From the NCBI GenBank assembly GCA_022511045.1, contig JAFLSF010000002.1, forward strand, positions 17,930-73,719: 55,790 nucleotides of DNA, read 5' to 3'. The position numbers were made by a program, and so were the translations under genes. The notes below the pieces were generated by a model, which saw only the letters and a list, made by a program, of their open reading frames with translations, ran no database searches and had not been told where the DNA came from. Below are positions 1-55,790 of this stretch, piece by piece. Numbering within the stretch: position 1 is the first letter of the stretch; each line of letters begins with the position of its first letter. The stretch comes from Prevotella sp. (lineage in GTDB: Bacteria; Bacteroidota; Bacteroidia; Bacteroidales; Bacteroidaceae).

Positions 1-99
1 GGACTATCCACACCCTTAACGCGGACTATCCACACCCTTAACGCGGACTATCCACGTCATGGGTGCGGACTATACACACTCCATCGCCCAACCGTTGGG
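1..99. repeat. 22-bp periodic palindrome array A (enters from left window edge)
   Basis: Units 1-20 (truncated), 21-42 gcggactatccacacccttaac, 43-64 gcggactatccacgtcatgggt, 65-86 gcggactatacacactccatcg. A different palindrome, cccaa-ccg-ttggg, lies at 87-99. Dyad centres at 27, 49, 71 and 93 are spaced exactly 22 bp. Confidence 0.85.
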
Positions 100-125
100 A
101 AGGCGGTCGAGGTTGAGCAACTAAT

Positions 126-1238
126 TTATGTATTCTCTACTTCCGAGCAAATCTTTTCCAGTTCTGATAAGGGGTGATTCATCTTGTCCGGGTCTAATTC
201 GTAATAGTGGCAGTTGGCCGCCATCGTCTGTTTTGGAAACTTAAAATTTGGACCAAGTGATTTGTAACGGATGCAAATAAAACGGTCATAAGCGTCGTTA
301 TACTTTCTATATTTACATAGAAAGCAATTCTTTATAGACAACCCTTTTTTCTTTATCAGATAAATAAGCCCCGATTCGTAAGAATTTAGAGTGTTATTAT
401 TGACATTTTCTCCCCATAATTCAACACCAAATTCTTTCAGATTCAGTTCATAGGCAGAATCGGGGTGAAGTTTCCTATGCAGGTCCTCACAATATACAAT
501 ATAATCATGCGCCTTGTATACACGCGCAGCACCATTCTTAAAAAGAACAAACCTTTCTATAGGTACATCATCTTTTTTTATGGATGGCAGTTCGGGATTA
601 AAATTATGTAATATACAATTCCCCCTTTCCTCTTCAACAAATCCTCTGCTGATAATGTCTTCTATATCATCTTCGGACCTAAGTTGTGTAGTTTCTATGA
701 TCTTATATCCTGATTTTAATTTTGACTCCTCTGATTTGTGACTTATGTAAATCTCAATGAAAATCAAGGGTCTTTCTGGTTCTTTTGAATAAGATAACAA
801 AAGGTCTGGACGAAATTCTCCAACTTTGCATTCTTCTTGGCAAGTGTCATATAGCGTTTTATCTTTCCAAATCTTGAGATCTCTGGAAATAGAAACACCT
901 ATTGTTTTACAAGAAGAATCATGATAGAATGGGCATGTGTCTTTCTGATTGCATGGAACATTTTTTGTAAAAGTTATTGGAAAGCTATCTGAGGACAGAA
1001 ATTTCTCTCGGATTTTGCGCTTTGCCAATTTATGAAGATACGATTCTCCGTTGCAGGCGGTATTAGCTTTATGAGAGAAATACCAAGCCTTTTTAGTGCC
1101 GAGATTAGCTACCATTTCTTGTCCACATTCCAGACAAAGTAACTTATGGTTATGTCTGGTTTCATTTGTTATTTCTTTAATGTGAACCAGCTGGTTGTTC
1201 TCGTTTATGCAATAGCTATACTTTACCTGCTTTTTCAT
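126..1238 (-). CDS. CoiA-like / competence-associated nuclease-like protein
   Basis: 370 aa ORF; N-terminal zinc-finger-like CxxC (LLCLECGQ), 'AWYFSHKANTACNGESYLHKLAKRKI' and 'FRPDLLLSYSKEPERPLIFIEIYISHKSEESK' resemble the CoiA nuclease-like domain. Confidence 0.6.
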   Translation of the reverse strand: MKKQVKYSYCINENNQLVHIKEITNETRHNHKLLCLECGQEMVANLGTKKAWYFSHKANTACNGESYLHKLAKRKIREKFLSSDSFPITFTKNVPCNQKDTCPFYHDSSCKTIGVSISRDLKIWKDKTLYDTCQEECKVGEFRPDLLLSYSKEPERPLIFIEIYISHKSEESKLKSGYKIIETTQLRSEDDIEDIISRGFVEEERGNCILHNFNPELPSIKKDDVPIERFVLFKNGAARVYKAHDYIVYCEDLHRKLHPDSAYELNLKEFGVELWGENVNNNTLNSYESGLIYLIKKKGLSIKNCFLCKYRKYNDAYDRFICIRYKSLGPNFKFPKQTMAANCHYYELDPDKMNHPLSELEKICSEVENT

Positions 1239-1341
1239 CAGAATGAAAAATTAAAATATCTGAAGACTCTTATCTTATAAAACAAGGATAAGCATTTTTA
1301 TAATACGAGAATAATTATATATCAAATTATCGCTATATGGC

Positions 1342-1360
1342 AACAAAGTGCCGTTTTGTG
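1342..1360. repeat. Solo palindrome related to the AACAAAGTGCCGCTTTGTT units of the arrays
   Basis: aacaaagtgccgttttgtg; differs only near the 3' arm from aacaaagtgccgctttgtt at 14829-14847. Confidence 0.6.
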
Positions 1361-1379
1361 AGAAAGGGGATATGAGGAC

Positions 1380-2549
1380 TTAATTCGTGCAGCGAAAGAA
1401 CTTGTAAGTGAGGGCATACTCCCGATGGCCGAGAGCCTCGGAACGGGTGGGAGTGCCCGAGGCAGTCTGACGGATGCACTCAAGAATCTGGTCGCGGATG
1501 TCCTCAAAGTTAAGACCTTGTGTAACGATGGCTCCAGCATTGATGTCCATATCGTCCTGCATACGCTGATAGGTGTCGGGATTAGAACAGACCTTGACGA
1601 CGGGCGATATGGCGCTGCCTGCTACGGAGCCACGCCCTGTGGTGTAGAGCACCAAGTGACAGCCGCAGGCCGCCATCTCCATGATTTCGGCATTGTCGTT
1701 GATGTTGGGGAAGCCCCAGCGCGCCTCGCCATCGGGCACAACATCCATCATCCACAAGCCCTTATCGGTGGGGGGAAGCGCTGGGTAGGTGAGGCCTTGA
1801 ACGGGACGCGAGCCGCTTTTGCAGTACGAGCCGAGCGACTTCTCCTCAATGGTGGTCAGTCCGCCTGTGGCATTGCCAGCAGAAAAACTGTCGTGTCCCA
1901 TCTGCTTATAGTATTTGTCGGCCTTGACAATGCAGTTGTAGAGTTGTTCGCCCAATTCAGAATTGGCGGCACGCTGGCGCAACAGGTCTTCGCAGCCGAT
2001 AAGTTCGCCTGGTTCCTCGAAAATGCACGTAGCTTGATGGTCGACCAGCCAATCGAACGTAGCGCCTACGGAGGGGTTGGCAGTGATGCCGCTATAGCCG
2101 TCGCTGCCGCCACAGACGGTACCGATAACGAGGTCGCTCCACTGGATGTCTACTTGCGGAATATCGGCTATGTTGCGCAACATGGTACCTACTGCGCGGA
2201 TGCCTTGCTCAATAGCAGGCATGGTGCCGCCCTCCTCTTGAATGACAATAAGTTCTGCAGGCCGTCCGCTGTCTTGGATGTCGTGTAGCAGCCGTTCGCG
2301 CTGGAAATTCTCGCAGCCCAGCGATACCAACAGTACGGCACCTACGTTGGGATGGGTGCAGAGCCGTTGCATCATCAGTTCAGCATAGTTGTTGGGTGCG
2401 CAGCCGCTGAATCCGATAAGGTGTACCTCCTCTTGTTGGTAATGCTGGGCAATGCGTGAAGCCACATGATGGGCGCACTCCACGAGGTAGGTGACAACTA
2501 CCAAGTTGCGGATGCCTTTCCGCCCATCCTTGCGCAGATAGCCTTTCAT
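1380..2549 (-). CDS. UxaA family hydrolyase (altronate/galactarate dehydratase large-domain type)
   Basis: MKGYLRKDGRKGIRNLVVVTYLVECAHHV, GFSGCAPNNYAELMMQRL and VIGTVCGGSDGYSGITANPSVG are typical of the UxaA/GarD C-terminal domain. Confidence 0.85.
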   Translation of the reverse strand: MKGYLRKDGRKGIRNLVVVTYLVECAHHVASRIAQHYQQEEVHLIGFSGCAPNNYAELMMQRLCTHPNVGAVLLVSLGCENFQRERLLHDIQDSGRPAELIVIQEEGGTMPAIEQGIRAVGTMLRNIADIPQVDIQWSDLVIGTVCGGSDGYSGITANPSVGATFDWLVDHQATCIFEEPGELIGCEDLLRQRAANSELGEQLYNCIVKADKYYKQMGHDSFSAGNATGGLTTIEEKSLGSYCKSGSRPVQGLTYPALPPTDKGLWMMDVVPDGEARWGFPNINDNAEIMEMAACGCHLVLYTTGRGSVAGSAISPVVKVCSNPDTYQRMQDDMDINAGAIVTQGLNFEDIRDQILECIRQTASGTPTRSEALGHREYALTYKFFRCTN

Positions 2550-2553
2550 AGTC

Positions 2554-3672
2554 TTATAGTGTTAGTGTTTTGTATGATACGCAATTGTTTTTGATGAGGT
2601 CCCAGTCGAGCTCTACGCCGACACCGGGAGCCTTGGGGACGGTTATCATGCCCTCGCCGTCGATAGGTAACAGCCCTTTCATAGGGAACTGGAAATCCTC
2701 CTCGGGGACAAAATATTCGAACCATTTGCAGTTGCGGATGGCACAGGAGACATGCAGATTGACCACATCCATGTAATTCATCGTTGTAGTGTGAATCTCG
2801 CAGTTTAACCCAAAACTCTCGGCCAAATGGGCTATCTTCAGTGTGCCCGTAATACCGCATTTCCACGACACATCGGCGCGCACAATATCGGCGGCCTGCT
2901 GGTTGATAACTTGTGCCACACCCCAGTGACAGCCACGCGTTGTCTCAGTTGCGGCAATAGGAATGTCCAGCGCACGGCACAATTGTGAGTACTTGTACAA
3001 CTCGAAATCGCGGAATGGTTCCTCCAGCCAAATATAGCCGAGTCGCTCCAGTTGTCGGCCAACGCGGATAGCCTCGTCAAGCGTGTATTCTGCTACAGGG
3101 TCGCTCATCAGCCCGAAGTCGTCGCCAACCGCCTTTCTGAGTTTCTCGTGAATACGCATATCGGTTTCGATGGGGCCCGGTGGATGAACCTTATAACACT
3201 TGATGCCGCGCTCCTGATAGTAGAGTGCCTCATCAACATACTCCTGTTCCGAGGTATGGAACAGGCCGCTGGCATAAACGGGCAGCTGCTCGCGATAGGC
3301 TCCGATGTATTGGTAGAGCGGCAGCCCAGCAGCCTTAGCGCAAATGTCCCAAAGCGCTACGTCGATGGGGCCAGGCAGATAGACAGGGAAGAATGTCAAG
3401 TGGCGGTCAATGTTCCACATTTCGTGCCAAATCTGCTCGCGGTCGTAGGGCGAGCGACCCAGCACAACGGGAGCAATGTTGTCCATAATATACGCCTCGG
3501 TGACATTGCCAGAACGGGCAGCCAGCGCTGTGGCTATGCCCTCGAGCCCTGTGTCGGTGGTCAGTTTCAGCACCAAGACGTCCCAGTCCATAGCACTCTT
3601 GCCTTTGCGTTTGTCATCAAACAGGCACTTGTCACGACGTACCCACCATGTTTCAATCTTCTGTATGACCAT
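2554..3672 (-). CDS. Enolase-superfamily (mandelate racemase/muconate lactonizing) sugar-acid dehydratase
   Basis: MR/MLE fold hallmarks: GPIDVALWDICAKAAGLPLYQYIG, YKVHPPGP, WLEEPFRDFELYKYSQLCRALDIPIAATE, EIHTTTMN. Confidence 0.85.
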   Translation of the reverse strand: MVIQKIETWWVRRDKCLFDDKRKGKSAMDWDVLVLKLTTDTGLEGIATALAARSGNVTEAYIMDNIAPVVLGRSPYDREQIWHEMWNIDRHLTFFPVYLPGPIDVALWDICAKAAGLPLYQYIGAYREQLPVYASGLFHTSEQEYVDEALYYQERGIKCYKVHPPGPIETDMRIHEKLRKAVGDDFGLMSDPVAEYTLDEAIRVGRQLERLGYIWLEEPFRDFELYKYSQLCRALDIPIAATETTRGCHWGVAQVINQQAADIVRADVSWKCGITGTLKIAHLAESFGLNCEIHTTTMNYMDVVNLHVSCAIRNCKWFEYFVPEEDFQFPMKGLLPIDGEGMITVPKAPGVGVELDWDLIKNNCVSYKTLTL

Positions 3673-3696
3673 AATTGATATTGCTGATTTGTTAGT

Positions 3697-4989
3697 TTAC
3701 GATTTAAAGGTTATCTGCTGAATGGGCACAAAAAGCCGTAGCGTGAGCCACGCAAGGAGATACATCGTGCTGGCTATCATGAAAATCATAGCGTAACTGC
3801 CTGTCCACTCTAAGATGAGTCCTACGAACGACGAAGCTAATGCACCGCCTACGGCACCACCCACACTGCTAATACCCGTCATAGAGCCTACAACTTGTTT
3901 AGGGTAGACGTCGGAAACAATAGTAAAAATGTTCGAGGCCCATGCCTGATGTGTGCTGGTGGCAAGTCCGATGATGAACACTACCACCCACATGTTTTCA
4001 ATGTAAGGAACGGCGTTTAGCGGCAGCACCAACAAGGCAAATAGCAAAATGGTAGTTTTGCGGGCGAAATTGACAGAGCGTCCCATGCGGATAAACTGCG
4101 ATGATACATGACCACCGTAAATACCTCCAATGCTCGACATCAAGTAAATGATGATGAGCGGTAGTACGGTTGCTTTCAAGTCGACACCCTGCGTCTTGTT
4201 GAGGAAGTCGGGAGTCCAAAATAGGAAGAACCACCATACCCAGTCCGTCACGAAGCGTGAAAAGAGGATAGCATACGTTTGGCGGTGCTGGAACAACTCG
4301 CGCCAACTGACGGTATGCCCACTCTGCTCAACGTCCTCACTCTTTTCGTCGTTCTCGTCTGAGCGAATATAGGCCAACTCTGCGGCATTTACGCTTGGAT
4401 GCTTGTCGGGAGCTTTGTACAGCATCCACCATATAACTACCCAGATGAAACCCAACAATCCCGTAACGATAAACGCCCAGCGCCAGCCCCACTGTAGCGT
4501 GATGGCTGTGACGATAATTGGCGCAACAACGGCTCCAATGGTGGTGCCAGAGTTGAAAACACCTGTGGCAAAGGCTCTGTCGCGTTTGGGGAACCATTCG
4601 GCAATGACTTTAACGGCTGCAGGAAAGTTGCCAGCCTCGCCTAGTCCTAAAACGGCGCGAGCGGCTCCGAAGCCTACTACGGAACGTGCAGCAGCATGCA
4701 GCACGGCACCAAGGCTCCATACAATGATGGCTATCGAATAACCTAATTTGCTGCCTAAGCGGTCGAGCATCCTTCCGCACATAATCATACCTATACCGTA
4801 GGCTATCTGAAAGGCGGTGACGATGTAGCCGTAGTCGGCCTCCGTCCATCCGAGGTCTTCTTGGATATATGGCTTCAGCAGTCCGATAACTTGACGGTCG
4901 ATGTAATTCACGGTTGTGGCAAAGAAAATGAGCGTCACCACGACCCATCGAACGTTTGTCTTTTTTGTAGTTCTTATGTCTTCCATCAT
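3697..4989 (-). CDS. MFS transporter, hexuronate/sugar-acid (ACS family) type
   Basis: RWVVVTLIFFATTVNYIDRQVIGLLKPYI, GEAGNFPAAVKVIAEWFPKRDRAFATGVFNSGTTIGAVVAP; ExuT-like MFS signatures. Confidence 0.9.
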   Translation of the reverse strand: MMEDIRTTKKTNVRWVVVTLIFFATTVNYIDRQVIGLLKPYIQEDLGWTEADYGYIVTAFQIAYGIGMIMCGRMLDRLGSKLGYSIAIIVWSLGAVLHAAARSVVGFGAARAVLGLGEAGNFPAAVKVIAEWFPKRDRAFATGVFNSGTTIGAVVAPIIVTAITLQWGWRWAFIVTGLLGFIWVVIWWMLYKAPDKHPSVNAAELAYIRSDENDEKSEDVEQSGHTVSWRELFQHRQTYAILFSRFVTDWVWWFFLFWTPDFLNKTQGVDLKATVLPLIIIYLMSSIGGIYGGHVSSQFIRMGRSVNFARKTTILLFALLVLPLNAVPYIENMWVVVFIIGLATSTHQAWASNIFTIVSDVYPKQVVGSMTGISSVGGAVGGALASSFVGLILEWTGSYAMIFMIASTMYLLAWLTLRLFVPIQQITFKS

Positions 4990-4997
4990 TTCATAGT

Positions 4998-5741
4998 TTA
5001 AAACGCCTCAGAAGCTCCTGCATCAACGGGCAGGAACACACCATTTACATAACTGCCTGCTGGCGACGAGAGGTAGAGTGCGGCATAGCCTATGTCTTCG
5101 GGCTGACCAAAGGTCTTCATTGGAATACGGCGCAGAATGTTGGCCTTGCGCTGTGGGTCATTGTCTGTGGCTTTATGGAACATAGGTGTGTCTATCCAGC
5201 CCGGCGCAATAGTATTGACGCGGATACCTTTGGCAGAGAGTTCTGCTACAAGGCTACGCTGCAAACCGAGAATGGCCGATTTGGCGGTAGTGTAGCCCAC
5301 AACCTGCTCCATACCCATAATGGCAGTCATTGAACTAATGAGAATAATACTGCCCTTTCCTTGTTTGACCATCAGTTTGGCGAATTCGCGGCTTAAGGCA
5401 AATACACTCAGTACATGGACGTTCAACACGCTGAGGAACTCCTCGTCGCTCACGTCAAGCGCCCATTTCTTCAAGTGGATTCCTGCACAATTGACGAGAA
5501 TATCTACCGTACCAATCTCTTTGACCAACTGGGGAATTTCGTCAAGTTTTGTTACGTCGAAGGCTTTATATGTGCAACGTTCGCCCAATTGCTGACTGGC
5601 TTCGCGTAATTTTTCCTCGTTGCGGCCTACAATAATTACTTCGGCGCCAGCTTCTACAAACACTTTGGCTATGCCTAAGCCAAGTCCACTGCCACCACCT
5701 GTTACTACGGCTCGCTGGCCGTCTATTCTAAATGCGTTCAT
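4998..5741 (-). CDS. SDR family NAD(P)-dependent oxidoreductase
   Basis: TGGGSGLGLGIAKVF, NCAG, YTTAKSAILGL, APGWIDTPM. Confidence 0.9.
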   Translation of the reverse strand: MNAFRIDGQRAVVTGGGSGLGLGIAKVFVEAGAEVIIVGRNEEKLREASQQLGERCTYKAFDVTKLDEIPQLVKEIGTVDILVNCAGIHLKKWALDVSDEEFLSVLNVHVLSVFALSREFAKLMVKQGKGSIILISSMTAIMGMEQVVGYTTAKSAILGLQRSLVAELSAKGIRVNTIAPGWIDTPMFHKATDNDPQRKANILRRIPMKTFGQPEDIGYAALYLSSPAGSYVNGVFLPVDAGASEAF

Positions 5742-5783
5742 ATTGTGTGATTTACTGATTTAAGATTAACGTTCTTGGAGGAA

Positions 5784-6479
5784 TTACATAATGCCAAACT
5801 TCGCAAAAGCCTCAACAGTACTCATACCTTGTTCCAAAGCCTGCTTAACCTGTTTCTCACCGCGAGCCTTCTCAATAGCTCCTGCAAAGGCTTCTTCTTC
5901 AGCCTCTTTCGGCACAATGATAACGCCGTCGAGGTCGCCGAAGACAATATCACCAGAACGAACGGGAATACCACCAAACTCAATGGGAACTCGATAGTCT
6001 ATCACCTTGCCGCGTGGCCCTTGGTCTTGAGCATAAGTACCCTGTGAGAATGTTGGGAAATTCAGTCTGAGTATTTCATTCGTATCACGAGAGAAGCCGT
6101 CTACCACAGCGCCTGCGGCACCAATAGCAATAGCGCGGGTGCTCATCAGTCCGCCCCATAGCGCATAGCGGGGAGACGAACCGCTACAGATGTATACCTC
6201 GCCTGGTTTCAATTGGTCCAGTGCTTCAAACATAATGCCGAAAGGCTTGCGCATTACTTCCAAGTGTGTTTGCTCCTGTCGCTCAGCAAATACGTCGGCT
6301 TCCAGGACAGGCATAGCGCGTCCAATAACCACCATATCGCTTCGTAGCGGTTTGATGTGTGGCGGTAAGAACTGATGCAGGTAACCCATCTTGTCCAATA
6401 CGTCACCTACCAAAGCGGTAAATAGTTCAGTACGAGCTATTGAGAACAATTCCTCGTCGTTTTTCCATAGATTTGTCAT
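5784..6479 (-). CDS. RraA-family protein (HMG/CHA-aldolase-like)
   Basis: GAAGAVVDGFSRDTNEI, DYRVPIEFGGIPVRSGDIVFGDLDGVIIVP is the RraA/HMG aldolase fold signature. Confidence 0.85.
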   Translation of the reverse strand: MTNLWKNDEELFSIARTELFTALVGDVLDKMGYLHQFLPPHIKPLRSDMVVIGRAMPVLEADVFAERQEQTHLEVMRKPFGIMFEALDQLKPGEVYICSGSSPRYALWGGLMSTRAIAIGAAGAVVDGFSRDTNEILRLNFPTFSQGTYAQDQGPRGKVIDYRVPIEFGGIPVRSGDIVFGDLDGVIIVPKEAEEEAFAGAIEKARGEKQVKQALEQGMSTVEAFAKFGIM

Positions 6480-6545
6480 AATGTTTATTTTTTAGTTAGT
6501 AATTCTTTAGGTTTTTGTAAAGTTATGGTTTGGTTGTAGTAACGG

Positions 6546-7223
6546 TCATTCTTTCAACAAGTCGGGGCGTAACCGTCGAGTACGCTCCATTGCCTGTTCC
6601 AACTCCCAGTTACGTATTTTGGCCTCGTTGCCCGAGAGTAGTATTTCTGGCACTTTCCACCCTTTGTAGTCAGCAGGACGTGTGTAGATGGGTGCTGCCA
6701 ACAAATCGTCTTGAAAGCAGTCGGAAAGGGCACTCTGTTCGTCACCGATGACACCGGGCACCACACGCACAATAGCATCGGCAATCATAGCGGCGACCAG
6801 TTCGCCACCTGTCAGCACAAAATCGCCGATAGATATTTCTTTGGTAATCAAGTGGTCGCGCACGCGTTGGTCTATCCCTTTATAGTGACCAGCCAAGATT
6901 ATAAGATTTCCTTTCAGCGATAACTCGTTGGCCAAATGTTGGTCGAAGCGCTCGCCGTCTGGAGAAGTAAAGATAACTTCGTCGTAGTCGCGCTCTTCTT
7001 TCAATGCCGTAATACAACGGTCTATCGGCTCACATTGCATCACCATACCCGCACTGCCACCGTAGGGATAATCATCGACACGCCGCCATTTGTCCAGCGT
7101 GTAGTCACGCAGGTTGTGCAGGCGTATCTCGGCCAGCCCTTTCTTTTCAGCGCGAGCCAATATGCTCTCATGGACAAAGCCTTCCAGCATCTCAGGCAGT
7201 ACGGTGATAATATCTATCCTCAT
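6546..7223 (-). CDS. trmD: tRNA (guanine-N1-)-methyltransferase
   Basis: [71 protein letters not shown]. Confidence 0.97.
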
Positions 7224-7249
7224 GGTAACGCAATTAGTAGATAAAACGG

Positions 7250-8098
7250 TTAAGCGGCGTAGAATGTCCTAATTTTGTCCAGATAGCGCTCGCCTGTTTC
7301 TCGCCCCATATTGTAAACTAAACGCATTTGGTCAGCATTGTGGGAAACGTGGCCTATGGGTATTGGCTCATTGGGACGAATGACGAGACAACGTCCCTTT
7401 CGCTCAGCCTCCGCAATATACGCTAACTGCTTGTTATACATTAGGTGTCGCTCATCAAGGGCACGTATCATGTTAGGATATTTCCGAAGCGCAATACGCA
7501 TAAGCAGCATCAATCGGTTATGTTTCTTCTGATAGCCTAAAGGCTGGGTCAGTATAACCACATTGCGGTCGTAACCATTATGCTCGAAATACTCCAAAGG
7601 TATAGAGTCACTGACGCCACCATCCAGCAACTTATAGTTGCGGATAGTGACGACTTTAGAGACTAACGGCATACTGGCTGAGGCACGAATCCACTCATAA
7701 GCCTCATAGTTGCACGTTGGTAGTTGTTGATAAACGGGTTTACCCGTCTCAACGTCCGTACAGACAACAATGAACTCCATAGGATTTTGCTCGAAGGCCT
7801 CCTCATCGAAAATGTCATATTGTTTTGGCACAACGTGATAGTCAAAGTGGGCATTGAAATAATCGCCGCTGGTCAGTAGTGACTTGACACCACTAAACCG
7901 GCTATCACGGGCAAAACGAATATTGTAGCGGATAGCACGACCTGGCTGGCGCGACTTGTAGTTACAACCAAAGGCTGCTCCCGCAGATACACCGATGAGT
8001 GCATCAGGCCAGATATTATGTTCCATCATAATATCAGTAATGCCTGCTGTCCACAGACCACGCATGGCTCCGCCTTCAAGCACTAATCCTTTTTTCAT
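7250..8098 (-). CDS. Patatin-like phospholipase family protein
   Basis: [17 protein letters not shown]...[11 protein letters not shown] (GxSxG) and [13 protein letters not shown] (DGG). Confidence 0.9.
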
Positions 8099-11000
8099 GC
8101 GTCATATTCCTGCCAAGACTTAATCTTGATGTCTTCCAGCGTGAGCGCTGTAAAGGCTTCAATAAAGGCTTTGGCCAGACGAACGTTGGTCATCAATGGG
8201 ATATTGTGGTCAATAGCTCCGCGACGAATACGGTAGCCGTTGGTCAACTCACGCTTGGTGTGGTTCTTCGGAACATTGATGATGAGTTCAAACTTGTGCT
8301 GGGCAATCATGTCCATCACTTTGTTCTCTCCATCTTCGTCGGGCCAGCTGACAGCCGTAGCTTTTACGCCATTCTCGTTGAGGAATTGGGCTGTTCCGCC
8401 TGTAGCATATACTTCGTAACCTTTCTTCACCAACTGTTTGGCAGGCTCTAACAGCGAGACCTTACCTTTAGCTGCACCAGAAGAGATGAGTACGGCACTA
8501 CCGGCTTTCGGCAGTTTGTAGCCTGTGGCGATAAGGGCATTGAGCATAGCCTCATTCAAATCGTCGCCCAAGCAACCAACCTCACCCGTAGACGACATAT
8601 CAACGCCCAAAACGGGGTCAGCATTTTGCAAACGGGCAAATGAGAACTGCGAGGCCTTAACACCAATACGGTCAATATCAAACTCAGAGCCGTCGGGGCG
8701 AGAGTAGGGGGCGTCAAGCATAATCTTTGTAGCCGTCTCAATGAAGTTACGTTTCAGAATCTTCGATACAAAGGGGAACGAGCGAGAGGCACGCAGGTTA
8801 CACTCAATAACCTTCACTTCGCGATTCTTGGCGAGGAACTGGATATTGAACGGACCAGAGATGTTCAACTCCTTAGCAATCTTGCGTGCTATCTTCTTAA
8901 TTTGTCTAACAGTAGAGAAATAGATGTGTTGTGCAGGGAACAACATAGTAGCGTCTCCAGAGTGTACACCCGCATACTCTACATGCTCAGAAATAGCATA
9001 TTCCACCACTTCACCCTTGTCTGCTACAGCATCAAACTCAATCTCTTTAGTTTCCTGCATGAATTGCGATACGACTACAGGGAATTCTTTCGACACCTCA
9101 GTAGCCATATTCAAGAAACGGTGCAGTTCTTCATCGTCATAACAAACATTCATAGCAGCACCCGATAGCACGTAGGAGGGACGTACCAACACAGGATAGC
9201 CTACCTCAGCAACGAACTCCTTAATATCTTCAAATGAAGTCAGTGCACGCCAAGCGGGTTGGTCAATACCTAACTTGTCAAGCATGGCCGAGAATTTGTC
9301 GCGGTTTTCTGCACGGTCAATGTTTACGGGACTTGTGCCTAATACGGGTACACCTTGACGATGTAACTTCATAGCCAGATTGTTGGGAATCTGACCACCT
9401 ACGGAAACGATGACACCACGAGGCGACTCAAGGTCAATGATGTCGAGTACACGCTCCAGAGACAACTCGTCAAAATATAAGCGGTCGCACATATCGTAGT
9501 CCGTTGACACCGTTTCGGGGTTATAGTTAATCATGATGGACTTATAACCCAACTTGCGGGCAGTATTGATTGCATTCACCGAACACCAATCGAACTCTAC
9601 AGAGCTACCAATACGATAGGCACCCGAACCCAATACAATAACAGATTTCTCGTTGTTATAGTAGTTGATGTCGTGAGATGTAGTGTAAGGCTTACCGTCT
9701 GGCTCAGCAAATGCTGGTGTGTGGGTGTATGTGAAGTACAAGTAGTTGGTCAGTTCTGGATGCTCGGAAGCAACGGTCGGGATACGCTTTACTGATGGCA
9801 TGATACCTTGTTGCTTGCGATACTGACGTACTTGCAGGTTTTCTTTCTCCATATTGCCTTCTGTCTTTTTCAACACGAAGCGAGCTATCTGGAAATCGGA
9901 GAATCCGCACTGCTTTACCTCCAACAACAACGAAGCAGGCAGGTCTTCCAACTTGTCGTAGGTCATCAATTGATGCTTCAAGTCTACAATGTGCTTCAGC
10001 TTTTCGAGGAACCATTTGTCAATTTTAGTCAGTTGCTCAATGCGGTCTACCGTGTAACCCTCCTCCAATGCTTGTGCAATAGCAAAGATACGCATATCGG
10101 TAGGATTCTCTAAGGCATCTTCCAGATTGTCGAACTTGGTGTGGTCGTTGCCTACGAAACCGTGCATGCCTTGACCAATCATGCGCAGACCCTTTTGAAT
10201 CATTTCTTCAAAAGAGCGACCGATAGACATGATTTCACCAACCGATTTCATAGAAGAGCCGATATGGCGGCTTACGCCAGCAAACTTTGTGAGGTCCCAA
10301 CGGGGAATCTTACAAATCATATAGTCAAGGCTTGGGGCAACGTAAGCAGAGCTTGTCGTTCCCATTTCGCCAATCTGGTCGAGCGTATAGCCTAACGCAA
10401 TCTTGGCAGCAACGAAAGCAAGGGGATAGCCTGTGGCTTTTGAGGCTAATGCACTACTACGGCTCAGTCGGGCGTTAATCTCAATGATGCGGTAGTCGTT
10501 GGTCTGTGCGTTAAAAGCAAACTGGATATTACACTCACCAACGATACCCAAGTGGCGTACACACTTGATGGTAATCTCTTGCAGCATCTTCACTTGCTGC
10601 TCGTCCAGCGAACAAGTAGGAGCCACTACAATCGATTCTCCTGTGTGGATGCCTAAGGGGTCGAAATTCTCCATCGAGGCAACAGTGAAGCAGTGGTCGT
10701 TGGCATCACGGATGCACTCAAACTCAATCTCCTTCCATCCCTTCAAAGACTCTTCAACCAGAATCTGGGGGGCAAACGTAAAGGCACTCTCAGCCAACTC
10801 TCTGAAAGCCTGCTCGTCGGGGCAGATGCCAGAACCTAAGCCTCCTAATGCGTATGCTGAGCGTACCATAATGGGGAAGCCAATCTCGTGGGCTGCCTTT
10901 AAGGCGTCATCCATATTCTCTACGGCATGACTGACGGGTGTCTTCAGTGCTATCTCGTCCAGTTTCTTGACAAAGAGGTCGCGGTCTTCAGTATTCATAA

Positions 11001-11361
11001 TGGCCTCAACGCTGGTTCCCAGCACTTCGACGCCATACTCTTTCAACGTACCGTTCAAATAAAGTTCCGTACCGCAGTTCAGAGCCGTCTGTCCGCCAAA
11101 AGCTAACAGGATGCCGTCGGGACGCTCTTTTTTAATAATCTCTGTGACGAAATGTGTGGTTACGGGCTGGAAGTACACCTTGTCGGCAATACCTTCCGAA
11201 GTCTGAATGGTTGCAATGTTTGGATTGACTAATACAGAAGATATACCTTCTTCGCGCAGAGCTTTCAAAGCTTGCGACCCACTGTAGTCAAACTCACCTG
11301 CTTGTCCGATTTTCAGGGCACCCGAACCCAAGACGAGTACCTTCTTCATTTGCTTGTTCAT
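8095..11361 (-). CDS. carB: Carbamoyl-phosphate synthase large subunit
   Basis: 1088 aa, two ATP-grasp repeats; KKVLVLGSGALKIGQAGEFDYSGSQALKALREEG. Confidence 0.97.
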   Translation of the reverse strand: MNKQMKKVLVLGSGALKIGQAGEFDYSGSQALKALREEGISSVLVNPNIATIQTSEGIADKVYFQPVTTHFVTEIIKKERPDGILLAFGGQTALNCGTELYLNGTLKEYGVEVLGTSVEAIMNTEDRDLFVKKLDEIALKTPVSHAVENMDDALKAAHEIGFPIMVRSAYALGGLGSGICPDEQAFRELAESAFTFAPQILVEESLKGWKEIEFECIRDANDHCFTVASMENFDPLGIHTGESIVVAPTCSLDEQQVKMLQEITIKCVRHLGIVGECNIQFAFNAQTNDYRIIEINARLSRSSALASKATGYPLAFVAAKIALGYTLDQIGEMGTTSSAYVAPSLDYMICKIPRWDLTKFAGVSRHIGSSMKSVGEIMSIGRSFEEMIQKGLRMIGQGMHGFVGNDHTKFDNLEDALENPTDMRIFAIAQALEEGYTVDRIEQLTKIDKWFLEKLKHIVDLKHQLMTYDKLEDLPASLLLEVKQCGFSDFQIARFVLKKTEGNMEKENLQVRQYRKQQGIMPSVKRIPTVASEHPELTNYLYFTYTHTPAFAEPDGKPYTTSHDINYYNNEKSVIVLGSGAYRIGSSVEFDWCSVNAINTARKLGYKSIMINYNPETVSTDYDMCDRLYFDELSLERVLDIIDLESPRGVIVSVGGQIPNNLAMKLHRQGVPVLGTSPVNIDRAENRDKFSAMLDKLGIDQPAWRALTSFEDIKEFVAEVGYPVLVRPSYVLSGAAMNVCYDDEELHRFLNMATEVSKEFPVVVSQFMQETKEIEFDAVADKGEVVEYAISEHVEYAGVHSGDATMLFPAQHIYFSTVRQIKKIARKIAKELNISGPFNIQFLAKNREVKVIECNLRASRSFPFVSKILKRNFIETATKIMLDAPYSRPDGSEFDIDRIGVKASQFSFARLQNADPVLGVDMSSTGEVGCLGDDLNEAMLNALIATGYKLPKAGSAVLISSGAAKGKVSLLEPAKQLVKKGYEVYATGGTAQFLNENGVKATAVSWPDEDGENKVMDMIAQHKFELIINVPKNHTKRELTNGYRIRRGAIDHNIPLMTNVRLAKAFIEAFTALTLEDIKIKSWQEYDA

Positions 11362-11417
11362 TTTTGAAGTCGTTTATAATTTCCTTTGCTTTTGCGCTAC
11401 AAAATTACAAAAAAAAA

Positions 11418-11439
11418 GGGAGACGACCAAGCGTCTCCC
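11418..11439 (-). terminator. Intrinsic terminator downstream of rpsA
   Basis: gggagacg-accaag-cgtctccc stem followed (minus strand) by a run of T. Confidence 0.85.
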
Positions 11440-11446
11440 CTTAAAA

Positions 11447-13225
11447 TTATTCGCCCTTTTCCATTTGGGCTTTCAATTGAGCCAGTACGTCAATATCTCC
11501 CAATGTGGTCGATGCGGCGACGTTCTCAATCTTTGGCGTGTCGTTCTTCGGTGCACGGGCCTTCTTGGCGGCAGCTTTCTTCTCCTCGCGTTGCGGGTCC
11601 TCAAAGGTGCGGCTGTGCGAAAGAATGATGCGCTTAGAGTCCTTGTTGAACTCAATCACCTTGAATGGTAGTGTCTCGCCCTGCTTAGCCTGCGAGCCGT
11701 CCTCCTTGACAAGATGCTTCGGAGTGGCAAAGCCCTCGATGTTCTCGTCCAATGCAACGACGGCACCTTTCTCGAGCAGTTCGGTAATCTTACCCTCGTG
11801 TATAGAACCAACGGTGTACTTCTCTTCGAAGCCGTTCCAGGGATTGTCCTCTAACTGCTTGTGGCCGAGACTGAGACGACGGTTCTCCTTGTCTATCTCC
11901 AGTACGATAACGTCGAGGTTGGCACCAACTTGTGTGAACTCTGAGGGGTGTTTCACCTTCTTGGTCCAAGAGAGGTCGCTGATGTGTACCAGACCATCTA
12001 CACCCTCCTCCAACTCTACGAATACACCAAAGTTGGTGAAATTGCGTACGCGGGCGGTGTGCTTCGAGCCAATAGGATATTTCACCTCGATAGCCTCCCA
12101 GGGGTCTTCTTTCAGTTGCTTCAGACCTAACGACATCTTGCGCTCGTCGCGGTCCAGTGTCAAGATGACAGCCTCTATCTCGTCACCTACCTTCATGAAC
12201 TCTTGAGCAGAGCGTAGGTGCTGGCTCCAAGACATCTCGCTAACGTGAATCAGACCCTCGACACCAGGCTGAATCTCAACGAATGCACCGTAGTCGGCAA
12301 GAACGACAACCTTACCCTTGATGTGGTCACCCACCTTGAGGTTTGCATCCAGAGCATCCCAAGGATGCGGAGTCAGTTGCTTCAAGCCTAAGGCAATGCG
12401 CTTCTTCTCCTCGTCGAAGTCAAGGATAACGACGTTAATCTTCTGGTCTAACTCAACAACCTTGTGCGGGTCGTCAATGCGGCCCCAAGAAAGGTCGGTA
12501 ATGTGAATCAGTCCGTCAACACCGCCCAAGTCTACGAATACGCCGTAGCTGGTGATGTTCTTAACAACACCCTCCAGAATCTGGCCTTTCTCCAACTTGC
12601 TGATAATCTCCTGCTTCTGAGCCTCCAACTCGGCCTCAATGAGAGCCTTGTGCGAAACTACTACGTTGCGGAACTCTTGGTTAATCTTAACTACCTTGAA
12701 CTCCATCGTCTTACCTACGAACTGGTCGTAGTCACGTATGGGATGAACGTCAATCTGTGAACCAGGCAGGAAAGCCTCAATGCCAAATACGTCGACAATC
12801 ATACCACCCTTCGTGCGGCACTTGATGTAGCCCGTGATGATTTCCTGGGCATCCAGAGCTGCATTGACGCGGTCCCAGCTCTTAGACAAGCGAGCCTTCT
12901 TGTGAGACAATACCAACTGGCCTTTCTTGTCCTCGGCGTTCTCTACATACACCTCAACGGTGTCACCCACCTTCAAATCGGGGTTGTAGCGGAACTCGCT
13001 GGCGGGGATAATGCCGTCACTCTTGTAGCCGATGCTGACTACCACCTCTTTCTTGTCAACGCTGATGACGGTACCATCTACTACCTGATGCTCGCTGACT
13101 TTGTTCAGCGTCTCATCATACGCCTTGTCCAACTCCTCTTTACTGACGTTGGCCATCGTGCCATTCTCGTACTGTTCCCAGTCGAAGTCCTGTAATGGCT
13201 GGACGTTCTTTGTTACTTCTGACAT
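11447..13225 (-). CDS. rpsA: 30S ribosomal protein S1
   Basis: Repeated S1 domains (GVVKNITSYGVFVDLGGVDGLIHITDLSW etc.). ATG at 13225 (MSEVTKNVQ) preferred over the track's TTG start at 13264. Confidence 0.95.
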   Translation of the reverse strand: MSEVTKNVQPLQDFDWEQYENGTMANVSKEELDKAYDETLNKVSEHQVVDGTVISVDKKEVVVSIGYKSDGIIPASEFRYNPDLKVGDTVEVYVENAEDKKGQLVLSHKKARLSKSWDRVNAALDAQEIITGYIKCRTKGGMIVDVFGIEAFLPGSQIDVHPIRDYDQFVGKTMEFKVVKINQEFRNVVVSHKALIEAELEAQKQEIISKLEKGQILEGVVKNITSYGVFVDLGGVDGLIHITDLSWGRIDDPHKVVELDQKINVVILDFDEEKKRIALGLKQLTPHPWDALDANLKVGDHIKGKVVVLADYGAFVEIQPGVEGLIHVSEMSWSQHLRSAQEFMKVGDEIEAVILTLDRDERKMSLGLKQLKEDPWEAIEVKYPIGSKHTARVRNFTNFGVFVELEEGVDGLVHISDLSWTKKVKHPSEFTQVGANLDVIVLEIDKENRRLSLGHKQLEDNPWNGFEEKYTVGSIHEGKITELLEKGAVVALDENIEGFATPKHLVKEDGSQAKQGETLPFKVIEFNKDSKRIILSHSRTFEDPQREEKKAAAKKARAPKNDTPKIENVAASTTLGDIDVLAQLKAQMEKGE

Positions 13226-13368
13226 AAATTTAATATTGTTCGCCCCGCGTTCTCCTTGGGGCAAGACCTGAACAGACGTTTCTCAGGCCATATTCTAATA
13301 GGTTAATAATCATGGGAGTCAGCGCCTGTTCTACCTCCCTCGCCCCCTTCTGGGGCATAAATCGGCTG

Positions 13369-13376
13369 CAAAGGTA
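13369..13376 (-). promoter_or_regulatory. Bacteroidales-type -7 box for rpsA
   Basis: Minus-strand TACCTTTG followed by C (TAnnTTTG consensus). Confidence 0.65.
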
Positions 13377-13454
13377 CAAAGAAGCGGGGAGAATACCAAA
13401 TATATTTTAATTTATTTTATTAACACACATGTAATCACTTACTAACTACATCTT

Positions 13455-13997
13455 TTATTTTATCGTGTATTTTAGATCTAAATTAGTATGAGAAAATGGT
13501 GTGTAACCATAAGTTAGCTTAATGTTTCCTTCGGCTTTTATAGCAAATGGACCGTCGTTTTCTTTAACATATATTCTTCCTTTACCTTCTAATAAAATAG
13601 GGTAGTGCTTCCATTCTGTAGTACAGGATAAGGAAACAAGAGTACCATTTTTTAATGGCCCATAAGTTGCTTCCCAGAAATATTCTTTACCTTTTTTTAT
13701 TGATTCTGTCACTTTACGACGGGTGCCGTTATCGATAAGATATTCATAATTAAAATCTTGGCTTGAAAAATATCCATCGCTATAGCTTAGTGTCAACTCA
13801 TATTTTACATAATAGATAGACAAATCCTCTTGGTCATCTTCAGAATCATTATCATCATTGGGGGAATTGTTTGTTATATTTGGGTTAGTAGGATTAGGAT
13901 CATCATCATGTTCACATGAAATAAAGCCAGCCATCAATATTGTTATAATAATTAATTGCGTATATTGTTCACAGAATAATTTATAAAACTTTTTCAT
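13455..13997 (-). CDS. Putative lipoprotein with Asp/Asn-rich linker
   Basis: MKKFYKLFCEQYTQLIIITILMAGFISCEHDDDPNPTNPN; lipobox GFISC; acidic linker. Start at 13997 preferred over 14033. Confidence 0.7.
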   Translation of the reverse strand: MKKFYKLFCEQYTQLIIITILMAGFISCEHDDDPNPTNPNITNNSPNDDNDSEDDQEDLSIYYVKYELTLSYSDGYFSSQDFNYEYLIDNGTRRKVTESIKKGKEYFWEATYGPLKNGTLVSLSCTTEWKHYPILLEGKGRIYVKENDGPFAIKAEGNIKLTYGYTPFSHTNLDLKYTIK

Positions 13998-14041
13998 ACT
14001 CAATAAGTTAATAGAAAAGGCGGAACCATTCAATACTCGTC

Positions 14042-14162
14042 ACATATCTGGTTACCGCCAAGTGACCTATTCAACAACAAGTACGAATAACTCACGCCTT
14101 AACGACGTGAGCTTTCTGTCTACTTGTTCTCGTTGAATGAATATTGGCGGTATTCGATATGT
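14042..14162 (-). ncRNA. Candidate structured leader/ncRNA: 121-nt five-segment imperfect stem
   Basis: Paired segments: 14042-14048/14156-14162 (7 bp), 14053-14061/14144-14152 (9), 14069-14075/14132-14138 (7), 14076-14083/14121-14128 (8), 14091-14096/14106-14111 (6), separated by small internal loops. Confidence 0.6.
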
Positions 14163-14240
14163 AAGAACAAGAGCAAAAGCTCAAATCTATTTTAACAAGT
14201 ACGAACAGAAACGCTTTTCTGTAAGTTAATATTTTTTTTA

Positions 14241-14348
14241 TTAAATTCCTGCGGCCTCGCGAGGCTGAGCCTCTGCATCAGACCTGTTTAGCGTTCTTTC
14301 ATTCTGTTTCTACTTCTTCATCGGCAATTCTATTTTAGGGTTCAACAT
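14241..14348 (-). other. Leader sORF MLNPKIELPMKK-(TAG)-KQNERTLNRSDAEAQPREAAGI-TAA
   Basis: Reading frame downstream of a promoter-like box; TAG at 14310-14312 interrupts an otherwise open 36-codon frame. Confidence 0.4.
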
Positions 14349-14369
14349 TGCGTTAAATTCGCGTTTGTG

Positions 14370-14377
14370 CAAAGGTA
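14370..14377 (-). promoter_or_regulatory. -7 box for the leader/lipoprotein transcript
   Basis: Minus-strand TACCTTTGC; upstream CGTTCCCACAAAT at 14383-14395. Confidence 0.65.
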
Positions 14378-14416
14378 CGAATATTTGTGGGAACGGCCAA
14401 ATATTTGCATCTTTTT

Positions 14417-14491
14417 TTATTTGTCATTCTGTAATCTATAAAACTCTTTTTGTTGCTCAATCTCTCGGCGCAACTCCTCTTGGGTTGGCAT
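14417..14491 (-). other. Short reading frame MPTQEELRREIEQQKEFYRLQNDK, possible gene remnant or small protein
   Basis: 24-codon frame ending in TAA, protein-like charged heptad-like composition; open for only about 33 codons. Confidence 0.3.
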
Positions 14492-14603
14492 AAGATGGTC
14501 AATAATGCCAAAGTGTTTTTATGTGTCATTTTAACGTTATTTTGCCTATATACTCAAATTTTTCTGCCTTTCTTTTTCTTTGATATAAGTTCCTTTTTGG
14601 TAG

Positions 14604-14705
14604 TAACAGGTAACAGATATATTTTATAGTCTCTCAGGTACCGCATGTATATAATACATGCGGTCCTATAGGACTTAAAAATATTGTTCCATCTGTTACC
14701 TGTTA
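14604..14705. repeat. 102-bp MITE-like palindromic element with 15-bp perfect terminal inverted repeats
   Basis: taacaggtaacagat (14604-14618) and atctgttacctgtta (14691-14705) are exact reverse complements. Internal ccgcatgtat-ata-atacatgcgg at 14641-14663. Confidence 0.75.
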
Positions 14706-14714
14706 TCAATTTTT

Positions 14715-14888
14715 GTGGATAGTCCACGTGCTTAGTGCGGATAGTCCGCACTGCAAGTCCGGATAGTCCGCACTATCGGTGCGCATACTCCGCACTATTG
14801 ACGAGCCGTATTCTCGTCATCAACCATCAACAAAGTGCCGCTTTGTTAGTGACAAATTCTTGATTCGTCATAGACGAGGACTATGTGC
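14715..14888. repeat. 22-bp periodic palindrome array B
   Basis: Centres at 14721, 14743, 14765, 14787, 14809, then +29 to 14838, 14860, 14882. Cores: gtggatagtccac, gcggatagtccgc, ccggatagtccgc, gcgcatactccgc, gagccgtattctc, aacaaagtgccgctttgtt, gacaaattcttgattcgtc, gaggactatgtgc. Confidence 0.85.
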
Positions 14889-14971
14889 AAAAAACAGGAA
14901 ATTTCCTTTGCATTTTATAATATTTTTTGTAATTTTGACCCCAGAAAACAAACTCGAAACATAAGAATAAA

Positions 14972-15463
14972 ATGAAGGAACCCATCAAGATAACAGAACA
15001 AGACCGGCAGTTTATGCGCGAGGCCATCAGACTGGCCAGCGAGAGTGTCAGAAAGGGTGGGGGGCCGTTTGGTGCCGTCGTTGTGAGGAATGGTGCTGTT
15101 GTGGCTGCCAGTGCTAACAGCGTAACGATAGACAATGACCCTACGGCTCATGCTGAGGTGAACACCATTCGCGAGGCTTGTCGGAAGTTAGGAACATTTG
15201 ATCTCTCAGATTGTGTTATCTATACCTCATGCGAACCTTGTCCCATGTGTTTAGGGGCTATCTATTGGTCTCGCATCAGTCGCATCTATTACGGCAACAC
15301 GCGCAAAGATGCACGGGAGATAGACTTTGCTGACGATTTTATCTATGACGAGTTGGGAAAACCACTTTCCGAACGTTCGGTACCCATCATTCCACTATTA
15401 CGCGATGAGGCTTTGGAGAGTTTTCGCCTCTGGTCGGAGAGTGATGCAAAGAAAAGTTATTAG
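14972..15463 (+). CDS. Nucleoside deaminase (guanine deaminase-like CMP/dCMP family)
   Basis: HAEVNTIREAC and PCPMCLGAIYW zinc-binding motifs. Confidence 0.9.
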   Translation: MKEPIKITEQDRQFMREAIRLASESVRKGGGPFGAVVVRNGAVVAASANSVTIDNDPTAHAEVNTIREACRKLGTFDLSDCVIYTSCEPCPMCLGAIYWSRISRIYYGNTRKDAREIDFADDFIYDELGKPLSERSVPIIPLLRDEALESFRLWSESDAKKSY

Positions 15464-15509
15464 GTAGCTGGGATTGCCCTGTAAACAAGGAGGCATAGGG
15501 TGCGCTGGT

Positions 15510-16580
15510 CTAAAGCGTCCCTTTGGTAGAAGGCAACTCGTAATGGAAAACATCGCGGCGTACTGCCATTTTCAGTGCACGACCCAATGCCTTGAAGATG
15601 CCCTCAATTTTGTGGTGTTCGTTCTGTCCTTCGGCACGGATGTTGAGGTTCATTTTGGCTGCGTCGCTTAGACTCTTGAAAAAGTGGAGGAACATCTCCG
15701 TAGGCATCTCGCCAATCTTCTCGCGGTGGAACGTAGCATCCCATACCAGCCAAGGCCTGCCTCCGAAGTCGAGACAAACAGAACAGAGACAGTCGTCCAT
15801 AGGCAACGTATATCCGTAGCGCTCGATACCGCGCTTCGAACCTAATGCTTTTGATAGGCACTCACCCAATGCCAACGCTGTATCCTCAATAGTGTGATGT
15901 TCGTCTACGTGCAGGTCGCCTTGACAACGAATATTGAGGTCTATCATCCCATGCTTGCCAATCTGCTCAAGCATGTGGTCGAAGAACCCTAGACCCGTCT
16001 GGATATCGCAACGTCCGTTGCCGTCGAGGTCTATTTTTACGTAAATATCAGTCTCCTTGGTGGTGCGCTGCACTTCGCCCGTGCGTTGTCCTCCATAAGC
16101 AATGGCTACAGCACGGTCCCATGAGTCGGCGGTTCCCGTAATTTGTAAAAATCTGCAGCCTATGTTCTCGGCAAATTGGCGGTCTGTATCTCGGTCGCCT
16201 ATAACGTAGCTACCTTGAATGTCGTAGTCGGGATTGTCAATGTATTTCTTAACCAGTCCCGTGTTGGGCTTACGGGTGGGGGCATTGTCCTCAGGAAAGT
16301 GAGGGTCAATAAGGATTTCGTCAAAATCTACGCCCTCGCCATGCAGTGTGTCGAGTATAAAGTTGTGGACAGGCCAAAAAGTGTCCTCTGGAAAGGCAGC
16401 CGTACCCAGCCCGTCTTGGTTGCTGACCATCACCAACTCGTAGTCAGTATGCTGGCGCAAGAATACGAGGCTGGAGATGGCGTGCGGTACAAACTTCAAT
16501 TTCTCGAACGAGTCAATCTGCTCGTCGGCTGGCTCGTGGATAATTGTTCCGTCGCGGTCTATAAAGAGAATACGTTTCAT
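15510..16580 (-). CDS. hisB: Bifunctional histidinol-phosphatase / imidazoleglycerol-phosphate dehydratase
   Basis: N-terminal HAD domain [13 protein letters not shown]-terminal [30 protein letters not shown]. Confidence 0.96.
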
Positions 16581-16605
16581 GGTGTATGGGGGATGAAAAA
16601 TCAGC

Positions 16606-17232
16606 TTATCGGCCAGTTGTAAATGCCTGACTCATGGAGAGGTGGGCAATCTGATGCTCCCGCTCAGTGCGCTTGGCTTCAGCAGAGCCCCATGCAAAGT
16701 AGGCTATATAGACGATAATTAGCCGTAGGCAGACGTGAAGAAGATTGGTAATAGCCCATACACCAGCAGTGAGATAAACGGCATACTGCGGCATGGTCTG
16801 CGGGTCTCCTAACAATACGGCATTTTGTGACTCCCACTCAGCCAACGTCAATACAATAGCTGGCAGCGCCACCAGTGCACAAGGAATGAGCAGCGCAAGG
16901 AGACCACACACCACTACTACGGCCAGTAATAATCCATGACGCATGGCTGGTCGCCACATAGAGCGCATGGGACGTTCGCCCAGCCAACCGCCAACTTTCC
17001 ACCAAAGCAGCAGCTCGGTAACTACGGCAAGAGCGGCAAGGGGCATAAACAGGTAGAGGTCGTAAACGACGAACATTGCTACGAGTGTAGTCGTGAAAAC
17101 CGTAAGGGAAATAAAAAGCCACGAGGCTTTTAGCATCTGCCAGAACCGCTTGGCATAAAGTCGGATGGCGGCAGCAATGACAGAGCGGATGCTGCGCACC
17201 TTTATCATAGTGTCTTGGGGTTGCTTTTCCAT
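16606..17232 (-). CDS. Predicted multi-pass membrane protein of unknown function
   Basis: [14 protein letters not shown] start; several hydrophobic segments; no family recognised. Confidence 0.6.
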
Positions 17233-17399
17233 TGTTGTTTTTCGTTTTTCGTGTGCAAAGGTAGTGCAAACCGAATGAAATGCAAAATAAATCACAATTT
17301 ATTTTCATTTCTGAGGTGCAGCCAACTTTGACTCTATATAAATTTCCTGCTCCTTGCAAAATATTCTTTTAATTCTTTTGACGTTCCCACAAATGTTAG

Positions 17400-17407
17400 T
17401 ATCTTTG
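17400..17407 (+). promoter_or_regulatory. -7 box of the R-M operon
   Basis: TATCTTTG followed by C; upstream CGTTCCCACAAAT at 17382-17394. Confidence 0.65.
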
Positions 17408-17430
17408 CATATCTTTTCGATATTTTTCTT

Positions 17431-18735
17431 ATGGAGAATATAAATATGCGAGAATGGGGAACCTTCAAAGATTGCTTGAAGGCACCTATATACAGATGGT
17501 TTACTTACCCTGCTGGTTTTTCTTTTAAGGCAGCGATATATAGCTTTAACCAAGAAAAGTTAGTAGATGGTTCTACTGTGTATGACCCTTTTATGGGTAG
17601 TGGTACAACAAATTTAGCTGCTAAGACAATGGGGATTAACTCTTATGGTGTAGAAGCACACCCTTTTGTTTTTCCTATTACAAAATGTAAACTAAATTGG
17701 GAGATAAATGCAAAAGATGTAGTTAAGGAACTTGACAGCCTTAAAAATAGAGTTCTGGAAGCAAATAAAATTTCAGATAATGAAAAGAAGGAGATTGTTG
17801 ACAAGGAATTTCCGGAATTAGTATTAAAGTGTTTTCTTCCTAATACCTTGTTTGAGTTATTGGTAATTCGCAATAGCATAAAAACTATAGAAGCAGAAGA
17901 TGTAAAGTTGTTTTTAAATACAGGGTTAATATGCTGCCTAAGGGAAGTGTCTATTGCTGCAACTGGATGGCCTTATATTGCACCAAATAAAATTAAGATA
18001 ACATCTTTGTCAAAAGATGGTATAGGTAGCTACATTAATTTTATAAAAAGAATGGTAGATGATATTCAATCTACTAAATCTTTATTTAATGATGTGCTTT
18101 CTGAACATAATATATTTTTAGGTGATAGCAGGGATACTAAGGATATTATATCGAATGAGGTAGCAGATCATATTTTTACTTCACCGCCTTATTTGAATAA
18201 TTTTGATTATGCAGATAGAACTCGTTTAGAGATGTATTTTATGGGTGATGCTAATTGTTGGGCAGATATTTGTAATTCAGTAAGAACAAAACTTATAACG
18301 AGTGCCACAACACAGATTAATAGGTCTGATGAGAAATGGCAATTTACAGAAGATTTCATTAAAGATAATCCAGAGGAGTATGCTTTCTTAAAAGGTGCTG
18401 TGGACAAATTAGGAGAGTTAAGGTTAACAAAAGGTGGAAAGAAAAGCTATGATTATTTAGTATTGGGGTATTTTAATGATTTGTATAAAATTTTAAAAGA
18501 CAATTATAGAATCCTTAAACCACATACTACTGCCAAATATATATTAGGAGACTCTGCCCCTTATGGCGTTCATATTCCAACTGACGAACTAATAGCTAAA
18601 ATTGGTTGTAATATTGGCTTTGATAGGTATAAAATAGATGTTCTTAGAACTCGTGGGGATAAATGGAAAAAAAATCCCCAAAGGCATAATGTTAAATTAA
18701 GAGAGTCAATAGTAACCTTGTATAAAAAAAACTAA
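17431..18735 (+). CDS. Type II DNA methyltransferase (N4-cytosine or N6-adenine)
   Basis: VYDPFMGSGTTNLAAKTMG (SAM-binding motif I) and HIFTSPPYLNNFDYADR (catalytic SPPY); AT-rich. Confidence 0.9.
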   Translation: MENINMREWGTFKDCLKAPIYRWFTYPAGFSFKAAIYSFNQEKLVDGSTVYDPFMGSGTTNLAAKTMGINSYGVEAHPFVFPITKCKLNWEINAKDVVKELDSLKNRVLEANKISDNEKKEIVDKEFPELVLKCFLPNTLFELLVIRNSIKTIEAEDVKLFLNTGLICCLREVSIAATGWPYIAPNKIKITSLSKDGIGSYINFIKRMVDDIQSTKSLFNDVLSEHNIFLGDSRDTKDIISNEVADHIFTSPPYLNNFDYADRTRLEMYFMGDANCWADICNSVRTKLITSATTQINRSDEKWQFTEDFIKDNPEEYAFLKGAVDKLGELRLTKGGKKSYDYLVLGYFNDLYKILKDNYRILKPHTTAKYILGDSAPYGVHIPTDELIAKIGCNIGFDRYKIDVLRTRGDKWKKNPQRHNVKLRESIVTLYKKN

Positions 18736-19569
18736 ATGGCAATTATGATAAAAGCGGACGAAGATAAAGTAACGAATGGCGGAAGTGCAATAGGGGAAGC
18801 TATTGGACACTATATGGAATTAGTTGTTCAAGATTATATTAGTTCTTTTTTAGAAAAATATCCTTGTCATTTCCTTAAAGAAATTGGCTATAATAAAAAT
18901 ACTGGTAAGACGAGTAAGAAATTGTTATTATATGATAACTTTGGTAATGATTATAATATTGATGGCGTTATTACCAACGAGTCAATGCAGCCTTTAGTCT
19001 TGCTAGAAAGTAAATATATACGATATAAAAAACATAATAGAGATAAAGGCAGTTGGATTTGCAATGCACATTCAGCAATAAGGAAAAGATACCCAAGTAT
19101 TCGTTCTTCAATAGCGGTATTAGCTGGTAGTTGGAGTAAGACTTCTTTAGCTATGATAAAAAGCTATGATGTCAATGTGTTCTTAATAGATTTTTCCCTT
19201 ATTTCTAAATTGTTAAAAGAAAAGGGCGTTAATTTTGAATGGGAAGAAAAAGGATATTCAAAAGCATTAGATGCTTGGGAAAAATATTGTAGTCTAACAG
19301 AAGAAGAAAAGTATGAAATAGCAGTAAAAATGGTGGACACAATTAAAGATGACCTTTTTTATTTGCTGGAAACAGTATTAGATGACACCAAGCCTAGAAA
19401 CATAAAACAAATTACAGTAGAAATACACACAACGAAAGGTGAAATTAAATCTATGAAGTTCGATAACATAGACAAAACTATAGAATATTTATCTGATTTC
19501 TCAATTGACGAATTATTTGATACCGCTTCATTTGTATCTATTTTTGATGTACCAACTAAAGATAAATAA
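18736..19569 (+). CDS. Putative type II restriction endonuclease (PD-(D/E)XK-like)
   Basis: Directly abuts the methyltransferase stop (TAA ATG); NIDGVITNESMQPLVLLESKYIRYKKH fits D-x(n)-ExK. Confidence 0.75.
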   Translation: MAIMIKADEDKVTNGGSAIGEAIGHYMELVVQDYISSFLEKYPCHFLKEIGYNKNTGKTSKKLLLYDNFGNDYNIDGVITNESMQPLVLLESKYIRYKKHNRDKGSWICNAHSAIRKRYPSIRSSIAVLAGSWSKTSLAMIKSYDVNVFLIDFSLISKLLKEKGVNFEWEEKGYSKALDAWEKYCSLTEEEKYEIAVKMVDTIKDDLFYLLETVLDDTKPRNIKQITVEIHTTKGEIKSMKFDNIDKTIEYLSDFSIDELFDTASFVSIFDVPTKDK

Positions 19570-19644
19570 TATAAGGTTTTATTTATAAGAAAAATAGTAA
19601 AGTAACTCACTACTTTTGTTACTATCTATGAGACACGCAAGATT

Positions 19645-20628
19645 ATGAAAAAACTACGATGGGGTTTCATCGGATGCGGTGAAGTAACGGAAATAAAAAG
19701 TGGTCCAGCATTTTCGGAGGTGAACGGCTCGGAGGTGGTGGCGGTGATGAGCCGACAGGAGCAGCGAGCACGCAGTTATGCTGAGCGGCATAACATCAAG
19801 AAATGGTATACCGATGCCCAAGAGTTGATAGACGACCCAGATGTAAATGCAGTATATGTGGCCACGCCGCCGTCAAGTCATGCTACTTTTGCTATTATGG
19901 CTATGCGGGCTGGTAAACCAGTGTATGTGGAGAAACCGTTGGCAGCTAACTACGAGGATTGTGTCCGCATCAATCGCGTTAGTGAGGAAACGGGTATGCC
20001 GTGTTTCGTTGCTTATTATCGACGCTATATGCCGTACTTTCTGAAAGTGAGGGAGATTATCGACGAGGGGATTATCGGAAACATAGTCAGCGTACAGATA
20101 CGCTTTGCCGTTCCGCCCCGCGAGGTGGACTATGCCGAGGACGGACAATTGCCTTGGCGTTTGCAGCCCGATATTGCGGGAGGCGGCTACTTCTATGATA
20201 TGGCGCCTCATCAGTTAGACTTGTTGCAACATTTCTTCGGTGTGATAACTGAGGCACGAGGTATCTGTGCTAATCGTGGCCATTTGTATGGAGTGGAGGA
20301 TACTGTGAGTGCCTGCTTCCAATTTGAGGGTGGACTACCAGGTAGCGGTTCGTGGAGTTTTGTTGCCTACGAGTCGGCTCGTGAAGATCGCATAGAGGTT
20401 ATCGGTGACAAAGGAATGATATGTTTCTCCGTATTTGACTTCCAGCCCATTAGACTACATACTGCTGAAGGCTCGCAGGTGATAGAGATACCCAACCCCA
20501 AGTATGTGCAGTATCCTATCATCAAGAATGTTTGCGAGCATTTGCAGGGTATTGGTAATTGTAATAGTACCAGTGTGTCTGCTACCCTTACGAATTGGGC
20601 GATGGATCGTATATTAGGAAAGTTCTGA
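19645..20628 (+). CDS. Gfo/Idh/MocA family oxidoreductase
   Basis: RWGFIGCGEVTEIKSGPAF, VYVEKPLAANYEDC. Confidence 0.95.
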   Translation: MKKLRWGFIGCGEVTEIKSGPAFSEVNGSEVVAVMSRQEQRARSYAERHNIKKWYTDAQELIDDPDVNAVYVATPPSSHATFAIMAMRAGKPVYVEKPLAANYEDCVRINRVSEETGMPCFVAYYRRYMPYFLKVREIIDEGIIGNIVSVQIRFAVPPREVDYAEDGQLPWRLQPDIAGGGYFYDMAPHQLDLLQHFFGVITEARGICANRGHLYGVEDTVSACFQFEGGLPGSGSWSFVAYESAREDRIEVIGDKGMICFSVFDFQPIRLHTAEGSQVIEIPNPKYVQYPIIKNVCEHLQGIGNCNSTSVSATLTNWAMDRILGKF

Positions 20629-20635
20629 GGATGGG

Positions 20636-21775
20636 ATGAGGCAGGCGTTGATATTCATATTGCTGCTGATAGGTGTGGAACTAAAAGCTCAGGATTCCAT
20701 ATCTGTGATAGGTGTGGAGCGAGCAGTCCAAGACCCCATATCAGTGGTTGAACAGCCTGAAAAGATAAGTTGGCTCAAACGGGTTATTCGCGGTTTTAGT
20801 TATATCGACACCAATTATGTGGAACCTCAGCATTACAACTGGTCTGTGATGATGCAAGCTACTTATAACTACGACCTTTATAGCCTGAGTGCTGTGGGTG
20901 GAAACGGACACTCCATCACTTTTTCAACGACTCCCACGATAAAGGTTGGGCCTTATTTCGGATGGCGATGGGTGTTTTTAGGGTATACTATAGACTTGCG
21001 CCATGTCAATATAACTCGCAACACTAAGACTTTCGATTTTAGTTTTTATAGTGCCCAAATAGGTGCTGACATTTATTATCGTCGCACGGGTAGTGATTAC
21101 GAAATACGCAATTTAGATTTGGGCCGTGCCGTTAGTACCCGTGCTTTGGAGGGAGTGCTTTTTGATGGCATCAATGTGGGAATTACGGGTATTACGGCTT
21201 ATTATATTTTCAACCATCAGCGTTTCTCTTATCCAGCAGCCTTCAACCAGAGCACCTGTCAGAAAATAAGTTGTGGTTCGTGGATGGCGGGATTGGGCTA
21301 CCTGCGTAATAGCATCAGCTTTGACTATAACAAGTTGCAGGAGCTGATAGACCAACGGACCGTTGGAGAGGATGTGAGTTTGGACGACGGTTTGAAGTTT
21401 AATAGCGTGAAGCATTTAGATGTCAGTTTCTCGTTGGGCTATGGCTACAACTGGGTGTTTGCTAAGAACTGGTTACTTGCTGGTAGTCTGTCTATGGCTC
21501 TGGCTTATAAAAGTACTCGCAGTGAGTCGGACGGTAGTGAGCCCCACTTGAATTTAAGCGTGTTCAAGATGTCGAACCTCAATATCGACGGTATTGGGCG
21601 TTTCGGATTGGTATGGAATAATACCCGTTGGTATGCTGGCACATCAGCTATCGTCCGTGTTTACAACTATAAGCAGGACCGCATTGCCGCACACAATATC
21701 TTCGGTAGCCTTAATATCTATGCAGGCTATAACTTTGGTGCGAGGTCGGCATATAAAAAGAAAGGTAAGAAATAA
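20636..21775 (+). CDS. DUF4421-like outer-membrane-associated protein
   Basis: Signal peptide, IDTNYVEPQHYNWSVMMQATYNYDLYSL, beta-rich repeats ending YAGYNFGARSAYKKKGKK. Confidence 0.7.
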   Translation: MRQALIFILLLIGVELKAQDSISVIGVERAVQDPISVVEQPEKISWLKRVIRGFSYIDTNYVEPQHYNWSVMMQATYNYDLYSLSAVGGNGHSITFSTTPTIKVGPYFGWRWVFLGYTIDLRHVNITRNTKTFDFSFYSAQIGADIYYRRTGSDYEIRNLDLGRAVSTRALEGVLFDGINVGITGITAYYIFNHQRFSYPAAFNQSTCQKISCGSWMAGLGYLRNSISFDYNKLQELIDQRTVGEDVSLDDGLKFNSVKHLDVSFSLGYGYNWVFAKNWLLAGSLSMALAYKSTRSESDGSEPHLNLSVFKMSNLNIDGIGRFGLVWNNTRWYAGTSAIVRVYNYKQDRIAAHNIFGSLNIYAGYNFGARSAYKKKGKK

Positions 21776-21784
21776 AGGAGCAAA

Positions 21785-22636
21785 ATGAACGGCATAAACG
21801 GATGGATAATGGGTTGCCTGCTGACCTTATGTTCGGTAAGTGTCGTAGGACAGACATATCAGAAGAGTGATAGCGTGGCGATATGCCGTCTGTTGCGCGA
21901 AGCACCGCAAGATGCCAATACGCTATGGTTTGCTCGTCACTTCTTAGGAAAGCCTTATGTGGCATATACGTTGGAGGTGAACGAACAGGAACAACTGGTG
22001 GTAAATACCCGACAAATGGATTGTACTACATTGGTGGAAACCGTAGTGGCGTTGACTTTATGTAGACAAGAGAATAAGAAACAATGGGAGGACTATTTGG
22101 ATATGCTGACCATGCTTCGCTATCGTCAAGGAATGTTGCAAGGATATACATCACGGCTACACTATTTCTCAGATTGGATTGATGACAAAGAGCGTGTGCA
22201 ACTCGTCAAAGAGATACAGGAACCTTGTTCGTCGTTCACTGCTGTACAGCATATTAGCGTAGACTATATGAGTCATCATCCTACGGCATATCGGGCGTTG
22301 AAAGCTCACCCCAAATGGGTAGAAACTATCCGTCAACAGGAACAGGCAATAACAGGTTGGATGCGTAAATATATCCCTAAGGCAGAAGTGGGAAACGGAC
22401 AAGAACTGAGAGAGATAGTGAGAGATGGCGACATCATTGCCATTACGACCGATAAAGAGGGGCTGGATATTGCTCATTTGGGCTTTGCCGTGTGGCGACA
22501 AGATGGGCTCCATTTGTTGAATGCCTCACAATTACATAAAAAAGTAGTAGAGGAACCGATGACGCTTGGACGCTATTTGCAAAAGCATCCCCGTCATACG
22601 GGAATCCGAATAATTAGAATAAAAGAACATAAATAA
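21785..22636 (+). CDS. DUF1460-like (N-acetylmuramoyl-L-alanine amidase-like) secreted protein
   Basis: MDCTTLVETVVALTLCR, GDIIAITTDKEGLDIAHLGFAVWRQDGLHLLNAS. Confidence 0.8.
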   Translation: MNGINGWIMGCLLTLCSVSVVGQTYQKSDSVAICRLLREAPQDANTLWFARHFLGKPYVAYTLEVNEQEQLVVNTRQMDCTTLVETVVALTLCRQENKKQWEDYLDMLTMLRYRQGMLQGYTSRLHYFSDWIDDKERVQLVKEIQEPCSSFTAVQHISVDYMSHHPTAYRALKAHPKWVETIRQQEQAITGWMRKYIPKAEVGNGQELREIVRDGDIIAITTDKEGLDIAHLGFAVWRQDGLHLLNASQLHKKVVEEPMTLGRYLQKHPRHTGIRIIRIKEHK

Positions 22637-22646
22637 AGCGAAACCA

Positions 22647-23042
22647 ATGGAATTACCTGATTTTATGAATTACGCCAACAAGTTCACACAGACGGACTTC
22701 GTTGAGAAAATAGCCCGCATAGCTAAGCGTGCAGGTGCTAAGTTAGTTTATGCAGCTTTGATACTCTATTACACATTGCAAAGCGACAAGGTCAGCGCAA
22801 CGAATAAAGCAATGATTATCGGCGCGTTAGGCTATATGATTAGTCCGCTGGATGTTGTGCCAGATGCCATTCCCATAGCAGGTTTAACGGACGATTTGGC
22901 CGTGTTGCTGTTTGTGCTGAAGAAGGTCTGGACGGACATAGACCCCGATATTCAGACGAAAGCTAAGGAACGTTTGTCGAAGTGGTTTGATGAAGACGAA
23001 ATCGCGGAAATAAACGATACTGACCTTTTCAAGGAAGAATGA
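22647..23042 (+). CDS. YkvA/DUF1232 family membrane protein
   Basis: IIGALGYMISPLDVVPDAIPIAGLTDDLAVL. Confidence 0.9.
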   Translation: MELPDFMNYANKFTQTDFVEKIARIAKRAGAKLVYAALILYYTLQSDKVSATNKAMIIGALGYMISPLDVVPDAIPIAGLTDDLAVLLFVLKKVWTDIDPDIQTKAKERLSKWFDEDEIAEINDTDLFKEE

Positions 23043-24613
23043 CGCAGGAGTATCAGTTGAGGGTGCTGCCACACGTGGCTGTCAACGAGCAGTCGCTGAG
23101 TGCTCACGTGGCCGAGGAATATGGTTTTGACGTCAGAACCATTACTGCAGTACGTGTTCTCCGCCGTAGCATTGATGCTCGCCAACGGACTATTTTTGTC
23201 AACCTGAAAGTTCGCGTCTATGTCAACGAGTTACCTGCGAACGATGAATACCAACATATCGACTATCCTGACGTTAGCGATTGCCCACAGGTGGTTGTGG
23301 TGGGTGCTGGTCCTGGTGGCCTTTTTGCCGCCCTTCGTCTAATAGAACTTGGTTTGCGTCCTATAGTGGTGGAACGTGGCAAGGATGTACATGAGCGAAA
23401 ACGCGACTTGTCGCAGATTACCAAAACGCAGCAGGTAGACCCCGAAAGCAATTATTGTTTTGGTGAAGGAGGTGCTGGAGCCTATAGCGACGGTAAGTTG
23501 TACACCCGTTCTAAGAAACGTGGCTCGACGGAAAAAATCCTCAACGTGTTTTGTCAGCATGGTGCTTCGACCAGTATCTTAGCCGATGCCCATCCGCATA
23601 TCGGTACAGATAAGTTGCCGAGGGTCATAGAGAATATGCGCAACACCATTCTTCGTTCTGGTGGAGAAGTGCATTTCCAGATGAAGATGACAAAACTTCT
23701 GCTCGAAGACGACAGAGTTATTGGCGTGGAAGCAGTAAGTCAATCACCAATCTCCAATTATGAATGTCAGTTTTTCGGCCCTGTTATTCTTGCTACAGGT
23801 CATTCTGCCAGAGATGTCTACCGCTACTTGGCTGAAAACCAAATAGCGTTGGAGCCTAAAGGTATAGCAGTTGGCGTCCGTTTGGAACATCCCTCTGAAC
23901 TGATAGACCAAATACAATACCACAACCGACAGGGTAGGGGACGTTACCTGCCTGCGGCAGAATACGCATTTGTCAAGCAGGTAAATGGCCGGGGAGTCTA
24001 TTCTTTCTGTATGTGTCCTGGCGGTTTTGTCATCCCTGCTGCTACCGACAGAGAACAGATAGTAGTCAATGGTATGAGTCCCTCCAATAGGGGAGGCCAG
24101 TGGTCAAATAGTGGTATGGTGGTAGAATTGCGGACTGATGATGTGGAAGGAGACGACCCTCTGCGTATGATGCGCTATCAGGAAACACTGGAGCAAACCT
24201 GCTGGCAACAGGGAAACAGAAAGCAGACGGCTCCTGCACAGCGTATGGCCGACTTCGTAAACAATCGGTTGAGTTATGATTTGCCAAAGAGTTCGTATGC
24301 GCCAGGCCTGTTGTCGTCGCCTCTGCATTTCTGGATGCCTGAGGGTATTGCCCGCCGACTACAAGAAGGATTCAAGGATTTTGGACGCATCAGTCATGGA
24401 TTCTTGACTAACGAGGCCGTGATGATTGGTGTGGAAACGCGTACCTCAAGTCCTGTTAGAATTCTAAGAGAGCCAGATACTCTGATGCATGTTCGGCTGA
24501 AAGGATTGTTCCCTTGTGGCGAAGGAGCGGGCTATGCTGGTGGCATCGTTTCAGCTGGAGTAGACGGAGAACGATGCGCAGAGATGTGCGCTGCATTTAT
24601 AAAAGGCTGTTAA
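23039..24613 (+). CDS. FAD-dependent NAD(P) oxidoreductase (uncharacterized dehydrogenase family)
   Basis: VVVVGAGPGGLFAALRLIELGLRPIVVERGKDV; GEGAGYAGGIVSAGVDG. Confidence 0.9.
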   Translation: MTQEYQLRVLPHVAVNEQSLSAHVAEEYGFDVRTITAVRVLRRSIDARQRTIFVNLKVRVYVNELPANDEYQHIDYPDVSDCPQVVVVGAGPGGLFAALRLIELGLRPIVVERGKDVHERKRDLSQITKTQQVDPESNYCFGEGGAGAYSDGKLYTRSKKRGSTEKILNVFCQHGASTSILADAHPHIGTDKLPRVIENMRNTILRSGGEVHFQMKMTKLLLEDDRVIGVEAVSQSPISNYECQFFGPVILATGHSARDVYRYLAENQIALEPKGIAVGVRLEHPSELIDQIQYHNRQGRGRYLPAAEYAFVKQVNGRGVYSFCMCPGGFVIPAATDREQIVVNGMSPSNRGGQWSNSGMVVELRTDDVEGDDPLRMMRYQETLEQTCWQQGNRKQTAPAQRMADFVNNRLSYDLPKSSYAPGLLSSPLHFWMPEGIARRLQEGFKDFGRISHGFLTNEAVMIGVETRTSSPVRILREPDTLMHVRLKGLFPCGEGAGYAGGIVSAGVDGERCAEMCAAFIKGC

Positions 24614-25175
24614 GCCTGTTGCGAAGCTCATCGGCTTCGCTTTTTCTTATTGAGAGCACAATCTCGCAAGTATTGTCGTAACTTTGTTTGATGATGCGAG
24701 GTTGCATCTCTTTGACAATGCGCATCACGTCATTCATTTGAGGATAGGCAAAGGAATAATTGACAACATCCTCCACTTGTCGCGTTTCAACGGTTGCATG
24801 GCTGATGGCATCTGCCGCCGCCTCGCGATAAGCGACTATCAAACCACTGGTTCCCAAATTGACACCTCCGTAATAACGTACTACTACGATGAGAATGTCC
24901 GTCAATTCATTGGAATTGATTTGCCCGAGAATGGGTTTGCCTGCCGTAGATGAAGGTTCTCCGTCATCGTTGGCTCGAAACTCTGTGCGTTCAGCTCCGA
25001 GCATATAGGCATAGCAGACGTGGCGGGCATCATAGTACTTTTTGCGATAGGAGGCTATGATGTCTTTTATCTCATCAGTAGTGCTGACAGGATGGGCAAA
25101 AGCGAGGAACTTACTCCGCTTCTCGGTGTAATATCCCTCGCTTACCGCCTTGATGGTTTTATACTCGTCGAGCAT
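24597..25175 (-). CDS. YigZ/IMPACT family protein
   Basis: KRSKFLAFAHPV, ARHVCYAYMLG, NDDGEPSSTAGKPIL, DILIVVVRYYGGVNLGTSGLIVAYREAA. Confidence 0.95.
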   Translation of the reverse strand: MLDEYKTIKAVSEGYYTEKRSKFLAFAHPVSTTDEIKDIIASYRKKYYDARHVCYAYMLGAERTEFRANDDGEPSSTAGKPILGQINSNELTDILIVVVRYYGGVNLGTSGLIVAYREAAADAISHATVETRQVEDVVNYSFAYPQMNDVMRIVKEMQPRIIKQSYDNTCEIVLSIRKSEADELRNRLNSLL

Positions 25176-25232
25176 GCGCCAAATGTCCAGATAATATTAG
25201 AATATCCCCAAAGATATATTTCTTCCAATAAC

Positions 25233-26480
25233 TTAGCTGAGTTTATGGATAACAAGGCCAGAGCGCAGTTTCGGCTCGAACCAAGTTGCCTTCGGAGGCA
25301 TAATCTTACCCGAATCGGCTATGTCCATAATCTGCTGCATAGTGACGGGATAGAGAGCAAGGGCGGCCCTCATTTCGCCCGAGTCGACTCGACGCTTCAA
25401 TTCACCCAAACCGCGCAGTCCGCCGACGAAGTCAATACGTTTCGAGGAGCGCAAGTCGCCAATGTTCAAAATCTCGTCAAGGATAAGACGGCTGGAGATG
25501 TCTACATCCAATACGCCAATGGGGTCAGTGTTGTCATAAGTACCCTCCTTAGCAACAAGGCTGTACCAATGCTGGTCGAAATAGAGGGAGAATTCGTGCA
25601 GACGGGCGGGCTTGTAGATTTCCGTACCTTTATCCTCGACGGTGAAGTTTGCTTGCAGGGCAGCAAGGAACTCCTCCGATGACAAGCCGTTAAGGTCTTT
25701 CACTACACGGTTGTAGTCGAGAATAGTCAATTGAGAGGCTTGGAAGCAAACAGCCATAAAGAAGTTATACTCCTCGTCACCCTTGTGGTTGGGGTTCTGT
25801 TTCTGCTTCTCGGCACCTACGAGGGCGGCTGCTGCCGAGCGATGATGCCCGTCGGCAATATAGAGACTCGGCATCTTGGCAAACTCATCAGTAATGGTCT
25901 GCATATCCGTATCGTCTTCAATCACCCAGAATTGGTGGCGGAAACCGTCTATGGGGGCGATGAAGTCGTAGACTGGCTCCGTCTTGGCATAGCGCATAAT
26001 AAGTTCGTCAAGTACCTGATTGTCGGGATAAGCAAAGAATACAGGCTCAATATTAGCATTGTTCACGCGGACATGCTTCATGCGGTCCTCCTCCTTGTCG
26101 CGACGTGTCAGTTCGTGCTTCTTGATATTACCCTTCATGTAGTCGTCCGTATGGGCACACACCACCAGGCCATATTGCGTTTTCTGGTTCATGGTCTGGG
26201 CATATATATAATAATGTTCGCGAGTGTCTTGAACGAGCCATCCCTTGTCTTGGAATGTTTGGAAATTCTCTGCGGCCTTTTCATAGACGCGTGGGTCGTA
26301 TTCCGAAGTGCCTACGGGGAAGTCAATCTCGGGTTTGATAATATGATAGAGGCTCTTTTCGTTGTCACCTGCCTCGGCTCGTGCCTCCTCAGAGTCCAGT
26401 ACGTCGTAAGGGCGGCTCTCTACCTGCTCCACCAGTTCGCGCGGTGGGCGTATTCCTTTAAATGGTTTAATGATAGCCAT
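25233..26480 (-). CDS. DUF1015 family protein
   Basis: IKPFKGIRPPRELVEQVESRPYDVL, YIADGHHRSAAA. Confidence 0.92.
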   Translation of the reverse strand: MAIIKPFKGIRPPRELVEQVESRPYDVLDSEEARAEAGDNEKSLYHIIKPEIDFPVGTSEYDPRVYEKAAENFQTFQDKGWLVQDTREHYYIYAQTMNQKTQYGLVVCAHTDDYMKGNIKKHELTRRDKEEDRMKHVRVNNANIEPVFFAYPDNQVLDELIMRYAKTEPVYDFIAPIDGFRHQFWVIEDDTDMQTITDEFAKMPSLYIADGHHRSAAAALVGAEKQKQNPNHKGDEEYNFFMAVCFQASQLTILDYNRVVKDLNGLSSEEFLAALQANFTVEDKGTEIYKPARLHEFSLYFDQHWYSLVAKEGTYDNTDPIGVLDVDISSRLILDEILNIGDLRSSKRIDFVGGLRGLGELKRRVDSGEMRAALALYPVTMQQIMDIADSGKIMPPKATWFEPKLRSGLVIHKLS

Positions 26481-26517
26481 AATCGCTTGTCGTTAGTTGA
26501 TAATAGATTGTGGATAA

Positions 26518-26943
26518 TTACAAGTTAGCCTTGATTTGGTCGATGAGTTCCTGATACTCAGCGTCGGAGAGATACACCTGTCCAGGATTCATTTGGAACG
26601 TACCGCCGAAGTCGGGGCCGCCCTCGTACTTGGGAGCAAGGTGGAAGTGCAGATGTGAGAGTTTGTCGCTATAAGCACCATAGTTAATCTTCACAGGGTT
26701 GAAAGCTTTCTGCATGGCGCGTGTTACTTGGGCTACGTCAGCCATAAAGTCGTTGCGCTCTTGGTCAGACAATTCGTTGAGGTCGTTCACGTGGTCTTTG
26801 TAAGCCACGAGACAACGGCCGCGATAGGTCTGCTCTTTAAAGAGGAAGGCGCGGGAGACACGCAGTTGTGCAAACTCAATCATCAGATTGTGTAGAGTCT
26901 CGTTGTTTTGGCAGTACAGACACTGCTTGGGATCACTTTGCAT
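26518..26943 (-). CDS. HIT family protein
   Basis: HLHFHLAPKYEGGPDFG near a histidine-triad motif. Confidence 0.85.
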   Translation of the reverse strand: MQSDPKQCLYCQNNETLHNLMIEFAQLRVSRAFLFKEQTYRGRCLVAYKDHVNDLNELSDQERNDFMADVAQVTRAMQKAFNPVKINYGAYSDKLSHLHFHLAPKYEGGPDFGGTFQMNPGQVYLSDAEYQELIDQIKANL

Positions 26944-26973
26944 AGTTACTTAAATAGTTTTAGAGTTAATGAC

Positions 26974-29229
26974 TTATATTCTGTTTACCTGTTTTACTCC
27001 TTTGACGGTTCGTAATTTCTTGATAAGTGTCTCGAGGCGGGTGTTATCGTCAATCATCACCTCCAGATTGCCGCTGAACAGGCCGTCGTGCGAGTCGATG
27101 TTGATGCTCCGTAGCACTAACTTCTCGTCTCTCGAGATGATACTCGTCAAGTTGTTCACAATGCCAATATCGTCGTTGCCTATGACGCGTAGGGTTATGG
27201 CGTATTGGGAAGCGCCCTTACCGCTCCACTTGGCCTTGACGATGCGATAGCCGAAACGTTTTTTCAATTCTGGAGCATTGGGGCAGTCGTCGCGGTGAAT
27301 CTTAAATCCTCCGCTTGAAGTGACGAATCCGAACACCTTGTCGCCATAGATGGGCTGACAGCAGTGGGCCAACTGATAGTCTATGCCCTTGAGATTGCGG
27401 TCGATAACCAGCACATCATCAGACGAGGTATGTGTATGGGGTGCAAAATGGGAGTCTTCCAACACGAAGTTAGCAGCGCTCTCCGCCATGTTGTTACCCG
27501 TTACGGGCTGTTCGCCCTGTTGTATTTCCACGTAGCGGTCAATGACTGCGCTTGTGTCCAGCTCGCCTGCCGCTATTTGTCGATAAAACTCGCTGATTTC
27601 CTTGAAGCCTAACTTCTTGATGACCTGCTGCATGATAGACTCTTCTATCTCCACTTTGCGGTTCTTGAATTTCCGCTCCAGCATCTCTTTGGCAAAGAGG
27701 GCTTCTTTGGCCTGCGTTTCTTTCAGCGCCAAGCGAATCTTTGATTTGGCGCGCGAGGTCTTGGCTATATTTATCCAGTCCTGCTTGGGTTTCTGGTTCG
27801 AGGCCGTCATTATCTCCACTTGGTCGCCGCTTTGCAACTCTTGTCGGAGTGTCACGACCTTGCCACCTATGCGGGCTCCCACACAAGCGTTTCCTATCTT
27901 TGAGTGTATGTGATAGGCAAAATCGAGCACCGTTGCCCCTTTTGGGAACTTGAATAGGTCGCCCTTTGGAGTGAACACAAAAACTTCGTCCTCGTAGAGC
28001 TCCATTTTAAACTGGTCCATCGCCTCCAGCCCATCGCTGGTTTCCAACATGGAGCGTATGCCCGTAAGCCATTCGTCCAGCCCCGACTCTCCCTTGACAC
28101 CCTTGTAGCGCCAATGGGCTGCTACGCCGTGTTCGGCAATTTGGTCCATGCGTTCCGTGCGTATCTGAACCTCCACCCATTTTTGCTCGGGTCCGAGAAC
28201 CGTAATGTGCAGACTCTCATATCCGTTCGACTTGGGCACGGAGAGCCAGTCGCGCAAACGCTTGGGGTTGGGCTGATACATAGAGGTGACCAGCGCGAAA
28301 GCCTGCCAGCATTGCATGACCTCTGACCGATGGAACTCCTTTTCGTTCTCTTGAACGGAGCTGGGTGAGGTGTCGATAATGATACGAATGGCGAACAAGT
28401 CGTAGACACCCTCAAAGGGGCACTGCTGCTTCTTCATCTTCTGGCAGATGCTGTGGATGGACTTCGTGCGCCCCTTGATATGAAACGTAAGCCCAGCCTC
28501 CTTTAACCGTTCTTCTATGGGTTGGATGAAGCGTTTAATGTAGGCGTCGCGGCTCTGCTTCGTCTCGCTCAACTTCTCCTTGATGTGATAGTAAGCCTCG
28601 TGCTCCAAATATTTCAGCGACAAGTCCTCCAATTCTGACTTCAGCTTGTAGAGTCCCAATTTGTGGGCTAAAGGCGCATAGAGGTAAGCGGCCTCTTGGC
28701 TCACCTCCATCTTCTGTTGCTCCGACTCTTCTGGAACGTCGCGAATTTGGCGCATTAGGTTCACGCGGTCGGCAATCATTATCAAAATGACACGCGTGTC
28801 TTCGGCAAAAGACAATAGCAGGTTTCGGAAGTTCTCCGACTCTATTACAGGGTTTTTCTGGTAAAGTTCTTGAATACGATGCAAGCCATGCAGGATGCGG
28901 GCGACAGACTCTCCGAACATCTCCTGTACCTTGTCAATGGTCAGACTGCCCTCCTCCACGCTGGGGCGGAGCAATACTGCTAACACGCCGTCGCGGCGCA
29001 GCCCTATCTCGTCCACCATCAGCTGAGCCGTCTGGAAGGAGAGTAGAATGGGGTTCAAGCCGAACACGTTGCGCTGGAGCTGGTGCGTCTCAATGACCTG
29101 CAACAAATGACGGCGTATATGCTCCTCGTCGCCCTCGATGAGCGACGGAGCAATCAACTCGCGTATCTTTTGGTATAGCGCCAGCGTTTCCTCCCTTTCC
29201 TGTGGTGTGAATTCCAGTCTGTCTGTCAT
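26974..29229 (-). CDS. RelA/SpoT family (p)ppGpp synthetase/hydrolase
   Basis: HD-like domain, synthetase (IKGRTKSIHSICQKMKKQQCPFEGVYDLFAIRII), TGS (VFVFTPKGDLFKFPKGATVLDFAYHIHS), ACT. Confidence 0.95.
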   Translation of the reverse strand: MTDRLEFTPQEREETLALYQKIRELIAPSLIEGDEEHIRRHLLQVIETHQLQRNVFGLNPILLSFQTAQLMVDEIGLRRDGVLAVLLRPSVEEGSLTIDKVQEMFGESVARILHGLHRIQELYQKNPVIESENFRNLLLSFAEDTRVILIMIADRVNLMRQIRDVPEESEQQKMEVSQEAAYLYAPLAHKLGLYKLKSELEDLSLKYLEHEAYYHIKEKLSETKQSRDAYIKRFIQPIEERLKEAGLTFHIKGRTKSIHSICQKMKKQQCPFEGVYDLFAIRIIIDTSPSSVQENEKEFHRSEVMQCWQAFALVTSMYQPNPKRLRDWLSVPKSNGYESLHITVLGPEQKWVEVQIRTERMDQIAEHGVAAHWRYKGVKGESGLDEWLTGIRSMLETSDGLEAMDQFKMELYEDEVFVFTPKGDLFKFPKGATVLDFAYHIHSKIGNACVGARIGGKVVTLRQELQSGDQVEIMTASNQKPKQDWINIAKTSRAKSKIRLALKETQAKEALFAKEMLERKFKNRKVEIEESIMQQVIKKLGFKEISEFYRQIAAGELDTSAVIDRYVEIQQGEQPVTGNNMAESAANFVLEDSHFAPHTHTSSDDVLVIDRNLKGIDYQLAHCCQPIYGDKVFGFVTSSGGFKIHRDDCPNAPELKKRFGYRIVKAKWSGKGASQYAITLRVIGNDDIGIVNNLTSIISRDEKLVLRSINIDSHDGLFSGNLEVMIDDNTRLETLIKKLRTVKGVKQVNRI

Positions 29230-29318
29230 GTGGTCCGTTCGTTTTCGTTTGCAAATATAGCAAAAAAATCCGACATACGATATTCTTTTTAAAGAATTAA
29301 CGCTTCTACCCTTTTTAT

Positions 29319-29378
29319 GAGTATAGGCCTCGTCGTTGTTGAGTATAGGCCTCGCTTTTAACGAAGCGGCACTTTGTT
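29319..29378. repeat. 22-bp periodic palindrome array C
   Basis: gagtataggcctc at 29319-29331 and 29341-29353 (centres 29325, 29347), then aacgaagcggcactttgtt at 29360-29378 (centre 29369); exact 22-bp steps. Confidence 0.8.
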
Positions 29379-29501
29379 ACCCGCATAACTGAGACTTGCT
29401 AAAAACGCCCATTTTGCTGGCTTTTTGTGAGGCTTTGAAAATATAAGGTGCGAGCAGGAAAGAAAACCGCCATAAAGTTTGGTATTTCGCTTGTTTTTTT
29501 G

Positions 29502-29509
29502 TACCTTTG
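29502..29509 (+). promoter_or_regulatory. -7 box of the 2-oxoacid:ferredoxin oxidoreductase operon
   Basis: TACCTTTGC with upstream TTTGG. Confidence 0.7.
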
Positions 29510-29562
29510 CATCAAGAAAACTAAAGGTAAGTAATACTTATCCTATAACTAACAGATACGAT

Positions 29563-29793
29563 ATGGCTAAGATGAAAGGTGCCATCGTGGTGAATACTGA
29601 CCGTTGCAAGGGCTGCTCGCTCTGTGAGAAAGCCTGCCCGCAGGGAGTCATTGCGTTGGCTAATCGTGTCAATATGCGCGGCTATCACTATGTGGAGCCT
29701 GTGCAGGCGGACAAGTGTACGGGTTGTACGTCGTGTGCTGTGGTATGTCCAGACGGATGTATCACGGTATATCGTAAACGAGTGGAGGACTAA
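29563..29793 (+). CDS. 4Fe-4S ferredoxin (delta-type) subunit of 2-oxoacid:ferredoxin oxidoreductase
   Basis: Two CxxCxxCxxxCP clusters: CKGCSLCEKACP, CTGCTSCAVVCP. Start MAKMKG at 29563. Confidence 0.93.
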   Translation: MAKMKGAIVVNTDRCKGCSLCEKACPQGVIALANRVNMRGYHYVEPVQADKCTGCTSCAVVCPDGCITVYRKRVED

Positions 29794-29798
29794 GCAGT

Positions 29799-30878
29799 AT
29801 GGCAGAACAAGATGTAACACTGATGAAAGGCAACGAGGCGATAGCCCACGCCGCCATTCGTTGTGGTGCAGACGGATACTTCGGCTATCCCATCACACCG
29901 CAGAGTGAAGTGATAGAAACGCTGGCCGAACTGAAACCCTGGGAGACAACCGGAATGGTGGTGTTGCAGGCCGAGAGTGAGATTGCCAGCATCAATATGA
30001 TTTACGGCGGGGCGGCGGCAGGCAAGCGCGTGCTCACTTCGTCGTCGAGTCCAGGTGTGGCACTGATGCAAGAGGGCATTACCTATATGGCGGGCGCAGA
30101 ACTGCCTGGCGTGTTCGTCAATGTCCAGCGAGGAGGCCCTGGACTGGGTACCATACAACCCTCGCAGGGTGACTATTTTCAAGCTACGCGTGGCGGTGGA
30201 AACGGCGACTATCATGTGATAGTTCTGGCTCCCAACTCCGTACAGGAAATGGCCGACTTCGTGGAATTAGCCTTTCAACTGGCCTTTAAGTACCGTAATC
30301 CTGCTATGATTCTCAGCGATGGTGTTATCGGACAAATGATGGAGAAAATCGTGTTGCCCCCCTTCAAACCTCGCCGCACGGAGGAAGAGGTACTGAGGGA
30401 GTGCCCTTGGGCGACGACGGGACGCACGAAAGACCGCAGGCCGAACATCATTACCTCGCTGGAACTGAAGCCCGAGGAGATGGAGAAACGCAACCTGCAC
30501 TTGCAAGCCAAGTATAAGGAAATCGTGGAAAAGGAGGTGCGCTATGAGACCATACAGACGGACGATGCTGACGTGCTAATCGTTGCCTTCGGCTCTGCTG
30601 CCCGCTTGACGCTGAAGGCCATAGAGATTGCCCGCGCCGAGGGTATCAAGGTCGGGCTGCTACGTCCCATTACCCTTTGGCCGTTCCCATCGGAGCAGAT
30701 TGCCGAGCTGGCGCAAGGCAAAAAGGGAGTCTTGGTCGTGGAAGTCAATGCGGGGCAAATGGTACAGGATGTAAGGCTGGCTGTCAACGGACAAGCTCCT
30801 GTCGACCAGTTTGGACGCTTGGGAGGCATCGTGCCCGAGCCAGAGGAAATCGTCGAAGCGTTAAAGAAGTTAATGTAA
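29799..30878 (+). CDS. 2-oxoacid:ferredoxin oxidoreductase alpha subunit (VorB/KorA-like)
   Basis: GNEAIAHAAIRCGADGYFGYPITPQSEVIE, TSSSSPGVALMQEGITYMAGAELP. Confidence 0.93.
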   Translation: MAEQDVTLMKGNEAIAHAAIRCGADGYFGYPITPQSEVIETLAELKPWETTGMVVLQAESEIASINMIYGGAAAGKRVLTSSSSPGVALMQEGITYMAGAELPGVFVNVQRGGPGLGTIQPSQGDYFQATRGGGNGDYHVIVLAPNSVQEMADFVELAFQLAFKYRNPAMILSDGVIGQMMEKIVLPPFKPRRTEEEVLRECPWATTGRTKDRRPNIITSLELKPEEMEKRNLHLQAKYKEIVEKEVRYETIQTDDADVLIVAFGSAARLTLKAIEIARAEGIKVGLLRPITLWPFPSEQIAELAQGKKGVLVVEVNAGQMVQDVRLAVNGQAPVDQFGRLGGIVPEPEEIVEALKKLM

Positions 30879-30882
30879 ATCT

Positions 30883-31650
30883 ATGGAGAACCAAATCATA
30901 GCACCAGAGAATCTGGTATATCAGAAGCCCGCGCTGATGAACGACAACCACATGCACTACTGCCCGGGGTGCTCACACGGCGTGGTGCACAAACTTGTGG
31001 CTGAAGTCATTGAAGATATGGGCATGGAGGAGAAAACCATTGGCGTCAGTCCTGTGGGATGTGCCGTTTTTGCCTACAATTATATTGACATTGATTGGCA
31101 GGAGGCCGCTCACGGACGCGCTCCAGCGGTGGCTACGGCCATCAAACGCCTGTGGCCAGACCGTTTGGTCTTTACCTATCAGGGCGATGGCGATTTAGCT
31201 TGTATTGGTACCTGTGAGACCATTCATGCGCTGAATCGCGGCGAGAACATCGTCATTATCTTTATTAACAATGCTATATATGGCATGACGGGTGGACAGA
31301 TGGCTCCCACAACGCTCGTTGGACAAAAGACCTCGACTTGTCCCTACGGTCGCGACCCCGAGATTCACGGTTATCCTTTGAAGATGGCAGATATTGCGGC
31401 TCAGCTTGAAGGAACTTGTTACGTTACACGCCAGTCCGTTGAGTCGGTGGGTGCAATTACTAAAGCCAAGAAAGCAATCCGCAAGGCCTTTGAGGCTTCA
31501 ATGGCTGGTAAAGGTTCGTCACTGGTGGAAATCGTGTCGACTTGCAATAGCGGATGGAAACTATCCCCCGTGAAAGCCAACGAGTGGATGAAGGAGAATA
31601 TGGTGCCTTTCTACCCCAAAGGTGACTTGAAGGACACGACCAACCTTTAA
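30883..31650 (+). CDS. 2-oxoacid:ferredoxin oxidoreductase beta subunit (TPP-binding)
   Basis: YCPGCSHGVVHKL, YQGDGDLACIGTCETIHALNRGENIVIIFINNAIYGMTGGQMAPTT. Confidence 0.95.
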   Translation: MENQIIAPENLVYQKPALMNDNHMHYCPGCSHGVVHKLVAEVIEDMGMEEKTIGVSPVGCAVFAYNYIDIDWQEAAHGRAPAVATAIKRLWPDRLVFTYQGDGDLACIGTCETIHALNRGENIVIIFINNAIYGMTGGQMAPTTLVGQKTSTCPYGRDPEIHGYPLKMADIAAQLEGTCYVTRQSVESVGAITKAKKAIRKAFEASMAGKGSSLVEIVSTCNSGWKLSPVKANEWMKENMVPFYPKGDLKDTTNL

Positions 31651-31678
31651 AAGAAAACTTTGTCAAGACGTTAAAGCA

Positions 31679-32218
31679 ATGAAGAAAGAAATCATCATAA
31701 GCGGATTTGGAGGGCAGGGAGTACTGTCTATGGGTAAGATACTCGCTTATTCGGGACTGATGGACGGCAAGGAAGTGACTTGGATGCCGGCCTACGGACC
31801 AGAGCAGCGTGGAGGAACCGCCAATGTTACTGTAATCGTGAGCGACGAGAAAATATCTTCACCCATCCTCTCGAAGTATGATATAGCCATCGTTCTCAAT
31901 CAGCCCTCGCTGGAGAAGTTTGAACCCAAACTCAAACCTGGCGGCATACTTATCTACGATGGGTTTGGTATTATCAATCCTCCTACGCGACAGGACATCA
32001 CCGTCTATCGTATTGACGCTATGGATAAAGCGGCTGAGATGAAAAACGGCAAGGTGTTTAACATGATAGTGTTAGGCGGACTCTTGAAAGTAGACCCCGT
32101 TGTCAGCACGGACGGGGTAGAGAAAGCACTTCGTAAGACGCTTCCAGAGCGGCATCATGGCCTTATCCCACTCAACATGCAAGCCATAGAGGAAGGTGGC
32201 AAGATTATTACACGATAA
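31679..32218 (+). CDS. 2-oxoacid:ferredoxin oxidoreductase gamma subunit
   Basis: IIISGFGGQGVLSMGKILAYSG, WMPAYGPEQRGGTANVTVIVSDEKISSP. Confidence 0.95.
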   Translation: MKKEIIISGFGGQGVLSMGKILAYSGLMDGKEVTWMPAYGPEQRGGTANVTVIVSDEKISSPILSKYDIAIVLNQPSLEKFEPKLKPGGILIYDGFGIINPPTRQDITVYRIDAMDKAAEMKNGKVFNMIVLGGLLKVDPVVSTDGVEKALRKTLPERHHGLIPLNMQAIEEGGKIITR

Positions 32219-32262
32219 ACTGCTCGCGCGTACATTTATTATATTAGGTAGGGTGAAAAACG

Positions 32263-32281
32263 GAAAATATAGCATATTTTC
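32263..32281 (+). terminator. Candidate terminator after the oxidoreductase operon
   Basis: gaaaatat-agc-atattttc perfect 8-bp stem followed by gcacttttt. Confidence 0.5.
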
Positions 32282-32377
32282 GCACTTTTTAGCAGAAAAA
32301 TTTGGAGAATAAAGATTTTTTTCGTTACTTTGCACCCAAATTAAGAGAACTTTAGAATAGTTATTTTTATAATTAAC

Positions 32378-33643
32378 ATGTTTTTTAAAATGAAAAAGGT
32401 AATTTTAATGTTTGCTGCTGCTATGCTGACCATGTCAGCAAGCGCACAGAGAACTGCTGTTACTGCCAACAAGGCTGGTGACAACTGGTACGTAGGTATC
32501 AACGCTGGTGCCGCTACTCCTATGCAGAAGTGGCAAGATCCAAAGACTGGAAAATGCAATGATGCAGGTTTCATGAAGGGTATCTCTCCAAAGGTTGGTG
32601 TACGCGTTGGTAAGAACTTGACCACCGTATTTGGCTTGGCTGCTGATGCTGACATGTATTTCATGAACAAGACAGAGTCTAAGTCTTGGTTGGGTAGCAA
32701 GACTTTCGTTAATGCTATCAATGTTGATCTGTTAGCTACTTTCAACTTGAGTAACTTGTTTGCTGGTTACAAAGGTCAGCCCCGCACTTTCGAGGTGATT
32801 GCCCTTGGTGGATTCGGTTGGAGTCATGGTTTTGGCGCAGAAGCTTATGATAATAAAGCCGACAAGTTCTACTCAGTAAAAGATAATGGTATCAACTCTA
32901 AGGTTGCCTTGGACTTCGCTTTGAATCTGGGTCAGGCTAAGGCTTGGCAGGTATATCTGGAGCCCGCTGTTGTTTTCGGTCTCTGGCACAACAATCATGG
33001 CGCTCTTAATTATGTTGGTACTCAGTTCGCTGGAAATAACGCTAAGTACGATTCTCGTGCTGGTATCTTCCAGGTAAGCGTAGGTGCTAACTACAAGTTC
33101 GGTACTTCTAACGGTACTCACAACTTCGTTGTTGAGCAGCTCCGCGACCAGGCTGAGATTGACGGTCTGAACGCTCAGATTAACGGTCTCCGTGCCGAGA
33201 ACGACGCTAAGGATGGTCAGCTTGCTGCTGCTAACAAGACTATCGCTGACTTGAAGGCTCAGTTGGCTGCTTGCGAGGCTCGTCCTACTACTGTTGTTGA
33301 GGCTCCGAAAGAGAATGTTCTCCAGCCACACGTAATCTTCCGTCAGGGCAAGTCTGTTATCGACGCTGCTCAGTATGCAAGCATCGAGATGGTTGCTAAG
33401 TACATGAAGAACCACAAGGACGCTAAGGTGAAGGTACAGGGTTACGCTTCTCCCGAGGGTTCTAAGGAGTTCAACCAGAAGCTCTCTGAACAGCGTGCTG
33501 AGGTTGTTAAGAACGCTCTCGTTAAGAAGTACAAGATTGCTGCTGACCGCATCACAACTGAGGGTCTCGGCGCAACTGATAAGATCTCTTCTGAGAACGA
33601 CTTCAACCGCGTAGCAATGTTCATCGACACTACTACTAAGTAA
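32378..33643 (+). CDS. OmpA family outer membrane protein
   Basis: Signal peptide, beta-barrel N-term, coiled linker, C-terminal VKVQGYASPEGSKEFNQKLSEQRAEVVKNALV peptidoglycan-binding domain. Alternative ATG at 32390. Confidence 0.92.
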   Translation: MFFKMKKVILMFAAAMLTMSASAQRTAVTANKAGDNWYVGINAGAATPMQKWQDPKTGKCNDAGFMKGISPKVGVRVGKNLTTVFGLAADADMYFMNKTESKSWLGSKTFVNAINVDLLATFNLSNLFAGYKGQPRTFEVIALGGFGWSHGFGAEAYDNKADKFYSVKDNGINSKVALDFALNLGQAKAWQVYLEPAVVFGLWHNNHGALNYVGTQFAGNNAKYDSRAGIFQVSVGANYKFGTSNGTHNFVVEQLRDQAEIDGLNAQINGLRAENDAKDGQLAAANKTIADLKAQLAACEARPTTVVEAPKENVLQPHVIFRQGKSVIDAAQYASIEMVAKYMKNHKDAKVKVQGYASPEGSKEFNQKLSEQRAEVVKNALVKKYKIAADRITTEGLGATDKISSENDFNRVAMFIDTTTK

Positions 33644-33666
33644 TTAGAACAGTAATCGATAATAAC

Positions 33667-33698
33667 AAAATCCCTGCAACTATGGTTGCGGGGATTTT
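33667..33698 (+). terminator. Intrinsic terminator after the OmpA-like gene
   Basis: aaaatccctgcaac-tatg-gttgcggggatttt plus T tract. Confidence 0.9.
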
Positions 33699-33784
33699 TT
33701 GTTCTTCATAACCAATTCATTTGGTAATTTGCTTATTTTTTTGTATCTTTGCATCTTCTTACGAAGATTAAAGACGAAACAAAT

Positions 33785-35593
33785 ATGAAGCATCAATTAA
33801 GGAGTGCGGTATGCACGGAAGGACGCAGAATGGCTGGAGCAAGAGCACTCTGGGTAGCCACAGGTATGAAACGTGAGCAGTTCGGAAAACCGATTATTGC
33901 TGTTGTTAATTCATTCACTCAGTTCGTTCCAGGCCACACTCACTTGCATGAGATAGGTCAGACGGTTCGCGAAGAGATAGAGAAGATGGGCTGTTATGCA
34001 GCTGAATTTAATACAATAGCTATTGACGACGGTATTGCAATGGGACACGACGGCATGTTATATTCGCTTCCGTCGCGTGACATCATTGCTGACTCTGTGG
34101 AATACATGGTAAGTGCCCACAAGGCTGATGCGATGATATGTATCTCCAACTGCGACAAGGTAACTCCAGGTATGCTGATGGCTTCTATGCGTCTGAACAT
34201 TCCAACTGTATTCTGTAGCGGCGGACCTATGGAGGCTGGACGTTGGCGCGGAGAGAATGCAGACTTGATTACCGCTATGGTGAAAGGAGCAGACCCTTCT
34301 GTTTCTGACGAAGAAATGCAACAAATAGAGGGGTGTGCCTGCCCAGGATGCGGCTCTTGCTCAGGCATGTTTACCGCTAACTCCATGAATTCGCTTACAG
34401 AAGCTATTGGTTTGTCGTTACCAGGTAACGGTACCATCTTAGCCACTCATACGAATCGTGTGGAGTTGTTCCGTAAGGCCGCTCGCCAGATAGTGAAGAA
34501 CGCGTTGGCTTACTACGAGGATGGTGACGAGAGTGTACTGCCTCGCAGCATTGCCACCCGAGAGGCTTTTCTCAATGCAATGACGCTTGACATTGCTATG
34601 GGTGGTTCTACCAACACAGTACTTCATCTGTTGGCAGTAGCACAGGAAGCTGGAGTCGACTTTACTATTAGTGATATTGATGCATTGAGCCGTAAGACTC
34701 CGTGTCTTTGCAAGTTAGCACCTAACACACAGCAGTATAGCGTGCAAGAGTGTAATCGTGCTGGCGGTATTTTAGGCATTATGAATGAGTTAAATAAGGG
34801 TGGGCTTCTTGATGGTACTTGTAAGCGTGTTGATGGGATGACGCTGGCAGAGGCTATGAAGAAATACGAAATCTCGGAGCAATCAATATACTTAGATAAC
34901 GCAACAACCAATATATATTTTTCGGCACCCGCCAATCGCTTCTCTACGAAAATGGGAAGCCAGAGCGAACTTTATCCTTCTCTTGACGCAGACCGTATCA
35001 ATGGTTGTATTCGTGATATGGAGCATGCCTACACTAAGGATGGCGGATTAGCTGTCCTCTTTGGAAACATTGCTCAAGATGGTTGTGTGGTCAAGACAGC
35101 TGGAGTAGACGAAGCTTTGTGGCATTTTGAGGGGCCTGCTGTGGTTTTTGACTCGCAGGAAGATGCTTGTGAGGGAATCCTTAGCGGCAAGGTAAAGAAA
35201 GGTGATTGCGTCGTCATCACGCATGAAGGGCCGAAAGGGGGACCAGGTATGCAGGAGATGCTTTATCCCACATCTTATATTAAGTCAATGCACATGGGCA
35301 AAGAGTGTGCTCTGATTACCGACGGGCGTTTCTCTGGTGGTACCAGTGGCCTAAGTATCGGACATATTTCGCCTGAGGCTGCTGCTGGTGGCAATATTGG
35401 TAAGATAAAAGACGGCGACATCATAGAGATAGATATTCCTAAGCGTACCATTAACGTTAAGCTGAGTGAAAAGGAACTGGCAGAGCGTCCGCAGCAGCCA
35501 TTGAAACGTCAGCGTGAAGTGTCTAAGGCTTTGCGTGCTTATGCTCAGAGTGTGGCTTCAGCTGATAAGGGTGGAGTAAGGGTTATTGACTAA
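33785..35593 (+). CDS. ilvD: Dihydroxy-acid dehydratase
   Basis: [39 protein letters not shown]-type motif ([21 protein letters not shown]), [21 protein letters not shown]. Confidence 0.97.
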
Positions 35594-35606
35594 ATATTAA
35601 GCAGAA

Positions 35607-37313
35607 ATGGGAGATAGGATTACAGGAGCGAAAGCACTGATGCGCGCATTACAGGCCGAGGGGGTGAAGACTATCTTCGGCTATCCGGGCGGCGCTATTA
35701 TGCCCGTCTATGATGCGTTGTATGATTATACGCAAGGTGAGCAAAAGTGTTTCGACCATATTTTGGTAAGACATGAGCAGGCTGCTACTCACGCTGCAGA
35801 GGGTTATGCCCGAGTTAGTGGAGAGGTTGGCGTGGCACTGGTGACCAGTGGCCCGGGCGCTACCAATACGTTGACGGGTGTTGCCGATGCGATGATGGAT
35901 TCGACGCCATTGGTCGTTATAGCTGGCCAAGTAGCGATTTCGTCTTTGGGAACGGATGCGTTTCAAGAGGTAGACTTAGTTGGTGTGGCGCAACCTATCT
36001 CTAAATGGTCATACCAGATACGCCATGCTGAGGATGTGGCGTGGGCTGTCAGTCAAGCCTTTTATATAGCTCGTAGTGGACGCCCAGGTCCTGTAGTGCT
36101 TGATTTTCCACGTAATGCACAAGTAGAGGAGATTGACTGGGTGCCTCGAAAAGTGGATTTTGTGCGTTCTTATGTTGCTTATCCTAAGTTGGATGAAGAC
36201 GCTGTGCGCCAAGCTGCAGAATTTATCAATAATGCTCAAAAACCTTTAGCGTTGGTAGGGCAAGGAGTTGAGTTAGGAAATGCGCAGAATGAACTAAAGG
36301 CTTTTCTTGAGAAAGGTGATATTCCTGCTGGTCGTACAATGCTGGGACTCTCTGCATTGCCTTCTGATCATCCGCTGAATGTTGGAATGTTAGGTATGCA
36401 TGGTAACTATGCGGTCAATTTGAAAGAGCAGGAGTGTGATGTGCTTATTGCCATCGGCATGCGATTTAGCGACCGTGTGACGGGTAATCTGAAAACCTAT
36501 GCCAAGCAGGCAAAGATTATCCATTTGGATATTGACCGCAGTGAAATAGACAAGAATGTAAAGACAGATGTGGCAGTAGTGGCTGATTGTAAGGAATCAT
36601 TGCCTGCCATTATGGCTTTACTGAACGAGAATAATAGCCATAAGGAATGGCGTGAATCGTTTAAGGAACTGGAGCGTAGGGAACTGGAGAAAGTGATTGA
36701 ACCTGCCATTCACCCTGTTGCAGGTCCCTTGCTGATGGGAGAAGTGGTTCATCAAGTAGCTGAGTTGGCACCGAGAGGTACAGTACTTGTGACCGATGTT
36801 GGTCAAAATCAGTTGTTTGCGACTCGTTACTTTAAATATCCCGAGAAACGGAGTCTTTGTACCAGTGGTGGTCTTGGAACAATGGGCTATGGGCTTCCTG
36901 CTGCTATTGGTGCTACTTTTGCCACCGAGCGTACCGTCTGTTGTTTTATGGGAGATGGTGGTTTTCAGATGTGTATTGAGGAACTTGGAACCATTATGGA
37001 ACAGCAATCGCCCGTTAAGATGATTTTGCTAAATAACAACTATCTGGGTAATGTCCGTCAGTGGCAGGATATGTTCTGGAAGCGTCGCAAGTCGTTCACG
37101 AAGATGATGAATCCTTGTTATGAACTAATTGCCAAAGGTTATGGAATTCCTTATGCTGCCGTGACAGACCGCAGGGACTTGGCTACGGCTGTGGAAAAAA
37201 TGCTTACGACCTCTGGACCTTATATTCTTGAATGTGCTATCAAGGAAAACGACGACGTACTACCTATGACTCCCCCGGGAATGAGTGTCAATGAAATGAT
37301 GCTGGAAATCTGA
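35607..37313 (+). CDS. ilvB: Acetolactate synthase, large subunit
   Basis: ALMRALQAEGVKTIFGYPGGAIMPVYDAL, GDGGFQMCIEELGTIMEQQ. Confidence 0.97.
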   Translation: MGDRITGAKALMRALQAEGVKTIFGYPGGAIMPVYDALYDYTQGEQKCFDHILVRHEQAATHAAEGYARVSGEVGVALVTSGPGATNTLTGVADAMMDSTPLVVIAGQVAISSLGTDAFQEVDLVGVAQPISKWSYQIRHAEDVAWAVSQAFYIARSGRPGPVVLDFPRNAQVEEIDWVPRKVDFVRSYVAYPKLDEDAVRQAAEFINNAQKPLALVGQGVELGNAQNELKAFLEKGDIPAGRTMLGLSALPSDHPLNVGMLGMHGNYAVNLKEQECDVLIAIGMRFSDRVTGNLKTYAKQAKIIHLDIDRSEIDKNVKTDVAVVADCKESLPAIMALLNENNSHKEWRESFKELERRELEKVIEPAIHPVAGPLLMGEVVHQVAELAPRGTVLVTDVGQNQLFATRYFKYPEKRSLCTSGGLGTMGYGLPAAIGATFATERTVCCFMGDGGFQMCIEELGTIMEQQSPVKMILLNNNYLGNVRQWQDMFWKRRKSFTKMMNPCYELIAKGYGIPYAAVTDRRDLATAVEKMLTTSGPYILECAIKENDDVLPMTPPGMSVNEMMLEI

Positions 37314-37324
37314 TAAAAGAAGAA

Positions 37325-37876
37325 ATGGAAACAATGGAAGACAAAAAACTATATACCCTGTTAGTGTATTCTGAGAACATTGCTGGTATTCTGAACCAGA
37401 TTACTGCTGTGTTTACCCGCCGTCAGGTTAATATTGAGAGTCTAAATGTGTCGGCATCCAGCATTGAGGGTGTTCATAAATACACCATTACAGCTTGGAG
37501 CAATGAAGACCAGATAGAGAAGATTACGCGCCAGATAGAGAAGAAGATAGATGTTGTTAAGGCCAATTATTTCACTGATGACCAATTGTTTATTCGTGAG
37601 ACAGGACTATACAAGCTATCGACGGATGCGGTGTTGCAGAATTCACAGATTTCACGGACTATCCGCCATCATGATGCTAAGATTACTGAAGTAAATCCCA
37701 CGTACGTAATTGTAATAAAGAGTGGGCGTACGGAAGATATTGTTTCGCTTTATTATGCACTTAATGATTTTGGTTGTGTATTACAATACACCCGCAGTGG
37801 GCGTATTGCAGTTACCCGTGATACACAGGAACAAGTCAGTGAGTTTTTAGAAATGAGAGAAGAGCAGCATGGATAA
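37325..37876 (+). CDS. ilvN: Acetolactate synthase, small subunit
   Basis: ACT domain LLVYSENIAGILNQITAVFTRRQVNIESLNVS. Confidence 0.93.
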   Translation: METMEDKKLYTLLVYSENIAGILNQITAVFTRRQVNIESLNVSASSIEGVHKYTITAWSNEDQIEKITRQIEKKIDVVKANYFTDDQLFIRETGLYKLSTDAVLQNSQISRTIRHHDAKITEVNPTYVIVIKSGRTEDIVSLYYALNDFGCVLQYTRSGRIAVTRDTQEQVSEFLEMREEQHG

Positions 37877-38621
37877 AGTAGGTTGTTACGAATTTTTAGC
37901 AGAGCCATTTCATTGCGATTTCTCTGGCCACTTGTTTATGGGCCATTTGGGTAATCATTTACTTAATGCTGCTGATTTTCATTCGTCAGCACGTGGCTTT
38001 GGCATGAAATACCTGATGGGTATCAATCGCTCATGGGTACTTTCGCGACTGGCTATAGAGATGACAGAGATGCCCAGTCAATATACCAAGTTTAGCGTTG
38101 AGACATGGGTTGAAAGTGCTATGCGCTATTTCACCTCGCGAAACTTTGCGGTTATAGGCCAAACAGATGGGCAACAGCCAAAAGTATATGGTTATGGTCG
38201 AAGCATTTGGGCTATGATAGATACCGAGACTAGACAACCCACTGATATTTATGATATTGATAATGGGGCTATTGAACATTGGATTGTTAAAGACAAGGAG
38301 TGCCCGATAGACAAAGGAGGCCGTGTAAAGATGGGTAGCGATGCAACGCTGGTGCGTACTATTGATACCTATTATAATGATGTGGACATTAACGGACACA
38401 TCAACAGCGTGAAGTATATTGAACACGTGCTTGACCTATGGCCATTGGACTGGTACTGTGAGCACCAGATACGTCGTTTTGAAATAGCATACGTTGCAGA
38501 GGCTCATGCTGGTGATAGTCTGTTGTTCTATCGCGAGCAGGTTGGTGATGACGAGTATTGTGTACGTATTGTCCGTTCGGATGGTACGGAATGTTGTCGC
38601 AGTAAGGTTGCTTTCAGATAA
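37869..38621 (+). CDS. Acyl-ACP thioesterase family protein
   Basis: WVLSRLAIEMTEMPSQYTKFSVETWVES, DVDINGHINSVKYIEHVLD hotdog motifs. Confidence 0.9.
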   Translation: MDKVGCYEFLAEPFHCDFSGHLFMGHLGNHLLNAADFHSSARGFGMKYLMGINRSWVLSRLAIEMTEMPSQYTKFSVETWVESAMRYFTSRNFAVIGQTDGQQPKVYGYGRSIWAMIDTETRQPTDIYDIDNGAIEHWIVKDKECPIDKGGRVKMGSDATLVRTIDTYYNDVDINGHINSVKYIEHVLDLWPLDWYCEHQIRRFEIAYVAEAHAGDSLLFYREQVGDDEYCVRIVRSDGTECCRSKVAFR

Positions 38622-38637
38622 ACATATCCTAATAATT

Positions 38638-39300
38638 ATGGAGAGACAATTCTTTGAGCGTTGTATGCAGCAATATGACGAACAGATAGAAGCGATTCGT
38701 CAGGCAGCATATGCATTGCATCAAAGCGTCAATCAAACCTATGGACCAGCGTTACCCTACGGTTATCATCTTGATATGGTGGTTCAGGGTATTCGCTGTT
38801 TTGGACACTTGGTGTGTGTAGCAGAGGAGGATGTGTTGCCTCTATTTTTTGGGGGATATTACCACGATAGCATAGAGGATGCCCGCTTGACCTATAATGA
38901 TGTAATGGAGACGGCTCGCCAGTGGCTAACTGAAGAACAGGCAGTGGTGGCAACAGAAATCGTATATGCGTTGACCAATGATAAGGGACGCAGTCGAGCA
39001 GAAAGGGCTGGTGAGTCTTATTACAACGGAATCCGTGAGACTCCCTTTGCGCCTTTCGTCAAGTTGTGCGATAGGCTGGCCAATATTACGTTTAGTTGTA
39101 CAGGAGACGACACAAAGAGCCGTTATATGAAACGAGTATACAAGCAGGAGATGCCACATTTCCTTAAAGCTATCACTCCGAATAGCGAAGACCCGCGTTT
39201 CTTGGTTCCTCAAGAAGTGGTAATTCAGTTAGCTGAGTGTCTCATTGATGAAATGGAACGTGAGGAACAAAGCCAGTCATCATGGTGGTTTGAGTACTGA
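38638..39300 (+). CDS. HD-domain-like phosphohydrolase family protein
   Basis: GGYYHDSIEDARLTYNDVME. Start refined to ATG at 38638. Confidence 0.7.
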   Translation: MERQFFERCMQQYDEQIEAIRQAAYALHQSVNQTYGPALPYGYHLDMVVQGIRCFGHLVCVAEEDVLPLFFGGYYHDSIEDARLTYNDVMETARQWLTEEQAVVATEIVYALTNDKGRSRAERAGESYYNGIRETPFAPFVKLCDRLANITFSCTGDDTKSRYMKRVYKQEMPHFLKAITPNSEDPRFLVPQEVVIQLAECLIDEMEREEQSQSSWWFEY

Positions 39301-39357
39301 TAAAACAAGGAAGAAGATCTCTATATTTTGGGAAATTTAATATAAAAGATTGCAATT

Positions 39358-40173
39358 ATGGCGTTAGGTAAATGGATAGGGGGCGTATTGGGCTTTATGA
39401 GCGGCGGGCCTTTGGGAGCACTGGCTGGTATTGTATTGGGTGGTTTGTTTGATTCAGTATTGGATTCTGTCAATACGCCAGAGACGCAAGGTACATTCGA
39501 CGGACACAGCGGTTTTGGCTCACAGGCTTACGGGCAGCAAAACTACCAGCAGCGTACCTCGCAAGGACAGCGCAATAGTTTTCTTTTCTCAATGTTGGTA
39601 TTAGCATCCTATGTTATCAAGGCTGATGGTAAAGTGATGCACTCTGAAATGGAAACTGTACGCCAGATGTTGCGCCAGAACTTCGGTGAGAGTGCCTGCC
39701 AACAGGGCAATGAAATATTACGACGATTATTTGATGAGCAGAAGCGGGTAGGGGTCTCTGCCTTCCGCAATACCGTTGCTGAGTGCTGCCAGCAAATGGC
39801 CATGAATATGGATTATGCCCATCTGATGCAATTGCTTAATTTCCTTGTCATGATAGCTAAGGCCGATGGACGTGTTGACCCAGCTGAGGTGACGGCCATG
39901 AAGGAGTGCGCTCAATGGATGCGATTGTCGCCTAACGAGATAGACTCGTTGCTTGGTATGGGTAAAGATGACTTGGAGTCTGCCTATAAAGTGCTGGGAG
40001 TGTCACCTAACGCTACGGATGATGAACTAAAGAAGGCCTATCGTCGATTGGCCCTTGAACATCATCCAGACAAAGTTGCTGCTCTGGGTGAGGATATTCG
40101 TAAGGCTGCCGAAAAAAAGTTTCAAGAAATCAATGCCGCGAAGGATAGGATTTGGAAAGCTCGCGGACTATAG
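39358..40173 (+). CDS. TerB/DnaJ-domain (DjlA-like) protein
   Basis: Gly-rich hydrophobic N-term, TerB-like middle, [33 protein letters not shown] domain. Confidence 0.93.
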
Positions 40174-40191
40174 ATATAAAAGTAGATAGAG

Positions 40192-40788
40192 GTGAAAAGT
40201 CCTGCAATTGTTGTATCAGATGGTCTTCGTGAAGTATTGCTTCACGCGTGCTGTGCTCCGTGCTCTTCTGCTATTGTCGAGTGGTTGTTGGCACATGACA
40301 TAAAACCTGTTATTTTTTATTATAATCCCAATATCTTTCCACTTGAAGAGTATAACATACGCAAGGAGGAGAGTAAACGCCACGCTGAGCATTTAGGTAT
40401 TACGTGGATAGATGGCGACTATGCACACGAGGACTGGCTGCAAGGTGTTTGCGGACTGGAGAGAGAACCCGAACGGGGGCGCCGATGTGAGCGTTGTTTT
40501 ACATTACGCCTTACAAAAGCAGCGCTCAAAGCAAGGGAACTTGGCTTGCAGTTTTTTGCTACCACGCTGGCCTCGAGCCGATGGAAGAGTCTGGAACAGA
40601 TAGAACGGGCGGGCCGTCAGGCAGAAGTGCAAATTGGTGGTGTCACTTTTTGGGCGCAAAATTGGCGTAAGGGAGGACTGCAAGAGCGGCGTAATCAGTT
40701 GCTTCGTGAGTTTCGTTTTTATAATCAGCAATATTGCGGCTGCGAGTTCTCTTGTATTAAGGAAGGTACTCAGTTAGTGCATCAATAA
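40192..40788 (+). CDS. queH: Epoxyqueuosine reductase QueH
   Basis: LLHACCAPCSSAIVEWL, IFYYNPNIFPLEEYNIRKEE, CGCEFS. Confidence 0.93.
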   Translation: MKSPAIVVSDGLREVLLHACCAPCSSAIVEWLLAHDIKPVIFYYNPNIFPLEEYNIRKEESKRHAEHLGITWIDGDYAHEDWLQGVCGLEREPERGRRCERCFTLRLTKAALKARELGLQFFATTLASSRWKSLEQIERAGRQAEVQIGGVTFWAQNWRKGGLQERRNQLLREFRFYNQQYCGCEFSCIKEGTQLVHQ

Positions 40789-41959
40789 TATCTGTTGCAA
40801 CTTCCTCTTTCTTTTTCTTAGGGTAATCATGTTGTCCATCGTTTGAGATGATGCTAATCTGATTTTCGTCTGATTGGAAACAAGTACCTTTGTTTTGTAG
40901 AGAGTTTAGCACAATAAAGTCAAGGTTCTTCTTCTCCAACTTTTTATGGGCGTTGGCTAACTCATCGTTGGTTTCAAGGGCAAAGCCTACTAATACTTGG
41001 CCTGCCTTTTTCTCTCGTCCGAGCGTAGCGGCAATATCGTGAGTGGGTTGTAAGCTAATAACGAGGTCGTCCTTTTCGCGCTTAATCTTATGCGGAGCTA
41101 CTTGCTTGGGGCGGAAGTCTGCGACGGCAGCACAAAGAATGGCGGCATGCATTTGAGGAAAGGCCTCAATGGCTGCTTGGTACATATCTTCGCAACTCTC
41201 AACATTGATACGATAAATGTTGGGAGAGCATTGCAGGCTGACGGGACCAGCAATAAGCGTTACTTCAGCCCCGCGACGAGCACATTCCTCGGCCAGCGCA
41301 AATCCCATTTTCCCGCTGGAGTAATTACCGATGAAGCGGATGGGGTCTATTCTTTCGTAAGTGGGACCTGCGGTAATAAGAATTTTTTTTGAAGCGAGGG
41401 ATAAGGGACAAGTGGTGCGAGAAAAGTAGTCGTTCAGATACTCGACAATCTTCTCTGGTTCCTCCATACGACCTTTCCCTTCGAGTCCAGAGGCGAGAAA
41501 TCCGCTCTGGGGCTCAATGATATGGTTTCCGAACGCTTTCAAACGCTCTATGTTCTGTTGAGTGGTAGGGTGTTGGTACATGTCCAAATCCATAGCGGGG
41601 GCAATGAAGATGGGTGCTTTCATGGACAGATAGGTCGTGACGAGCATATTGTCTGCTATCCCATGAGCCATTTTCCCTAACGTAGAAGCCGTGCAAGGAG
41701 CTATGAGCATAGCATCGGCCCACAAGCCCAGCTTGACGTGTGAATGCCACGTACCGTCGCGTTGTGCGAAGAACTCGCTGATGACTGGTTTTTGCGTTAG
41801 GGCGGAGAGCGTAATGGGCGTGATAAACTCCTTGCCAGCAGGAGTAATGACCACCTGAACCTCAGCGCCTGCCTTGATGAGTTCGCGAATAATGAGGCAC
41901 GATTTATAGGCGGCAATAGAGCCCGTGATACCTAAAACTATTTTCTTTCCTTTGAGCAT
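40757..41959 (-). CDS. coaBC: Phosphopantothenoylcysteine decarboxylase / phosphopantothenate-cysteine ligase
   Basis: KKIVLGITGSIAAYKSCLIIREL, ITAGPTYERIDPIRFIGNYSSGKMG. Start MLKGKK at 41959. Confidence 0.96.
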   Translation of the reverse strand: MLKGKKIVLGITGSIAAYKSCLIIRELIKAGAEVQVVITPAGKEFITPITLSALTQKPVISEFFAQRDGTWHSHVKLGLWADAMLIAPCTASTLGKMAHGIADNMLVTTYLSMKAPIFIAPAMDLDMYQHPTTQQNIERLKAFGNHIIEPQSGFLASGLEGKGRMEEPEKIVEYLNDYFSRTTCPLSLASKKILITAGPTYERIDPIRFIGNYSSGKMGFALAEECARRGAEVTLIAGPVSLQCSPNIYRINVESCEDMYQAAIEAFPQMHAAILCAAVADFRPKQVAPHKIKREKDDLVISLQPTHDIAATLGREKKAGQVLVGFALETNDELANAHKKLEKKNLDFIVLNSLQNKGTCFQSDENQISIISNDGQHDYPKKKKEEVATDIIDALTEYLP

Positions 41960-42012
41960 GCTTCTTTTTGTTCTTTGTGGCAACTGATATGGGTATGGGT
42001 CTTGCTCTTGAT

Positions 42013-42114
42013 GAGGATAGGCCTCACGGTTGACGTGTGTAGGCCTCGTGGCTTGTGAGAATAGTCCTCGTCAGTCGTGCGGATAGTCCTCACTATATGT
42101 GCCTCTATGAGAGG
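42013..42114. repeat. 22-bp periodic palindrome array D
   Basis: gaggataggcctc, gtgtgtaggcctc, gagaatagtcctc, gcggatagtcctc at centres 42019, 42041, 42063, 42085. Then cctc-tatga-gagg centred at 42108 (1 bp off phase). Confidence 0.8.
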
Positions 42115-42135
42115 TTGACAAATAGGGAACTTGAC

Positions 42136-42963
42136 CTACTTTTTCGTCTCGCGGAGACGGATGCGGGTCAATACTTGCTTGGTATTGTAGGTAAAGTCTC
42201 CCGCGAGAATCCAACTATAATAGCCTGGGTCGAAACGAAGTACTTCGGCAACGGGAATCCCTTTGTGCTTACCGAAATTGAAGACTTCTGTGCGTACGCC
42301 TTTCACGTCGGCCCAGACGATGCGGCCTGCGAAGTCTACGTTGTCGTTGGTCTTCGAGAAGTCTGCCAGCACTTGCATGTCGTTGGCCAACACGCGGCCT
42401 GTCGGGTCTTCGCCCAAAGAGCGCTGATGTTCTTCCGTGTAACAATCAAGTTCGCCCATGAGTACGCGATAGGTGGCCTCAGTGTCTTGGTCGGCCCTGT
42501 GCGCCTCAAAATCGTCTTCCATCCTTCTTCCACAATAGAACTTATAGGCTGCGGCCAAGTTTCGACGCTCCATCTTGTGAAAGATAGTCTGTACGTCAAT
42601 GAGGCGACACTTGGAGAAGTCGAAGTCTATGCCTGCGCGCAGGAATTCCTCAGCCAGCAACGGAACGTCGAAGTGGTTGGAGTTGAAGCCCGCAATATCG
42701 CTGCCCGTGAAAACTTCACAGAGTTTGGCAGACACTTCCTTAAAGGTTGGTTTGTCCTTAACGTCTTCGTTGCTGATGCCCGTCAGCTGTACTACTAAGT
42801 CTGGAATGGGCTTTTCCGGATTGACGAGTTCATTGCCGCGCACCTCTTGCCCGTCTGGGAATACCTTAATGTAAGATATTTGGATGATGCGGTCCTTAAC
42901 TAAGTCAAGGCCCGTTGTCTCCAAATCAAAAATGACGAGGGGCTTTTGTAAGTTCAGTTTCAT
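42136..42963 (-). CDS. 3'-5' exonuclease (DNA pol III epsilon-like DEDD family)
   Basis: LVIFDLETTGLDLVKDRIIQISYIKV, AGFNSNHFDVPLLAEE, HRADQDTEATYRVL. Confidence 0.95.
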   Translation of the reverse strand: MKLNLQKPLVIFDLETTGLDLVKDRIIQISYIKVFPDGQEVRGNELVNPEKPIPDLVVQLTGISNEDVKDKPTFKEVSAKLCEVFTGSDIAGFNSNHFDVPLLAEEFLRAGIDFDFSKCRLIDVQTIFHKMERRNLAAAYKFYCGRRMEDDFEAHRADQDTEATYRVLMGELDCYTEEHQRSLGEDPTGRVLANDMQVLADFSKTNDNVDFAGRIVWADVKGVRTEVFNFGKHKGIPVAEVLRFDPGYYSWILAGDFTYNTKQVLTRIRLRETKK

Positions 42964-42980
42964 CCTTGCCTCTCACTTCA

Positions 42981-44105
42981 TTAGTCATTGATGAGCATAG
43001 GCATCATCAGCATCAGCACCTCTTGATTCTCAGGCTGCTCTGAGGGCAGAACCAGGCCTGCACGGCTGGGGTCGGCTAATTGGATGATAACTTCTTGGCA
43101 ATCGAAATTGCTCAAAATCTCTATGAACGAGGCTCCTTTGAAGCCAATGCTCATAGGCTGGCCGTTGTAGGAGCATGTCATACGCTCTGTTGCTGTCTTG
43201 GAGAAGTCGTAGTCCTCGGCATTGAGTTGTAGCGTGCTGCCCTCCACATGGAAACGGATGAGGTTGGAAGAATCGTTGGCAAAGGGCTGAACACGACGCA
43301 AGGCAGCCAATAAGCCCAGACGGTCGACAGTCAGTTGGTTGGGATTGCTCTGGGGAATGACGGAGTTGTAGTTGGGATAACGCCCCTCGATGAGCCGGCA
43401 GATAATCTCGCCGTCGCCATAATTGATTTGAGCGTTGCGCTCGTCAAAGCGGATGGTAATGTCCCCGCCGTCCTTACCTAACACGTTTTTCAGAAGCGAG
43501 GCAGGCTTCTTAGGCAGGATGAAAGCTGCGGGCTGGTCGTTATGAATGGTCAGTACCTTGTTGCGTACTAACTTGTGTCCATCACTGGCGACAATTGCCA
43601 AATGTTCGGGTGTCAAGTCGAAATAAATTCCGTTCATCACGGGACGCAACTCGTCTTGGGCTGTGGCAAAGAGTGAACGGTTGATATTCTCAGCCAATAA
43701 TGTGTTGGAAATAACTATTTCATTGGCAGAGACGTTGAGGCTCTGAGGTTGAGGGAACTCATCAGCATTCTCAACAGGCAGGGAGAACAGACCATTCTGG
43801 TAGGAAATCTTGGCCATATTGGTTGTCTGGTCTACATCGAAAGTGATAGGCTGCTCGGAGAATCCCTTGACTGCCTCAAGCAGGTCGTGGTTGCCGATGC
43901 AGAAGCGCCCGTTGCCGTCGCTTTCCGTCAGTTCGAGTCGTGTCTTCATCACATTCTCGCTATCGGAAGCGGTGAGGTACAGGATATTGTCGTTGACCTC
44001 GAACAGGAAATCTGCCAATATGGGCAGGGAGTTCTTGCTGTTGATAACCCTCGAAAGAGCGTTTAGTCTGCTGCTTAACGCAGTACTTGATACTGTAAAT
44101 CTCAT
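42981..44105 (-). CDS. dnaN: DNA polymerase III beta subunit (sliding clamp)
   Basis: MRFTVSSTALSSRLNALSRVINSKNSLPILADFLFEV; C-terminal MLMMPMLIND. Confidence 0.96.
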   Translation of the reverse strand: MRFTVSSTALSSRLNALSRVINSKNSLPILADFLFEVNDNILYLTASDSENVMKTRLELTESDGNGRFCIGNHDLLEAVKGFSEQPITFDVDQTTNMAKISYQNGLFSLPVENADEFPQPQSLNVSANEIVISNTLLAENINRSLFATAQDELRPVMNGIYFDLTPEHLAIVASDGHKLVRNKVLTIHNDQPAAFILPKKPASLLKNVLGKDGGDITIRFDERNAQINYGDGEIICRLIEGRYPNYNSVIPQSNPNQLTVDRLGLLAALRRVQPFANDSSNLIRFHVEGSTLQLNAEDYDFSKTATERMTCSYNGQPMSIGFKGASFIEILSNFDCQEVIIQLADPSRAGLVLPSEQPENQEVLMLMMPMLIND

Positions 44106-44273
44106 GAGTATTTATGTTTTTAGTTTGTCCTTATTTACTTATTTGACTACAAAAATACAAAAAGTCTTGCTCAATAGCAAAAATATTTGCCGAAAAGTTC
44201 TCATTTTTAAATAAATTTCCGTAATTTCGCAATCTGAAATGCTTATAATAGTAAAATAGTATAATTAAATAGT

Positions 44274-44684
44274 ATGGATTTAACAGGAAGAATCATTGCT
44301 GTAATGCCGGCAAGCAGTGGCGTATCGCAGCGTACAGGTAATTCATGGATGTCGCAGGACTTTGTAATAGAGGTTCCTGGGCAATATCCCAAAAAGTGTG
44401 TGTTCCGTGTTTTTGGCGAGGACCGTATTAAGCAATTCAATATTCAATTGGGTGAAGATTTGACCGTATCATTCGATATTGATGCCCATGAGTTTAATGG
44501 TCGTTGGTTCAATGACATTCGAGCCTATAACGTGCAGCGTGGTGTTGCTGCTCCTACCGCTACTCCTATGGCTGGTGCCTCACCTTTCCCTCCACAGTCC
44601 GCCGCTCCTCAAGATGCTGCTGCACCTTTCCCACCCGCTCAAGAACCAGCAGGAGAGGGCAGTGCAGACGACCTGCCTTTTTAG
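44274..44684 (+). CDS. DUF3127-like protein with SSB-like acidic C-terminal tip
   Basis: OB-fold-like N-term (MDLTGRIIAVMPASSGVSQRTGNSWMSQDFVIEVPGQYPKKCVFRVFGED), Pro/Ala-rich linker, terminal DDLPF. Confidence 0.8.
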   Translation: MDLTGRIIAVMPASSGVSQRTGNSWMSQDFVIEVPGQYPKKCVFRVFGEDRIKQFNIQLGEDLTVSFDIDAHEFNGRWFNDIRAYNVQRGVAAPTATPMAGASPFPPQSAAPQDAAAPFPPAQEPAGEGSADDLPF

Positions 44685-44749
44685 AATCTGAACGCTGAAA
44701 GGAGGAATATAGTCGCGCGTACATTATCTATATAAATACCAAGTAAATT

Positions 44750-46267
44750 ATGTTAACACAACAAGACCTAAAACAATTGGCTCAGAAGGGAATCTCTGAG
44801 CAACAGATTGAAACGCAATTGGGACAGTTTAAGACTGGTTTCCCGTTCTTGAAGCTGGAGGCGGCCGCTGCCATTGGACGTGGTATCGTAGCTCCTAATA
44901 CGGAGGAGGGTAAGAAGTATGTTGAAGCTTGGCAGCAATATAAGGCTGCTGGACACAAGGTTGTGAAATTTGTGCCTGCCTCAGGTGCTGCCAGCCGTAT
45001 GTTCAAGGATATGTTTGCCTTTGTAGATGCTGACTATGACGTGCCGACTACAGATTTTGAGAAGAAGTATTTTGATAGTATTGAGAAGTTTGCTTTCTAT
45101 GGCGAGTTAGATGCTATTTGCAAGAAGAACGAAGGTAAGGGTATCAAGGAATTGATGACTGATGGCAACTATAAAGCTGTGGCAGCCAATATGTTGAAGG
45201 CAGAGGGACTGAACTATGGACAGCTGCCCAAGGGGTTGCTGCTGTTCCACAACTATGCAGAAGGACCACGCACTCCGATGGAAGAACATTTGGTAGAAGG
45301 AGCGCTTTATGCTGCTTCTAACGGAGAGGCTCATGTGCACTTTACGGTAAGTCATGAGCACATGGAGCTATTCAAGCAGAAAGTCGCTCAGAAAGCCGAT
45401 ATTTACGCTCAGAAGTATGGAATCAAGTACGATATAACTTTCTCAGAACAGAAGCCCTCAACAGATACGGTTGCTGCTAATCCTGATGGAACTCCGTTCC
45501 GCAATGGCGATGGTTCGTTGTTGTTCCGCCCAGGAGGACATGGTGCGCTGATTGAAAATCTGAACGAGATAGCCGCCGATGTTATCTTTGTGAAGAATAT
45601 TGACAATGTGGTACCAGACCGTCTGAAGGGAGATACTGTTGAATGGAAGCAGATTATAGCAGGAGTATTGGTCACTTTGCAACAAAAAGCCTTTGATTAT
45701 CTGCGCTTGTTAGATACTGGTAAGTATAGTCACGACCAGATTGAGGAAATGATTCGCTTTGTGCAACAAGATTTGTGCTGCCGTAAGGCGGATATTAAGG
45801 AACTGGAAAATGCAGATTTGGTTATATATTTGCGTGAGAAACTAAATCGGCCAATGCGTGTTTGCGGTGTAGTGAAAAATGTTGGCGAGCCTGGTGGTGG
45901 CCCATTCTTGACCTATAACCAAGATGGTACGGTCAGTTTGCAGATTCTGGAGTCCAGCCAGATAGACAAATCGAACAAGGAATATATGGAAATGTTTACC
46001 AAAGGAACGCATTTCAATCCCGTAGACCTCGTTTGTGCTGTGAAAGACTACAAGGGCAATGCTTTTGACCTACCAAAATACGTTGACCCCTCGACAGGTT
46101 TTATTTCGCAGAAGTCAAAGAGCGGCAAGGAGTTGCAGGCTTTGGAGCTGCCAGGTTTATGGAACGGGGCGATGAGCGATTGGAGTACTGTCTTTGTAGA
46201 AGTACCTTTGTCAACCTTCAATCCCGTGAAAACTGTCAACGACCTATTGCGTGAACAACACCAGTAA
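44750..46267 (+). CDS. DUF4301 family protein
   Basis: VVKFVPASGAASRMFKDMFAFVD, RPGGHGALIENLNEI. Confidence 0.85.
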   Translation: MLTQQDLKQLAQKGISEQQIETQLGQFKTGFPFLKLEAAAAIGRGIVAPNTEEGKKYVEAWQQYKAAGHKVVKFVPASGAASRMFKDMFAFVDADYDVPTTDFEKKYFDSIEKFAFYGELDAICKKNEGKGIKELMTDGNYKAVAANMLKAEGLNYGQLPKGLLLFHNYAEGPRTPMEEHLVEGALYAASNGEAHVHFTVSHEHMELFKQKVAQKADIYAQKYGIKYDITFSEQKPSTDTVAANPDGTPFRNGDGSLLFRPGGHGALIENLNEIAADVIFVKNIDNVVPDRLKGDTVEWKQIIAGVLVTLQQKAFDYLRLLDTGKYSHDQIEEMIRFVQQDLCCRKADIKELENADLVIYLREKLNRPMRVCGVVKNVGEPGGGPFLTYNQDGTVSLQILESSQIDKSNKEYMEMFTKGTHFNPVDLVCAVKDYKGNAFDLPKYVDPSTGFISQKSKSGKELQALELPGLWNGAMSDWSTVFVEVPLSTFNPVKTVNDLLREQHQ

Positions 46268-46341
46268 TTTTTTTGACGAAAATGAATAGAGAAAAGCGAA
46301 AGAAAAAGTATCATTCTTTTGCTTTTCTCTATTTTTATATG

Positions 46342-46349
46342 TACCTTTG
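46342..46349 (+). promoter_or_regulatory. -7 box of glmS
   Basis: TACCTTTGC. Confidence 0.65.
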
Positions 46350-46379
46350 CAACGAGAAAACGAAAAAGTAGAATTATCT

Positions 46380-48224
46380 ATGTGTGGAATAGTTGGTTAT
46401 ATAGGAAGGAAAGAGGCTTACCCTATTTTGATAAAAGGACTCAGACGTTTAGAGTATCGTGGTTATGATTCTGCAGGGGTGGCACTTATCAATAGCGATA
46501 ATGCTTTGAATGTATATAAGTCAAAAGGAAAGGTAGATAATCTGACAGAGTTTTGCAATGACAAGGATGTTAGCGGATGTATAGGTATTGCTCATACGCG
46601 ATGGGCAACTCACGGAGAGCCTTCAAGCCGCAATGCCCACCCACACTATTCTGAGTCGCACAATCTGGCCATTATCCATAATGGCATTATTGAGAACTAT
46701 GCCGACATTAAGGCAAAATTGCAATCAAAGGGAGTTTCTTTCCAGAGCGATACTGATACTGAGGTATTAGTGCAGTTGGTAGAATATATTATGGTGAAGA
46801 AGAACCTCTCGTTGTTGGAGGCTGTCCAAGTTGCACTATATCAGGTTATCGGTGCTTATGCAATTGCTATTGTTGACAAGCGTGACCCGAATCAAATTAT
46901 TGCTGCTCGCAAACAAAGCCCGTTGGTTGTAGGTATTGGCGATGGTGAGTTCTTCTTAGGCAGCGATGCAAGCCCTATTATCGAGTACACAGATAAAGTG
47001 GTGTATCTGGAAGATGGTAACATTGCCGTTATCCGTTTGGGTGAAGAGCTCAAAGTTGTAAGTATTTTGGGCGAGGAACAGGCTTTGGCGGTTAAGAAAG
47101 TAGATATAGACCTCGGACAAATCGAAAAAGGCGGCTATCCACACTTTATGCTGAAAGAAATCTTCGAGCAGCCAGAATGTCTTACTAACTGCATGCGAGG
47201 CCGCATCAATGTTGAGGGTACTCATGTAACTCTTTCTGCACTAATAGACCATCGGCGTCATTTGTTAGAAGCAAAGCGAATTGTCATTGTGGCGTGTGGA
47301 ACCTCTTGGCATGCAGGTCTAATAGGCAAGCAAATTATAGAGATGTTATGTCGTATTCCTGTTGAAGTAGAATATGCTTCAGAATTTCGTTATCGCAATC
47401 CTGTAGTAGCGGACGATGATGTAGTAATAGCTATTTCACAGAGCGGTGAGACTGCTGACACATTAGCTGCTATTCAGTTGGCCAAGGAGAAAGGCGCATT
47501 CATTTATGGTATTTGTAATGCTATTGGCTCATCTATCCCTCGTGCAACTGATACGGGAACCTATATCCATGTAGGTCCAGAAATTGGTGTGGCATCAACG
47601 AAAGCATTTACGGGTCAAGTCACAGTGCTAACGATGTTCGCGTTGGCTTTAGGCGAAGCCAAGGGAACCATTGACCGAGAAGAATACTTGAAGATAGTGC
47701 GAGGACTAAGTCAGATACCAGAGATTATTAAAGAGGTATTAAAGACGAACGATAAGGTAGCTGATTTGGCCCGAACCTTTACTTACGCTCGGAATTTCCT
47801 CTATCTGGGGCGTGGATTCTCGTATCCTGTGGCTATGGAGGGTGCTTTGAAATTGAAGGAAATCAGTTATATCCATGCAGAAGGCTATCCTGCCGCAGAA
47901 ATGAAGCATGGGCCTATTGCGCTGATAGACTCTGATATGCCTGTAGTAGTGATAGCTACGCATAATGCCATGTATGAGAAAGTACTCTCTAATATTCAAG
48001 AGATTAAGGCTCGTCAAGGTAGAGTGATTGCTCTTGTCTCCAAAGGTGACGATACCATATCGCGTATAGCTGATGAGGTGATAGAGTTGCCCGATGTATT
48101 AGAGTGTCTAGAGCCGTTGGTGGCCACTATTCCTTTGCAACTGCTGGCCTACCATGTTGCTGTATGTAAGGGTAAGGATGTTGACCAGCCCCGAAATCTG
48201 GCTAAGTCTGTGACTGTGGAATGA
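46380..48224 (+). CDS. glmS: Glutamine-fructose-6-phosphate aminotransferase (isomerizing)
   Basis: MCGIVGYIGRKEAYPILIKGLRRLEYRGYDSAGV; SIS domains; C-terminal DVDQPRNLAKSVTVE. Confidence 0.98.
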   Translation: MCGIVGYIGRKEAYPILIKGLRRLEYRGYDSAGVALINSDNALNVYKSKGKVDNLTEFCNDKDVSGCIGIAHTRWATHGEPSSRNAHPHYSESHNLAIIHNGIIENYADIKAKLQSKGVSFQSDTDTEVLVQLVEYIMVKKNLSLLEAVQVALYQVIGAYAIAIVDKRDPNQIIAARKQSPLVVGIGDGEFFLGSDASPIIEYTDKVVYLEDGNIAVIRLGEELKVVSILGEEQALAVKKVDIDLGQIEKGGYPHFMLKEIFEQPECLTNCMRGRINVEGTHVTLSALIDHRRHLLEAKRIVIVACGTSWHAGLIGKQIIEMLCRIPVEVEYASEFRYRNPVVADDDVVIAISQSGETADTLAAIQLAKEKGAFIYGICNAIGSSIPRATDTGTYIHVGPEIGVASTKAFTGQVTVLTMFALALGEAKGTIDREEYLKIVRGLSQIPEIIKEVLKTNDKVADLARTFTYARNFLYLGRGFSYPVAMEGALKLKEISYIHAEGYPAAEMKHGPIALIDSDMPVVVIATHNAMYEKVLSNIQEIKARQGRVIALVSKGDDTISRIADEVIELPDVLECLEPLVATIPLQLLAYHVAVCKGKDVDQPRNLAKSVTVE

Positions 48225-48234
48225 ATTTGTAACA

Positions 48235-48263
48235 CAAATATTTGGCGGTTCGCCAAATATTTG
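48235..48263. promoter_or_regulatory. Perfect 13-bp-arm palindrome in the glmS / sensor kinase intergenic region
   Basis: caaatatttggcg-gtt-cgccaaatatttg; immediately followed by TATTTTTGC (-7 like) at 48265-48273. Confidence 0.8.
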
Positions 48264-48300
48264 CTATTTTTGCATCCGAAACTAATAAACCCTAACTGAC

Positions 48301-49452
48301 ATGGAGTTGAATGAAGCTTTCGAGACTCAAATCAACCGTAAGGACTACAAGGTTCTTATTGTTGATGATGTGCACACTAACGTTCTGTTGGTGAAGCTAT
48401 TGTTGGAGAAAGAAGGTTACCAGATATGTACTGCCGCCAATGGTAAACAGTGTATTGAGCAGACTAACAAAGAAAAACCAGACTTGATATTGCTGGATGT
48501 AATGATGCCAGAGATGAATGGCTTTGAAACGGCTATTGCTCTTAAGAAAGACCCAGTGCTCCGCGAAATTCCCATCATCTTCTTAACAGCATTGAACAGT
48601 CCTACCGATTTGGTGAAAGGCTTTCAAGTGGGAGCTAATGACTTTTTGAGTAAACCCTTTAACAAGGAGGAGCTATTGACACGTGTCTTACATCAGATAG
48701 AATTGGTGGCTGCTAAGCGTACGATTGTCAAACAGAACGAAGAATTGAAACGTACTATTCAGAACCGTGATAAGATGTACTCTGTGATAGCCCACGACTT
48801 ACGCTCGCCTATGGCATCCATTCGTATGGTACTCAATCTAGCTGTCAATACGGTACCTCGTGATGTAGTAGGTGACGAAATCTTTGGCCTATTGGACAAT
48901 GCTTATCGCGAATCGGAGGAAACCCATGACCTGTTGGATAATTTGCTAAAGTGGACAAAGAGCCAGACAGGCCGCTTACATGTAGTTTATCAAGATCTCG
49001 ACCTTGAGGACATTGTGCCTGGGGCGGTAGACATCTTTAGGTTGATTGCCGAGATGAAGCAGATAAATCTGCAATACATACCTTGTGCAGAAAAGTTGGT
49101 GGTACACGGCGATAATGATATGATAAAAACCATTATCCGTAACTTCCTTTCCAATGCAATCAAGTTTACGCCAAAAGGCAAGGGTGTTGAAGTATACTAT
49201 CAGCGTGAGGGTGACCTCGCCCGCATCTGTGTCCGTGATCATGGTGTAGGTATTGAAGCCGAGCGCGTTGAGACTATTTTCCATAAAGGAGAGACAACCT
49301 ATGGAACTGGGGGCGAGGAAGGCTCTGGCTTAGGCTTGCAGTTATGCCAAGAGTTTGCCCGCAGGAATGGCGGAGAGGCTAAAGTAGAATCCACTTTGGG
49401 CGAAGGTTCGACGTTTAGCTTTACTATACCACTGAAGCAAGAAGAAGTGTAA
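48301..49452 (+). CDS. Response regulator-histidine kinase fusion (soluble)
   Basis: Receiver LIVDDVHTNVLLVKLLLEKEGY...LILLDVMMPEMNG; HisKA SVIAHDLRSPMASIRM; HATPase GLGLQLCQEFARRNGG. Confidence 0.96.
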   Translation: MELNEAFETQINRKDYKVLIVDDVHTNVLLVKLLLEKEGYQICTAANGKQCIEQTNKEKPDLILLDVMMPEMNGFETAIALKKDPVLREIPIIFLTALNSPTDLVKGFQVGANDFLSKPFNKEELLTRVLHQIELVAAKRTIVKQNEELKRTIQNRDKMYSVIAHDLRSPMASIRMVLNLAVNTVPRDVVGDEIFGLLDNAYRESEETHDLLDNLLKWTKSQTGRLHVVYQDLDLEDIVPGAVDIFRLIAEMKQINLQYIPCAEKLVVHGDNDMIKTIIRNFLSNAIKFTPKGKGVEVYYQREGDLARICVRDHGVGIEAERVETIFHKGETTYGTGGEEGSGLGLQLCQEFARRNGGEAKVESTLGEGSTFSFTIPLKQEEV

Positions 49453-49472
49453 AGACAAGAAAGATAAATTTC

Positions 49473-49508
49473 ATATAAAAAGAGGCAACACAATGCCTCT
49501 TTTTATAT
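49473..49508. terminator. Bidirectional intrinsic terminator between convergent genes
   Basis: atataaaaagaggca-acacaa-tgcctctttttatat, 15-bp perfect stem with A and T tracts. Confidence 0.9.
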
Positions 49509-49576
49509 TGTAGTTAGTATACTCTCAAGTCTTATAGTGGTTTATATGCTCTAAATATCTTGATAGTCTATAATGT

Positions 49577-50530
49577 TTATTCCGACTTGAACAACTCTTT
49601 AATACCACCAATAGAGCCCAGAAGGTTCGTTGCTTCGTAGGGCAGGAATACTGTTTTAGTCTTGTCTCCCTCGGCCAGTTCTTGCATCATCTGGATATAT
49701 TTCTGGGCCAAAAGGTAGTTTGCAGGATTGGTTGATTTTCCTACGGCTTCGCTTATCAGTTCAATAGCCTTAGCTTCAGCCTCTGCCTTACGGATACGTG
49801 CCTGTGCCTCACCTTCAGCGTGTAGGATGGCTTGTTGCTTTTGAGCGTCTGCACGGTTGACAATAGCAGTCTTTTCACCCTCTGAAGCAAGGATTTCTGC
49901 TGCCTTTTCACCCTCTGATGTCAATATCTGTGCGCGTTTGTTACGTTCAGCTTGCATCTGTTTCTCCATAGCATTGAGTACCGTTGCAGGAGGCACGATG
50001 TCTTGCAGTTCAACGCGGTTCACCTTGACACCCCACTTATCTGTAGCATCGTCCAGAACAGCACGCAATTTTGTGTTAATGGTATCGCGCGAGGTCAGTG
50101 TCTCGTCCAACTCCAATTCACCGATGATGTTACGTAAGGTGGTCTGTGTTAGTTTCTCAATAGCATTGGGCAGATTCGAGATTTCGTAAACAGCTTTGAA
50201 AGGGTCTACAATCTGGAAGTAGAGTAGGGCGTTGATTTCCATCTGGATGTTATCTTTGGTAATTACATTCTGCGAGGGGAAGTCGTAGACTTGTTCACGT
50301 AGGTCAATGCTGTTGGAGTAGGCGTAGCGTCCACGTGTCAGTACAACAATTTCCTTAGCACGGTCGATAAAAGGAATAATGATGTTGATGCCTGGGTTTA
50401 GGGTCGCATAATAGCGGCCTAGACGCTCAATAATCTTGGTTTCTGACTGCGGAATGATGACGAGTGCCATCTTTGCGAATAAAATCACTAAAATGATGAT
50501 GATTGCTAATACAATACTCATAATGTCCAT
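49577..50530 (-). CDS. SPFH/Band 7 (stomatin/QmcA-like) membrane protein
   Basis: VIIPQSETKIIERLGRYYATLNPGINIIIPFIDRA; GEKAAEILASEGEKTA. Confidence 0.95.
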   Translation of the reverse strand: MDIMSIVLAIIIILVILFAKMALVIIPQSETKIIERLGRYYATLNPGINIIIPFIDRAKEIVVLTRGRYAYSNSIDLREQVYDFPSQNVITKDNIQMEINALLYFQIVDPFKAVYEISNLPNAIEKLTQTTLRNIIGELELDETLTSRDTINTKLRAVLDDATDKWGVKVNRVELQDIVPPATVLNAMEKQMQAERNKRAQILTSEGEKAAEILASEGEKTAIVNRADAQKQQAILHAEGEAQARIRKAEAEAKAIELISEAVGKSTNPANYLLAQKYIQMMQELAEGDKTKTVFLPYEATNLLGSIGGIKELFKSE

Positions 50531-50553
50531 AATGTTGTTTTTATTTATTAAAG

Positions 50554-51453
50554 TTATTTTTTGCTAACTGTCATTGTTATTGTAGTTTTTGTTCCCATAG
50601 TCTCATAGACGGTGTCGACCTTGATGTTGCTCACCCAGTTGTCTTGTTCAAGTTTATACTCTGCCTTTTCCTGCATGTCTAACTTTAGTTGACCGCTGCT
50701 CATAAGCATGTCAATGTTTTCTGTAACCATCTTGGCTTGCTCTGCGGACATACTATTTTCAACCTCTGCAATGATGAGTGTTTTCATTTCGTCCTGTGTC
50801 ATGTTTAGCACAGCATTGCTGGTAATCGTGTTTCCATTGACGAAATAAAGACGCTTCATCTTCATATTTCTCTCGTTTACATAGTCCTCCTGCGTACCGA
50901 TGGCCAGCGTCTTTCCGTTCAAAGTCAGCACATTAGCCTCATCTTTCAATATTTTCAGCATGTTCTCTTCGCTGGCGTGGCTCATGATAGTTTTGTTTAG
51001 AGTCTCTTTTGGCATAAATTGTGCCAGCATGGGTGCTTGTTCCATGAGTTTGGTTACCAGTTTCTCACATCTCTTTTCCTGTAGTTTTCTCAGTTCTCCA
51101 TAGTTCAAGATACGCTGCGGCTGCCCGTCGCTGTTGAGTGCTACCGTTATTTTTTGGTCAGTCATCAATTCGGCTGCTGCGCTGAATATTTGACTGACTA
51201 TGTCGTCTGTCATAGCATTACTGGTGAAATTGGAATTGACGATGTCAAGCGTATAGCCTTCTGGTGTTGTGTCTACAATAGTGTAGGTCGCCTCTGCCGT
51301 TGTTGTAATGGTCTTTTGACCTGGCAGTTGCGTGGTTGTTGTGATAGTGTAGGCCTTTACCAGTCCCTTTTGCAAAAGCGGGACAATTTTCGTCTGTGCC
51401 TGTACAGCAGTGACAACTGCTGTTAGTAGACAGCAAAATAGTAGTTTTCTCAT
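50554..51453 (-). CDS. Secreted protein of unknown function
   Basis: Signal peptide MRKLLFCCLLTAVVTAVQAQ; no family recognised with certainty. Confidence 0.6.
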   Translation of the reverse strand: MRKLLFCCLLTAVVTAVQAQTKIVPLLQKGLVKAYTITTTTQLPGQKTITTTAEATYTIVDTTPEGYTLDIVNSNFTSNAMTDDIVSQIFSAAAELMTDQKITVALNSDGQPQRILNYGELRKLQEKRCEKLVTKLMEQAPMLAQFMPKETLNKTIMSHASEENMLKILKDEANVLTLNGKTLAIGTQEDYVNERNMKMKRLYFVNGNTITSNAVLNMTQDEMKTLIIAEVENSMSAEQAKMVTENIDMLMSSGQLKLDMQEKAEYKLEQDNWVSNIKVDTVYETMGTKTTITMTVSKK

Positions 51454-51483
51454 AATGATTTGGTGTTAATGATGAATTGTATG

Positions 51484-51933
51484 TTAAAGCGTTTCTACGG
51501 TGATAATGGTACTTTCACGGCCTGTTACGCGGACGGTCTGACCTGTTGGAATATCGGTGTCCGACGTGGTTACTGCCCTCCACTGGTCGCCATCTATTTG
51601 GACGTAGCCACTGTCGCCAGCTTTAATGGTTTCTGTCACGCGTCCTGTACGTCCTAATAGGGCATCGGCGTTCGACTTGCGATTAGGGTCATTCTTATGC
51701 AAGTAGCGCAGGGCAACGGGGCGTACAAACAGCACGCTGAGTAGTGAACAGACGGCAAAGATGAAAATCTGCCAGTAAAGACCTATGCCTGTCACTGCCA
51801 ATATAGCGGCACAAAAGGCACCGATGGAAAAGCAGATGATAAAGAAATCGCCAGACGACAACTCCAGAATTAGGCAGATTATGGCTATAGCGGCCCATAC
51901 TTGCCACATGTTTGCTAAACAATACTCAATCAT
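51484..51933 (-). CDS. NfeD family membrane protein
   Basis: TM helices followed by OB-like LLGRTGRVTETIKAGDSGYVQIDGDQWRAV; located beside the SPFH gene. Confidence 0.9.
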   Translation of the reverse strand: MIEYCLANMWQVWAAIAIICLILELSSGDFFIICFSIGAFCAAILAVTGIGLYWQIFIFAVCSLLSVLFVRPVALRYLHKNDPNRKSNADALLGRTGRVTETIKAGDSGYVQIDGDQWRAVTTSDTDIPTGQTVRVTGRESTIITVETL

Positions 51934-51972
51934 GATATTTACGATTTAATGATTTATAGTTACTTTATTTTA

Positions 51973-52482
51973 TTATATTGAGAGAATGAAATCGTCCCAG
52001 TCTTTCGTGCATCCTTTCTGTCCGAACACTTTTTGGTATAGGCGACTGCGTGTTGAGGAAACACTTTCTTTGGAGTGGGCTGTCAGCGTGGCAATGTCTT
52101 TCGGCTGGAGTCGCACTTTAATGAGCAACGAAACGTGGAAGTCTTGGTCACTCATATTATAGAGACTGTACAACTTTGTACTGAACCCCGTATAAACGTT
52201 GTCCACCACCTCTGTCAATTCTGCCCAATCACCGTTGGCCATACTGCGCCCCTCGCCCAGATATTGCTTGATGCGCTGGTACACTGCCGAACCGAATATG
52301 GCGCTAATATCCTGTTTGCGAGGCTCAATGACAGCCATCTTCTGCATAGCGTGGATGTTGTCCAGTCGGCTTTGCAGCAGCTGAATTTTGCGACGGTGGC
52401 TCTGTAACACCAATATAAATAAGGTGATGTAGAACACGGTGCAGATGATGAGCAGAAAAATCTCGCGGTCAGTCATTGTCAT
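51973..52482 (-). CDS. TM-anchored protein with LuxR-like C-terminal helix-turn-helix
   Basis: N-term TM LLIICTVFYITLFILVL; C-term LQPKDIATLTAHSKESVSSTRSRLYQKVFG. Confidence 0.65.
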   Translation of the reverse strand: MTMTDREIFLLIICTVFYITLFILVLQSHRRKIQLLQSRLDNIHAMQKMAVIEPRKQDISAIFGSAVYQRIKQYLGEGRSMANGDWAELTEVVDNVYTGFSTKLYSLYNMSDQDFHVSLLIKVRLQPKDIATLTAHSKESVSSTRSRLYQKVFGQKGCTKDWDDFILSI

Positions 52483-52516
52483 ACGTCGTCAGTGTAACAT
52501 TTTATGTTTTGTACTG

Positions 52517-52524
52517 CAAAGTTA
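52517..52524 (-). promoter_or_regulatory. -7 box of the 51973-52482 gene
   Basis: Minus-strand TAACTTTGC. Confidence 0.6.
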
Positions 52525-52640
52525 GCAAAATATTGACTAATTTCCAAGAAAAATAGTGTGCAAAAATGTGCAGTGGAGGCTTTGCAAACTTTTGCGAAAG
52601 ATTTTTGCGGGAAAAGCACAAGAGTTAAGAAGTTTTTTCG

Positions 52641-52648
52641 TAACTTTG
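52641..52648 (+). promoter_or_regulatory. -7 box of the DUF4230 gene pair
   Basis: TAACTTTGC. Confidence 0.6.
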
Positions 52649-52680
52649 CCATCTCTAAAATTCAGAAACTAAAGACAGTG

Positions 52681-53343
52681 ATGAAGATACAGTTGACGAA
52701 ACTCGTCAATCTTATGGTCGGTTGTATGGTGGCATTGATGCTTTGCTCTTGTAGTGGCAACGATGTGACAGACGCAGACTTGAAGACCATCAGAGATTGC
52801 AAGGAACTGGAGGTTGCCGAGTTCAATTTCCATAAGATTATCGTCGAGCGGAGTAAGGTGAGGTTAATTGCCCTGTTTGGTTACGGGGTGAGTACGCCAG
52901 AGAAAACCCTCATACTGCCTGTAGACGTCAAGGTGGTTGGCAAGGTAGATTTCTCGAATGTCAGTGAGGAGAACTTGATAACCGATGGTGATGAACTGAC
53001 TTTTATCCTGCCTGACCCGACTTTGCGGATCGTCTCGCTGAAGCCCGACTATACCATGCGGGGTAAAGCCTCAAGAGAACAATGGTATCGCGGTGGCAAG
53101 TTCAGTGATGAAGAACTCAAAAAAGTTGCCAATCAAGCCAAAGACTCCATAATGACGGAAAAAGCCCTGCGGTTGATGGTAGAGCGTACGCGCGCCAATG
53201 CCGCCTCGACACTAATTCCTGTCATATCACTGGCCACAGGTGTTCCAGAACATAAGATAACGGTACGTTTCGACTCATCGCTGGACTTGTCGGCTCCCCA
53301 GTTACGTGATGGCAACACGATTATATTTAGAAGAATGGACTGA
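52681..53343 (+). CDS. DUF4230-like lipoprotein
   Basis: MKIQLTKLVNLMVGCMVALMLCSCSGND lipobox; downstream TLILPVDVKVVGKVDFSNV. Start refined to 52681. Confidence 0.7.
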   Translation: MKIQLTKLVNLMVGCMVALMLCSCSGNDVTDADLKTIRDCKELEVAEFNFHKIIVERSKVRLIALFGYGVSTPEKTLILPVDVKVVGKVDFSNVSEENLITDGDELTFILPDPTLRIVSLKPDYTMRGKASREQWYRGGKFSDEELKKVANQAKDSIMTEKALRLMVERTRANAASTLIPVISLATGVPEHKITVRFDSSLDLSAPQLRDGNTIIFRRMD

Positions 53344-53347
53344 AACG

Positions 53348-53932
53348 ATGAGCAAGGCAAAATTGATATTTTATTCCGTAGTGGCAGTAGCCGTCGTTGT
53401 CGTAGGGTTGTGTCTCTACCGCTGGGTACGGGGCTTGCCCGTCTTTGAGTTGTTGCGTGAAGAAAAGCAGATGGAGCGTACGGCAACCATTCTGAGGAGC
53501 GTCAGTAATACCCACCGCTGGGTGTTCTTGACCGTTGAGGACGAGGAGGTTGTCGTTAGGGAACACCGCTTTGGAAACGTGGCAAAGATATATCCCACCT
53601 ATTATGAATTAGGCATAGAACTGGACGACAGCCTGCAGTGGGTGGATGTCCGCGAGCAGGATGGCACGCGAGTGGCCAGCCTTCATTTACCGCCCGTCAA
53701 GATTTTGAACCCTGCAGACGGCTTTGACGCGACGAAGGTAATAAATGTTTATGGAGACGCTGATGACGATGAACAGCGGGGAATGATGGAGGAGGCCGAA
53801 CGGAAGTCAAGGGCTCGTGCCCTGTCGGAGGCCAACCGCAAGCAAGCCGCGCGTAACGCCAGCGAGCATTTCACTAATCTGTTTATGACGTTAGGATGCG
53901 ATTCTGTAACGATAGAATGGCGCAAAAGATAA
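53348..53932 (+). CDS. DUF4230-like membrane-anchored protein
   Basis: MSKAKLIFYSVVAVAVVVVGLCLY TM anchor; SLHLPPVKILNPAD, RKSRARALSEANRKQAARNASEHF. Confidence 0.6.
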   Translation: MSKAKLIFYSVVAVAVVVVGLCLYRWVRGLPVFELLREEKQMERTATILRSVSNTHRWVFLTVEDEEVVVREHRFGNVAKIYPTYYELGIELDDSLQWVDVREQDGTRVASLHLPPVKILNPADGFDATKVINVYGDADDDEQRGMMEEAERKSRARALSEANRKQAARNASEHFTNLFMTLGCDSVTIEWRKR

Positions 53933-53964
53933 TTTTACTAAATATAAAAGAAAAACAAAGGAAT

Positions 53965-55605
53965 ATGAAGAAACGACTCTTTTTACTTTCGTCAGTGCTG
54001 CTGATGGTGATGTATGCCGCAGCCTGCACGAACTTTATCGTAGGCAAAAAGGCTTCAGTGGATGGCTCGGTCATTTGCTCGTATAATGCCGACTCGTATG
54101 GCGCGTTCATGAATCTGGCACACTATCCCGCTGCCAAGCACAAAAAAGGCGACATGCGCAAAATCTATGAATGGGACACAAATAAATACTTGGGCGAGAT
54201 ACCCGAGGCCGAGGAGACGTACAACGTCGTGGGTAACATTAACGAATGGCAGGTGACCATCGGTGAAACAACCTATGGCGGCCGCGAGGAAATGGTTGAT
54301 TCGACGGGCATTATCGACTATGGCTCGCTGATTTACATTGGCTTGCAGCGCAGTAAGACGGCGCGTGAGGCCATCCGTGTGATGACTTCGCTGGTCGAGA
54401 CCTACGGATATTATTCGGAGGGTGAGACTTTCACCGTCTGCGACCCCAATGAGGCGTGGATTTTGGAGATGCAGGGGTGTGGTCCCGACCGCCAGAAATC
54501 GAAGGAGCGAGTTGTATGGGTGGCTCGCCGTATTCCCGACGAGGCTATTTGCGGACACGCTAATCAGAGCCGTATCGGACAGTTCCCGTTGAAGGACAAA
54601 GAGAACGTGCTATACTCGAAGAACGTCATCAAATATGCCCGCACAATGGGCTGGTATGAGGGCAAGGACGAGGATTTCTCGTGGAAGATGGCTTATGCCG
54701 CTCCCGATTTTTCGGGTCGTCGCATCTGCGATGCCCGTGTATGGAGTTTCTTCAACCACCATGTTAAGGGTATGGAGCGCTACTTGCCTTGGGCTATGGG
54801 CAAGGACGAGCAGGCCGAGGACATGCCTCTGTGGGTCATTCCCGAAAAGAAACTGAGCGTGGCAGACATCATGAGCGATATGCGCGACCACTTTGAGGGA
54901 ACGCCAATGGCCATCGACTCGACGGACATAGGAGGAGGCATTTGGCAGATGCCTTATCGTCCAACACCGCTTTACTTTAAGGTAGACGGCAAAGACTACT
55001 TTAACGAGCGTCCCACGTCAACGCAGCAAACGGCATGGAGTTTCGTCTCGCAGATGCGTTCGTGGCTGCCAAGACAGATGGGCGGATGCTTCTGGTTTGG
55101 CAATGATGACGGCAACATGGTGGCTTACACTCCCATCTATTGCTCTATGACGGAGCGTCCTGAGTGCTATAATACGCCTGGAGCCGACGAGTTGAACTTC
55201 AGCGACAAAAACGCCTATTGGGTAGAAAATTGGGTGGCTAACATGGTCTATCCACGCTACTCAATGATGTTCCCCTCACTCAAGGAAGTGCGCGATTCGC
55301 TGGAGCAGGCCTACTTTGCCCAGCAGCCCGAAGTGGAGGCAAAAGCAAAAGAGATGGCACCCGCTGAGATGCAGAAGTTCCTTAACGACTATAGCGTCCA
55401 GCAGGCACAACAGATGCTGGCACGTTGGAAACAACTGGCCATACACCTTATCGTGAAATACAATGACATGGCCGTGAAGCCCGAGGAAAACGGCCAGTTC
55501 AAACGCTCGAAATACGGGCTGGGAGCCACTGTCGAGCGTCCAGGCTATCCTGCTCCCTTTGCCCGCAGACTGGTTCGCGAAACGGGAGAACGCTACAGCA
55601 AGTAA
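53965..55605 (+). CDS. C69 (U34) family dipeptidase
   Basis: AACTNFIVGKKASVDGSVICSYNADSYG; EAWILEMQG. Start refined to 53965. Confidence 0.93.
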   Translation: MKKRLFLLSSVLLMVMYAAACTNFIVGKKASVDGSVICSYNADSYGAFMNLAHYPAAKHKKGDMRKIYEWDTNKYLGEIPEAEETYNVVGNINEWQVTIGETTYGGREEMVDSTGIIDYGSLIYIGLQRSKTAREAIRVMTSLVETYGYYSEGETFTVCDPNEAWILEMQGCGPDRQKSKERVVWVARRIPDEAICGHANQSRIGQFPLKDKENVLYSKNVIKYARTMGWYEGKDEDFSWKMAYAAPDFSGRRICDARVWSFFNHHVKGMERYLPWAMGKDEQAEDMPLWVIPEKKLSVADIMSDMRDHFEGTPMAIDSTDIGGGIWQMPYRPTPLYFKVDGKDYFNERPTSTQQTAWSFVSQMRSWLPRQMGGCFWFGNDDGNMVAYTPIYCSMTERPECYNTPGADELNFSDKNAYWVENWVANMVYPRYSMMFPSLKEVRDSLEQAYFAQQPEVEAKAKEMAPAEMQKFLNDYSVQQAQQMLARWKQLAIHLIVKYNDMAVKPEENGQFKRSKYGLGATVERPGYPAPFARRLVRETGERYSK

Positions 55606-55627
55606 ATGCCCATCCTCCCTCGTCGCT

Positions 55628-55790
55628 AACAAATCCCTGATTTGTTGCCAACGAAGCAACACTTTGTCGTCGATAAACCGTACTTTCGTCAGCCACGAAA
55701 GTACGGTTTGTTATTACTGAGCCTATTGTATACCTTTTGTCTCCCTCTGATATACAAGTTGTATACGCCTGGAATACAACTTGTATACAC
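55628..55790. repeat. 22-bp periodic palindrome array E (runs off right window edge)
   Basis: aacaaatc-cct-gatttgtt (centre 55637), aacgaagcaacactttgtc (55659), tatacaagttgtata (55758), atacaacttgtat (55780). A 15-bp-arm hairpin centred at 55692 lies 66 bp (3 x 22) before 55758. Confidence 0.75.
55675..55709. terminator. 15-bp perfect inverted repeat, probable terminator of the C69 dipeptidase gene
   Basis: aaaccgtactttcgt-cagcc-acgaaagtacggttt followed by gttatta. Confidence 0.65.

What the first reader, a model, noticed from the sequence alone, without database searches (positions are those of the whole stretch)
1..99. Array A switches palindrome sequence without losing phase
Three near-identical units (core gcggactatccac, or gtggatagtccgc on the minus strand) and one variant are centred at 5, 27, 49 and 71. 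The next 22-bp step lands on an unrelated dyad, cccaa-ccg-ttggg, centred at 93. On the minus strand the outer mismatch in the first units becomes a U-G wobble (gUgga/tccGc), which mildly favours an RNA form. The array lies just 3' of the CoiA-like gene and continues outside the window.
Basis: seen in the sequence. Interest (0 to 1): 0.7.

Follow-up and report, generated by a model that had tools for sequence, protein, structure and literature searches.

The report
Prevotella arrays of 22-bp palindrome bricks
The short array at the window's left edge is one copy of a dispersed DNA repeat built from 22-base palindromic bricks that change sequence but keep an exact 22-base step; similar arrays with different brick sequences turn up in many Prevotella species, and I found no published description of them.

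Summary
Three near-identical 22-bp units and one variant lie at 1-81, with a perfect 13-bp dyad (87-99) exactly one step further. The array continues left across a 100-N scaffold gap, giving at least 8 units, between a CoiA-like gene and a pepP-like gene.

Palindrome switching without loss of phase is real, but the proof comes from elsewhere. The genome carries dozens of such arrays, made of at least seven unit families, mostly in one recurrent order. Neighbouring units of different families sit at exact multiples of 22 bp in 42 of 45 cases. The 87-99 dyad itself is unique in the genome, so it remains inconclusive.

Arrays with other palindromes occur in at least ten other Prevotella-group genomes. 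In 0.90 Mb of blindly sampled congeners, period 22 gave 10 strong dyad arrays against 0-4 at other periods. Other Bacteroidales families showed no excess.

They are extragenic and biased to gene 3' ends. One sits where congeners have 0-50 bp between genes, so it is an insertion. Covariation without G-U preference speaks against an RNA role.

Best reading: a DNA-level, amplifying palindromic mosaic repeat (REP/BIME- and MITE-like) with an unusual 22-bp lattice. The enzyme or binding protein is unknown; no RAYT gene was found.

The parts
1..81 (-). Array A, visible part: one cut 22-bp unit (1-15) and units 16-37, 38-59, 60-81 of the GGATAGTCC family; continues left beyond a 100-N gap with 4 more units (L005 17743-17829)
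87..99 (.). In-register dyad CCCAACCGTTGGG, centre 93; singleton in the genome, status as a unit inconclusive
126..1238 (-). CoiA-like gene (370 aa, CoiA_N domain) whose 3' end faces array A
14711..14820 (+). Second array: GGATAGTCC-type units at 14711, 14733, 14755 and 14777, then unrelated palindrome TGACGAGCCGTATTCTCGTCA at 14799, all in phase
14828..14871 (+). Continuation with units TAACAAAGTGCCGCTTTGTTA-type and TGACAAATTCTTGATTCGTCA, after a 7-bp phase break (one of 3 exceptions)
29315..29380 (+). Short array: two GAGTATAGGCCTC units and one TAACGAAGCGGCACTTTGTTA unit in phase
42009..42096 (+). Array of four GATAGGCC/GATAGTCC units between an exonuclease gene (42136-42963 -) and coaBC (40757-41983 -); that junction is 0-50 bp in congeners
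55627..55790 (.). Mosaic array at the contig end: AACAAATCCCTGATTTGTT, AACGAAAGTACG-type and TTGTATACnnnnnGTATACAA units

Best explanation
The array is one copy of a dispersed, extragenic mosaic repeat made of palindromic bricks. Each brick is about 21 bp of palindrome (two arms of up to 8 bp around a ~5-bp centre) plus 1 bp, so the step is exactly 22 bp. Shown: bricks belong to several sequence families, follow each other in a mostly fixed order with a defined terminal unit, keep the 22-bp register when the family changes, are a lineage-specific insertion at the one site where this could be tested, and lie mainly at gene 3' ends. Inferred: the elements work and spread as DNA, not RNA. Whole arrays are copied to new places; units are then lost or duplicated by recombination or slippage; a protein or enzyme that recognises the palindrome or hairpin every two helical turns holds the register. 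The mobilising or binding protein is not identified.
For: 138 core-pair matches in this genome against 0 control; second family with 168 matches. Different-family neighbours at multiples of 22 bp in 42 of 45 cases, same-group 122 of 128. 984 substitutions between adjacent units but only 2 steps that are not multiples of 22. Recurrent order T-g-t/c-(P or K)-Q-R-S and conserved terminus TTTTCRAGTGTAAAGATTTCTT with unrelated flanks. Exonuclease/coaBC junction is 0-50 bp in the congeners of the genus where it could be read and 155 bp with the array here. Arm pairs covary within the unit while G-U and A-C are both depleted. Convergent intergenic enrichment 12/28 vs 4/37, p=0.004 (contexts). Same architecture with other sequences in congeners.
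Against: No transposase or recombinase could be tied to the arrays; no Y1/RAYT gene was found in this 89%-complete genome. Target-site duplications were not tested. Random orientation to genes and 3'-end location also fit a passive repeat. The role of 22 bp as two helical turns is an inference.
Confidence: 0.5

Rival explanations
1. Binding lattice with a cellular role: arrays are tandem dsDNA sites for a host DNA-binding protein that docks cooperatively on one face of the helix (22 bp is about two turns), acting as a boundary, roadblock or nucleoid site at gene 3' ends.
For: Strict 22-bp spacing despite ~35% divergence between neighbouring units; odd-centred dyads; 11-bp versions in other species; depletion between divergent genes; conserved GATAGTCC-like core in several species.
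Against: Unrelated palindromes share one array, and arms vary freely while the asymmetric centre is often conserved, which is unusual for a dimer site; no protein identified; the array at the tested locus is lineage-specific.
Confidence: 0.22
2. Passive minisatellite: the arrays have no function. Slippage duplicates 22-bp units, and intrastrand template switching at quasi-palindromes keeps the arms complementary.
For: Complementarity is maintained without G-U bias; array A is a homogeneous recent expansion; contigs break at arrays.
Against: Does not explain why unrelated families keep one register, why indels are almost absent against 984 substitutions, or why unrelated palindromes in many species all use 22 bp.
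Confidence: 0.14
3. RNA element: a chain of 22-nt hairpins in 3' untranslated regions that stabilises or terminates transcripts.
For: Minus strand of array A folds at z -6.7 and contains U-G wobbles; arrays lie mostly downstream of genes.
Against: G-U not preferred over A-C, with sense strands 41 vs 67; no orientation bias to genes; no Rfam match; no terminator-like sites at arrays A and 14711.
Confidence: 0.1

Closest known systems
REP sequences and BIMEs (GTAG/CGTC-tagged palindromic repeats, PMC3733652)
   Same: Short extragenic palindromes in many copies, clustered as mosaics, mainly at gene 3' ends
   Different: Here units abut head to tail at an exact 22-bp step across unrelated palindromes; GTAG/CGTC tags were not sought systematically; no Y1/RAYT gene found in this genome
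BrickBuilt MITE of Porphyromonas gingivalis (PMC4596501)
   Same: A Bacteroidales intergenic element with an internal minisatellite of short bricks, lineage-restricted
   Different: BrickBuilt has 23-nt bricks inside a MITE with terminal inverted repeats; here bricks are 22 bp, palindromic, of several families, with one conserved terminal unit found
CRISPR arrays
   Same: Regularly phased repeated palindromes
   Different: No unique spacers of constant length; units themselves vary; dozens of arrays per genome

Membership tests
REP/BIME with RAYT | Multiple extragenic palindromes of 20-40 bp, clustered as mosaics | tested here: met
REP/BIME with RAYT | Associated Y1 (RAYT/IS200-like) transposase in the genome | tested here: not met
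   PF01797: no match in G000 (89% complete); matches in 4 of 6 other genomes searched
REP/BIME with RAYT | Tetranucleotide tag (GTAG/CGTC) at the foot of the palindrome | not tested
   No systematic test; the units seen carry no obvious common tag
MITE (BrickBuilt type) | Terminal inverted repeats and target-site duplication | not tested
   Only one conserved terminus (T unit) was recognised; duplications not examined
MITE (BrickBuilt type) | Presence/absence at orthologous sites | tested here: met
   One site tested: exonuclease/coaBC junction 0-50 bp in readable congeners of the genus, 155 bp with array here
CRISPR array | Identical repeats separated by unique spacers | tested here: not met
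Structured RNA | Covariation with G-U tolerated on the transcribed strand | tested here: not met
Known Rfam RNA | Match at gathering score | tested here: not met

The most novel reading that the evidence does not exclude
A previously undescribed genus-wide class of mobile DNA elements in Prevotella whose only conserved property is architecture: 22-bp palindromic bricks of freely changing sequence held in strict register, implying a dedicated protein that reads palindromy and spacing, with at most a short core such as GATAGTCC.
Probability: 0.3. Interest if true: 0.8.

Novelty: new variant of a known kind. Interest (0 to 1): 0.6.

Why it matters
Repeats are usually recognised by sequence. These are recognisable by spacing and symmetry, so annotation misses them even though they break assemblies at many places. 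If a protein sets the 22-bp step, it would be a DNA-recognition mode that tolerates almost any arm sequence, testable in culturable Prevotella with complete genomes. They also offer strain-typing markers for rumen and gut Prevotella.

Tried and rejected
Rfam: nothing. Viral contigs with two array patterns, plasmid and phage records: nothing. RAYT/Y1 transposase as driver: absent here. RNA hairpin reading: wobble statistics against. Terminator reading: no terminator-like sites at two arrays. A recurrent 87-99 palindrome family: singleton. Occupancy of the pepP upstream site in congeners: no strong array there, but the CoiA-like gene is not adjacent, so not informative. Literature searches gave REP and BrickBuilt papers only; subscription journals are mostly not held.

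Full report
What is there. The window begins immediately after a 100-N scaffold gap in contig C12 of a 2.14-Mb draft genome in 98 contigs. Units GGACTATCC (minus strand GGATAGTCC) lie at 1-9, 23-31 and 45-53 with variant GGACTATAC at 67-75, step 22 bp. CCCAACCGTTGGG at 87-99 falls exactly on the next step. Left of the gap four more units follow (L005 17743-17829). The array lies between a CoiA-like gene (126-1238, minus; CoiA_N) whose 3' end faces it and an aminopeptidase-P-like gene (L005 16231-17661, minus).

Genome-wide family. Pairs of this core at 22-bp spacing with up to 3 mismatches occur 138 times in the genome and the reversed pattern never. A second brick, TTGTATACnnnnnGTATACAAn, gives 168 matches. 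A third, AACAAAGTGCCGCTTTGTTA, gives 10. Rows of 22 bp around about 45 places show one unit design: arm of up to 8 bp, centre of about 5 bp, complementary arm, one linker base. Classification of the units shows the families in a recurrent order: terminal unit T, then GATAGGCC units (g), GATAGTCC and CATACTCC units (t, c), then TTGTATAC units (P) or TGACGAGCCGTATTCTCGTCA (K), then Q (AACAAAGTGCCG), R (AACGAAAGTACG) and S (AACAAATCCCTG). One array carries twelve consecutive units (L074). Several contigs end inside arrays, so unit numbers are underestimated.

Phase. To avoid assuming the register, unit hits were called at any position and the distance to the next hit tabulated. Different-family neighbours: 32 at 22, 7 at 44, 3 at 66, and 3 off phase (29, 38, 46). 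Same-group neighbours: 122 of 128 at multiples of 22, the other 6 at 11 (probably the alternate dyads of P); shuffled sequence gave no neighbours. One off-phase case is in this window at 14821-14827. Adjacent units differ at 7.7 of 22 positions on average, 984 substitutions in all, against 2 steps that are not multiples of 22 (the chain finder there allowed only steps of 22 or 44 plus or minus 1). Since indels normally make up a fair share of non-coding changes (general knowledge), the spacing looks constrained.

CCCAACGGTTGGG occurs once in the genome. On that flank of 38 arrays, in-register dyads are not generally enriched, whereas on the other flank runs of 4 or more pairs occur at 26% in register against 2.6% off register.

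DNA or RNA. Arm positions covary within units (pair 6-16 z 6.8; pair 3-19 z about 3), not between units except for the subfamily position, and G-U pairs are depleted like A-C pairs. On sense strands of 16 co-directional arrays G-U is 41 and A-C 67. Orientation relative to the gene whose 3' end faces the array is balanced (22 same, 25 opposite; tally). Array A itself folds better as minus-strand RNA (z -6.7 vs -2.1), but it is a recent expansion of one unit and should not be generalised. No Rfam family matched.

Context. Of 28 arrays with both neighbours called, 12 lie between convergent, 14 between co-directional and 2 between divergent genes; random gaps of 60 bp or more in the same genome are 4, 23 and 10 of 37 (Fisher p 0.004 for convergent, 0.055 for divergent). 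The ORF caller is simple, so counts are approximate. The array at 42009 separates an exonuclease gene from coaBC. In the congeners of the genus where both genes are adjacent on one strand the junction is 0-24 bp, with one at 50 bp, by protein alignment ends, against 155 bp here; two genomes of other families have about 100 bp without an array. The array is therefore most simply an insertion in this lineage. About nine T-type ends share TTTTCRAGTGTAAAGATTTCTT or part of it with unrelated sequence upstream, as expected of an element terminus.

Other species. An exact pattern search in named genomes found the family in rumen Prevotellaceae RUG546, Prevotella sp. RGIG9954 and Alloprevotella sp. 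RGIG4970, each with its own unit sequence. Dyad-phase scanning without any sequence model found 22-bp arrays with unrelated palindromes in G004, G012, G016 (a single-contig genome), G028, G065, G066, G070 and, less clearly, G076. In 0.90 Mb of congener sequence not chosen for arrays, 10 arrays scored 14 or more at period 22, against 0-2 at other periods except 4 at period 33; 15 of 16 arrays scoring 12 or more at period 22 are intergenic, though one of these is a different 44-bp repeat. Twenty stretches (273 kb) from other Bacteroidales families gave 1 at period 22 against 0-6 at other periods. The core GATAGTCC recurs with different complementary arms in several congeners, and some species use an 11-bp version (GATAATCCATC). 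Arrays were not found in viral contigs, plasmids or phages with the queries used.

Interpretation. The facts fit a dispersed mosaic repeat that inserts, is trimmed and is expanded in 22-bp units, acting at DNA level. What holds the register is not shown. Two helical turns of supercoiled DNA is about 22 bp (general knowledge), so a protein docking side by side is plausible; a hairpin-processing enzyme is the alternative. REP/RAYT membership fails on the transposase test in this genome, with the caveat of 89% completeness. BrickBuilt of P. gingivalis (PMC4596501) is the nearest published Bacteroidales analogue but has 23-nt bricks within a MITE.

Limits. The genome is a draft; only stretches were read. 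No strain comparison was possible. Blind sampling covered small parts of each congener, so absence in a genome is not shown. Insertion was tested at one site only. Unit families were defined by eye from the first arrays and then scored mechanically.

Noticed in passing
L005 17830-17929, contig ends: A 100-N scaffold gap lies inside array A just left of the window, and many contigs of this draft (for example C12, C25, C28, C40, C58) start or end inside 22-bp arrays, so the arrays are assembly breakpoints.
   Followed up: partly
window 14821-14827: A 7-bp phase break between the TGACGAGCCGTATTCTCGTCA unit and the AACAAAGTGCCG unit, one of only three off-phase transitions seen.
   Followed up: no
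window 1340-1361: A lone AACAAAGTGCCGTTTTGTGA unit just 3' of the gene at 1380-2549 (minus), without a recognised array around it.
   Followed up: no
L279, L280: Species G114, G154 and G201 carry 11-bp tandem arrays (GATAATCCATC / GATACTCCATC) followed by the inverse orientation; the 22-bp lattice may be a doubled 11-bp unit.
   Followed up: partly
L200 14750-15030: In single-contig genome G016 a tandem 44-bp repeat CTCCCCTCCTTGGGAGGGG... lies about 300 bp from a 22-bp dyad array; it looks like a different repeat class.
   Followed up: no
blind congener stretches: Period 33 (1.5 times 22) also showed a small excess of dyad arrays, 4 at score 14 or more, partly inside genes.
   Followed up: no

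What the first reader, a model, noticed from the sequence alone, without database searches (positions are those of the whole stretch)
14715..14888. Array of sequence-divergent palindromes locked to a 22-bp period (best locus of a dispersed family)
Seen directly: consecutive dyad centres at 14721, 14743, 14765, 14787 and 14809 are exactly 22 bp apart. After one 29-bp step the series continues at 14838, 14860 and 14882. The units are not copies of one sequence. Arms change together: gtgga-tag-tccac and gcgga-tag-tccgc are both perfect dyads, then aacaaag-tgccg-ctttgtt, then gacaaat-tcttg-attcgtc (one non-pair in the arms). The last unit, gaggactatgtgc, is the TAG-type core in reverse orientation. 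Spacing and symmetry are kept better than sequence, as expected if structure (hairpins in RNA or cruciform DNA) or a same-face series of dimer binding sites (22 bp is about two helical turns) is under selection. Related arrays occur at four other intergenic loci here. The closest precedent I can name is the BrickBuilt tandem-repeat MITEs of Porphyromonas gingivalis, but I cannot confirm any relationship. Function is inference.
Basis: partly seen in the sequence, partly recalled or inferred. Interest (0 to 1): 0.88.

Follow-up and report, generated by a model that had tools for sequence, protein, structure and literature searches.

The report
Helically phased palindrome arrays in Prevotella
This Prevotella genome, and several relatives, carry dozens of short intergenic DNA arrays built from palindromes exactly 22 bp (two helix turns) apart; each species uses its own sequence but the same spacing, which suggests that helical phasing of a DNA-protein platform, rather than a particular sequence, is what is kept.

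Summary
The array is real and belongs to a large dispersed family. In this 2.1 Mb Prevotella genome, BLAST finds more than 40 places per unit group. Sequence-defined core words lie 22, 44, 66 or 88 bp apart in 73 of 74 cases, never 21 or 23. A sequence-blind detector gives 19 arrays at period 22 against 0-2 at 15 other periods. Other Prevotellaceae (G016, G211, RGIG9954, Alloprevotella RGIG4970) have their own dispersed families with unrelated sequences and the same 22-bp step. Twelve G211 copies differ at 27% of positions without one gap over 100 bp.

The structural reading is only partly supported. Dyads are real, but compensation is strong at one arm position and absent at others. G.T mismatches do not exceed A.C on the sense strand (63 vs 64), and orientation to genes looks random. 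I favour double-stranded DNA with one half-site per ~11-bp turn as a protein or topology platform, working like E. coli BIMEs, spread as a repetitive element. The binder is unknown. BrickBuilt, RAYT/REP and CRISPR membership each failed at least one test. No description of this was found in the paper library.

The parts
14710..14819 (+). Array units 1-5, centres 14721, 14743, 14765, 14787, 14809 (TAG-core class, then a GCATACTCC variant, then GACGAG-N7-CTCGTC)
14820..14826 (+). 7-bp local near-duplication (TCAACCA) that makes the 29-bp step
   Evidence: sister arrays lack it
14827..14870 (+). Array units 6-7, centres 14838 and 14860 (AACAAAG-N5-CTTTGTT and GACAAAT-N5-ATTCGTC)
14871..14884 (+). 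Degenerate half-unit (GACGAGGACTATGTGC); not a dyad by score
1..82 (-). Related array, near-identical tandem units GGACTATCCACACCCTTAACGC; continues left of the window across an assembly gap
42008..42095 (+). Related array, four units of the GAGGATAGGCCTC / TAG-core classes
55637..55790 (+). Related array of seven units (ACGAAAGTACGGTTTGT-type, then GTATACAANTTGTATAC-type) running to the contig end; more than 40 matching places in the genome

Best explanation
These are lineage-specific interspersed repeats made of double-stranded-DNA half-sites, one per helical turn (about 11 bp) in alternating orientation, so that dyads recur every 22 bp on one face of the helix. Shown: strict phasing, dispersal as multi-unit blocks, unrelated sequences but the same period in several Prevotellaceae, no sign of selection for RNA pairing. 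Inferred: an oligomeric DNA-binding or DNA-wrapping protein (a nucleoid protein, gyrase as on E. coli BIMEs, or an unknown dimer) uses the array as a phased platform, so that indels which break phase are removed while base changes are tolerated. The arrays spread by copying of blocks and by local tandem expansion, with edge units decaying.
For: Core-word distances 22 x63, 44 x7, 66 x2, 88 x1, one exception at 90. Period-22 excess against 15 other periods; the same detector gives 17 vs 1-9 in G016, and 14 vs 1-6 in RGIG9954 and 15 vs 1-3 in RGIG4970. Species-specific families with no cross-matches: G016 38 matches, 0 in seven other genomes; G211 71 matches at more than 40 places, 0 in seven others; steps 44 of 49 at 22 in G211 and 20 of 20 in G016. 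Zero gaps in 12 copies at 73% identity over 100 bp. AT/GC alternation peaks at 11 bp, not 22, in four of five species (5.6-9.1 vs 0.5-1.6), although each alone is only p about 0.01-0.1 against column-permuted arrays. Half-sites match both neighbours and similarity decays along the array. Sense-strand G.T = A.C. Literature: about 11 bp is commonly read as the pitch of negatively supercoiled DNA (PMC4132750); gyrase has a 10.75-bp periodic motif and binds BIME-2 (PMC6379681).
Against: No binder identified. The 11-bp composition signal is absent in RGIG4970. Arrays lie in convergent, tandem and divergent gaps and flanking genes are almost never shared between species, so no conserved site-specific role. 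Tandem units inherit their length, so a constant period alone could be history. Not all sampled genomes show arrays: G004, G008 and the sampled families outside the genus had no clear excess, and G003 only three places.
Confidence: 0.5

Rival explanations
1. Selfish or neutral repeats: minisatellite-bearing MITE-like elements that copy themselves with no host function. Palindromes are kept by template-switch correction between arms, and the period is merely inherited.
For: Multi-unit blocks with the same unit order at different loci (L004/L005 205 bp at 85%, L001/L002 113 bp at 92%). Near-identical tandem expansion at window 1-55. Edge units decay. In G211 the array sits in a longer discrete element, with alignments of up to 236 bp between copies and TGTAAA motifs at -93/+87 in most copies oriented alike. 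No shared flanking genes across species.
Against: Neutral decay should give indels: none in 12 copies at 27% divergence. Sequence families with no cross-matches share one period. No transposase or target duplication tied to the arrays was found; Y1_Tnp is absent here. In this genome flanks are generally not shared.
Confidence: 0.32
2. RNA hairpin arrays: transcribed tandem hairpins that stabilise mRNA 3' ends, terminate transcription or bind an RNA-binding protein.
For: Both strands fold far better than shuffles (z -5.4 and -6.2). Convergent gaps are over-represented in this genome (9 of 19 vs 14 of 74 gaps). Arrays tend to lie closer to gene 3' ends than to starts.
Against: No G.T excess over A.C on sense strands. 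Orientation of the asymmetric core relative to genes looks random. Arm positions 7, 9 and 10 show no compensation. The minimum-energy fold nests units rather than forming serial hairpins. Exact 22-nt spacing has no obvious reason in RNA. No terminator-like site and no Rfam family.
Confidence: 0.12
3. Operator arrays of one specific dimeric regulator (phage-repressor-like cooperative sites about two turns apart) that controls a dispersed regulon.
For: 17-bp dyads with roughly 5-bp half-sites and fixed 22-bp centre spacing; covariation confined to a few positions is more like recognised half-sites than a stem.
Against: Several very different half-site sequences occur within one array. Flanking genes are not shared between species. 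Many arrays sit in convergent gaps away from promoters.
Confidence: 0.06

Closest known systems
BIMEs / REP sequences of E. coli (bacterial interspersed mosaic elements)
   Same: Intergenic, dispersed in dozens of copies, palindromic, clustered, often near gene 3' ends; a DNA-level role in topology is documented for BIME-2 (gyrase, PMC6379681)
   Different: REPs are 20-40 bp palindromes in super-families tagged by GTAG or CGTC (PMC3733652); here units are 17-bp dyads locked to a 22-bp step, with several unit sequences in one array and no RAYT-type Y1 transposase found in this genome
BrickBuilt minisatellite/MITE of Porphyromonas gingivalis
   Same: Bacteroidales, species-specific, intergenic, tandem units of about two helical turns, dispersed copies
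   Different: 23-nt unit, leader and tail with GAGACCTTTGCA-type terminal repeats, up to about 23 copies (PMC4596501); here a 22-bp unit, mostly 3-8 units, no such termini in the window, and arrays free of leader/tail in this genome
464/PgRS MITEs of P. gingivalis
   Same: MITE-type elements holding internal tandem repeats
   Different: 41-nt repeats and IS5-type terminal repeats (PMC4596501)
Plasmid iterons and the lambda operator triplet (from general knowledge, not tested)
   Same: Cooperative protein sites spaced about two helical turns apart
   Different: Few loci, one binding sequence, next to the binder's own gene

Membership tests
BrickBuilt MITE | 23-nt tandem unit | tested here: not met
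   Unit step 22 in 73 of 74 core distances (multiples) and no 23
BrickBuilt MITE | Terminal repeats GAGACCTTTGCA / TGCAAAGGTCTC | tested here: not met
   Two 2-mismatch hits in the window, fewer than chance, none at an array; only the window was scanned
BrickBuilt MITE | Conserved leader and tail around the repeats | tested here: not met
   Long alignments between loci are confined to arrays in this genome (output partly cut); a MITE-like frame does exist in relative G211
REP/BIME with RAYT (REPtron) | Y1 transposase (PF01797) in the genome, flanked by the palindromes | tested here: not met
   No PF01797 match in this genome (89% complete) nor in RUG546 and G003; weak partial hits in RGIG9954 and RGIG4970 on contig positions away from arrays
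REP/BIME with RAYT (REPtron) | Unpaired GTAG or CGTC tag at one end of each palindrome | not tested
   Not examined systematically
REP/BIME in the functional sense | Clustered palindromes in intergenic DNA, dispersed genome-wide | tested here: met
REP/BIME in the functional sense | Gyrase, IHF or Pol I binding | not testable with these tools
   Needs ChIP, footprinting or topoisomerase mapping
CRISPR array | Direct repeats separated by unique spacers | tested here: not met
   Units are contiguous (17-bp dyad + 5-bp linker) and recur at many loci
Known structured RNA family | Rfam covariance-model match | tested here: not met
   0 matches in the window and in six array loci at gathering thresholds
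Plasmid- or phage-borne repeat | Same sequence on known plasmids, phages or viral contigs | tested here: not met
   No match

The most novel reading that the evidence does not exclude
A Prevotellaceae-wide class of chromosomal element in which helical phasing is conserved while the recognised sequence turns over from species to species: a fast-evolving DNA-binding or DNA-wrapping protein and its dispersed phased arrays co-evolve, giving each species its own chromosome-organising code, a bacterial analogue of satellite turnover.
Probability: 0.25. Interest if true: 0.87.

Novelty: new variant of a known kind. Interest (0 to 1): 0.73.

Why it matters
If the period is what selection sees, these arrays offer a natural experiment on helical phasing in living bacteria: many unrelated sequences, one geometry. 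They occur at up to dozens of loci in a genus that is abundant in rumen and human gut, they break assemblies, and no description was found in the paper library. Finding the bound protein would say whether Bacteroidales have a BIME-like topology system or a selfish satellite with species-level turnover.

Tried and rejected
RAYT/REPtron: PF01797 search, absent here. BrickBuilt termini: absent in the window. Rfam: nothing. Plasmids, phages, viral contigs: nothing. Conserved gene neighbourhoods across species: only one or two shared flanking families per species pair, so site-specific regulation across species was dropped. Orthologue of the deaminase next to the array, for an empty-site comparison: only about 40% identical relatives, unusable. 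A first dyad-distance count with strict arms showed no peak in the 55-kb window alone; only intergenic restriction, looser dyads and more DNA showed it. tRNA genes give false 22-bp dyad pairs. Mirror pairing of whole arrays as one long hairpin: weaker than local or across-linker pairing except in G016 and RGIG4970.

Full report
Observation. The reported dyads are in the sequence at the stated coordinates. Units 1-7 hold. The eighth, at 14882, is a degenerate half-unit that does not score as a dyad. The 29-bp step is an ordinary 22-bp step plus a 7-bp near-duplication (TCAACCA before TCAACAAAG); sister arrays elsewhere in the genome lack it.

Chance. In 441.6 kb of this genome, intergenic dyads show 40 pairs at 22 bp, against a mean of 3.5 at other distances and 1.3 +- 1.1 in Markov-simulated intergenic DNA, with peaks at every multiple of 11 up to 77. 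A detector that knows nothing of the sequence, only complementarity at a fixed period, finds 19 arrays at period 22 and 0-2 at fifteen other periods. Words that define the TAG-type core, chosen by sequence and not by spacing, lie 22, 44, 66 or 88 bp apart in 73 of 74 cases; the exception is 90, and 21 and 23 never occur.

A dispersed family. BLAST with this array finds 54 matches at more than 40 places in the 2.1 Mb genome, among them the array just left of the window. The array at the right end of the window finds 76 matches at more than 40 further places. Many arrays lie at contig ends, and one is split by an assembly gap, so lengths and copy number are underestimated. At least seven classes of unit occur (GCGGA-TAG-TCCGC; GCGGAGTATGCGC; GAGGATAGGCCTC; GACGAG-N7-CTCGTC; ACAAAG-N5-CTTTGT; ACAAAT-N5-ATTTGT; GTATACAANTTGTATAC), often several in one array and always in register. 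Blocks of several units recur in the same order at different loci (205 bp at 85% in L004/L005). Long alignments were confined to the arrays, though the listing was cut.

Other species. The exact core pair is almost confined to this species (one of 398 other genomes of the genus). A scan of one genome per species gave other rumen Prevotellaceae with two cores in 22-bp register. Following these, Prevotella sp. RGIG9954 has a large family with unit GAGAAAGAACGGCTTTTTCTC around AATTCTCGAGAGAATT, and Alloprevotella RGIG4970 has about 40 arrays of ACCNTAGGGATAGTTCGCCGTA. Two complete or near-complete genomes of the same genus, taken without regard to the core, have further families: G016 (TTGCAATTTGACGCAAATTGCA-like; 38 matches) and G211 (GAAACGGTCCGTTT; 71 matches at more than 40 places). 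Neither family matches any of seven other genomes. Steps are 22 in 20 of 20 (G016) and 44 of 49 (G211) cases. Bias must be admitted: the database query contained the 22-bp spacing and the detector was mostly run at 22. The period controls in G016, RGIG9954 and RGIG4970 show that 22 exceeds neighbouring periods there. In G003 evidence is thin (three places); in G004, G008 and the sampled genomes of other families no clear excess was seen.

Spacing outlasts sequence. Twelve G211 copies aligned over 100 bp have 73% mean pairwise identity and no gap, whereas the flanks carry many gaps. In most G211 copies oriented alike, TGTAAA motifs sit exactly at -93 and +87 from the first core, although the left spacer is scarcely conserved. 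Alignments of up to 236 bp between copies show that in G211 the array is part of a longer MITE-like element; no target duplication was established.

Structure or protein sites? Covariation of arms is real but limited. Over all distinct units, arm positions 4-8 pair far above column shuffles, but the register was chosen by symmetry. On units fixed by their core, only position 5 covaries strongly, 6 and 8 weakly in a broader set, and 7, 9 and 10 not at all. On the sense strand of co-directional gaps, G.T and A.C mismatches are equal in three species (23/23, 16/13, 24/28); an RNA stem would favour G.T. (In divergent gaps of RGIG9954, read on the locus strand, G.T exceeded A.C, 25 vs 9; with no sense strand there I give it little weight.) The core faces either way relative to genes. 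Half-sites match both neighbours, within the unit (0.72) and across the linker (0.65), and similarity decays along the array. AT/GC alternation peaks at 11 bp rather than 22 in four of five species. Together this describes one half-site per helical turn in alternating orientation, a double-stranded-DNA feature.

Context. Arrays are intergenic. In this genome they are over-represented between convergent genes (9 of 19 vs 14 of 74 gaps), but other species show other mixes. Flanking genes are hardly shared between species. ORF calls are naive, so this part is indicative. In the window the array lies upstream of a cytidine/deoxycytidylate-deaminase family gene (14972-15463).

Mechanism. I think it most likely that the arrays are phased DNA platforms for an oligomeric or wrapping protein, spread as repetitive elements. 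E. coli BIMEs, which gyrase binds (PMC6379681), are the best functional model. The step from phasing to protein is inference and no binder is known. The main rival is a selfish repeat with inherited period; the gap-free divergence in G211 is the best evidence against pure neutrality, but strain-level data are needed.

Known or not. BrickBuilt (PMC4596501) is the nearest relative in kind within Bacteroidales, but unit length, termini and leader/tail do not match. REP/RAYT fails on the transposase. Seven searches of the open paper library found no account of such arrays in Prevotella; subscription papers were not searchable, so novelty is provisional.

Noticed in passing
14562-14597: A 36-bp AT-rich segment (CTTTCTTTTTCTTTGATATAAG region) recurs near arrays in L002 and about 1 kb from the array in L005; it may be another small dispersed element.
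   Followed up: partly
14601-14706: An inverted repeat AACAGGTAACAG ... CTGTTACCTGTT encloses an 11-bp-arm palindrome centred at 14652 just left of the array; AACAGGTAACAG also lies beside the array in L002.
   Followed up: no
1-55: Near-identical tandem units run up to the window start, where the scaffold has an N gap inside the array: a recently expanded, assembly-breaking minisatellite.
   Followed up: partly
126-1238: Protein with an N-terminal CoiA (competence) domain match next to the first array.
   Followed up: no
L103-L118 (RGIG9954), near position 1500: Arrays are mirrored about a central AATTCTCGAGAGAATT palindrome, so that left and right units point opposite ways.
   Followed up: partly
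L155 and L157 (RGIG4970): The same array and the same flanking gene occur at two contig places: a duplicated segment or a redundant contig in the bin.
   Followed up: no
L048:4049-4180 (Sphingomonas): Six near-identical 22-bp units GCCGGGACTATCCGGGCCAGAC in an unrelated phylum; probably an ordinary minisatellite that shares the core word by chance.
   Followed up: no
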